A stretch of 37,607 nucleotides of DNA from Fibrobacter sp. (lineage in GTDB: Bacteria; Fibrobacterota; Fibrobacteria; Fibrobacterales; Fibrobacteraceae): positions 1 through 37,607 of the forward strand of contig NZ_JAFZKX010000032.1 in assembly GCF_017551775.1 (NCBI RefSeq), given 5' to 3'. Positions 1-37,607 of this stretch are shown here, in pieces. The notes below the pieces were generated by a model, which ran no database searches, had not been told where the DNA came from, and saw only the letters and a list, made by a program, of their open reading frames with translations. The stretch's first letter is position 1; each line of letters starts with the position of its first letter. The position numbers and the translations under genes were made by a program.

Positions 1-1232
1 CCTTCCGTCTTGGTGCTTTCGAAGCGGAGCAACTTCTTGAGTTCGTCAAGATGTTCCCAGTTCATGTAGAAGCCTTCCTTCAGCACCATGCCGAGTTCGC
101 GCCACCAGGCGTTGTACTTGGCGCTGTCCTTATCGGCCATGTTCTGCAGGGAGTCGAGCACCTTCTTGATCACGTGCTTGCGAATGTTGGTGATGATCTT
201 GTTGTTCTGCAAGATTTCACGGGACACGTTCAACGGCAAGTCTTCGCTATCCACCACGCCGCGCACAAAGCGGAGCCAAGGCGGCAGCAGGTCCTTGCAG
301 TCGTCCATGATAAAGACCTTCTTCACGTAGAGCTTGAGGCCATGCAAGGCGTCGTTGTGCCAGATGTTGAACGGAGCCTTGGATGGAATGTAGACGAGGC
401 TCCAGAATTCCTGGGAACCTTCGGCGTGGCTGTGGCTCCAGGCGGCCGGTTCGTCGGCTTCGTGGCTGATGACGTTGTAGAAGTCCTTGTACTGTTCTTC
501 GGTGACTTCCTTTTCGCTCTGGCGCCACAGGGCCTGCTTTTCGTTCAAACGTTCTTCGGGCTTGTTCTCAATTTCGCCCTTGTCGTTCTTCGTCGGTTCC
601 GGGTGGAAGTAGATGCCGTAAGAGACAAAGCCGCTGTACTTCTGCACGATGTCCTTGATTTTCCATTCGCTCGCGAAGTCTTCGGCGTCCTCGTCGTCCT
701 TCAGGTACAATGTAATCTTGGTGCCGACCTTGTCGAGCGGGGCTTCGGAAATCTCGAAGTCGCCGGTGCCTTCGGAGGCCCACAGGTAACCCTGCGTTTC
801 GCCGGCCTTGAGCGTGAGGACTTCGACCTTCTTCGCGACCATGAACACGGAGTAGAAACCCACACCGAACTGGCCGATGAGATCGACGCTGCCCTTGTCG
901 CCTTCCTTGAGGTTCTTGATAAAGTTCTTGGTGCCGCTACGGGCGATGGTACCCAGGCAGTTGATCAGGTCTTCCTTGTTCATGCCGATACCGTTGTCTT
1001 CCACAACGATACGCTTGCCTTCCTTGTTCACCGAGATATCGATGCGGAGCTGTGTGCCCACGGGCAAAAGTTCTGCGTTCGAGAGCGAAAGGAAACGGCG
1101 CTTGTCCAGCGCATCCGCCGCATTCGAAACGAGTTCGCGGAGGAAGATTTCCTTGTTGCTGTAAAGGGAGTTGATCATCAAGTTCAGCATGTCGCGAACT
1201 TCGGTCTGGAATTCCATCTTCTCTGTTGCCAT
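1..1232 (-). CDS. htpG: HtpG (Hsp90) chaperone, partial: N-terminal two thirds
   Basis: ATP-dependent cytosolic chaperone of the Hsp90 family. The reverse-strand frame opens at ATG 1232 (MATEKMEFQTEV) and runs off the left edge, giving about 410 residues of a protein normally near 620-640, so the C-terminal dimerisation domain is missing only because the window ends. The N-terminal GHKL ATPase signatures are present in order: ELVSNAADAL with the Mg-binding Asn, VEDNGIGM, and the lid motif GQFGVGFYS. The middle domain follows with the conserved stretches LYVKKVFIMDD and FVRGVVDSEDLPLN. A GGAG Shine-Dalgarno lies about 8 nt before the ATG. epmB ends 141 nt upstream on the same strand, and the spacer holds a perfect inverted repeat (1280-1296) that could be an operator. 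No CIRCE element is visible. Confidence 0.96.
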   Translation of the reverse strand, partial: MATEKMEFQTEVRDMLNLMINSLYSNKEIFLRELVSNAADALDKRRFLSLSNAELLPVGTQLRIDISVNKEGKRIVVEDNGIGMNKEDLINCLGTIARSGTKNFIKNLKEGDKGSVDLIGQFGVGFYSVFMVAKKVEVLTLKAGETQGYLWASEGTGDFEISEAPLDKVGTKITLYLKDDEDAEDFASEWKIKDIVQKYSGFVSYGIYFHPEPTKNDKGEIENKPEERLNEKQALWRQSEKEVTEEQYKDFYNVISHEADEPAAWSHSHAEGSQEFWSLVYIPSKAPFNIWHNDALHGLKLYVKKVFIMDDCKDLLPPWLRFVRGVVDSEDLPLNVSREILQNNKIITNIRKHVIKKVLDSLQNMADKDSAKYNAWWRELGMVLKEGFYMNWEHLDELKKLLRFESTKTE

Positions 1233-1279
1233 TATTTATCTCCGTTTGCGTTAAAATTTGAAGCAAGAAACGCAACAAA

Positions 1280-1296
1280 TGTTTCAAAATGAAACA
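1280..1296. promoter_or_regulatory. Perfect inverted repeat upstream of htpG, candidate operator
   Basis: TGTTTCA-aaa-TGAAACA is a perfect 7-bp inverted repeat with a 3-nt spacer, lying 47-64 nt upstream of the htpG ATG on the reverse strand. This is a typical place and size for a dimeric repressor or activator site. It does not match CIRCE (TTAGCACTC-N9-GAGTGCTAA). The binding protein is unknown and the role is an inference from symmetry and position. Confidence 0.4.
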
Positions 1297-1372
1297 AAAC
1301 GTGCGCCTCCGCTATGCTTTCGCGGAGTATATTGCAATAACCGTGCCAATGTTGGCCGGTTGCTGGGAATGG

Positions 1373-2350
1373 CTAGAATATCGGCGTCTTGCTTTTTTCG
1401 CCGGCGATTTCGCGGACGAGTTTCGGCACGAGGTAGCCGGGCAGGCGCTTGCGGATTTCGGCAATAAGCGAGAGCGCTGTTTCGTCGCTGGCCTCGAAGT
1501 GCGCGACTCCGTTCGCATGGTCCAGCTGGTGCAGGTAGTAGGGGAGGACTCCCTGCATGAACAACCTGCGGCTCAGGGATTCCAGCGTTTTCGCGTTGTC
1601 GTTTACGCCCTTCAATAGCACGCTCTGGTTCAAAAGCGTCCAGCCGGAAAATTTAAGTTGTCCGAAAACGACCTGCGATTCTTCGTCGAGTTCGTCCGGG
1701 TGGTCCACGTGCGATACGAGCACGCATTCGAAGCGTGCGGACAGTTCTCGCAAGAGTTCGAAGTGCTGCATTACGAGGTCGGGCCGCATTACGGGGAGCC
1801 TCGTGTGGATGCGGAGCGTGGTGACCGAGCCGTGCATGGCGATAGCTTCCACGAGGTCGCGGAACTTCCCTGGACTTAGGGTGAGCGGGTCGCCGCCCGA
1901 AAGGATTACTTCCCAGATATCGCTATGCGTGTCGAGCCAGTCGCTTACCTGTTTGGCCACGTCGGGATTGCTCTGGAAGGGATAGTTCTTGCGGAAACAG
2001 AAGCGGCAACGGGCACCGCAGGTTGCGGTCGAGACAATCAGCGCCCGTCGGTCGTACTTCTGGATGACGCAATCCGCCTTGCCCGCGGGCAGGTCACCCA
2101 CCGGGTCGTCTACGAATCCGGGAACGTTCGCGAGTTCGTCGCGGGTTGGCAAAATTTCGCGTAGCAGGGCTTCGGGCTCGCTGGCCTTCTTGATGAGGTC
2201 GGCGTAGTGCTTCGAGCAAAGGAAAGGAAACTTGGGGCTCAGGTCCAGTTTGTCGGGTGTGGCTGCGTTTGCGATGGCTTCCGCACATCCTGTGCCCAGA
2301 TACTCTAAAAATTCGGGAATTTGCGTGAAAACTTTTTCGGCGTCGTCCAT
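1373..2350 (-). CDS. epmB: EF-P beta-lysylation protein EpmB (lysine 2,3-aminomutase family)
   Basis: Radical-SAM, PLP-dependent lysine 2,3-aminomutase-like enzyme of 325 residues. In the EpmB branch it turns alpha-lysine into beta-lysine for attachment to elongation factor P. The radical-SAM cluster motif CxxxCxxC is at C111, C115 and C118 (CGARCRFCFRKNYPF), followed by ILSGGDPLTL. The C-terminal signature PYYLHQLDHANGVAHF is characteristic of EpmB. The protein is shorter than catabolic KamA (about 415 residues), consistent with EpmB. It is divergent from efp with only 41 bp between the start codons, so the enzyme and its substrate sit side by side. No EpmA (GenX) ligase gene is in the window. 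The ATG at 2350 has no Shine-Dalgarno, but a TAAATTTA box lies 8 nt upstream. Confidence 0.93.
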   Translation of the reverse strand: MDDAEKVFTQIPEFLEYLGTGCAEAIANAATPDKLDLSPKFPFLCSKHYADLIKKASEPEALLREILPTRDELANVPGFVDDPVGDLPAGKADCVIQKYDRRALIVSTATCGARCRFCFRKNYPFQSNPDVAKQVSDWLDTHSDIWEVILSGGDPLTLSPGKFRDLVEAIAMHGSVTTLRIHTRLPVMRPDLVMQHFELLRELSARFECVLVSHVDHPDELDEESQVVFGQLKFSGWTLLNQSVLLKGVNDNAKTLESLSRRLFMQGVLPYYLHQLDHANGVAHFEASDETALSLIAEIRKRLPGYLVPKLVREIAGEKSKTPIF

Positions 2351-2358
2351 TATATTGC

Positions 2359-2366
2359 TAAATTTA
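2359..2366. promoter_or_regulatory. Shared palindromic TAAATTTA box between epmB and efp
   Basis: The 41-bp divergent spacer holds one self-complementary TAAATTTA. Read leftward it ends 8 nt before the epmB ATG; read rightward it is 25 nt before the efp ATG, which also has an AGAGGA ribosome site. It fits the TAnnTTT(G) -7 element known from Bacteroidetes promoters and could serve both directions. That it is a promoter is inferred. Confidence 0.4.
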
Positions 2367-2391
2367 GAATCAAAATCAACAAGAGGATAAT

Positions 2392-2976
2392 ATGGGTACT
2401 GTAAGCACCAACGAATTCCGCAAGAAACTCAAGATTATGGTTGACGGTCAGCCGTACGAAATCATCGAAAACCAGTTCGTGAAGCCGGGTAAGGGCCAGG
2501 CCTTTAACCGCGTTCGCATCAAGAACCTGGTGACCGGCCGTACGCTCGAACGTACCTGGAAGAGCGGTGACACTGTCGAAGAAGCCGACGTGACCTACAC
2601 CGAAATGACTTACCTTTACAACGACGGTTCTACCTGGTACTTCCTGGACAACACCACTCAGGAAACCATGGAAATCTCCAAGGAAGCTCTCAATGGCTGC
2701 GAAGTCTGGCTCCTTGACGGCGCTACCGTCGAAGTGACCTGGTGGAAGGACCCGAAGACGGGCTCTACCCTCCCGATCGAAGTTATCCCGCCGACCTTCG
2801 TCGACCTCATGATCGTTGAAGCTCCTCCGGCAGTTCAGGGCAACACCAGCGGTAACGTGATGCGCGAAGCCATCCTCGAAACCGGCGCCAAGGTGATGAT
2901 CCCGCTGTTCATCGAGAACAACACCAAGATCCGCGTGGATACCCGCGACGGTTCTTACCTCGAACGCGCAAAATAA
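2392..2976 (+). CDS. efp: Translation elongation factor P
   Basis: EF-P binds next to the ribosomal P site and relieves stalling at polyproline stretches. At 194 residues it is the usual family length, with an N-terminal KOW-like domain and two OB-fold domains, ending in the conserved IRVDTRDGSYLERAK. The loop that carries the modified lysine reads FVKPGKGQAF with K34 at exactly the position lysylated in E. coli EF-P. This agrees with the divergently transcribed epmB next door and argues for the beta-lysine route rather than rhamnosylated Arg32 or the Bacillus 5-aminopentanol type. The start has an AGAGGA Shine-Dalgarno. Two hairpins downstream (3036-3059, 3126-3151) can end the transcript. 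Confidence 0.97.
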   Translation: MGTVSTNEFRKKLKIMVDGQPYEIIENQFVKPGKGQAFNRVRIKNLVTGRTLERTWKSGDTVEEADVTYTEMTYLYNDGSTWYFLDNTTQETMEISKEALNGCEVWLLDGATVEVTWWKDPKTGSTLPIEVIPPTFVDLMIVEAPPAVQGNTSGNVMREAILETGAKVMIPLFIENNTKIRVDTRDGSYLERAK

Positions 2977-3035
2977 GACCGCTCGTTCGTCGTTTCGGGT
3001 GCGGAACCTCCGGTTCCTCACTCGCTCTCGCAACC

Positions 3036-3059
3036 ACGCTCGGTTAATACCGAGCGTTT
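3036..3059 (+). terminator. Hairpin terminator after efp
   Basis: ACGCTCGG / CCGAGCGT, an 8-bp stem with a 6-nt loop (ttaata), followed by a short T run (TTTG). It lies 60 nt past the efp stop. The T tract is short, so termination may be partial. Confidence 0.5.
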
Positions 3060-3080
3060 GTTGCTCACGGTAATTTTAGC

Positions 3081-3116
3081 GTGTCATCCTGGAGCGCGTA
3101 GCGCGATAGGATCCAT
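3081..3116 (+). repeat. Dispersed repeat copy, GTGTCATCCTGGA...GATAGGATCCAT type
   Basis: The unit starts GTGTCATCCTGGA and ends GATAGGATCCAT, with a GCGCGTAGCGCG centre. The same ends occur at 3276-3318, where the unit is inside a coding region, and inverted at 5702-5800. It looks like a non-autonomous palindromic repeat family scattered between genes; no transposase is nearby. Confidence 0.6.
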
Positions 3117-3125
3117 ACAAATTTC

Positions 3126-3151
3126 GCCTCGTCCTTACGACGAGGCTTTTT
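3126..3151 (+). terminator. Rho-independent terminator-like hairpin
   Basis: GCCTCGT / ACGAGGC, a 7-bp stem with a 7-nt loop, directly followed by TTTTT. It lies between efp and the first FISUMP gene, both on the plus strand, and would insulate the latter. Confidence 0.6.
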
Positions 3152-3261
3152 GACGCCTACGGTGTCCGCTCTTGCGTTCGGTCATATCGGCAAACAAGTT
3201 TGCCGCCGCGACTCTCACTTGAGGGCTTTTCTTATATTTTATGCAGGTAATAGGAGGAAAC

Positions 3262-4155
3262 ATGATGCTTTTTCGGTGTCATCCTGGAAGGAGCCGTAGG
3301 CGACTGATAGGATCCATGGCGTTTCTTTGTGCCGCGATGTTTGTCGCTTGCGGTGACGACGACGGCGATTTCGCGACTCGTCCTTCGGACGGTTCGTCTT
3401 CGAGCGTGTGCAAGGACTGCGATGACGAGTCTTCGTCCAGCGTCACACCGAAGTCGAGCGATAGCGAGACAAGCGTGTCCAGTAGCAGCACTAAGTCTAG
3501 CAGCAGCTCGGAATATATAAGGGTGCCATGTAATGTCGAGACAGATGAGAACTGCTTTAAGGATGACCGCGATGGTCAGACATACAAGACTGTGAAGATT
3601 GGCGATCAGGTATGGATGGCGGAGAACCTTAACTACGAAACGGATAATAGTTTCTGCTACAACGATTCTGCCGAGTATTGTGAAAAGTACGGGCGCCTTT
3701 ACACATGGGCCGCGGCGATGGACAGTGCGGGCATATGGAGCACGAACGGCAAGGGCTGCGGCTATGGCAAGAAATGTGATGTCGATTCGACGGACTCAGC
3801 GACCTTGGTGCGTGGAGTTTGTCCTGAAGGTTGGCATTTGCCTTCGCATACGGAATGGTATATCCTGTTCATGGCGGTGCGCGCATCGATCGCCGGAACA
3901 GAACTCAAGTCCACGTCCGGTTGGTACGACAATGGCAACGGCACGGATGATTTCGGGTTCTCGGCGCTCCCTGCTGGCCTCATGCATGGTGTTGGGCATT
4001 ACTACGACGAGGGCGACTTCGCCTACTTCTGGAGTTCTACAGAGGGCGGTGGCGACTACGCGTACGACATGTACTTGTTCAGCGACTACAACGATGCGCG
4101 CCTGGGCGACGACTACAAGGACCACGGATTTTCAGTCCGTTGCCTCAAGGACTAA
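3262..4155 (+). CDS. FISUMP-domain lipoprotein 1
   Basis: Predicted exported lipoprotein of about 297 residues. The start is put at ATG 3262 (or 3265) because AGGAGG lies at 3252-3257; the upstream in-frame ATG 3241 would sit before that site. A basic n-region and a hydrophobic stretch lead to the lipobox FVAC with Cys30, then an Asp/Ser-rich linker to about residue 95. The rest is a FISUMP domain (TIGR02145, Fib_succ_major) starting DGQTYKTVKIGDQVWMAENL and continuing with YTWAAAMDSAG, GWHLPSHTEW and the terminal FSVRCLKD. FISUMP proteins are a large surface or secreted family in Fibrobacter whose molecular role is not settled. Residues about 6-19 of the signal peptide are encoded by a copy of the dispersed repeat. 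The next gene is a second FISUMP lipoprotein 14 nt downstream. Confidence 0.88.
   Translation: MMLFRCHPGRSRRRLIGSMAFLCAAMFVACGDDDGDFATRPSDGSSSSVCKDCDDESSSSVTPKSSDSETSVSSSSTKSSSSSEYIRVPCNVETDENCFKDDRDGQTYKTVKIGDQVWMAENLNYETDNSFCYNDSAEYCEKYGRLYTWAAAMDSAGIWSTNGKGCGYGKKCDVDSTDSATLVRGVCPEGWHLPSHTEWYILFMAVRASIAGTELKSTSGWYDNGNGTDDFGFSALPAGLMHGVGHYYDEGDFAYFWSSTEGGGDYAYDMYLFSDYNDARLGDDYKDHGFSVRCLKD
3276..3318 (+). repeat. Dispersed repeat copy inside the signal-peptide coding region
   Basis: GTGTCATCCTGGA...GATAGGATCCATGG, the same ends as the intergenic copy at 3081-3116, but read in frame here as RCHPGRSRRRLIGSM just before the hydrophobic core of the FISUMP lipoprotein signal peptide. Confidence 0.6.
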
Positions 4156-4169
4156 TTTTAGGAGGAAGT

Positions 4170-5666
4170 ATGTTTAGAATGTCATTGCACAAGTGCATGA
4201 CTCGGCGGCTCAGCCATGCCAGTCTTGTAAACAGACTGTCGCGGCATTCGCCTTGTATGTCATTGCGAGGGCGAGTAACGACCGCGGCAATTTCTTGCCT
4301 GCTTTTCCTCGTAGCCTGTGGCGGCGACAGCAGCTCATCTAAGGGTACTGAACCTGCAGAAGTGTCTGACATTATCGTGGATTCGTTTGATGATCTGCTG
4401 GTTTGTAGCGACAAACGTGAAGGCGCAACAGCTTATGTGAAGGACAAAAAGACCGCCTACGTCTGCAAAAACGGCGATTGGGTTGTTGATGATGACGAAT
4501 TTTCTTCATCTAGCGTAATGGACGAAACATCCTCCTCTTCACGCCATTGCGAGGACTGCAAGGACGAAACAACCTCTAGCAGCAGTACAAACAAGACGAA
4601 TTCTTCCTCGAGTGCTGTCAAAGGCTCCAGCAGTAGCATTGACTCGGCGAAATCCTCCTCTTCCGTCACTCTGAGTTCTTCGTCCTCTGACATAAACGTC
4701 ATCGAGGAATCTGGTAGTAGCGCAGATTCGTTGAATTTATTCTCCAGCGATAGCGGGGAATCCAGCAGTAGCTCTTCCAGCAGCAGTGACAATCTTCTTC
4801 CGCCGCCACTCAGCTCTTCCTCCGTCATTCCGAGCAGTAGCGAAGAATCCAGTAGCAGTATAGACTTGGTGCAATCCTCTTCCAGCGTCAAGGATGAATC
4901 CTCCTCTTCCGTCATTCCTGGCACCGACCCGGAATCTAGCAGTTCGTCTGTTGAGCTGAGTTGTTCTGCGCTTTTAGAAGGAATAGACGGCTGGAGCTGG
5001 GATATTCCTAAGAAATGTCGCTTCAATTTGGATATAACCTACGGCATCATGACAGACACCCGCGACGGACAAACCTACAAGACCGTAAAGATTGGCGACC
5101 AGACGTGGATGGCCGAAAACCTGAACTATGCCGATAGCGCGAAGACCCCGAGCCTGTTGAAGCGCAGCTGGTGCTTTAACAAAGTTGCTGCCAATTGCGC
5201 CGTGGCAGGACGCCTTTACACCTGGGCGGCGGCGATTGATTCGGTGAGGCTCGCAACCGATGCAGAAAACCCGCAGGACTGCGGTTACGGCAAGACCTGT
5301 ACGCTCCCGGCAACGGTCCAGGGCATTTGCCCCGACGGCTGGCACTTACCGACTCGAGAGGAATGGAACACCTTGTTTACCGAGGTGGGCGGAGAATCGA
5401 CAGCAGGCGAAATTCTCAAGTCGCAGACGGGCTGGTATGACAACGGCAACGGTACGGATGGCGTGGGCTTTTCTGCGTTGCCTGCCGGCCGCAGGTACAA
5501 TGGCAAATTCGACCAAGATGGTGAATGCGCCAACTTCTGGGGTGCCTTTGAGTTCAGTAGCGGCAACAGCGCATACCGCTTGCACTTGTACTACAACCTC
5601 AAGGACTATCGCATGCTCAACGACAACAAGCGCGACGGGGCTTCAGTTCGTTGTCTAAAGGACTAG
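4170..5666 (+). CDS. FISUMP-domain lipoprotein 2 with long serine-rich linker
   Basis: Predicted exported lipoprotein of about 498 residues, paralogous to its upstream neighbour. ATG 4170 is chosen because an AGGAGG site lies at 4160-4165. The n-region is unusually long and basic (about 33 residues) and partly made of dispersed-repeat sequence; then comes a hydrophobic core and the lipobox LVAC with Cys50. A region near residues 70-105 (LLVCSDKREGATAYVKDKKT) resembles a short module before the linker. Residues about 110-270 are a low-complexity linker with many Ser runs. The FISUMP domain starts near residue 297 (DGQTYKTVKIGDQTWMAENL) and ends SVRCLKD. The layout suits a cell-surface protein holding its domain away from the membrane; the ligand is unknown. 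It probably forms an operon with the gene 14 nt upstream. Confidence 0.88.
   Translation: MFRMSLHKCMTRRLSHASLVNRLSRHSPCMSLRGRVTTAAISCLLFLVACGGDSSSSKGTEPAEVSDIIVDSFDDLLVCSDKREGATAYVKDKKTAYVCKNGDWVVDDDEFSSSSVMDETSSSSRHCEDCKDETTSSSSTNKTNSSSSAVKGSSSSIDSAKSSSSVTLSSSSSDINVIEESGSSADSLNLFSSDSGESSSSSSSSSDNLLPPPLSSSSVIPSSSEESSSSIDLVQSSSSVKDESSSSVIPGTDPESSSSSVELSCSALLEGIDGWSWDIPKKCRFNLDITYGIMTDTRDGQTYKTVKIGDQTWMAENLNYADSAKTPSLLKRSWCFNKVAANCAVAGRLYTWAAAIDSVRLATDAENPQDCGYGKTCTLPATVQGICPDGWHLPTREEWNTLFTEVGGESTAGEILKSQTGWYDNGNGTDGVGFSALPAGRRYNGKFDQDGECANFWGAFEFSSGNSAYRLHLYYNLKDYRMLNDNKRDGASVRCLKD
4178..4293 (+). repeat. Palindromic repeat-like sequences in the n-region of FISUMP lipoprotein 2
   Basis: Two units can be seen. 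The first is GTCATTGCACAAGTGCATGAC with short stems (TGCAC/GTGCA and CAGTCT/AGACTG). The second, at 4257-4293, begins ATGTCATTGCGAGGGCG and ends GACCGCGGCAATTT, the form of a widespread GTCATTGCGAGG...CGCGGCAAT repeat. Both are read in frame as the basic n-region of the signal peptide. Confidence 0.5.
4500..4945 (+). repeat. Low-complexity Ser-codon tracts (protein linker)
   Basis: Irregular runs of TCC, TCT, AGC and AGT codons alternating with Asp, Glu, Val and Ile codons encode the linker of FISUMP lipoprotein 2. Mixed Ser codons from both codon families are used, which suggests selection for serine rather than recent slippage of one repeat unit. Confidence 0.7.
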
Positions 5667-5701
5667 CTACATTTAATGCAACGATTCGTGTGATGAAGTG
5701 A

Positions 5702-5805
5702 TGGATCCTTCGACGCGATGCCTAGCGGCATCTTGCTCCTACGAACCTAACTCAACTAAGGCAACAGAGTTGCCAAGTTTCGTATAGCTCAGGATGACAC
5801 GACCG
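5702..5805 (-). repeat. Inverted-orientation dispersed repeat element
   Basis: On the reverse strand the element reads GTGTCATCCTGAGC...GAAGGATCCAT, the same type of ends as at 3081 and 3276, with a longer centre containing short stems (GGCAACTC/GAGTTGCC is readable near 5760-5775). It lies between FISUMP lipoprotein 2 and the decayed gene fragment at 5811. Confidence 0.5.
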
Positions 5806-5810
5806 TTCTG

Positions 5811-5888
5811 AAGACCCGAGCGACTTCGTCCGGGTTGTCGCTTTTTAGCCAGGTGAACGTCTCTGTGCCGCGCTCGCTCCTGCCGAAG
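5811..5888 (-). pseudogene. Decayed 3' fragment of a second copy of the TIM-barrel gene
   Basis: The reverse strand reads RGTETFTWLKSDNPDEVARV, nearly the same as the C-terminus of the intact gene at 6740-7714 (RGTETLSWLKSDNPDEVARV). A 23-bp stretch is identical (5820-5842 and 6768-6790), and codon-level similarity extends over about 78 bp. There is no start codon, and the frame runs on into the neighbouring dispersed repeat, ending TVVSS-stop. The fragment and the intact 3' end flank the outer-membrane gene 5894-6724 as direct repeats, which suggests a duplication or insertion event. Function is not expected. Confidence 0.8.
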
Positions 5889-5893
5889 TTTTT

Positions 5894-6724
5894 TTAACGA
5901 GCTATCCTGATGGTAAAATCGAAGTTGTGGCTTGTGGTGATGAGGTTGTCGTCATCATCAGAATCATATTTGCCGAAGGCGTAACTGAACACAAAGCCGG
6001 TTTTCCATCGCCTGTTGAACCAGTAGTCGTAACCCACTTCAATACGGGCAAAGGTGTTGCTGAAACTATCTATAGAGGGATTGTTAAAGTAGTAGGTGTA
6101 ATCAATTAAGTAATTTCCTTTCTTGTGTTCTTGTACCTTTTGGACGGCGCCACCAACGCAAAGTCCTAAATATAGGCCGTAAAGATTGCTTTCTTTGTCC
6201 TGGAATGGATAAATTTCTGCACCGAGCCCTAATAGGCTCCTCATGCTCATTACGTCAGCATTTGTTTCTTTCTTATCGTTGGAGGAACTTTCGAAGGTCC
6301 CATATCCGATGCCGAGTCCAAAAGCTCCATAAATAGAGATTCTGTTGGCGAAGTAATAACCGAACCGGTTTTCGTTGTAAGGAAGAGATTGTCCGCTAAA
6401 TGTATGAATTGTTTTTTTGTTATGCCAATCGTTTTCGGTATTGCTTAATGATGCGATGCCGATTGAGAATCCTATTGAAAAATAGAATCCCCGGCGGGCG
6501 TGGTAGTTGATGTCATTTGTTAACTGTTTGAGTTGTTCTGAGGTTAATGCCATGCTGCTGTCGGCGACGGCTTCAGGCTGCTCCTGTTTGTCTTTCCAAA
6601 TAAAAGTTGAATCTTTAATCCCTTTGGCGGCTCGATCATTTTCGACATACGCGCCCATATCCCAGGCATATGCATGAGCTGCAAAAATAAGTGCTAAAAA
6701 CGAGAGGGAAAAAAACTTCTTCAT
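5894..6724 (-). CDS. Predicted outer-membrane beta-barrel protein
   Basis: 276 residues, not assigned to a named family. It begins MKKFFSLSFLALIFAAHAYA, a clear signal peptide with an AYA cleavage site before Trp21. After about 70 residues of mature N-terminus there are many short alternating aromatic/hydrophobic strands rich in Tyr, Phe and Gly (FYFSIGFSIGIASL, YYFANRISIYGAFGLGIGYG, GYDYWFNRRWKTGFVFSY), ending DFTIRIAR. This pattern fits a small beta-barrel of the OmpA/OmpW size class or a PorT-like surface protein. GGGGAAA precedes ATG 6724. The coding region is more AT-rich than its neighbours and lies between direct repeats of the 3' end of the next gene, so it may be a later arrival at this site. 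Confidence 0.7.
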   Translation of the reverse strand: MKKFFSLSFLALIFAAHAYAWDMGAYVENDRAAKGIKDSTFIWKDKQEQPEAVADSSMALTSEQLKQLTNDINYHARRGFYFSIGFSIGIASLSNTENDWHNKKTIHTFSGQSLPYNENRFGYYFANRISIYGAFGLGIGYGTFESSSNDKKETNADVMSMRSLLGLGAEIYPFQDKESNLYGLYLGLCVGGAVQKVQEHKKGNYLIDYTYYFNNPSIDSFSNTFARIEVGYDYWFNRRWKTGFVFSYAFGKYDSDDDDNLITTSHNFDFTIRIAR

Positions 6725-6739
6725 CAGTATTTCCCCTTT

Positions 6740-7714
6740 TTATTTTATTGCTTCCCTAAATACCCTTGCGACTTCGTCCGGGTTGTCGCTCTTGAGCCAA
6801 CTGAGCGTTTCGGTGCCGCGGTAGCTCCAGGCGAAGATGTTGTCGATGCCGGCCTGGCGACTTTCCTCGACAGCGATGGCGAGGTCGTTCTCGCGGCCCG
6901 CTTCTATCTGGTAGGCCTTCACCCACATTTGCGTCGCCTTCCCGTAGCGTGCGGCGACATCCGTGAGTTTGCGTGCCGTTTCCGCGTATTTTTCTCGGAC
7001 CCATTCCTCGGTGGCGCCGCGTTCCCAGTACGGGTCGGACGCCACTTCGTCTACGCTTGCAAGGCCAGCGACTTTGCCCCAGTCGTCGAGACCTGCGGGG
7101 AACCACGGCGGCAGCATGCACACGCAGTTCCGCTTCCCGCGGGCGTGCACGTCTTCTGTCATTTCTTTCAAGAAGTCGATGAGGCTGTCCTCGCGGAATT
7201 TCTGCACGTCTTCAGTGAGTTCCGCGGGCATCTCGTAGCCGAACCTGGCGCGGAATTTTTCGCGGCACTTTTCGCACCGGCAGCTCCAGTTTTGGAGCCC
7301 GCCCTTCTCGAAATAAAAGTGCGGCTCGTCCCAGAAAATCGTGTCGACCTTCGTCGCGCAGACGGATTCAATCCAGCGGTGCATGTAGGCTCGGAATTCG
7401 GGATGGTTCGGGCAGGCGGCGACTTTCGGCTTGCCGTCGAGCGCCACCTGGCACAAGTCGTGGTTCCTTGCCGATAGTTCGGAATATGCTTCACCGCCAA
7501 AGACGCGGCCCACTCCCCAAGGGTTCACGTAGACTTTCAGGCCCATGTCTGCAGACGCATCCACGATTTCTTTCATGGTGCCGTAATAGTACTGCTGGTC
7601 TTCTTCGCTCCATGTGTGGAGTACTGCGTTGAAGCCAGCCGCCTTGATGTCGGCCATGTCGGCCAAAACGTGCTTGGGCGTGCGCACGCCAAAGTAACTT
7701 ACACCCTTAATCAT
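6740..7714 (-). CDS. Predicted TIM-barrel protein, glycoside-hydrolase-like
   Basis: 324 residues without a signal peptide, so probably cytoplasmic. The order of motifs fits a (beta/alpha)8 barrel: MIKGVSYFGVRT (strand 1), AAGFNAVLHTWSE, MGLKVYVNPWGVGRVFGGEA, DTIFWDEPHFYF, NCVCMLPPWFPAG, DEVASDPYWERG, KATQMWVKAYQIEAG and NIFAWSYRGTETLSWLKS. Acidic residues at the ends of strands (WDEPHF) could be catalytic, as in many glycosidases. A CRCEKC motif (residues about 145-150) might bind metal. I do not recognise the exact family and infer no substrate. There is no Shine-Dalgarno, but a TAAATTTT box lies 4 nt before the ATG. A decayed copy of its 3' end lies at 5811-5888. Confidence 0.55.
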   Translation of the reverse strand: MIKGVSYFGVRTPKHVLADMADIKAAGFNAVLHTWSEEDQQYYYGTMKEIVDASADMGLKVYVNPWGVGRVFGGEAYSELSARNHDLCQVALDGKPKVAACPNHPEFRAYMHRWIESVCATKVDTIFWDEPHFYFEKGGLQNWSCRCEKCREKFRARFGYEMPAELTEDVQKFREDSLIDFLKEMTEDVHARGKRNCVCMLPPWFPAGLDDWGKVAGLASVDEVASDPYWERGATEEWVREKYAETARKLTDVAARYGKATQMWVKAYQIEAGRENDLAIAVEESRQAGIDNIFAWSYRGTETLSWLKSDNPDEVARVFREAIK

Positions 7715-7736
7715 GCGTAAAATTTAATATTTAAGT

Positions 7737-7845
7737 TGTTAGTTCCTAGTTACTAGTTTCTAGAATTTCTGGTATCAAGAAGCTTCTTGTAATCGGAAAT
7801 ACTAGTAACTAAAAACTTAGAACTAGGAACTCAGGACTGGGAACT
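7737..7845. repeat. Large imperfect palindrome (about 110 bp)
   Basis: Outer arms share GTTCCTAG and AGTTACTAGT on the left with their complements ACTAGTAACT and CTAGGAAC on the right. The centre, CAAGAAGCTTCTTG at 7776-7789, is itself a perfect 14-bp palindrome. The element fills the spacer between two reverse-strand genes and could fold into a long hairpin acting as a terminator or as a dispersed REP-like element. There is no U tract. Confidence 0.6.
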
Positions 7846-7858
7846 GTCGCGTAAGCGG

Positions 7859-8281
7859 CTAGTCTTCCGCCCACTGCGGGGTCGGAGTCTTGCGGAGCAC
7901 TTGCTCGAGCGTCTCGCGCCATTCGTCTTCGTCGAGCGGGCGGCGGATCCAGTAGAGGCTGTTGTCGCGGTCGTTCTGGATGGGCATGGAATCGGGAACG
8001 ATTTCTACGATCCACGATTCGGGAATGCTGCTGTGGAGGCGCTTGCTGAACGCGAGGTTCACTTCGGTGGGGCGTTCGGCGTGGTCGAAGATGATGAGGG
8101 ACGGAGTTTCGCCTACGATGAGCGCCGTTTCGAGAATTCCGGTAGCTTCTTCGACGGAATTGCTGGTGTACATCGTGCAGTCTTCCGCCATGTCGTTCTC
8201 GAGCAACCAGCGGAGAGTCCACTGACTCATCCGGTCAAGGCTTCCCGGCGAAGACGGCGAAATGAAGAAAATGTGTCCCAT
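7859..8281 (-). CDS. Hypothetical protein, receiver-like fold
   Basis: 140 residues, no signal peptide. The pattern MGHIFFISPSSPGS, then a helix, LIIFDHAERP, WIVEIVP and LYWIRRPLDEDEWRETLEQV resembles the alternating strands and helices of a response-regulator receiver domain. IFD would stand in for the phosphoacceptor strand, and RRP for the usual K-P pair near the end. The lysine is replaced by Arg and the acidic pair at the N-terminus is absent, so it would be a degenerate, non-phosphorylated receiver. This is inference from the pattern only. It stands alone, with ATG 8281 opening next to a 224-bp spacer in front of thiL. Confidence 0.55.
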   Translation of the reverse strand: MGHIFFISPSSPGSLDRMSQWTLRWLLENDMAEDCTMYTSNSVEEATGILETALIVGETPSLIIFDHAERPTEVNLAFSKRLHSSIPESWIVEIVPDSMPIQNDRDNSLYWIRRPLDEDEWRETLEQVLRKTPTPQWAED

Positions 8282-8505
8282 GGCCTAAAAGATAGGTATT
8301 TATTGGAGAGTGTGAATAGATTTTTTACCTTATTTTCAGAATTTATTTTCAACCCCACAAATATCGCCAACTTATCCACCACTTGTCGCCATGTTGTTTT
8401 TTCGGGGCCTGTTTCTCGGGTGTCTCTGCGAAAGGAATAAACCGCCTTTGTGCTTTTTATCACGGCATGTTTGTGCCTGGGGGAGGACTTATTTAAATTT
8501 ATAGT
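8282..8505. other. Divergent intergenic region before thiL
   Basis: 224 bp with no credible gene. It is AT-rich on its left side and must hold promoters for both flanking genes. A TAAATTTA box at 8494-8501 lies 4 nt before the thiL ATG. A GGGGGAGGA run at 8480-8488 is too far (about 17 nt) from that ATG for a normal Shine-Dalgarno. Confidence 0.5.
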
Positions 8506-9489
8506 ATGTTCCCGGATCTAGGCGAATTCAGTTTTATCGATTCCTTGTTGAAGAAGTCCCTCCCGTTGGGGGCGGAGCCTCCCGTATACAGGGGCTGGCT
8601 TCCCGTGGGCGATGACTGCGCCATGTTCGATGGCTGGCTCGTGACCAAGGACCTCTCTGTCGAAGGGACGCATTTCCGCATGGACTGGTCGACTCCGGAG
8701 CAGGCGGTAGAAAAGCACATAGTGAGCAACGTGTCGGACATCTCCGCGATGGGCGGTGTCGCTAAACTCGCGATTTCGGGCATCTGCATCAACAAGTCGT
8801 GGGACGAACAGACCCGCAAGCGCATCGGCGATGCTGTCGCCGAGGGCTTCGCGAAGCGGGGGATTGCGCTTGTCGGGGGCGATACTGTCGCTGCCGCTTG
8901 CGGAATGCTTTCTACGACCCTGCTGGGCACGCTCGGTGCGCAGTCCCCCCTCATGCGCTCGGGCGCATGTGTCGGCGACGGCGTGTATGTCGCGGGTACG
9001 CTCGGGAAATCTGCCGCAGGGCTCTGGCTTTTGATGAACCACCCGGAGGCGCGGTCCGAATTCCCCGCGCTGGTCGATTACCATCTCGCCCCGTCGATAG
9101 ACGAACGTTGCGGCTCGAAATTGCTCGAAATGGGCGTGCGCGGGGCCTGTATGGACATAAGCGACGGCCTTTCCTCGGAACTGAACCACCTCGCGCTTTC
9201 TTCGGGAGTTGCTATCGAAATTGAGGAACGATACATCCCGGTCGACCCCGAAGTTGAGCGGTTATGTGTGCGCTATGGCCTTGATCCTCTTGATTTTGCG
9301 TTAAATGGCGGCGAAGAATACGAACTGCTTTTCACCGATTCTGTCAAAAATGATATATTTCAAAGAAAAGATGCCCTGCCGGGCGGCGTGTATAGGATCG
9401 GAACCGTAGTCGATGGTTCTTGCGTCCGTATGCGTTGCCGTGACGGGGAGGAAAGGTATGTTAAAGCACAGGCTTGGTCTCATTTATGA
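8506..9489 (+). CDS. thiL: Thiamine-monophosphate kinase
   Basis: Phosphorylates thiamine monophosphate to the coenzyme thiamine diphosphate, the last step of the pathway, in the cytoplasm. At 327 residues it has the normal length and the ThiL/PurM order of motifs: GEFSFID at the N-terminus, VGDDCAMF (metal-binding Asp pair), SVEGTHFRMDW, NVSDISAMGG, LVGGDTV, MDISDGLSSEL and NGGEEYELLF near the C-terminus. The ATG has no Shine-Dalgarno; a TAAATTTA box ends 4 nt before it, suggesting a leaderless or nearly leaderless message. The stop overlaps the ATG of the next gene (ATGA), so the ATPase gene is probably translationally coupled, although the two functions are unrelated. Confidence 0.96.
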   Translation: MFPDLGEFSFIDSLLKKSLPLGAEPPVYRGWLPVGDDCAMFDGWLVTKDLSVEGTHFRMDWSTPEQAVEKHIVSNVSDISAMGGVAKLAISGICINKSWDEQTRKRIGDAVAEGFAKRGIALVGGDTVAAACGMLSTTLLGTLGAQSPLMRSGACVGDGVYVAGTLGKSAAGLWLLMNHPEARSEFPALVDYHLAPSIDERCGSKLLEMGVRGACMDISDGLSSELNHLALSSGVAIEIEERYIPVDPEVERLCVRYGLDPLDFALNGGEEYELLFTDSVKNDIFQRKDALPGGVYRIGTVVDGSCVRMRCRDGEERYVKAQAWSHL

Positions 9490-11420
9490 TAAATAACGTG
9501 AAATTAAACTTGGGCGAGCTACTGCTCCGTCAGCATGTGCTCGATGAAGACCGGTTGGCGCACGCCATCTCGGAACACAAGCGCACGGGCCTCTCGCTTG
9601 CGAAGGTGCTTGTACGCCTGCAGATGGTGTCCGAAGACACCCTCACCAGCATCCTCGGTGTGCAGATGCAGTCCGCCACCAAGATGCGTATCGGTGAAAT
9701 GCTCCTTGCGCAGGGCTACATTACGCAGGACCAGCTCAACAAGGCCCTCGAGACGCAGAAGACTACGGGCAAGCGTCTGGGCCGCACTCTCGTGGAGCTC
9801 GGGTTCATGCCCGAAGAACGTCTGGTCGAAATCCTGTCGCGCCAGTTCGAAGTTCCCTACGTGAAGCTGGAGAACTTCTCGATAGACAACGACGCCTATA
9901 GCTACCTGCCCGAAGAAATGTGCAAGCAGTACAAGGTGGTGCCGCTGTTCATCTCGAAGTCCGATGACGACCGCAGGACGATGCGTGAAGCGCTCACGCT
10001 CGCGATGACCGACCCGACCAACATGCGCGTTATCCAGATAGTGAAGTTCAAGGTCAAGATGGACGTGGACGTCGTGATGGCGTCCGAAGCGGACGTCATG
10101 AAGGCTATCGAGCGCGTGTATGCAGGCCACGGCCCGCAAGAAGAATCTCTTGCCGAACTTATCGGTGAAAGCAGGGACGGCGAAGAACTCGAAACCGTCG
10201 AACGCGGCCAGGGCGGCAACGACGAGCCCGAACTTTCCGACGAAGAAGGCCGTGCGGTGGTGAAAATCGTGACGACGCTTATTCACGAAGCCATTGCCCG
10301 CCACGCTTCCGATATTCACCTGGAGCCGCAGGAAACCTTCCTCAAGCTCCGTTACCGTATCGACGGTGACCTGCAGGTGATGGCCCCGATTCCCGCGCGC
10401 CTCATGCCGCAGATCCTTTCGCGTATCAAGCTTTTGTCCAAGATGGACATCGCCGAAAAGCGTAAACCTTTGGACGGCCGCTTTACGGTGCGTTACAAGG
10501 GCTCCGAAGTTGACCTTCGTGTGAGCTCGTTCCCGATTTCTCTGCGCAAGCGCGGCGTTTGCGAAAAAATCGTTATGCGTATTTTGGACCCGAACTCGGG
10601 TCAGTTCCCGCTGAAGGACATGGGCTTCGACCCGCGCGTGCTCAAGCAGTTTATCGACGCGATTAACGCTCCTAACGGTATTGTGCTGGTGACCGGTCCT
10701 ACCGGTTCCGGTAAGTCTACCACGCTTTATGCTTCTATTCGAGAAATTTTGGATTCCACGATCAACATCTCTACGATGGAAGACCCTGTGGAACTTAATA
10801 TTGACGGTGTGAACCAGGGACAGATCAACAACGCCGCAGGCTTTACCTTCGCGGCGGGCATCCGCGCCTTGCTGCGTCAGGACCCGGACGTCATCATGAT
10901 CGGTGAAATGCGTGACCAGGAAACTTCGTCGATGGCTATCGAAGCCGCTCTGACGGGTCACTTGGTCTTCAGTACGTTGCATACAAACGATGCCGCCGGT
11001 TCGTTCCCGCGTTTGCTGGAAATGGGCCTGGAACCGTTCCTTGTTTCTACCGCCATCAAGGGCATTCTTGCACAGCGCCTTGTGCGCCGCATTTGCAAGT
11101 TCTGCAAGGAGCCCGTGGAAATTTCCGATTCCCTGCGCGAAGAGCTGCACCTTTCTCCGGATATGCAGTTCTACCACGGCAAGGGCTGCGACAAGTGCGA
11201 CGGCTCGGGCTACAAGGGACGTTGCGGTATTTACGAGTTCCTCGTTCCGAACGAATCCGTGCGTAACCTGGTCATCAAGCGTGCTTCCGGCGACGAAATC
11301 AAGCGTTGCGCCATGAAGGAATGCGACATGATTACGCTGCGTATGGACGGCATCAATAAGGCGCTGCAGGGCCTTACCACGCTTGAACAGGCGGTGGGCG
11401 CTTCTGCTCCGGACGATTGA
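9486..11420 (+). CDS. PilB/GspE-type pilus or type II secretion ATPase with tandem MshEN domains
   Basis: Hexameric ATPase that powers pilin or pseudopilin polymerisation at the inner membrane; 644 residues from ATG 9486, which overlaps the thiL stop. Residues 68-120 fit the MshEN cyclic-di-GMP motif exactly: 24 residues starting RIGEM, 5 linker residues, then 24 starting RLGRT. Residues 8-60 are a degenerate copy with the same 24-5-24 spacing (NLGEL, SLAKV). The ATPase core has the Asp box (ARHASDIHLEP), Walker A GPTGSGKST near residue 403, Walker B VIMIGEMRDQET, the His box and a four-Cys zinc site (CKFC...CDKC). No other pilus or secretion genes are in the window, so PilB and GspE cannot be told apart. 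Confidence 0.93.
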   Translation: MINNVKLNLGELLLRQHVLDEDRLAHAISEHKRTGLSLAKVLVRLQMVSEDTLTSILGVQMQSATKMRIGEMLLAQGYITQDQLNKALETQKTTGKRLGRTLVELGFMPEERLVEILSRQFEVPYVKLENFSIDNDAYSYLPEEMCKQYKVVPLFISKSDDDRRTMREALTLAMTDPTNMRVIQIVKFKVKMDVDVVMASEADVMKAIERVYAGHGPQEESLAELIGESRDGEELETVERGQGGNDEPELSDEEGRAVVKIVTTLIHEAIARHASDIHLEPQETFLKLRYRIDGDLQVMAPIPARLMPQILSRIKLLSKMDIAEKRKPLDGRFTVRYKGSEVDLRVSSFPISLRKRGVCEKIVMRILDPNSGQFPLKDMGFDPRVLKQFIDAINAPNGIVLVTGPTGSGKSTTLYASIREILDSTINISTMEDPVELNIDGVNQGQINNAAGFTFAAGIRALLRQDPDVIMIGEMRDQETSSMAIEAALTGHLVFSTLHTNDAAGSFPRLLEMGLEPFLVSTAIKGILAQRLVRRICKFCKEPVEISDSLREELHLSPDMQFYHGKGCDKCDGSGYKGRCGIYEFLVPNESVRNLVIKRASGDEIKRCAMKECDMITLRMDGINKALQGLTTLEQAVGASAPDD

Positions 11421-11477
11421 TGAATTCGCGATAAACGATAATCGAAAAATGATTGGCTATAGACAAAAGAGGATGCG

Positions 11478-12416
11478 ATGCGTTGCTTAGTTACTGGTGG
11501 TGCGGGCTTTTTAGGAAGTCACCTTTGTGAACGGCTTTTGAACGATGGTCACGAGGTGATTTGCCTTGACAACTATTTTACGGGCCGCATGGCGAATGTT
11601 GCCCACCTGCGCGATAACAGGAACTTCGAACTCATCCGCCACGACGTGACGGAACCAATTCTCCTCGAAGTGGATCGCATCTTCAACCTCGCGTGCCCCG
11701 CGAGCCCCATCCATTACCAGTTCAATCCGGTAAAGACCATCAAGACGAGCGTGATGGGCGCCATCAATATGCTCGGCATGGCGAAGCGCGTGAAGGCCCG
11801 CATTTTGCAGGCGTCGACCAGCGAAGTCTACGGCGACCCGGCGGTACACCCGCAGACGGAAGACTACTGGGGAAACGTGAATCCCATCGGTATCCGTAGC
11901 TGCTACGACGAAGGCAAGCGCGTTGCTGAAACCCTGTTCATGGATTACCACAGGCAGAACAACGTGGACATCCGCATCGTGCGCATATTCAATACGTACG
12001 GCCCGCGCATGCTCATGAACGACGGCCGCGTGGTATCGAACTTTATAGTGCAGGCGCTCAAGGGCGACGACATTACGATTTACGGCGACGGCAGCCAGAC
12101 GCGCAGTTTCTGCTATGTGGACGACCTCATTGAAGGTTTTGTGCGCATGATGAACCAGAACAAGATTATCGGACCCGTGAACATCGGGAACCCCGGTGAA
12201 TTCACGATGCTGGAACTTGCGAAGGAAGTGCTCGACCTGACAGGTTCAAAGAGCAAGATCGTGTACAAGCCGCTGCCCGGTGACGATCCGAAGATGCGCC
12301 GCCCGAATATCGACTTGGCCAAGAGCGCTCTCGGCTGGGAACCGACAATCCCGCTGCGCCAAGGTCTTGAAAAGACAATCTGCTACTTCGACGAATTGCT
12401 GAAAAATAACGGCTAG
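11478..12416 (+). CDS. UDP-glucuronate decarboxylase (UDP-xylose synthase)
   Basis: Extended short-chain dehydrogenase that makes UDP-xylose from UDP-glucuronate with a bound NAD, supplying xylose for surface polysaccharide. 312 residues, usual length for bacterial UXS. The NAD motif GGAGFLGS is at residues 7-14. The catalytic pair is Y143 and K147 in YDEGKR, with TSEVYGDP upstream. The UXS-type stretches [37 protein letters not shown] and [15 protein letters not shown] are all present. An AGAGGA ribosome site lies before ATG 11478. It converges with nth, and the two stop codons share the 4-bp CTAG at 12413-12416. Confidence 0.94.
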
Positions 12417-13033
12417 CGCCCTACGATGCTGCAAATCGGGCATTCCTCGGGCTTGTGCCCGCGGGCCTTGCAGTACGTGCGACCGAAGTAGATGATTTGC
12501 AGGTGGCGCTTTTCCCATTCGCTTTCGGGGAAGACCTTTTTGAGGTCTTTTTCCGTCTGTTCAACGGAACTGCCGTCGGAGAGTCCCCAGCGCATCGCGA
12601 GCCTGTGGATGTGCGTGTCGACGGGGAAGGCGGGAATTTTGAAGATATGGCTCATCACGACGCTCGCCGTCTTGTGGCCCACGCCGGGGAGCGCTTCAAG
12701 TTCTTCGAACGATTGCGGGACCTCGCCGCCAAACTTTTCGACGAGTTCCTTGGAAAGGTTGTAGATGTTCACGCTCTTGGTGTTGAAGAAACCGCACGGC
12801 TTGATGATTTCGGCGATGCGTTCGACGCCGAGCTTGACCATCTTTTTCGGGGTATCTGCCGCCTTGAACAGAACCTTGGTCACATGGTTTACGCGGATGT
12901 CGGTGCATTGCGCGCTGAGCACTACCGCGACAAGCATCGTGTAGGCGCTGGTGTAGTCCAGCGGTATGGGCGGATTCGGAAAGAGTTCGTCCAGCTTTTC
13001 GCCGATAAACTTGATTTTGTCAGAACGCTTCAT
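12413..13033 (-). CDS. nth: Endonuclease III, DNA glycosylase/AP lyase, with incomplete iron-sulfur motif
   Basis: Removes oxidised pyrimidines and cuts at abasic sites. 206 residues. The helix-hairpin-helix [15 protein letters not shown] holds catalytic Lys121, and VDTHIHR holds catalytic Asp139, so enzyme activity is expected. The C-terminal [4Fe-4S] loop differs from the usual C-x6-C-x2-C-x5-C: Cys188, Cys198 and Cys201 are present with a longer first gap (x9), and the protein stops five residues after the third Cys, exactly where the fourth would be. The cluster may be absent, three-Cys bound, or use another ligand. The stop lies in the CTAG shared with the convergent UXS gene. Confidence 0.94.
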
Positions 13034-13061
13034 GCGGCCTCAGTTGCGTGGGCAATCAGGC

Positions 13062-13850
13062 TTAGTCGCAGTCGCGCGTGAAGTCCTGCTGCATGTTGAA
13101 ACTCGGCATTTCGTCGGTCGGGTGGCCGACTTCGACGGCGGGGACGCCTGCGTATGTCGTGTGCGGAGGCACGTCGCAAAGCACGACAGCGCCCGCACCA
13201 ATCTTGGCGCAGTCACCGATGTGGATGTTGCCGAGCAGCTGGGCGTGTGCACCGAGCATTACGCCGTTGCCGATTTTCGGGTGACGGTCGCCGACTTCAT
13301 TGCCGGTACCACCGAGCGTCACGCCGTGCAAAAAGCTCACGTTGTTCCCGACGATAGCGGTTTCGCCGATGACGATGTTCGTCGCATGGTCAATCAGGAG
13401 CCCGTGTCCGATTTTGGCGGCCGGGTGGATATCCATGCCGAACTTGCGGCTTACGATGTTCTGGAGCATCTTCGCGGGGAAGGGGCGGTTTTCTGTCCAG
13501 AGGGCGTGCGCTACGCGGTAGGCCTGCAGGCCTTGGAATCCCTTGAACAGCAGGAGCGGCTCGAGGTAGCTGGTGCAGGCGGGGTCGCGCAATACGGTCG
13601 CGTTCAGGTCCTTGCAGGCGGAAACGAGCAGTTCGGGGTACTTGACGTAGAGGGCGCTGAACATTTTCTCGAGTTCCGCGCGGTCGATAACTTCACCCGC
13701 GAGCTGACAGGCTAGCGTTACGGAAAGCATGTCGGCAAAGTTCTTGCGGTTCAAAACCTGCTCTTCGAGCATGAGCTTCGAGAGCGGCTCAGATTCAGAA
13801 AGCGTGGTGGCCTCGTCGCGGAGGCGCTTTTCCATTTCATCTACGGTCAT
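13062..13850 (-). CDS. cysE: Serine O-acetyltransferase
   Basis: Acetylates L-serine with acetyl-CoA to O-acetylserine, the first committed step of cysteine synthesis. 262 residues with the N-terminal helical domain and a C-terminal left-handed beta-helix of hexapeptide repeats. Catalytic and binding motifs agree with E. coli CysE: MDIHPAAKIG, LIDHAT (His155), TLGGTG and DRHPKIG (His190), then GAGAVV and PPHTTYAGVPA. It lies 28 nt past the nth start on the same strand. A TATATTTT box is 9 nt before the ATG. The spacer upstream holds a 50-bp direct repeat. Confidence 0.95.
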   Translation of the reverse strand: MTVDEMEKRLRDEATTLSESEPLSKLMLEEQVLNRKNFADMLSVTLACQLAGEVIDRAELEKMFSALYVKYPELLVSACKDLNATVLRDPACTSYLEPLLLFKGFQGLQAYRVAHALWTENRPFPAKMLQNIVSRKFGMDIHPAAKIGHGLLIDHATNIVIGETAIVGNNVSFLHGVTLGGTGNEVGDRHPKIGNGVMLGAHAQLLGNIHIGDCAKIGAGAVVLCDVPPHTTYAGVPAVEVGHPTDEMPSFNMQQDFTRDCD

Positions 13851-13870
13851 ACCGCAACCAAATATAGAAA

Positions 13871-13920
13871 TTTGCTTGGCGCTTTATGTTAAAGCAGGCT
13901 TAAAATGATGCGGGAGGGGC
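13871..13920. repeat. 50-bp perfect direct repeat, copy 1
   Basis: A 50-bp segment beginning ATTTGCTTGGCGC and ending GATGCGGGAGGGG is repeated without mismatch at 14065-14114, 194 bp away. The flanks differ. Copy 1 runs straight into a GC-rich hairpin. Confidence 0.95.
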
Positions 13921-13959
13921 CCAAGCTCGGAGTTGCGAAGGCCGCACGGGCCCCTCCCT
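13913..13959. repeat. GC-rich palindromic element
   Basis: GGGAGGGGCCC (13913-13923) and GGGCCCCTCCC (13949-13959) are perfect 11-bp complementary arms around a 25-nt loop. A GCACCCTCCCC tail follows. The left arm overlaps the end of direct-repeat copy 1. It looks like a mobile palindromic repeat; there is no T tract. Confidence 0.7.
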
Positions 13960-14064
13960 GCACCCTCCCCATCCTTGGCCGACGCCTTCCACTTATAAGA
14001 CCGTTTGTTTCCGGTATGAAATTTTTTTATGTCAGATCTGAAAAAGTATATCTCTGGAAAAGAT

Positions 14065-14114
14065 ATTTGCTTGGCGCTTTATGTTAAAGCAGGCTTAAAA
14101 TGATGCGGGAGGGG
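14065..14114. repeat. 50-bp perfect direct repeat, copy 2
   Basis: Identical to 13871-13920. It ends 3 nt before the stop codon of the maltokinase-like gene. The 144 bp between the copies hold the GC-rich palindrome and no gene. Confidence 0.95.
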
Positions 14115-14117
14115 GAA

Positions 14118-15476
14118 TTAGGAAAGTTCGAGCAGGGCGCGGGCGGGGATGCGGAACCAGTCGGGGCGGAATTCGAGTTCGTAGCAGGCTTCGTAGACTG
14201 CTTTTGCGAGAATGTACGGGGCTGCGGCCTGCCTGATTTCGCTGGCATCCAAGTGCGCGGCATTTGCGTAGCCTTCGAGGAAGGCGCGTTCGCAGGGGGC
14301 GGAATCTTGCCCGCTGACGGCGCTTGCGTATTGGAAACTGCGTAGCATGCCGGCGATATCGACAAGCGGTGAACGCACCGCCCTGCGGTAATCCAGTGCG
14401 CGGGTGGGTTCGCCCTCGAAATCGAGTATCTTGAATGTCGGAGCATTCCTAGCTTGCGAACCGTCACCGTCGGAAACGAGCACCTGTCCCAGGTGATAAT
14501 CCCCGTGAATGCGCTGCGGGGCGAGCGGCGTGTCTGCCGTGCTGAATGAGTTTGCCGCAATTTCGCGGAGGCGCGGGAGGTTCGCTGCGACATTTTGCAG
14601 AGTTTCGCGTATGTTATGTCCGCGCATGCTATGCTCGTTCGCATCTTGCGCCCCGGTGGCATCGCGCCCTCCGGAGGGCTGCTCGCAATTTGCCGCGCTG
14701 TTTATGGCGTTCCGGATAAGAGTCTCCAGCTTGTCGAAAGGGATTTCCGGCGCTTGCGGGCTCGTTCCTGCGAGGCCTTTCAATGCGCGGTGCATTTCCG
14801 CGGTCGCTTCGCCGAGTCTGCGTGCTGCCTTCACGAAAGTTTCCTGTGCTGCCTTCACGAGCGGTTCTTGGGGTTGTGCGCCTTGCGTAAAGAACGCCCA
14901 TGCGTCCTGCATGCCGGATACGCGTTCTTCGAGGATGCCAAGCGCATATTCGTTGCCCGCGGGGTCAATGTACTTGCACGAACCATAAAAATGCGGCATG
15001 GCGCTGAAACGTGTCTTTTCCAGGTGCTCGAGGATTTCGACTTCGGGATGCACGCCCGGTTGCAATCTGCGGTAGAGTTTGAAGAACAGCCGGTCGCTTG
15101 CGAATGCGGAATTGCTCTGTTCCGCATCGAGCGGGCGGATTGCCGAGAGATTTTTCTGAAGGTCGCCTTCCGCGCAACCTTCCGGCGCATTTACAGTGAA
15201 ATCGCGGATGCGTTCGAAAACGATTTCTCCGGCACCGGCGTTAAACCGGGTTCTTGGCGCGGAGAATGCGGCTTCGAGAATGCCGCCGATGCAATTTTCG
15301 TTCTCGATGATTGCGTATAAATCGGGGCTGCGGTTTTCGCCGGTATCAAAAGATACGCGCACAATGGCGATGGCGTTTCCGGCGATGCTTGCGCGGGCCA
15401 CTTCCGTGACGAAATCAATTTTCCCGCCTTTGCCCATGAACCAGCGCTTGTTGGCGATGTCCCGCATGTTGTCCAT
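14118..15476 (-). CDS. Maltokinase-like aminoglycoside-phosphotransferase-fold kinase
   Basis: 452 residues of the Mak/Pep2 type, which phosphorylate maltose to maltose 1-phosphate for the GlgE route to alpha-glucan. The N-terminus has [12 protein letters not shown], like the maltokinase cap. [12 protein letters not shown] is the catalytic loop (His-Gly-Asp-x-His) and KILDFEGEP carries the metal-binding Asp, both typical of maltokinases rather than of antibiotic kinases. No glgE, treS or glgB is in the window, so the pathway is inferred from family only. A low-complexity stretch around residues 260-285 is probably a loop. It starts 19 nt after the stop of the upstream hypothetical gene and is most likely the last gene of a three-gene operon. 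Confidence 0.8.
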
Positions 15477-15495
15477 GTGCGGAATAATAGCAATA

Positions 15496-15855
15496 TTACT
15501 TGCGGTTCGTCAGCGTGGGGAAATATCCCTGTTGGCGCAAGGTCGCAAGGATTTTCAGCTTGCTTGCGGTCGGTTCTTTTCCGATGCCGTCGAGCACGAA
15601 TTGCGGTATGCGCTTTTGCGGCCTGAACTGCTGCGGCAAATCGCGGTAGTCACCCAGTTGCCATAGGTAGAGCATCTTGCCGATGAATTCGTCCCAGGGG
15701 AATACGTCGTCCTTGGTCAGCATGAACCGTGCCGGCTTCTTGTAATCGAGAGAATCGAGGAGCAGCGAACCGTCCTTGTAGCATGCAAAAAGCGCAGCCT
15801 GCCTCTCCGTCATCTGGGTTGCGGGCTGCGCGGGAATAGTAAGAATAAGCGACAT
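15496..15855 (-). CDS. Hypothetical protein upstream of the maltokinase-like gene
   Basis: 119 residues from ATG 15855 ([14 protein letters not shown]); a TTG at 15876 in the same frame would add seven residues and overlap the preceding small gene. No signal peptide or membrane span, and I recognise no family. The protein is rich in aromatic and basic residues in its second half ([38 protein letters not shown]) and ends PTLTNRK. No Shine-Dalgarno is visible; it probably depends on translation of the 46-residue gene that ends 10 nt upstream. The tight spacing with the kinase gene suggests a shared transcript. Confidence 0.7.
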
Positions 15856-15865
15856 CGTGCTCGGA

Positions 15866-16006
15866 CTAAGCGGCAAGAACTTCGCGCTGGATCTGCGTGT
15901 ACTGGTAGCTCGAAATGGAGGTAATTCTCAGTACCAGGTCGCGTGTGAGCCCCGCCTTTATGAGGGCCCTAACATAGTTCATCTTATTCATGTCGGGTGT
16001 TGTCAT
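15866..16006 (-). CDS. Small protein (46 residues), first gene of the maltokinase operon
   Basis: ATG 16006 follows an AAGAGG ribosome site with 5-nt spacing. The product begins MTTPDMNKMNYVRALIKAGL and ends QIQREVLAA. The segment RALIKAGLTRDLVLRITSIS, followed by SYQYTQIQREV, looks like two or three short helices with a turn and could be a minimal helix-turn-helix, but that is only a pattern. It ends 10 nt before the next ATG on the same strand. Good ribosome site, operon position and normal codon use support a real gene. It is shorter than common gene-finder cut-offs. Confidence 0.6.
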   Translation of the reverse strand: MTTPDMNKMNYVRALIKAGLTRDLVLRITSISSYQYTQIQREVLAA

Positions 16007-16238
16007 GGGAGCCTCTTGGAGGGTGTTTAACATCATTTTGATATTAAAAACATAGTATTTTTTTACGAAAATGGGAGGGCTATTTTGGGCCCTTTTGCAA
16101 GTTTGTATAAATGCTCACATGCGCATAAAAATGTTGATGATACTATGGCATTGATTGGTAAGGAGTTACACAAATTGTATTCCAGAACGGAATATTACGG
16201 GCTGGATTTTTGACGTGATGCGCGTCACGCAAAGAACA
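16007..16238. other. Intergenic region with a GTGA-N6-TCAC site
   Basis: 232 bp between the omega-amidase-like stop and the 46-residue gene. At 16215-16228 GTGA-TGCGCG-TCAC matches the core of CRP/FNR-family operators (TGTGA-N6-TCACA) with C/G flanks. It is about 210 nt upstream of the small gene, far for direct activation. On the reverse strand the hairpin is not followed by Ts, so it is not a normal terminator for the hydrolase. The rest is AT-rich without a credible gene. Confidence 0.3.
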
Positions 16239-17018
16239 TCAGATATTTTCAAGAACAGGGAATTCTTTGCGGTAGTCATCCAGGGAATCTTTGCCGATAC
16301 GCGCGAAAATGACGCATTCTTCGTTTTCGCATGCCTCCGCGACGACTTCACCGAACGGGTTAATTATTTGTGAATTACCTGTGTAGTTTCTGTCGCTAGA
16401 AACGCAGTTGACTCCGGCGACGAATGCCTGGTTCTCTATGGCGCGCGCTTTGAGGAGCGTGTTCCAGTGCTGTACGCGTTTGCTCGGCCATGCCGCTTGT
16501 ACGGTGAAAAGATTCGCGCCTTTCTTGACGGCGTCCCTGTAGATTTCCGGAAAGCGCAGGTCGAAGCATACGGTCGGCGCAATCTGCCATTCCTTTATTT
16601 TGAATAAACTAACATCACTTCCGCCGATGAATTTCCCTTGCTCCATAAAGAAGGGTTTCCGCTTGTCGTAACAGGCGAATTCGCTTGCGCTATCTGCGGT
16701 GTATACGCTGGTGTGGTTTGTTAGTTTATTCGGGCAACCGGCTATACCGGATCCCATTACGGTGCATCCTGTCTGCTGCGCGAGCCTGTGCAAAAACAGT
16801 GCGGTTTCGCCGGTACTTGCAGACGAAAAATCTTCCGCCGCTTTTTCGGGATGGAGCGGCAAGTAGCCCGTGGCGAACATTTCGGAGAGAACGATCAGGC
16901 CCTTTACCGGGTCGTCGGCATCTTTCCGGATATCGCGCGTGAGCGCCTCGACTTTCGCGAAGTTCTTAGCCTTGTCGTTTGCGGCGACTTCCATTTGGAC
17001 CAGAAAGATGTCTAGCAT
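16239..17018 (-). CDS. Carbon-nitrogen hydrolase, omega-amidase (YafV) type
   Basis: 259 residues of the nitrilase superfamily. The catalytic triad is visible: Glu46 in LSEMFATGY, Lys119 in YDKRKPF and Cys151 in APTVCFDLRFPE. The MFATGY and CFDLRFPE forms match the YafV/Nit2 group, which hydrolyses the omega-amide of 2-oxoglutaramate or 2-oxosuccinamate made by glutamine transaminases. A class I aminotransferase of the YbdL/KAT kind lies at 32773, so both halves of such a route exist in the genome, though not as neighbours. ATG 17018 has a TATATTTC box 7 nt upstream and no Shine-Dalgarno. Confidence 0.88.
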   Translation of the reverse strand: MLDIFLVQMEVAANDKAKNFAKVEALTRDIRKDADDPVKGLIVLSEMFATGYLPLHPEKAAEDFSSASTGETALFLHRLAQQTGCTVMGSGIAGCPNKLTNHTSVYTADSASEFACYDKRKPFFMEQGKFIGGSDVSLFKIKEWQIAPTVCFDLRFPEIYRDAVKKGANLFTVQAAWPSKRVQHWNTLLKARAIENQAFVAGVNCVSSDRNYTGNSQIINPFGEVVAEACENEECVIFARIGKDSLDDYRKEFPVLENI

Positions 17019-17119
17019 AATGCAAGAAATATAAATTTTGGCGGCCCTTGTTGCAAAATCTGCATCCGAAGCCCTATTGAAAATACGCTTGCGCCCGTGA
17101 AAATTCTAATTTATGGAAT

Positions 17120-19468
17120 ATGAAACTTCGCATCCTGATTGTATTGTCTCTATTCTTTGCTGCTTTTGCCTATTCTGCCACCCCGACGCCGATCGTGGGC
17201 GTTGTCCTAGAAGCGGAATCGGACTTGCCGCTTGACGGGGTGCAGATTACGTACCGCTCCGGCAAGAAACTGGGCAAGACTTCTTCGGATGGTCGCTTCG
17301 AGTTTACGGTCAATACCAAGAATGCTTCCCTTGTGTTCCAGAAAGAAGGCTACGACAGCGTCTTTGTGGAGCTGCAGGATTTTGCCGACTTGCTCGACAT
17401 GGTCGTGACCCTTTCTTCCGATTTGCGTGACCTCGGTTCGAGTACGATTATCGGCGGGGGAGAACCCGTGAAGTGGGAACCCGAACGCAAGGTATCGGTG
17501 GACAAGCTCGAAGATGCGGCGGGTATGCGTTTTGACTTGACGGAACACCTGAGCCAGATGCCCGGCATTTCGGGCCAGAAGGATTTCAGCAACGCGCTTT
17601 ATTACGAAGGCTCGCGTGCGGGCGACGTGGCTTACCATCTCGGGCGCCTGCGCATTCCGAACATGCGTCATCTGGACGTGGGATTCCCCGGAAACCTTTC
17701 CATCGTGAATCCGCACATTCTGAGCGGGATTGAAATTCACGACCACTACGGGAGCGGCCCCATCGGCCAGGGCCTCGCTACTTCGGTGCAGTATATTCCG
17801 GAACAGACGAAGGGCGAATGGGGCCTCAAGGGAGCCGCCGGCCTGACCGTTCAGGAAATCCAGTTTGATTCTCCGTTCCTGTTCTGGGACAGCTTCCGCT
17901 TCGCGTTCCGCAGGCTCGACGGTGAAATGCTCAAGAACTTGGGCGAAAAGTTCTTTACGGAATTCCGCAAGCGCGACGGTGACTGCGAGAGCGATTGCCG
18001 CGTGAAGTCTTCTGATCCGTTTGACTTGACGGCGATGGATTTCTATGCGCAGCTCAACGGTTCGGATTCCATGGGCAACACTTGGGCCTTGCGCACCCTT
18101 TACAGCATCGACGATTATTCCATAAGCCAGGATACGTCTACGGCTTACGATGCGGTGAACTCGGTCGACATCATCAGGGGTAGCCAGAGCTATTTGGTCA
18201 TTGGCGCCGAATATGCCTCGAAGTTCGGGACGAGTTTCCATGCGGGTTATGTGCGGCAGTACCTGAGCGATACGCTCCAGGATACGACCGGCTTCCGCAG
18301 CAATGCGATGTCGAGGGAGAACGCCGCGTTCATCGATGCCTACGAGGAAATACATTCCACGATCAGCGCCGGTGCCGACAAGAAATTCAAGATGAAGCTC
18401 CTCGGTTCGGAAGTGAGCGGCGCCTTGCTTTACGAGCACCACCTTTTGGATCGCAACTATCCCGATTTTGGCGGGACGCAGTCGGATGACTACCAGACGG
18501 GCGTGATTTCGGGAACGAGCCGCTTCAACTGGAAGAGCGATTATTCGCAGACGATTTTCTCGGTCGGCGCTATTGCCGATGCTGTCGACCATAACGCGCA
18601 GCCGACCGCATCTATTGATTTCGAGAAGAACCTGACCAAGAAGGATACCGCATTCTGGCGAGCCTTCGGAAACGTCGCTTACCGCAGCGACTGGAAGCAT
18701 TTCTATGATGATGGCGACCTGACGGGGCGCCTGGAAACCGGAGCGTCGGCCAAACTCGGTTTGGGCTACACTTCCAAGTACCTGGTGGCGCAGGCTAGCG
18801 GCTTTGGCCGCTACTACTTCGACCCGCTGCTGCCGATGCCGAAGGCGTATGCGCAGTACAAGGATATCACTCCGGTGGATTATGCCTGGGTGCTCGGTGC
18901 CAACGCGAAGATGGAATGGAAGACGTCTCACCACTTCTCGATGTCGACGAACATCAGTTCCGTGTACGGTGAGTACGAACTGGACGAGGGTTCGCTCCCG
19001 TGGGAAGCGAATTCGAGGCTCGACATCGTCTCGCATTTCCGTTACTACCCGCGCAAGGATTCCCTGTTCTCGATTATCCTTACGCACCATGCCGCATTGC
19101 ACAGGCCGCTTTACTACTACAACATCGTGCCGTCTGACCCCGCGACCAAGGAGAACGGAACCCGCAGGCTGCGCGACCTCAACGAGTTTACCGACATGTT
19201 CCGCACCGACCTGCGCGTGAATCTCGATATTATCCGCGACAAGGGATGGTTCCGCAAATCCAGGTTCTACCTGGAACTCGACAACCTGTTTGCTAATCTC
19301 GATGTCGGGGCGCTTCGCTTCTTGGGTTCCGAGAATGCGCGCGAACGCTCGTGGGTTACCGAAGATTCCGACAAGAACACGGCTAACGGGTACGACTTGA
19401 AGCCGTTCATGGCGAAGGGCATGGGACTCTACTTCCAGTTCGGCGTCGAGGTGCAACTGGGATTGTAA
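17120..19468 (+). CDS. TonB-dependent-receptor-like outer-membrane protein
   Basis: 782 residues. MKLRILIVLSLFFAAFAYSA is a signal peptide. Residues about 23-100 form a carboxypeptidase-regulatory-like beta domain (PIVGVVLEAESDLPLDGVQI...GKTSSDGRFEF). A plug-like domain follows (LTEHLSQMPGISGQ, HLGRLRIPNMRHL, LSGIEIHDHYG), then a long barrel with alternating aromatic strands that ends LYFQFGVEVQLGL. This order is usual for FCB-group receptors. No SusD-like partner or TonB/ExbBD gene is adjacent, and the cargo is unknown. A plain TonB box was not found. The VanX-type gene begins 5 nt after the stop and may be co-transcribed. Confidence 0.8.
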   Translation: MKLRILIVLSLFFAAFAYSATPTPIVGVVLEAESDLPLDGVQITYRSGKKLGKTSSDGRFEFTVNTKNASLVFQKEGYDSVFVELQDFADLLDMVVTLSSDLRDLGSSTIIGGGEPVKWEPERKVSVDKLEDAAGMRFDLTEHLSQMPGISGQKDFSNALYYEGSRAGDVAYHLGRLRIPNMRHLDVGFPGNLSIVNPHILSGIEIHDHYGSGPIGQGLATSVQYIPEQTKGEWGLKGAAGLTVQEIQFDSPFLFWDSFRFAFRRLDGEMLKNLGEKFFTEFRKRDGDCESDCRVKSSDPFDLTAMDFYAQLNGSDSMGNTWALRTLYSIDDYSISQDTSTAYDAVNSVDIIRGSQSYLVIGAEYASKFGTSFHAGYVRQYLSDTLQDTTGFRSNAMSRENAAFIDAYEEIHSTISAGADKKFKMKLLGSEVSGALLYEHHLLDRNYPDFGGTQSDDYQTGVISGTSRFNWKSDYSQTIFSVGAIADAVDHNAQPTASIDFEKNLTKKDTAFWRAFGNVAYRSDWKHFYDDGDLTGRLETGASAKLGLGYTSKYLVAQASGFGRYYFDPLLPMPKAYAQYKDITPVDYAWVLGANAKMEWKTSHHFSMSTNISSVYGEYELDEGSLPWEANSRLDIVSHFRYYPRKDSLFSIILTHHAALHRPLYYYNIVPSDPATKENGTRRLRDLNEFTDMFRTDLRVNLDIIRDKGWFRKSRFYLELDNLFANLDVGALRFLGSENARERSWVTEDSDKNTANGYDLKPFMAKGMGLYFQFGVEVQLGL

Positions 19469-19473
19469 CGGCA

Positions 19474-20253
19474 ATGAAAAACGTATTTGCGATGTCATCA
19501 TGTCGCGGCCGAACTTGTTCGGCATGGGCATCCATTGTGTTTTTCTTGATTGTCTTTTTATTATGCGGCAGCGTTTTTGCGCACGAGACGGATATCCCCT
19601 TTGAACCGAGAAAGCCCGAAAAACCGGCCCGGTTCTGCTCTGCGGCAAAGCAGTGGGTGGCATACGCGAGCGCGGATTCGAACCTCGTGGAAATAACGAA
19701 AATGAAGGGGCTCCGCATGGACCTGCGTTACGGGACATTCGACAACGTGACGGGCCATGATATCTATTGCGGAATCCAGCGGGCGTTCGTGCATAGGGAT
19801 GCGCTCCCCAAGTTGAAGCGCGCTCTCGCCCTGATAGCGAAGGAACTGCCCGGATACACGCTCGTGATTTTCGATGCGGCGCGCCCGATGTATGCGCAGG
19901 CGGTTCTCAAGAGCAGTGTCGCCGGGACGCCCTACTCGAATTACGTCTCGTCGGGCAAGACTGGCGGACTCCACAACTATGGCCTCGCGCTTGACCTTTC
20001 GATTGCCGACAGCACGGGCGCTCTGCTCGACATGGGAACGGATTTCGATTCGTTCGAACGCTGTGCCGGAGCGGTGGGTGAGGCCGACGCCCTCGAAAGC
20101 GGGCGCCTTACGCAGCAGCAGATTGACAACCGCAACTTGCTCCGCGGTATCATGAAGCGGGCGGGTTGGGTTACGCTCAGTAGCGAATGGTGGCATTTTA
20201 ACGCCTTCACGCGGGCGTACACCAAGGAACATTACCCGCTGTTCCCGATGTAA
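19474..20253 (+). CDS. Secreted VanX-type D-alanyl-D-alanine dipeptidase
   Basis: Zinc dipeptidase of the peptidase M15D family, 259 residues. Zinc ligands and catalytic residues are all there: His167 and Asp174 in LHNYGLALDLS, Glu238 and His241 in SEWWHF, and the substrate Arg in FDAARPM. The first 36 residues form a signal peptide ending SVFA before HETD, so the enzyme acts in the periplasm on peptidoglycan-derived dipeptide, more likely for turnover than for vancomycin resistance; no vanH or vanA is present. The n-region (MSSCRGRTCSAW) is encoded by a palindromic repeat-like sequence at 19492-19532. It probably forms a pair with the receptor 5 nt upstream. Confidence 0.88.
   Translation: MKNVFAMSSCRGRTCSAWASIVFFLIVFLLCGSVFAHETDIPFEPRKPEKPARFCSAAKQWVAYASADSNLVEITKMKGLRMDLRYGTFDNVTGHDIYCGIQRAFVHRDALPKLKRALALIAKELPGYTLVIFDAARPMYAQAVLKSSVAGTPYSNYVSSGKTGGLHNYGLALDLSIADSTGALLDMGTDFDSFERCAGAVGEADALESGRLTQQQIDNRNLLRGIMKRAGWVTLSSEWWHFNAFTRAYTKEHYPLFPM
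19492..19532 (+). repeat. Palindromic repeat-like sequence inside the VanX signal peptide
   Basis: The stretch starts ATGTCATCATGTCGCGG and ends GGCATGGGCATCC, with perfect arms GCCGAAC-tt-GTTCGGC at 19508-19523. It resembles the GTCATGCC...GGCATCC class of dispersed palindromes and is translated in frame as the n-region of the signal peptide. Confidence 0.5.
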
Positions 20254-20415
20254 TCACTCGAGTGCTTCTGTGAGGATTGTCTCCCAAGAGTCACCCTGAT
20301 GGTCGCTTCCCAAAAGTCACCCTGAGGACTGTCATCCTGACGCAGGTCAGGACGGGGTCGGAAAGTATATATCTGATGCTCCCTGAATCAAATTCAGGGT
20401 GACCTCAGCATGACA
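20254..20415. repeat. Repeat-rich spacer between convergent genes
   Basis: Several copies of AGTCACCCTGA and GTCATCCTGA, plus CCCTGAATcaaATTCAGGG (20381-20399; 8-bp arms). It separates the VanX gene from sua5, both of which end here, and probably acts as a terminator region built from dispersed repeats. Confidence 0.6.
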
Positions 20416-21381
20416 TTAGGGCAGCGTTTTGATGCTGGCGCGTTTCAGGCGGTCGTTCAGCGCCATGCCAACTCCGGTATTCGGAATCGGATCCACGAGA
20501 ATCAAATCGTAATCGGGATTGTCCAGGTCGTGCATGTAGGCGTATAACTTTGCTGTCGCCTCGGTCATGTCGCCTGTTTCGGACAAATTAACCATGGCGG
20601 GAATCGGGCCTGCCTGTTTTCCGAATGCGATGCGTACGGTATGGGGCGGCAGTTTGTGGCCTGCGGGCACTTCTCCGAAATACAGCGGCACCTGCGGGCG
20701 GTAATGCGTGTCACACTGGCCCGGCGCCTGCATCGCTTGCCCGGGCTTCGATGTGGATTCCTTGACGGCGACATCGCCGATGACTTTCGCGAACATCTCG
20801 GGCGTGATGGCACCCGGGCGGAGTACCGTCGGCTTTTCGCCTGCAAGCGAGATGATGGAACTTTCGACCCCGACGGCACAGGCGCCGCCATCGACGATTC
20901 CTGCGATGCGGTCGGCGAGTTGCGCCGCCACGTGCTCTGCGGTAGTGGGGCTCACGTGCTTGAACAGGTTCGCGCTCGGGGCGGCAAGCGGGAGTCCGGA
21001 TTCCTTGATAATCGCCTGAGCTACGGGGTGGCTCGGGAACCTCACTGCGACGGAGGGCAGCCCGCTCGTGCAGAGGTCGGGAATGCAGTCCTTTTTCGGG
21101 AGGATCATCGTCATGGGACCGGGCCAGTAGGCTTCGGCGAGTTTGTAGGCGGCATCGGGAATGTCCTTCGCGATATTTTCCAGTTCGGAAATATCCGCGA
21201 TATGCACGATGAGCGGATCGAACGTGGGGCGTTCCTTTGCGGCAAAAATTTTTGCAAGCGCTGTGGGCTCGTATGCGTTGCCTGCGAGTCCGTAGACAGT
21301 TTCTGTAGGGATGGCGACGACTTCGCCTTCCTTGAGCAGGCGCGCTGCTTCAGAAATACTTGTCCATGGGGGAAACTTCAT
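20416..21381 (-). CDS. Threonylcarbamoyl-AMP synthase, Sua5 type
   Basis: Makes threonylcarbamoyl-AMP from threonine, bicarbonate and ATP for the t6A modification of tRNA position 37. ATG 21381 (MKFPPWTSISEAARLLKEGE) is chosen because it fits the family N-terminus; the frame is open 150 nt further upstream, but that would cross a terminator. 321 residues. The YrdC domain shows VVAIPTETVYGLAGNA, ERPTFDPLIVHI, PGPMTMILPK and LPSVAVRFPSHP, and the Sua5 linker shows QCDTHYRPQVPL before a short C-terminal domain. A TATTTTTG box 7 nt before the ATG coincides with the U tract of the terminator of the upstream DUF349 gene. Confidence 0.93.
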   Translation of the reverse strand: MKFPPWTSISEAARLLKEGEVVAIPTETVYGLAGNAYEPTALAKIFAAKERPTFDPLIVHIADISELENIAKDIPDAAYKLAEAYWPGPMTMILPKKDCIPDLCTSGLPSVAVRFPSHPVAQAIIKESGLPLAAPSANLFKHVSPTTAEHVAAQLADRIAGIVDGGACAVGVESSIISLAGEKPTVLRPGAITPEMFAKVIGDVAVKESTSKPGQAMQAPGQCDTHYRPQVPLYFGEVPAGHKLPPHTVRIAFGKQAGPIPAMVNLSETGDMTEATAKLYAYMHDLDNPDYDLILVDPIPNTGVGMALNDRLKRASIKTLP

Positions 21382-21387
21382 TGCACC

Positions 21388-21423
21388 ACAAAAATAAAAA
21401 AAGGGATAGCGCATTGCTATCCC
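21388..21423 (-). terminator. Terminator of the DUF349 gene overlapping the sua5 promoter box
   Basis: GGGATAGC / GCTATCCC (21403-21410 and 21416-21423), an 8-bp stem with a 5-nt loop, followed on the reverse strand by TTTTTTTATTTTTG. It lies 28 nt past the DUF349 stop. The T tract includes TATTTTTG (21389-21396), which also fits the -7 box of the next gene, sua5. The plus-strand side also has a T run (21430-21435). Confidence 0.85.
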
Positions 21424-21451
21424 TGAATTCTTTTTTGTCGCTTGGCGGGCG

Positions 21452-24358
21452 TTATGCCTGGGCGCTCGCTGCCGCAGCTTCCTGCTTGGGTTCGTCCTTG
21501 CGGCCGAACGCGAACACCTTGTCGCATGCACCGTTGAAGCGCTTCCAGACCTTGTCGGATTGGTCGCGCGGAACGGCGCCGACTTCTTTCCAGAGCCTGC
21601 GCAGGTGCTTCACCTTGTTCATCGCGGCACCGACGTTCGTCTCGCTCAAGTCGGCGAGCAGGTCTTCGGCCTGTTCGCAGAGCAAGACCTTCTTCTGCAG
21701 GTTGTTCTGGCGGGCCTGTTCCTGGATGTCCAGCTGATCGCGACGACGCGTGAAGAAGTCATCGCAGGCTTCGCGGAACGCCTTGTGGATTTCGATATCC
21801 TCGACACCGCAAGATCCGAGATCGCGCCATTCCTTCTGCAGGTCGCGCACGGCATCGGCAAGCTGGTTGCTGCCCGCGCTTTCGGCGAACTGCTTCACCT
21901 TGTCCACCATTTCGAGCTTCTTCTTCTTGATGGTTTCCAGCTGCTTGCGAAGCGCCTCGTCGGTTTCTGCCATCGCAGAGATGAACTGGTTCATCTTGGA
22001 GTTGTAGCGTTCGTTGATGGATTCGACAGCTTCCTTGGGCACCATGCCGATGGCCTTCCATGCGTCGCGGATGCCCTTGATGATTTCCGCGGTTTCAAGC
22101 GTGATGTTCGTGACGTCCATCGCATCGAGCTTGTCGCAGAGGTTCACCTTCTTGACGAGGTTGTCCTGCTTTGCGGAATCCATTTCTTCGAAGTGCGTGC
22201 GCTTCTTGTCGAAGAAGGCGTCGCATGCGCTGCGGAAGCGCGTCCAGATTTCTTCGGACTTGCTCTTGGGGACAGGGCCGGTGGCCTTCCAGGCGTCCTG
22301 CAGCTGCTTGAGCTTGTTGGACGTCGCGTTCCAGTCGGTCGATTCCTTCAGGGCTTCGGCTTCTTCGCAGAGTTTCAGCTTCTTCGCGAGATTCGCTTCG
22401 CGGTTGTGGTCTTCCTGCTTGATGCTTTCCTTGTACTGCGCAAAGAATGCGTTAGAGGCGGCCTTGAAGCGTTCGATGAGCGCGTTCAGGCTTTCCTTGG
22501 GCACCATGCCGATGTTCTTCCAGGATTCCTGGATTTCCTGCATGGCCTTGTACTTGTCTTTCCAGAACATCGTGGTATTCGCCACGAGTTCCTCGATCTT
22601 CTGGCAAAGGGCTTCCTTGCTTTCGAGGTTCTTCTGGCGTTCTGCTTCGCGTTCTTCGATGAACTGCGCGCAGTTCGTGCGAATTTGGGTGTAAAGTGCC
22701 TGGAACTTGTCGCGGAATTCGACGAACTTCGCGGGGGAGACAGGCCCGATGTTCTTCCACTTGTTGCTGTATTCGCGCAACTTGTTGAGCACGTCCTGGC
22801 TACCGGGTTCCTTGGCGAGCATTTCCATTTCTTCGAGAATGTTCGCGCGGTCGTTCTCGTTGTGCCAGGATTCCCACTGGCGCATTTCCTGGAATCGTTC
22901 GGTGGCGCTCTTGTACTCGAGCCAGAGGTCGTGGTACTTGAACTTCTGTTCGCCGACGATCGTCTTCCATTCGGTGAAGGCGTCCCTCAGCTTCTGGCTG
23001 AGGTTCTTGAAGTCTTCGTTCTCGTCGAAACTCTTCACGCGTTCGATAAGGGCGCGGAGCTTCGCGGAGTTTTCTTCGAAAACCTTCTGGGAGGCTTCTT
23101 CGAATGCGGTAATCTTTTCTTTGAGCTTGTTGCGGAGCGCGTTGTAGCTCTGGAGCAGCGGGTCGTCGCCTTCGAGTGCGGGGAACTTTTCCCATTCGCG
23201 CACGAGGGCGTGCAGGTGCTTCGATGTCGATTCGGTGATGTCGGAATCGGCGAGCGCCTGGAACATCTCGAGGAGCTGCGGGCGAGCCTTGGCTTCTTCG
23301 CTTGCGATTTCTTCGTTTGCGGCTTCCGGTTCGGGCTTCTTCGCTTCCTGGGTACGGACGAGCGCGAGGTTGAACCGCTTCACGCTGTCTGCGTCCATGA
23401 TGGATTTCTTTTCATTCCATTCTGCTGTGATTTCGCTCACACGATTTGCCTTTTCGGAGACTTCACCGGCATCAAGGATGGCTTCGAGCTCGGCCAGCAG
23501 TTCGCCGAGGTGGAGCTGCTGTTCCGCCTTTTCGGCAGCGGCCTTTTCGGCGGCGATGCGCTCGGTATCGGCTTCGTTGAGGAATTTCGTGTAGCTGGCG
23601 AAGATTTCATCGAGGGTCGCCTGATCGGAGCCCATGCCCAGAGCCTTGGCTTCTTCCATTAGAGAATCGAACTTGGACTTTACGGAGAACGGGTCCTTTT
23701 CGGCAGCGAGGTGGTGCGCCTGCTGGATAAGGGCGTGCCTCTTGCCGGCGAGGAGCGCTGCGGCCTTCTTGCCGTTGTCTTCGGCGTCACGCCTTGCACG
23801 GAGCTTTTCGTTGGCAATCTTTTGCACGGAGTTGTGCTTGGACTTCTTGGAGACTTCCACCAGCGACGGTTCGGATTCGATACGTTCGACGGCAGCCTTT
23901 GCGATTTCCTCTTTGGCATCCTTGGTGGCGGCCATAACAAGAACGTTTAGCTTGCCGGTATTCTTGATGAGTTCCATGCGGAGCTCCGAACTGGGCATCG
24001 AACGCGCGAGTTCTTCGGCGTAGCGCGTGTCCTTGAGTTCGTTCACAAACGACAAAACTTCTTCATTTGCGGGTTCGCGGAAGATCTTGAGCATCTTGGT
24101 GACTTCTTCGAAATAACGCGTTTCGGCGAGCCTGCGGATGCCTGCCTCGTTGTCCTTCTTCGAAATAGCCGAAAGGGAAGGAATCAGAGTCAGTTTCTTC
24201 ACGGCTGCGCTTCTAACGCTACTATCTTCATCGGAAAGGGCAATGCGTTCCAGGACGCTTTGTTCCTGGATATCCATCTCCTCGACGGCCTCAAGGCGTC
24301 TTTCGGGGTTGGAATTCTGCCATTTCGGTCTAAATGCGTCCAATAAGCTCAAATTCAT
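21452..24358 (-). CDS. Large DUF349 coiled-coil protein
   Basis: 968 residues from ATG 24358 (MNLSLLDAFRPKWQ), which has a TTGGAGA ribosome site; a TTG 12 nt upstream is less likely. The first 130 or so residues look like HEAT-type helical repeats (VLERIALSDEDSSVRSAAVKKL). The rest is a series of DUF349 units, each about 70 residues, with the repeated core W-K-x-I/T-G-x-V-P-K followed by R-F-x-x-A-C/S-x-x-F-F (as in AWKATGPVPKSKSEEIWTRF and SACDAFFDKK). The highly charged, mostly helical composition suggests a long coiled rod in the cytoplasm. DUF349 proteins are common in Bacteroidetes and Actinobacteria, but their function is unknown. It is divergent from priA. Confidence 0.88.
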   Translation of the reverse strand: MNLSLLDAFRPKWQNSNPERRLEAVEEMDIQEQSVLERIALSDEDSSVRSAAVKKLTLIPSLSAISKKDNEAGIRRLAETRYFEEVTKMLKIFREPANEEVLSFVNELKDTRYAEELARSMPSSELRMELIKNTGKLNVLVMAATKDAKEEIAKAAVERIESEPSLVEVSKKSKHNSVQKIANEKLRARRDAEDNGKKAAALLAGKRHALIQQAHHLAAEKDPFSVKSKFDSLMEEAKALGMGSDQATLDEIFASYTKFLNEADTERIAAEKAAAEKAEQQLHLGELLAELEAILDAGEVSEKANRVSEITAEWNEKKSIMDADSVKRFNLALVRTQEAKKPEPEAANEEIASEEAKARPQLLEMFQALADSDITESTSKHLHALVREWEKFPALEGDDPLLQSYNALRNKLKEKITAFEEASQKVFEENSAKLRALIERVKSFDENEDFKNLSQKLRDAFTEWKTIVGEQKFKYHDLWLEYKSATERFQEMRQWESWHNENDRANILEEMEMLAKEPGSQDVLNKLREYSNKWKNIGPVSPAKFVEFRDKFQALYTQIRTNCAQFIEEREAERQKNLESKEALCQKIEELVANTTMFWKDKYKAMQEIQESWKNIGMVPKESLNALIERFKAASNAFFAQYKESIKQEDHNREANLAKKLKLCEEAEALKESTDWNATSNKLKQLQDAWKATGPVPKSKSEEIWTRFRSACDAFFDKKRTHFEEMDSAKQDNLVKKVNLCDKLDAMDVTNITLETAEIIKGIRDAWKAIGMVPKEAVESINERYNSKMNQFISAMAETDEALRKQLETIKKKKLEMVDKVKQFAESAGSNQLADAVRDLQKEWRDLGSCGVEDIEIHKAFREACDDFFTRRRDQLDIQEQARQNNLQKKVLLCEQAEDLLADLSETNVGAAMNKVKHLRRLWKEVGAVPRDQSDKVWKRFNGACDKVFAFGRKDEPKQEAAAASAQA

Positions 24359-24504
24359 ATATATCTCCAATGGGTAGGCGGACCCGTTAAGGTTCGTATA
24401 TCATAATCTAAATAAAAAGATAAGAGACCGTTTTGGAAATAGGTGATTTTTTGGCAAATTAAAGGGCTGGATTTGGGCCGTGATTACCTATCTTTAACCC
24501 TGAA

Positions 24505-26568
24505 ATGGCAAAACGCATCAAAAAGACTGCACCTTCCGAGCAAATTGGGGCGAAATTCAGCGCATCGGCGCTGGAGCGCTTTTGCGAGGTCTATATTCCG
24601 CAGGCTCCGTCCGTTTTTACCTACGGAGTGCCCGCGGACCTGCCCGAAGGGACGGAAATCCGCCGGGGGAGCGTGGTCTGGGTTCAGTTCGCGAACCGCA
24701 AAAAGCCCCTGCTCGCCGTGGTTTCGAAGGTTATCTGCGACCGGCCGTCGTTCGCTGTGCGCTGCGCCTACCCACATGCGTCGGGGTATGTATTCAGCGA
24801 AAGGTTCATGGAAACTCTGGAATGGGTCTCGCGATACTATATAAGTACGCCCATGAAGGCGCTTGACGTGTTTTTGCCGGCGCAGTTCGAGAATTACCTG
24901 GATGCGCTTGCTTCCGAAGAGGCGGTGACTGCGGAAAATGCGGCTTGCTTGGAGATGCCTCCGCATCCGGATGTCCCCGAGCTGACGGATGAGCAGCGCG
25001 TTGCCCTCGATTCGCTGGTGGGCGACTTGTCGACCACGGGTTTCCGCGGTTCCCTGTTGCATGGCGTTACCGGTTCGGGCAAGACGCGCGTATACCAGGA
25101 ACTGGCCTACGAGGCTTTGAAACGCGGCATGCGCGTGCTCATCCTCGTTCCGGAAATAGGCCTCACCCCGCAGACTGCGGGCCGTTTTGAAGATTTTTTG
25201 CATGTTCCCGTGCAGGTGCTGCATTCGGCGCTTTCGGCCCCGAAACGCCGGGCATCGTATGTCTCCATATTGAAGGGCGAGGCACGCGTGGTTCTCGGGA
25301 CCCGCAGCGCGATACTCTCTCCGTTCGAATTCGATGTCGTGATTCTCGACGAGGAACATGATTCCTCGTTCAAGCAGCAGGATCCGGCTCCGCGCTACCA
25401 TACCCGCGAACTCGCGTTTCATTTGGCGTACAAGTACGGGGCGCTCGTCGTGCTCGGGAGCGCGACCCCGAGTCTTGAAACTTTCCACAATGCAAGTACG
25501 CACAAATTAAAATACCTGAGGTTGCAGAAGCGTGCCACGGCCGCATCGCTCCCGGACGTGCGGATTGTCGACATGGGGAAGATGCGCCAGCAGAAGGGAA
25601 TCCTGATGTCGCCCGATTTGCGCGACGCACTTGTCGCGTGCCTTGCCGACGGGGACCAGGCCATCGTCCTCATGAACCGCAGGGGATATTCCAAGGTGCG
25701 CGTGTGCGTGGAATGCGGCGAAACGCTTTACTGCAAGCACTGCCATGTGCCTTTAGTTTATCATAAACAGTACCGCTCGCTGGTGTGTCATTACTGCGGA
25801 CTGCTATACCCGGTCGACACTCCTTGTGCGGCCTGCGGATCCGCGACGTACGAGTATGTGGGCGGCGCCATCGAAAAGCTCGAAGAAGAAATCGGAGAGT
25901 GGGTGCCGAACGCGAAGGTGGTGCGCATGGACCGCGATACGACTCAGAATGTCGGGTCCGTCGAGAAAATTTTGGAATCGTTCCGCAACCGCGAGTACAA
26001 CATCTTGCTCGGAACGCAGATGGTCGCGAAGGGTCACGACTTCCCGGGCGTGCGACTTGTGGGCGTGGTCGGAGCGGACAGCGGTCTGGGGTTACCTGAT
26101 TTTCGCAGTACGGAAAGGCTCTTCCAGCTCTTGAGTCAGACTGCGGGTCGCGCCGGTCGCGCGCAGGGCGGGGGCAATGTGCTGCTGCAGACGCTTCGGC
26201 CCGACGAACCCGTGATGCAGTATGCGCTCCGGCATGATTTCGAGGGCTTTGCCGGGAGGGAATTGCGCGACCGCCGCGATGCCTGTTACCCGCCATTCTG
26301 CAAACTCGTTGAGGTATCCTTCGGGAGCAAGGACGAGGGCGCATTGCAGACTGCCGTCAAGCATGTGGAATCTTTATGCCGCGCCGAAAAGACTCTCATG
26401 GTGATGGGACCTGTGGATGCTTTTATTCCGGTGGTGCAAAATGTGCGTTGGGCAAAACTTTACTTGAAGACGAACGACCTTTCGTCTGTGCGCCGCATTC
26501 TTTCGCCTGTCGTGAATAACGCAAAACCCTTGATTCCGGGTGTCGAAATCAAGGTGGAAATAGAGTAG
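24505..26568 (+). CDS. priA: Primosomal protein N' (replication restart helicase PriA)
   Basis: 3'-to-5' superfamily 2 helicase that reloads the replisome at stalled forks. 687 residues. The N-terminal 3'-DNA-binding domain (ERFCEVYIPQAPSVFTYGVP) is followed by Walker A GVTGSGKT with Lys193, the DEEH box (ILDEEHDSSFKQQ), the aromatic-rich loop DPAPRYHTRELA, and GSATPSLET. The zinc-binding insertion has its Cys pairs (CVECGETLYCKHCHVPL and later CHYCG, CAACGS), and motifs V-VI appear as GTQMVAKGHDFPGV and QTAGRAGRA. ATG 24505 has no Shine-Dalgarno; a TATCTTTA box is 8 nt upstream. Confidence 0.96.
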   Translation: MAKRIKKTAPSEQIGAKFSASALERFCEVYIPQAPSVFTYGVPADLPEGTEIRRGSVVWVQFANRKKPLLAVVSKVICDRPSFAVRCAYPHASGYVFSERFMETLEWVSRYYISTPMKALDVFLPAQFENYLDALASEEAVTAENAACLEMPPHPDVPELTDEQRVALDSLVGDLSTTGFRGSLLHGVTGSGKTRVYQELAYEALKRGMRVLILVPEIGLTPQTAGRFEDFLHVPVQVLHSALSAPKRRASYVSILKGEARVVLGTRSAILSPFEFDVVILDEEHDSSFKQQDPAPRYHTRELAFHLAYKYGALVVLGSATPSLETFHNASTHKLKYLRLQKRATAASLPDVRIVDMGKMRQQKGILMSPDLRDALVACLADGDQAIVLMNRRGYSKVRVCVECGETLYCKHCHVPLVYHKQYRSLVCHYCGLLYPVDTPCAACGSATYEYVGGAIEKLEEEIGEWVPNAKVVRMDRDTTQNVGSVEKILESFRNREYNILLGTQMVAKGHDFPGVRLVGVVGADSGLGLPDFRSTERLFQLLSQTAGRAGRAQGGGNVLLQTLRPDEPVMQYALRHDFEGFAGRELRDRRDACYPPFCKLVEVSFGSKDEGALQTAVKHVESLCRAEKTLMVMGPVDAFIPVVQNVRWAKLYLKTNDLSSVRRILSPVVNNAKPLIPGVEIKVEIE

Positions 26569-26578
26569 TTTTTTTCTT

Positions 26579-27280
26579 TTAGTCTTCTAATTTCGGATCG
26601 ATTACGGGGCGAATCCTGCAGGGCTCAATAACCTTTGATGCGAACACTTCCCAGTTCGGATCATAATAGTTGAAGAAGAAATCCCAGTCCAGTTCGCCTT
26701 CGGGGGGTGGTGTGTATTCCTCGTCGGTATTGAGCGGTTTCAACGTGAGTTCGCAGGCTATGCGGTCCTCAGATTCTTCCGTGAAATTTCCGCCTTCGGC
26801 AATGCAGGAATCTCTGAATGCATCCTTGCGTTCATTGTCTATGGTGAATAGCGGGTCGTGCCACCTCTTCGTGATGGTGTTGTGGTATAACTGAACGGAA
26901 TATGACGTTGTATCCAGCTCGGTTTGACAAGAGATGATATCTTGTATGCCGTCCCAGAGATGATATACGGTTCCGGTTTCGAGTTGTATTGTGCTGGCTG
27001 GGCCGCAATCAAACATAAACCCGTAAGCATCCTCTTCGTCATTGTGGCAGAAGAAATCAATAGCGATTTGGTTTGTAATCGGGCGTCCATTGAGGATAGA
27101 TGTGAGATTACTCTCGACTTCGGCTGAAACGCTCGTCGAGTTTGGTATAATCTGCTGTGCCGTCTTCTTTTCGGACTTGTCAAGAACAGAATTTTCCGGT
27201 GATGCCGTATTGTCGCTTGAGCAAGCGTATAGTGCGAATGCGGCGAACCCGCAGACGATTGTTTTGGTTGTGTTTTTCAT
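26579..27280 (-). CDS. Hypothetical lipoprotein A (TIGR02147-associated)
   Basis: 233 residues with signal peptide MKNTTKTIVCGFAAFALYAC and lipobox Cys20 followed by SSDNTASPEN. The mature part is acidic and has several Cys. Its C-terminal half shares a pattern with the next lipoprotein: Cys in DSCIAEGGNF, Cys in ACELTLKP, then YYDPNWEVFASKVIEPCR, against SECASDEGLF, TCSLESTK and YVDPNWKRYVKLIVGICR. The two are probably distant paralogues. A strong AAGGAGGG site precedes the ATG. No family is recognised. It is the third gene of a run headed by a TIGR02147 protein, with an 88-bp gap holding a 25-bp palindrome. It converges with priA, 10 bp away. Confidence 0.8.
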   Translation of the reverse strand: MKNTTKTIVCGFAAFALYACSSDNTASPENSVLDKSEKKTAQQIIPNSTSVSAEVESNLTSILNGRPITNQIAIDFFCHNDEEDAYGFMFDCGPASTIQLETGTVYHLWDGIQDIISCQTELDTTSYSVQLYHNTITKRWHDPLFTIDNERKDAFRDSCIAEGGNFTEESEDRIACELTLKPLNTDEEYTPPPEGELDWDFFFNYYDPNWEVFASKVIEPCRIRPVIDPKLED

Positions 27281-27313
27281 GGTTCCCTCCTTTTCAAGGA
27301 TGTGTTTCGTAAC

Positions 27314-27338
27314 GCATCATGACATGATGTCTTGATGC
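27314..27338. promoter_or_regulatory. 25-bp near-perfect palindrome before lipoprotein A
   Basis: GCATCA and TGATGC outer arms and GACAT/ATGTC inner arms form a 25-bp palindrome interrupted only at three positions including the centre. It ends 34 nt before the ATG of lipoprotein A. A run of eight Ts follows on the plus strand, but no plus-strand gene ends here, so an operator role is at least as likely as termination. Confidence 0.45.
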
Positions 27339-27368
27339 TTTTTTTTGTGTCGGTTCAATTTCTTGTTC

Positions 27369-27995
27369 TTATTCTCGGCAGATGCCTACAATCAGTTTGA
27401 CGTACCTCTTCCAGTTCGGGTCCACGTACTGCTTTTTTTCGGGGTCTGTGAGCTGCTTGGTGCTTTCCAGGCTGCAGGTGTGCGAGTGCTGTCTTCTAAC
27501 GACGATTGAATCCGTCTCGAACAAACCCTCATCGGAAGCGCATTCCGATTCGAAGGCGTCCGTACTCATGGAATCCGGCAGGACTATGCGCCTCTGTATC
27601 AGCGAGTCGCTGGCGAAGACGGAATACGAGAACCAGTTCGAGTCGTTTTCGCAGACTATGGATTTGAAATCGTCATGTTTTGGGTTGTACAGCGCTCCGT
27701 TCTCGACCTGAATTTTCGGATAGGTTGTCATGTCACTTGGATACAAGTGGGGTATGTCGAACGCGCAATCCGTGCAGGGCGTGCTATGCTGTTCGGAGAC
27801 TATAAGTGTATCGCTTGCGAGCCATACGGTGAGCGCGCTGTCGAGGGCGGTGATGGAGTTTGCCTGCTCGTCGGTGCCTGCGGTGTTTCCGTTGTTGCAG
27901 GCGGTGAGTGCGGAGATTGCGGCGAGCGGCAAAGCGGTCGTGAATAGGCCCGCTAAGGCTATTGCTGTGGAGAATAATGCTGTCTTGAGTTTCAT
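27369..27995 (-). CDS. Hypothetical lipoprotein B (TIGR02147-associated)
   Basis: 208 residues. The long hydrophobic signal peptide ends at the lipobox LTAC with Cys33, followed by NNGNTAGTDEQ. The mature protein has six or more Cys, including CTDCAF, and the C-terminal pattern YVDPNWKRYVKLIVGICR that it shares with lipoprotein A. An AGGAGA site precedes the ATG. The start lies only 11 nt after the stop of the TIGR02147 gene, so the two are surely co-transcribed. Function unknown; a surface or periplasmic role follows from the lipobox. Confidence 0.82.
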   Translation of the reverse strand: MKLKTALFSTAIALAGLFTTALPLAAISALTACNNGNTAGTDEQANSITALDSALTVWLASDTLIVSEQHSTPCTDCAFDIPHLYPSDMTTYPKIQVENGALYNPKHDDFKSIVCENDSNWFSYSVFASDSLIQRRIVLPDSMSTDAFESECASDEGLFETDSIVVRRQHSHTCSLESTKQLTDPEKKQYVDPNWKRYVKLIVGICRE

Positions 27996-28006
27996 GATGG
28001 TTTCTC

Positions 28007-28819
28007 CTACACCTTGTCAGTAAGCGGGAAAAGTTGAAGGTTGAGGCGGTAGACCTGGTCTATTTTTTTGCAACTGTTCGCAAGAGCGATGACGTGTCGG
28101 CGGCATTTGTTGATTTCTTCGGAAATCCGTGCGAGCGTTGGTGCATCGACGCCTAAGGTGACGCCAGAGATGTTTCTCTCGCGTACGTCGATTTTGTCGA
28201 TGGCTTCTTTGGCGAGGTCGGTCATTTCGCGGTTCATGCTGCGGAGCGCAAGCGGGATGGCTTCGGTAGAACCGGTGATGGCTTTGTCCGTCTGGCGGTA
28301 GACGTTTTCGTCGGTCTCTTCGAGGAACTTTGCGCGGGTGAGCATGGCGAGTGAATCGCGGACCTGTTGCGCCGTGTAGAGGTGCTTGATTCTTTTCGCC
28401 ATCTCGTTCGGGAGCGCTCCCGGCATCAGGGGGGCAAGCTCGCGCACGATGGAGTTGATGGCGGACTCGTAGTAGGCGAACGTGTCGGAATCGATGACGC
28501 GGGCCTTCTGTTCTTTCGCGATGCGGGTGAGTTCCGCGAAAGCGGCTTTTTTCTTATCGTCGTTTGTGGCGTTTCCGAATTCGACCATCTTTTCGAAGTA
28601 GGTGCGCTCGAAGCCGGAAAGTCCCATCGCGTTTGCCACGCGGGGGAGGCCGACGCGGCTGAGCGAGCTCTTGCCTTCGCACACCAGCTTGAGGTAAGAG
28701 GGCGAGGCGAATCCGGCGCCCTTCGAAAATTCGCGCCAGGTGAAACCGGACTTCTTTTTTTCTTCGTAGAAGTCCTGCATGTAGCGGCGGTAATCTTGGT
28801 ATTCGGTAATCGGTTTCAT
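28007..28819 (-). CDS. TIGR02147 family protein (possible transcriptional regulator)
   Basis: 270 residues. The opening ITEYQDYRRYMQDFYEEKKK, then FTWREFSKGAGFASPSYLKLVCEGKSSLS, is the hallmark of TIGR02147, a family expanded in Fibrobacter and found in Bdellovibrio-like bacteria. The second segment reads as a helix-turn-helix (REFSKGAGFASPSYLKLVCEG), and a C-terminal helical domain follows (LYTAQQVRDSLAMLTRAKFLEE, reminiscent of a winged helix, and VTLGVDAPTLARISEEI). A DNA-binding regulator of the downstream lipoprotein genes is a reasonable guess but unproven. An AAGGAA site lies before the ATG. It heads the run with lipoproteins B and A. Confidence 0.88.
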   Translation of the reverse strand: MKPITEYQDYRRYMQDFYEEKKKSGFTWREFSKGAGFASPSYLKLVCEGKSSLSRVGLPRVANAMGLSGFERTYFEKMVEFGNATNDDKKKAAFAELTRIAKEQKARVIDSDTFAYYESAINSIVRELAPLMPGALPNEMAKRIKHLYTAQQVRDSLAMLTRAKFLEETDENVYRQTDKAITGSTEAIPLALRSMNREMTDLAKEAIDKIDVRERNISGVTLGVDAPTLARISEEINKCRRHVIALANSCKKIDQVYRLNLQLFPLTDKV

Positions 28820-29079
28820 GATTCGTTTCCTTGCACTCTTAATATAGCCTGAAAAAGTCTGAAAATCAATAGACTATGATACAAAAAGTTTGATTTTTAT
28901 CCAAAAATACTGAAAAATGTGATGTTGGAAAAATTATTTTCTGTAAATGAAACAAACGGCGAAGTATATGATACAGGCGGAAAATTTTCGATTTGGGGTG
29001 GTGTCAAAAAGGGCGATGAAAAAGTCCGCTTGCTCTCGCAAACGGACTTGACGGAATGTTTTTTTGCTAGTTGATGTTT
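28820..29079. other. Promoter region of the TIGR02147 operon
   Basis: 260 bp, AT-rich. On its left it must hold the promoter of the TIGR02147 operon; on its right it holds the terminator of the EF-Tu-like gene (29018-29049). A 34-codon plus-strand frame from 28947 overlaps that terminator and is not credible. Confidence 0.5.
29018..29049 (-). terminator. Rho-independent terminator of the EF-Tu-like gene
   Basis: AAGTCCG / CGGACTT (29022-29028 and 29043-29049), extended by a TTGC/GCAA inner stem, followed on the reverse strand by TTTTTC. It lies 31 nt past the stop of the EF-Tu-like gene. Confidence 0.85.
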
Positions 29080-31116
29080 TTATGCGCTAACGAGAATCGT
29101 ACCGCGAGTGATGTCGCCTGCATTTGCGCCGCGGAGAAGGAAAGATGCGCTGTCGCCTGCTTTCGCTTCTTGGCAGTGGGAACAGGATGAAGTACTGATG
29201 TCCATGACATAGAATGCTTCTTTTTTCTCAAGGCGTCTTACTCGGTCGCCTTGCTTGATGACACCTTGGTCTATGACGCCTGCGACGATGAGGCCTTTCC
29301 CTGTAATTGCGAACGCATCTGCGACGGTCATGCGGAAGGGCTTGTCTTCTACACTCTGTATGCTTGATGCGCATTCATCACAGGCGTCCAAGAGGGCCAT
29401 AATCTTGTCTTGGCTTGCTTTATCCCCCTGCCTTGCCTTTATTGATGAGCCTCGGATGATGGCTATTTTGTCTTCGTCATATCCGTATCTAAAGAGGGCT
29501 TCTCGAATTTCCTCTTCCATCAAGTCGAGTGTCTCAGGCGATGAGGCGTATTCGCACCTGTCCATGAATACAACCAATTTTGATTCACTGGCGCTGGTGA
29601 GCAAAATCCTTTCTCTTATTTGATTTAGCGATGTTAAAGTTACGTCGACGGTGAGAATGCTAATGTCGGTTGCGACATCTCCCGTTATCATATTTACGAC
29701 GTAATCTGGGTCATTGTCTGTTTTTCTCTTGTTGATGAGAGTGTAGTAGTATTTTTTGCTGTTGAATTCGATCTGGTATTCTGGTTCTTTGTCTTCAACG
29801 GGATATCCGCGTGCAATAAGGGTTGTAGAAATAGCGTTTGTAAGGCTTGTTTTTTCTAATTGCCCGTCCTTAATGCTGATTGTGTAATGGGGCTTAGTCT
29901 TGTCCACCATTTTTGGGGCGGGCTTTGGATTTATGACAGGATCCAATTCGGTAATGACGCCGCATGCGACTGTTCGTCCGCCTTCGCGGATGGCAAAGCG
30001 CAGGCCGACTTCCAGAGCGACCGCTGCAATTAGCTTTACGTAAATGGTCACTGTATCGCCGGGGTAGACCATCTCGACACCTTCCGGGAGCTGCACTATG
30101 CCGGTGACGTCTGTCGTGCGGATATAGAACTGCGGGCGGTAGCCATTGGTAATAGGCGTGTGGCGGCCTCCTTCGTCTTTTGTGAGCATGTAGATTTCGG
30201 CCTTGAAATCGGTGTGTGCTTTTATGCTTCCTGGGGCGGCGAGAACCATGCCGCGGACGAGGTCCTTCTTCTCGGCTCCGCGAAGGAGGATGCCTACATT
30301 GTCCCCGGCTTGTGCTTCGTCGAGCAACTTCCGGAACATTTCCACACCGGTGACTGTGTATGTTACAGTGGGACCCAGGCCGACTCGCTCGACGGTATCT
30401 CCCATATGAATCTTGCCGCGTTCGATACGCCCCGTGACAACGGTACCACGCCCGGTGATGGTGAACGTATCTTCGATTGACATCAAGAAGGGCTCGTCGC
30501 TAATATTGCGCGGGAGAGGAATGTATCGGTCGCAGGCGTCCAGAAGTTCCATGATTTTGTCTTGGTGGTAGCTGTCGCCTTCAAGAGCCTTAAGTGCGGA
30601 ACCGCGGATAATGGGAGCGTTATCTCCGTCAAAATCGTACTTGCACAATAAATCGCGAATTTCCATTTCCACGAGGTCTAGTAGCTCGGGGTCGTCGACC
30701 ATGTCGCATTTATTCAAGAATACGACAATGTCTTTCAGTCCAACTTGGTGGGCGAGCAAAATATGTTCACGAGTCTGCGGCATCGGCCCGTCTGGTGCGG
30801 CAACAACGAGAATGGCCCCGTCCATCTGGGTGCCGCCAGATATCAATTTTTTTATGTAGTCGGCTTGACTGACGCAATCGATGACTGCGTAGTGGCGTTT
30901 TTCGGTTTCGAATTCGAGTTGGGATGTATTTATCGTGACGCCGCGTTCCTTTTCTTCGGGTGTCTGGTCGATGTTGTCGAATTTTTTAGCGGAGATTCCC
31001 TTGGCGGCGAGGGTTGAGGTGATTGCTGCCAGCAAAACGGATTTGCCGTGATCTACGTGTCCGAGAATACCAAGATTGCAGTGCGGTTTCGTTCTATTGA
31101 ACTTTTCTTTTGCCAT
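29080..31116 (-). CDS. Tandem EF-Tu-like protein: full EF-Tu with altered switch II fused to a degenerate second EF-Tu
   Basis: 678 residues; ordinary EF-Tu has about 394. Residues 1 to about 396 follow EF-Tu through all three domains: P-loop GHVDHGKS (19-26), switch I RGVTINT (58-64), NKCD (135-138), SALK (about 173-176), domain II ([13 protein letters not shown]) and domain III ([38 protein letters not shown]). Switch II, normally DCPGH with catalytic His84, reads DCVSQ (80-84). From about residue 405 a second copy starts ([20 protein letters not shown]). Its G motifs are lost ([16 protein letters not shown]), but [32 protein letters not shown] and a domain II are still clear. It ends after domain II, without domain III. 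It has an AAGGGA ribosome site and its own terminator, and no ribosomal genes are nearby, so a true tuf presumably lies elsewhere. GTP binding by the first copy is plausible; normal GTPase activity is doubtful. Confidence 0.9.
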
Positions 31117-31303
31117 GTTATTTTCCCTTATTAGCTTGTTGGGTTTTAAATATTTTATTTGTTACGAAAAACGTTGTTCATAATATACGTTTAACTTGAC
31201 AGAAAAAAATAGGCAAATTGTAAATTTATTTAATCTTGTGCGAATTCTTAAAAAATGGCGAAATTCAATTATTTTGGCCGAATTTACGGCTGATTATTGC
31301 ACG
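31117..31303. promoter_or_regulatory. Promoter and leader region of the EF-Tu-like gene
   Basis: AT-rich spacer after the ffh terminator. On the reverse strand a TATATTATG element lies about 70 nt before the start codon, the likely -10/-7 region, giving a leader of about 60 nt with AAGGGA just before the ATG. No clear -35 was found. Confidence 0.35.
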
Positions 31304-31333
31304 AAAAAGCCCATTTGCGAATGCAAACGGGCT
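31304..31333 (-). terminator. Rho-independent terminator of ffh
   Basis: AGCCCGTTTGC / GCAAATGGGCT on the reverse strand (arms 31323-31333 and 31308-31318; one G-U pair, 4-nt loop), followed by TTTTTC. It lies 30 nt past the ffh stop and separates ffh from the EF-Tu-like gene. Confidence 0.88.
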
Positions 31334-31362
31334 CCAAAATGTGTCGTAGGTGAGGTGCTCTT

Positions 31363-32721
31363 CTACTTTCTTTTTTTCTTGACCTTGGGCGGCGTGTAGT
31401 TGGAACCGATAGTTCCGCCGTTGTTCTGCTTCTTGGCCATGTCGCCCACCTTCTTGAACATGAGCTTCATGTCTTCGTACTGCTTGAGCACGGCGTTCAC
31501 GCGGTTCAGTTCGGTGCCCGAACCCTTGGCAATGCGGTTCTTGCGGCTGCCGTCGAGAATCTGCGGTTTCTTCCTTTCCTTCGGGGTCATGGAACTGAGG
31601 ATGGCTTCCACGTAAACCAGCTGCTTTTCGTCAATCTGGTCGAGCGGGAGCTTGTTCAGGCCCGGGATGAGCCCGAGGATATCCTTGATGCGGCCGAGCT
31701 TCTTGATGGTGCGGAGCTGCGTCAAGAAGTCGTTCAGGTCGAAGGTGTTGTTGAGGATCTTCTTCTTGAGGTCCTTCGCATCCTTCTCGTCGATGACCTG
31801 CTGGGCCTTTTCCACGAGGCTGACCACGTCGCCCATGCCGAGGATGCGGCTTGCCATGCGGTCGGGGTGGAAGAGGTCTATGTCGGGGAGCTTTTCGCCT
31901 ACGCCGATAAAGCAGATGGGCACGCCCGTCATCTTCTTGATGCTGAGCGCTGCACCGCCGCGGGTGTCACCGTCCATCTTGGAGAGGCACACGCCTGTAA
32001 ATGCGAGGCGCTGCCAGAAGGTCTCGGCGACGTTTACCGCTTCCTGACCGATCATCGCGTCGGCGACGAACAGGATTTCGTCGGGGTGGACGGCTTCCTT
32101 TGCCTTCTCGAGTTCCTGCATGAGTTCTTCGTCAATCTGCAGGCGGCCTGCGGTATCGTAAATGACGAGGTCAAAGCCGTTGTCCTTCGCGTACTGGTAG
32201 CCGTGCTTGATGATTTCCACCGGGTCGCCCTGGCCTTCGTCGTACACCGGGATGCCGATGGACTTGCCGAGCACCTGCAACTGCTTGATAGCTGCCGGGC
32301 GGTACACGTCCGCCGCCACGAGGAGGGGCTTGCGCTTCTTCTTGCTGCGCATCCAGAGGGCGATCTTGCCCGCGAATGTCGTCTTACCGGAACCCTGGAG
32401 GCCCGCCATCATGATGCCCACCGGAGCGGGGCCGGAGAGGTTTATTTCCTTGGTTTCGCCACCCATGACGGCCACAAGTTCGTCGTGGATGATTTTCACG
32501 ATCTGCTGACCGGGGGTCACCGAGTTCAGGACTTCGCTTCCGAGGGCCTTTTCCTTGACGGCCTTCACGAAGTCGCGGGTCACGTTGAAGTTTACGTCGG
32601 CTTCGAGGAAGGCTCGGCGCACTTCGCGCAGCGATTCGGCGACGTTTTCTTCGGTGAGTTTGCCCTGCCCGCGCAGGTTCTTGAGAGTAGATTCTAGAGA
32701 GTCGGTCAGCTGTGAAAACAT
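31363..32721 (-). CDS. ffh: Signal recognition particle GTPase Ffh
   Basis: Binds 4.5S RNA and signal sequences of nascent membrane proteins and delivers ribosomes to FtsY. 452 residues. The N domain (MFSQLTDSLESTLKNLRGQG) is followed by the G domain with GLQGSGKTT, DTAGRLQIDEEL, SKMDGDTRGGAALS and GVGEKLPDIDLF. The M domain follows, with the RNA-binding stretch DGSRKNRIAKGSGTELNRVN and a Lys-rich tail. The ATG has no Shine-Dalgarno; a TATATTTG box is 8 nt upstream. It is divergent from the aminotransferase with 51 bp between the start codons. Confidence 0.97.
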   Translation of the reverse strand: MFSQLTDSLESTLKNLRGQGKLTEENVAESLREVRRAFLEADVNFNVTRDFVKAVKEKALGSEVLNSVTPGQQIVKIIHDELVAVMGGETKEINLSGPAPVGIMMAGLQGSGKTTFAGKIALWMRSKKKRKPLLVAADVYRPAAIKQLQVLGKSIGIPVYDEGQGDPVEIIKHGYQYAKDNGFDLVIYDTAGRLQIDEELMQELEKAKEAVHPDEILFVADAMIGQEAVNVAETFWQRLAFTGVCLSKMDGDTRGGAALSIKKMTGVPICFIGVGEKLPDIDLFHPDRMASRILGMGDVVSLVEKAQQVIDEKDAKDLKKKILNNTFDLNDFLTQLRTIKKLGRIKDILGLIPGLNKLPLDQIDEKQLVYVEAILSSMTPKERKKPQILDGSRKNRIAKGSGTELNRVNAVLKQYEDMKLMFKKVGDMAKKQNNGGTIGSNYTPPKVKKKRK

Positions 32722-32729
32722 AGTGAGCG

Positions 32730-32766
32730 CAAATATAGAAAATATGCGTTGAATTTTTTAAATTTG
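32730..32766. promoter_or_regulatory. Two back-to-back TAnnTTTG boxes between ffh and the aminotransferase gene
   Basis: Reverse-strand TATATTTG at 32730-32737 lies 8 nt before the ffh ATG; plus-strand TAAATTTG at 32759-32766 lies 6 nt before ATG 32773. Both match the TAnnTTTG -7 element of Bacteroidetes exactly. Neither gene has a Shine-Dalgarno, so both messages may be almost leaderless. No -33 TTG at the usual distance was found. Confidence 0.5.
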
Positions 32767-32772
32767 CTTGCC

Positions 32773-33987
32773 ATGAAACCCCTAAGCCAGCGCACAGAGA
32801 CCTTTACCGATTCCGTTATCCGCAGAATGACCCGCATCGCGAATGCCTGCGGGGCGATAAACCTTTCACAGGGATTCCCGGATTTCGACCCTCCGGAGGC
32901 GCTGACGCGGCGGCTAGCCGAAATTGCTCCCGATGGGCCGCACCAGTACGCGATTACGTTCGGCGCGCAGAACTTCCGCGAGGCGCTGAGCGACAAGCAG
33001 TTCCATTTTAGCGGGCTGCGCTATGACCCGCAAAAAGAAATTGTGATTACCTGCGGCAGTACCGAGGCGATGATGGCCTCGATGATGTCGGTCTGCAATC
33101 CCGGCGACAAGGTGGTGCTGTTTTCGCCCTTCTACGAGAACTACTCCGCCGACACGATCCTCTGCGGGGCGACTCCTGTTTACGTGCCGCTTTCTCCCGT
33201 GGACCTGAGTTTCGATGCCGACGTTCTGGAAAGCGCCATGAAGCAGCCGGGCGTGAAGGCGCTTGTGTTGTGCAATCCGGCGAACCCGAGCGGGAAGGTC
33301 TTTACCCGCGAGGAACTCTCGGTAATCGCCTCCCTGGCGGTGAAGTACGACCTGTACGTGATTACGGACGAGGTGTACGAGCATATCATTTACGCGCCGC
33401 ACCGTCACACGTATATCTCGACGCTCCCGGGGATGTTCGAACGCACCATCGAATGCAGCAGCCTGAGCAAGACGTACTCGATTACCGGATGGCGTCTCGG
33501 ATACGTGCTTGCCGCGGAACCCATCATGGACCGCGTCAAGAAAGTCCATGACTTTTTGACGGTCGGCGCCGCCGCCCCGCTCATGGAGGCTGCCGTGACG
33601 GCGCTCCGCTTCGACGACTCTTACTACGCGGGCCTGCAGGCGCACTACACGCACATGAAGGAAGTGTTTACGGATGGCCTGCGGAACCTTGGATTGAAAT
33701 TCTCCGAACCGCAGGGCGCTTACTTTGTCCTAATTGATATCTCCGAATTCGGGTACGGCTCGCGCGGTTCTCATGTTGCGTCGTGCGCGGTTACTGACGG
33801 AAGTAAACTGCCGGACGAACAGTTCTGCATCGACATGGCGCAGAAGGTGGGCGTCGCCGCGGTGCCGGGCTCCAGCTTCTTCCGGGAACCGGTGGACCAT
33901 CTGGTGCGTCTCCACTTTGCCAAGAAAGACGAGACGCTGTACGAGGCGCTCAACCGCCTCGAAGACCTCAAGAAGTTGAAACGCTAA
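32773..33987 (+). CDS. Class I/II PLP aminotransferase, methionine/kynurenine (YbdL) type
   Basis: 404 residues from ATG 32773 (MKPLSQRTETF); the frame also opens at a TTG 24 nt earlier, before the promoter-like box. It transfers the amino group of an amino acid such as methionine, glutamine or an aromatic residue to a 2-oxo acid. The PLP Lys233 lies in SSLSKTYSITGWRLGY. Other fold-type I landmarks are INLSQGFPDFDPP, CGSTEAMMASM, NPANPSGKVF, ITDEVYEHI and the C-terminal VRLHFAK with the carboxylate-binding Arg. The GFPDFDPP form suits the KAT/YbdL/glutamine transaminase K group, which often works with an omega-amidase (see 16239-17018). Exact substrate not determined. Confidence 0.88.
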   Translation: MKPLSQRTETFTDSVIRRMTRIANACGAINLSQGFPDFDPPEALTRRLAEIAPDGPHQYAITFGAQNFREALSDKQFHFSGLRYDPQKEIVITCGSTEAMMASMMSVCNPGDKVVLFSPFYENYSADTILCGATPVYVPLSPVDLSFDADVLESAMKQPGVKALVLCNPANPSGKVFTREELSVIASLAVKYDLYVITDEVYEHIIYAPHRHTYISTLPGMFERTIECSSLSKTYSITGWRLGYVLAAEPIMDRVKKVHDFLTVGAAAPLMEAAVTALRFDDSYYAGLQAHYTHMKEVFTDGLRNLGLKFSEPQGAYFVLIDISEFGYGSRGSHVASCAVTDGSKLPDEQFCIDMAQKVGVAAVPGSSFFREPVDHLVRLHFAKKDETLYEALNRLEDLKKLKR

Positions 33988-33993
33988 TTAAAG

Positions 33994-34019
33994 AAGGCCT
34001 GCCCCTAAGGGTAGGCCTT
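33994..34019. terminator. Bidirectional terminator between the aminotransferase and DUF4823 genes
   Basis: AAGGCCTGCC / GGTAGGCCTT, about 10 bp with one mismatch and a 6-nt loop; T-rich on either side. It serves the two convergent genes. Confidence 0.75.
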
Positions 34020-34044
34020 TCAAGTTCTTGGATTTGACGGACGA

Positions 34045-34572
34045 CTAGCCCTGGCCGAAGAACGTCTTCAGCATGTCGCGGATGGGCTTCCTGAGCAATG
34101 AGTTAGGAGCCTTGCTGACCCACACGATGTATGCACTGCGTCCAGTGACCATGTAGGAGTTGACGAGCTGCCTCTGGTTGTTGAAGATGTCGAAACGGAC
34201 CTTGATACGGTCGGGGCGCATCGACCACCCGGTCAAGCGGTCTTCCCAGTGCAGGATTTGCGGGATGAATACATAGTTGTACTGCTGCAATACGTCGTCG
34301 CCGATATCGTTGATTGTAACGGGGGTTGGAATCGTGGCGATCTTCGGACTGTACTTGCCCAGTTCTTGTGCGAGGGTCGAGGCGACATCGGTTCCGGAAG
34401 AGGGGTATTCTATGGTCTCGTATCTTCCGATTTCCGGCGTGACAATCAGGATGCTTGCCTGATTCTGCATGTACGTCTGCGGGGTCATGAATTCGCTCTG
34501 GTACGAGGCTGTACAACCATTCATCAGAATGACTGCGGTAAAGAGGAGTAAAGTGGAAATGATTTTTTTCAT
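34045..34572 (-). CDS. DUF4823 family lipoprotein
   Basis: 175 residues. MKKIISTLLLFTAVILMNGC has the lipobox Cys20. The mature part contains ILIVTPEIGRYE, YVFIPQILHWEDRLTGW and MRPDRIKVRFDIFN, which match my memory of the DUF4823 signature (a PEILHWEDRATEW-type core), and it ends KPIRDMLKTFF. DUF4823 lipoproteins are small and of unknown function, probably anchored in the periplasm or outer membrane. AGAAGGA precedes the ATG. Confidence 0.75.
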   Translation of the reverse strand: MKKIISTLLLFTAVILMNGCTASYQSEFMTPQTYMQNQASILIVTPEIGRYETIEYPSSGTDVASTLAQELGKYSPKIATIPTPVTINDIGDDVLQQYNYVFIPQILHWEDRLTGWSMRPDRIKVRFDIFNNQRQLVNSYMVTGRSAYIVWVSKAPNSLLRKPIRDMLKTFFGQG

Positions 34573-34606
34573 AGTGTGAATCCTTCTTTTGTGTGCTAGC
34601 TTAATC

Positions 34607-34645
34607 TAAAAAAATTAGACCCCGCCGTTATGTCGGGGTCTAAAA
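34607..34645. terminator. Strong terminator between the ferredoxin and DUF4823 genes
   Basis: TTAGACCCCG / CGGGGTCTAA, a perfect 10-bp stem with a 9-nt loop (34615-34624 and 34634-34643), with Ts on the reverse strand (TTTTTTTAG) after the stem. It ends the ferredoxin transcript 39 nt past its stop. Confidence 0.88.
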
Positions 34646-34681
34646 AATCGAGCTTTACGTACGTTTGTACGTTACTGATAA

Positions 34682-34879
34682 TTACTCGTACTTGATCACG
34701 CCGGCCGGGCAGCTGTCAGCGGCGTCCTTGATTTCGCTTTCGTAAGCGGAGAAATCGACGCCTTCCTTCACCTGCATCTTTTCGGGAACGCTGAACACTG
34801 CGTCGCAAGTAGCTTCGCAAGCGCCGCAAGAGACGCATTCATCGCTGGATTCGTCGAGCCAAACTTTCGTAATAGCCAT
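34682..34879 (-). CDS. Small [4Fe-4S] ferredoxin
   Basis: 65-residue electron carrier. Cys15, Cys18 and Cys21 (CVSCGAC) and Cys57 in SCPAGVI are the four expected ligands of one [4Fe-4S] cluster of the Desulfovibrio/Thermotoga type. A fifth Cys25 (ATC) sits where a second cluster would take a ligand in two-cluster ferredoxins, but the other ligands of that cluster are missing. The charge is strongly acidic. An AGAGG site lies 7 nt before the ATG, and TATATTATAG about 40 nt upstream is a likely -10. It is monocistronic, with its own terminator. Confidence 0.93.
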   Translation of the reverse strand: MAITKVWLDESSDECVSCGACEATCDAVFSVPEKMQVKEGVDFSAYESEIKDAADSCPAGVIKYE

Positions 34880-34930
34880 ATTTATACCTCTTTTGTATGG
34901 TTGAATTGTGGCTATAATATAATAAAAACA

Positions 34931-34960
34931 TTGAAGTTGGGAGTGTTTTTTTTAAATTTG
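34931..34960 (+). promoter_or_regulatory. argBD promoter, Bacteroidetes-like
   Basis: TTG at 34931-34933 and TAAATTTG at 34953-34960 are separated by 19 bp, matching the -33 TTG / -7 TAnnTTTG promoter known from Bacteroidetes. It is the only place in the window where I found both elements at the right distance. The leader to ATG 35035 is about 70 nt. Confidence 0.55.
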
Positions 34961-35034
34961 CATTCAAATTTCCTCGTTAAGGGCTGCAATGGTGTATCCT
35001 GTAATACGCGGAAATCGAGAGGACATCACAAACG

Positions 35035-35826
35035 ATGAAAAAAGTGGTTGTAAAAATTGGTGGCAGCCTGGCTATCGACGAAGCCAAGCTCGCTGATTTT
35101 GTGTCGGCGGTCTCTACCTTGCCTGGTAGTGGCTGTCAGGTGGCCGTGGTTCACGGCGGTGGCAAGGATATCAATGAGAATATCGCCTTGCTCAAGGAAC
35201 AACCGACATTCATCGACGGACTCCGAGTTACGACTCCCGGCATCATGAAAATGGTGGAAATGACGCTCTCGGGCCACGTGAACAAAAAGCTCGTGCGCAT
35301 GCTGCTCAACAACGGCTGCGGTGCTGTTGGCATTTCTGGCGTAGACGCGAACCTGTTCCAGGTCGAAAAGAAGCAGGGCAAGGTTGACCTTGGCCTGGTG
35401 GGCGAAATCAAGCAGGTGAACCCGAAAATCGTGACGGACCTGTGGAGCGCCGGTTGGACTCCGGTGGTTAGCCCGATTTCTATCGGCCCCGATGCAGATG
35501 GCAACGGTGTCAGTTGGAACGTGAATGCCGATACCGCCGCAAGCGAACTGGCAGTGGCACTCGAAGCCGACCAGTTCGTGCTGGTGAGCGACGTGCCCGG
35601 CGTGATGGACGAAAACAAGAATGTAATTCCCGAACTGAGCGAGGCGGACGCCGAAAAGCTTATCGAAGCTGGCGTCATCTCCGGCGGTATGATTCCCAAA
35701 GTCCGCGAGAGTTTCAAGTCGATCCGACGAGGACTCAAGAGCATCCACATCGTGGGTTGGAAGGACGCGGAACACTTTGGTAAACAAATTAATGGAGATT
35801 TAAACTATGGCACAATCTTGCGCTAA
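35035..35826 (+). CDS. argB: Acetylglutamate kinase
   Basis: Second step of arginine synthesis: phosphorylates N-acetylglutamate. 263 residues. KKVVVKIGGSLA and VVHGGGKDI bind ATP and substrate, followed by DGLRVTT, VNADTAASELA, LVSDVPGV and GGMIPKV, all in family order. The protein starts directly at the first beta strand, so it lacks the kinked N-terminal helix of hexameric, arginine-inhibited enzymes; it should be the dimeric, arginine-insensitive type, as in E. coli. A GAGAGGA site lies about 12 nt before the ATG. TCCTCG in the leader (34972-34977) could pair with it, but this is weak. It overlaps argD by 20 nt. Confidence 0.96.
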   Translation: MKKVVVKIGGSLAIDEAKLADFVSAVSTLPGSGCQVAVVHGGGKDINENIALLKEQPTFIDGLRVTTPGIMKMVEMTLSGHVNKKLVRMLLNNGCGAVGISGVDANLFQVEKKQGKVDLGLVGEIKQVNPKIVTDLWSAGWTPVVSPISIGPDADGNGVSWNVNADTAASELAVALEADQFVLVSDVPGVMDENKNVIPELSEADAEKLIEAGVISGGMIPKVRESFKSIRRGLKSIHIVGWKDAEHFGKQINGDLNYGTILR

Positions 35827-37006
35827 CCTGCTCGAGCAGGACAAACAAATCATCGCGCCGCTCTACGGCAAGGCAGACATCAACTTCGTGAAGGGCGAAG
35901 GCTCTTACCTCTACGACGACCAGGGCAACAAGTACCTGGACTTCGTGGCGGGTATCGCCGTGAATGCGCTCGGTCACCAGAACCAGGCTATCAAGGATGC
36001 GGTGGTGGAACAGATGAACCACTTCAACCACATCAGCAACCTTTACCCGAACTACCCGCAGATCGAACTCGGCAAGGCCCTCTTGGAACTCACCAAGTTC
36101 GACAAAGCGTTCTTCTGCAACTCGGGTACCGAAGCCAACGAAGGCTGCATCAAGTTTGCACGTAAGTACTTTGACCGGAAGGGCGAAAAGAACAGGCAGA
36201 AGATTATCACGTTCGTGAACAGCTTCCACGGAAGGACGTACGCTGCCCTTTCTGCGACGGGCCAGCCGGCCATTAGGGAAGGCTTCGGCTCCATGCCGGG
36301 TGACTTCGTTCACGTGACCTGGAATGACTGCGCTGCCTTGAAGGCCGAAGTCAACAAGGACACTTGCGCTATCATGCTCGAAAGCCTCGCCGCCGAAGGT
36401 GGTGTGATGACGCTTTCGAAGGAAATGGTCGAGACCATCAATAGCCTGCAGAAGGAATTCGGTTGCCTCGTCATCGTCGACGAAGTGCAGGCAGGTGTTG
36501 GCCGTCTCGGAACCTTCTGCGGTTTCGAAAAGTTCGGCCTGAATCCGGACCTCGTTTCCCTCGCGAAGGGCATCGGTGGCGGTCTCCCGCTCGGTGCGGT
36601 TCTCCTGCGCCAGAAGATTGCCGACCAGCTCAAGGCTGGTGACCACGGTACGACTTTCGGTGGCAACCCGATTGCTTGCGCCGCAGGTCTCGCTGTCGTG
36701 AAGCAGGTTCCGGGTCTGTTGAAGAACGTGGAAGAACGTTCCGCTCAGATCAAGGCTGGCCTCAAGGCTCTCGTCGAGAAGTATGACTTCGCCAAGGAAA
36801 TCCGCGGTGAAGGCCTGATTCTCGGTGTTGCTCTGGCTGATGAAATGCCGGTGGGCAACATCATCGCCGCCGCCCGCGCTGAAAAGCTCATGGTGCTGAG
36901 CGCCAAGGGCAACGTGCTGCGTCTCTTGCCGCCGCTGAACGTGTCGGCTGCGGAAGTGGACGAAGCCCTTGAAAAGCTCGGCAAGGCATTCGCCGCCGCG
37001 AAGTAA
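35807..37006 (+). CDS. argD: Acetylornithine aminotransferase
   Basis: PLP enzyme that makes acetylornithine from acetylglutamate semialdehyde; it may also act on succinyl-diaminopimelate precursors. 399 residues. Class III landmarks: FCNSGTEANEGCIKFAR, SFHGRTYAALSATGQ, VDEVQAGVGRLG, the PLP-binding Lys254 in SLAKGIGGGLPLGA, and GTTFGGNPIACAA. Its ATG lies inside the 3' end of argB in another frame (20-nt overlap), with GGAG upstream, so it is translated from the same message. Strong terminator at 37111-37147. Confidence 0.96.
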   Translation: MAQSCANLLEQDKQIIAPLYGKADINFVKGEGSYLYDDQGNKYLDFVAGIAVNALGHQNQAIKDAVVEQMNHFNHISNLYPNYPQIELGKALLELTKFDKAFFCNSGTEANEGCIKFARKYFDRKGEKNRQKIITFVNSFHGRTYAALSATGQPAIREGFGSMPGDFVHVTWNDCAALKAEVNKDTCAIMLESLAAEGGVMTLSKEMVETINSLQKEFGCLVIVDEVQAGVGRLGTFCGFEKFGLNPDLVSLAKGIGGGLPLGAVLLRQKIADQLKAGDHGTTFGGNPIACAAGLAVVKQVPGLLKNVEERSAQIKAGLKALVEKYDFAKEIRGEGLILGVALADEMPVGNIIAAARAEKLMVLSAKGNVLRLLPPLNVSAAEVDEALEKLGKAFAAAK

Positions 37007-37110
37007 TTTTCACTATAAGCTTTGCATAGCTTCGTGCTCGGCCTCTCGCCGTACTATTGTACGGCTTCGGGTCTGCAGCCTTGCTCTGCTCGTTTCTAGT
37101 AAAAATTCTG
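37007..37110. repeat. Repeat-like spacer after argD
   Basis: Contains GCCGTAC-tatt-GTACGGC (7-bp arms) in a stretch rich in GCTTTGC and CTCTGC motifs. It is probably another dispersed intergenic element; no gene is seen. Confidence 0.4.
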
Positions 37111-37147
37111 TGTTCCTATGACATTTTGTCAAGGAACATTTTTTTTT
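37111..37147 (+). terminator. Rho-independent terminator of argBD
   Basis: TGTTCCT / AGGAACA with inner TGACA/TGTCA arms and a 3-nt loop, followed by nine Ts. It is 105 nt past the argD stop. Confidence 0.9.
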
Positions 37148-37208
37148 GATGTGGGGGATCTTGCCCCAACAAGGTTATATTTAGACTGTTGTTTAGTATG
37201 GGGTGATT

Positions 37209-37607
37209 ATGTATAATCACATTTTGTGGACTGCGGCTGTGGCCGCTTCCTTCTCTTTGGTCGTGCCTGCGGCAGCAAAAACGCTCCCGACCGCGACTGA
37301 AATGTTCAACCAGATGGGTTTTGGCATCAACATCGGTAACACGATGGAGGTCCCGGGCAACCCGACCGGCTGGGGCAACAAGTTCCCGACGGAGGCCTAC
37401 ATCGATTCGGTGAAGGCGGCCGGTTTCAGCACTATCCGCATTCCCTGCGCCTGGGATAGCCACGCAAAAGACGGCGTCATAAACCAGAGCTGGATGGATT
37501 CGGTGCAGACGGTGGTGGACATGTGCATGCGCGCGGGCCTTGTCACGATCCTGAATATCCACTGGGACGGCGGCTGGCTTGAAGGAAACCTCAGCGACGA
37601 CAAGAAA
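37209..37607 (+). CDS. Secreted GH5 family cellulase/endoglucanase, partial (N-terminus)
   Basis: 133 residues before the window ends. MYNHILWTAAVAASFSLVVPAAA is a signal peptide cleaved before KTLPTATE. The mature N-terminus has the clan A barrel pattern of GH5: GFGINIGNTMEVPG (strand 1), AAGFSTIRIPCAWDSH (strand 2, with the conserved Arg), and GLVTILNIHWDGGWLEG (strand 3, with the substrate-binding His-Trp). The catalytic Glu pair lies beyond the edge. This fits the cellulolytic life of Fibrobacter. GGGGTGA lies just before the ATG, and TATATTTA at 37176-37183 is the likely promoter box. Confidence 0.9.
   Translation, partial: MYNHILWTAAVAASFSLVVPAAAKTLPTATEMFNQMGFGINIGNTMEVPGNPTGWGNKFPTEAYIDSVKAAGFSTIRIPCAWDSHAKDGVINQSWMDSVQTVVDMCMRAGLVTILNIHWDGGWLEGNLSDDKK

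Follow-up and report, generated by a model that had tools for sequence, protein, structure and literature searches.

Genes and features of the locus

The window, by which we mean the whole stretch of 37,607 nucleotides of a Fibrobacter sp. contig analysed here, carries a conserved gene labelled 'TIM-barrel' (the TIM gene), a putative outer-membrane beta-barrel gene behind it and, behind that, the 3′ end of the TIM gene once more, as a second copy (the remnant). The features are listed below, with the basis of each in brackets.

1373-3033, reverse strand: conserved right border of the variable interval, formed by g2350 and the radical-SAM-like g1373 (synteny).
3241-4155, forward strand: second FISUMP gene of the variable interval (domain search, synteny).
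4140-5666, forward strand: convergent gene for a secreted FISUMP-domain (Fib_succ_major) protein, now in the place of an esterase gene (domain search, synteny).
5678-5701, forward strand: last eight codons (ATIRVMK-stop) of a lost convergent CE6-type acetylesterase gene (comparison with G063 and G009).
5702-5807, no strand: retained ancestral intergenic region between the TIM and esterase genes, with part of a dispersed intergenic repeat in it (comparison with G063 and G009).
5790-5807: stop codon of the remnant and flank, continuing as in G063 and G009 (comparison).
5808-5893, reverse strand: distal copy of a direct repeat, probably the native TIM 3′ end in displaced position, 'type B' (...VARVFRTVVSS-stop), in frame (repeat search, comparisons).
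5820-5842, no strand: 23-nt stretch identical to 6768-6790, with the inverted repeat GCGAC..GTCGC inside, part of a 3′-end hairpin (sequence).
5894-6724, reverse strand: putative outer-membrane beta-barrel gene, 276 aa, with an N-terminal signal-like stretch and 8 predicted strands (model, Foldseek, family search).
6716-6755, reverse strand: type C end, leader and first barrel codons, a near letter-for-letter match to G064 and G070 (comparison).
6740-7714, reverse strand: intact TIM gene, 324 aa, a conserved single-copy anchor with a 'type C' 3′ end (REAIK-stop) (window ORFs, 80-genome search).
6756-6841, reverse strand: proximal copy of the direct repeat, the 3′ part of the intact TIM gene (repeat search, genome search).

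The TIM gene product gave no match in Pfam or NCBIfam and no useful one in the PDB, and its model, an alternation of strands and helices, is of low confidence. With no family match and a predicted fold at a pLDDT of 44.7, which is too low, the 'TIM barrel' label of the initial annotation is plausible but unproven. The outer-membrane label of the barrel gene is supported by the model of its product, which has 8 strands (pLDDT 66.7), by Foldseek matches to outer-membrane beta-barrels, and by a weak, sub-threshold profile match to the autotransporter domain. No useful solved relatives of either protein were found.

The TIM gene and the genes upstream of it keep their synteny in nearly all of the fetched loci, and mosaic segments are found inside the gene. 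Mosaicism at its 3′ end exceeds that of the other segments no more than marginally, so that recombination appears to be spread over the gene. Between 7090 and 7390 the identity of the window's TIM gene to that of G064 is 81-86%, with nearby bins mostly at 93-99%, and this stretch is most simply read as a recombinant patch. Upstream of the gene, at 7734-7838, lie overlapping imperfect palindromes rich in TAGTTACTAGTT; in G061, similar TAGTTACTAGTT runs follow the gene. G007 has two complete TIM loci, on separate contigs (C64 and C51; L070 and L071) and with differing flanks, suggesting a mixed assembly or bin.

The two repeat copies (5808-5893 and 6756-6841) were found by a repeat search of the window to be 80% identical over 86 nt. 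Their start-to-start spacing is 948, and their longest identical run is the 23 nt at 5820-5842 and 6768-6790. Chance does not account for the match (E = 3.8e-16 genome-wide); the best ungapped 80-nt match in the interval reaches 81%, and 60 shuffles reach at most 47.5%. The direct repeats with a 23-bp identical stretch that had been described on either side of the barrel gene are thus confirmed. The distal copy had been described as a decayed one of 78 bp; the copy is real, but it is longer (86 nt) and reads, in the TIM frame, SERGTETFTWLKSDNPDEVARVFRTVVSS and then a stop (TGA), free of frameshifts and internal stops, and 'decayed' is a generous word for it. Nor is the fragment spread over many unrelated loci, the finding that had been named as counter-evidence. 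A dispersed repeat was rejected, as there are only two significant places genome-wide: the sole match to the remnant besides itself is the 3′ end of the genome's own TIM gene, and the rest are of 16-24 nt with E ≥ 0.05. Matches in relatives likewise sit at the TIM gene 3′ end, the exceptions being the remnant of G070 and one 26-nt match in G069.

Kinship of the remnant

The last dozen codons of the TIM gene and the flank behind them differ by type between species. The intact gene of the window ends in REAIK-TAA-AAAGGGGAAATACTG-ATGAAGAA, as in G064 and G070. The remnant ends in ...VARVFRTVVSS-TGA-GC and runs into a flank of the G063/G009 type (RTAVSS), with a stop codon common to these two genomes. 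When 77 Fibrobacter orthologues of the TIM gene were ranked by identity to the remnant, the window's own gene came only 42nd; over the aligned columns of the remnant, in a short tail comparison of about 80 nt, identity is 89% for G063, 88% for G009 and 75% for the window's own gene.

In G063 and G009 the same gene end faces a convergent CE6-type acetylesterase gene with no barrel gene in between, and these loci provide the empty site that the initial annotation had proposed to look for in relatives. The esterase, which has a SASA/CE6 domain and a CBM6, ends in ATIRVMR or TVVRVMK, and in the window an esterase C-terminus sits behind the old flank, in the order expected from G009. Elsewhere in the window's genome the best remaining esterase homologue, on another contig, is a paralogue at 61%. 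F. succinogenes S85 is known to have CE6-CBM6 esterases with a basic module at the C-terminus (PMC3079729).

Because the remnant is closest to G063 and G009 and is followed by their stop codon, flank and esterase end, the fragment is best read as the resident gene end and intergenic region pushed outward. The distal copy had been assumed to be the derived one and the end of the gene the original; the evidence points the other way, the fragment being the old native end and the end that the gene has today having arrived with the barrel module. The divergence of the fragment is also of note. From G063 it diverges to a degree that is no greater than that of functional genes, which is odd for a neutral fossil, unless it was constrained or refreshed by transfer. 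As a separate observation, positions 5735-5800 hold the dispersed intergenic repeat (about 50 bp, containing ACGAACCTAACTCAACTAAGGCAACAGAGTTGCCAAG), of which the genome has at least five further partial copies; it lies on the opposite side of the GCAAGATGCCGCTAGGCATCGCG block in G063 and, inverted, directly behind the TIM stop in G072.

The nearest relatives of the window are MAGs of Fibrobacter succinogenes, RUG10752 (G070) and RUG11683. In a tree of two upstream genes the window groups with G064 and G070 in a single clade, fully supported, with G003 next and then G063/G019 with G007a/G043, all with full or nearly full support. The esterase gene adjoins the TIM gene in G003, G063, G043 and G010, and from the place of these relatives on the tree the barrel-first arrangement is derived in the window's clade. 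The barrel-to-remnant junction of the window is also found in G070, identical from the last codons of the barrel gene to 26 nt into the remnant, and the remnant there ends after 26-28 nt.

Gene turnover and scars in other genomes

Of the 80 Fibrobacter genomes, 22 have members of the barrel family, almost always at the TIM locus. G064 has five barrel genes and no remnant, and both it and G070 have an additional first barrel that is absent from the window. Behind the TIM gene of RUG11683 (L128, 6439-10447) stand five different barrel genes in tandem, and arrays of variable length recur in G018, G059, G069 and others.

On a tree of 58 genomes, the first neighbour of the TIM gene changed at least 21 times. 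The interval from the TIM gene to the g2350/g1373 pair is 32 bp at its shortest and about 13 kb at its longest (G020), with 11.7 kb in G059; it contains barrel, FISUMP and esterase genes whose order differs between genomes. By these comparisons the TIM locus is a turnover hotspot, where genes have been swapped recurrently.

Scars of the same appearance were found elsewhere: two in G021 and one in G059, each directly behind a barrel gene and before a convergent FISUMP gene. The first G021 scar carries a different tail (NPGEIARVFKNALR-stop). The scars of these two genomes are closest to 'type D' tails (G002, G054 and G059), not to the end of G021's own gene, and all their matches across the 80 genomes are scars or TIM gene 3′ ends. 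They start at another codon, and have another tail, than the scar of the window and G070. A weaker scar, shorter and terminator-like, was found in G020. Together, the scars of the window and of G021/G059 point to the same kind of event in at least two lineages, at different codons and with different tails. Moreover, the TIM gene of G054 (L086) is chimeric, its body being like that of G022 and its last 100 nt and FISUMP neighbour like those of G002 and G079; here the gene end seems to have been exchanged together with the neighbour.

Probable displacement of the native 3′ end

In our judgement, 5808-5893 is probably the original 3′ end of the TIM gene, displaced rather than duplicated when a new 3′ end and barrel genes arrived. 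Before the event, a TIM gene with a type B tail would have faced a convergent CE6-type acetylesterase gene, as in G063 and G009 today. The incoming DNA, from a Fibrobacter, would have carried another allele of the 3′ part of the TIM gene (type C tail) together with one or more barrel genes. On one side, it may have recombined by homology within the TIM gene or in the genes before it; on the other, the joint would have formed with little homology, about 26 codons before the resident stop. The TIM gene would thereby have gained a new end and the barrels, while its old end, the intergenic region and the convergent neighbour were shifted outward. Later, FISUMP genes would have replaced the esterase gene, of which the last eight codons remain, and the window would have lost the first barrel of the array. 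The type C end looks to have been joined to the present barrel by this later deletion, at an AAGAAG microhomology at the barrel starts. In the closest relative, G064, a type C tail is followed by five barrels and the remnant is missing, so that this history needs a later loss there.

The repeat, its closer kinship to the gene ends of other species with their flank, the empty site, the esterase end, the separate scars of G021 and G059 and the chimeric gene end of G054 are observed. We infer from the products that one-sided homology (homology-facilitated illegitimate recombination) was the route, and likewise who the donor was and in which order the later losses came. The barrel-to-remnant junction was read in the window and in G070. 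A circular donor integrated by a single crossover, with a deletion afterwards, would leave the same arrangement.

A possible role of the 3′-end hairpin

The distal fragment might be a functional element under selection, either a terminator or an mRNA-stabilising hairpin, which we find possible but rather doubtful. This is compatible with displacement of the old end; as a full rival, it would mean that the similarity is mainly functional. At its 3′ coding end the TIM gene has an antisense hairpin, which is stronger where the neighbour is convergent (mean -17.4 vs -11.8 kcal/mol, p 1.5e-5), and of nine other TIM segments only one gave a difference (p 0.0026). With 10 phylogenetically independent pairs, the difference went in the same direction 7.6 times on average and in the opposite one 0.3 times (median p 0.016), with p values of 0.016-0.07 across energy cut-offs of -11 to -17, the cut-off having been picked after seeing the data. 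Given this post hoc choice, and since tails travel with their neighbours, the link between hairpin and convergence is suggestive only.

The scars of G021, G059 and G020 hold perfect or near-perfect hairpins. One of the G021 scars and the G059 scar have the perfect hairpin CCCGGGCGAAATCGCCCGGG, which among the 80 genomes is found at these loci only, and in G020 with one change; there the hairpin is followed by a run of eight T. The fold of the window scar, however, is unremarkable (z 0.12 and -1.25), with the barrel strand no better than shuffles, and a consensus terminator scan calls no terminator at it. Neither is there unusual synonymous conservation at the TIM 3′ end, nor would a function by itself account for an in-frame match that takes in the tail, stop codon and flank.

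The hairpin data lend support to the idea that the old 3′ end may have been kept because its hairpin ends or stabilises convergent transcripts. A more speculative extension, to which we give somewhat less credence than to a functional element as such, is that the 3′ coding end of the TIM gene doubles as the terminator of its convergent neighbour and that the displaced end was kept and improved as a stand-alone terminator, so that fossils of gene ends would mark and organise a locus of surface-protein cassettes.

Other explanations

The initial annotation had put forward two histories. The one in which recombination inserted the barrel gene is supported, and the empty site is found in G063 and G009. 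The other, a tandem duplication of the TIM gene with loss of most of one copy, the barrel gene being caught or inserted in between, would account for the direct-repeat geometry and for the remnant being intact in frame. A copy made from the resident gene, however, ought to be nearest to it, which the rank of that gene given above contradicts, and the distal copy has the tail type and flank of other species. Tandem full-length copies, which the initial annotation had likewise proposed to look for in relatives, were absent from the 80 genomes searched. We therefore regard tandem duplication as improbable; a transient merodiploid from single-crossover integration of a circular donor would mimic it and is a sub-case of displacement.

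Marginally less probable still is site-specific integration, with the 23-nt stretch and its GCGAC..GTCGC as attachment site and the barrel gene as cargo of a small integrative element. Elements of this kind do insert at a gene's 3′ end, restoring the gene and leaving a direct repeat behind, and the identical core does contain an inverted repeat, but this core is merely the conserved coding sequence for SDNPDEVA. The barrel gene stands alone between the repeats, and a Pfam search of it and the neighbouring genes gave no recombinase; no anti-phage defence families were found either. Moreover, there is no fixed crossover point, the window/G070 and G021/G059 scars starting at different codons, and the cargo varies by locus (barrels, FISUMP or esterase). 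Finally, although the relatives L127-L129 are MAGs, many other genomes are incomplete or multi-contig and G007 appears mixed, an assembly or binning chimera is very improbable, as the junction recurs in the independent MAG G070 (RUG10752) and analogous scars are found in G021 and G059.

Comparison with known systems

Integrative elements insert at gene 3′ ends, and a direct repeat of the gene end then flanks the inserted DNA. The TIM locus differs from these in having no recognised recombinase, no fixed crossover point and a variable cargo.

Displacement of the old end by incoming DNA has a closer counterpart in the type VI secretion (T6SS) loci of Vibrio cholerae, where the 3′ ends of effector genes and their immunity genes are displaced sequentially, as proposed through homology-facilitated illegitimate recombination (PMC5361080). 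Both cases show a homologous upstream anchor, a new 3′ end with a new downstream gene, and an old end orphaned downstream; both are repeated in arrays, and plain homologous replacement occurs at the same locus too. Unlike in V. cholerae, the anchor is enzyme-like and not a toxin, about 15-30 terminal codons remain, and the cargo consists of outer-membrane barrels, FISUMP proteins or an esterase, with no effector-immunity logic visible; for the proteins searched at the TIM locus, no toxin or immunity family was recognised. Rhs/CDI loci with orphan C-terminal tips are named there as well (PMC5361080). These share with the TIM locus a constant 5′ part, variable 3′ ends and orphaned 3′ ends downstream; at the TIM locus, by contrast, no toxin was recognised, and what is exchanged is a short terminal helix that probably has no effect on activity. 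As described in PMC3240628, homology-facilitated illegitimate recombination integrates linear foreign DNA through one homologous and one non-homologous joint. It is known there from experiments in other bacteria, while at the TIM locus the product alone is seen.

The link between hairpin and convergent neighbour would offer a simple, testable case of coding ends serving as terminators, and the scars are a record from which the turnover of surface genes in rumen fibre degraders can be read. Toxin loci are the main place where displaced 3′ ends are known, and there their exchange is thought to be driven by competition. The TIM locus is a case of displaced 3′ ends outside toxin systems, and repeated scars at an enzyme-like gene beside outer-membrane, FISUMP and esterase genes suggest that they can arise as a side effect of exchanging cassettes, with any conserved gene as the anchor.
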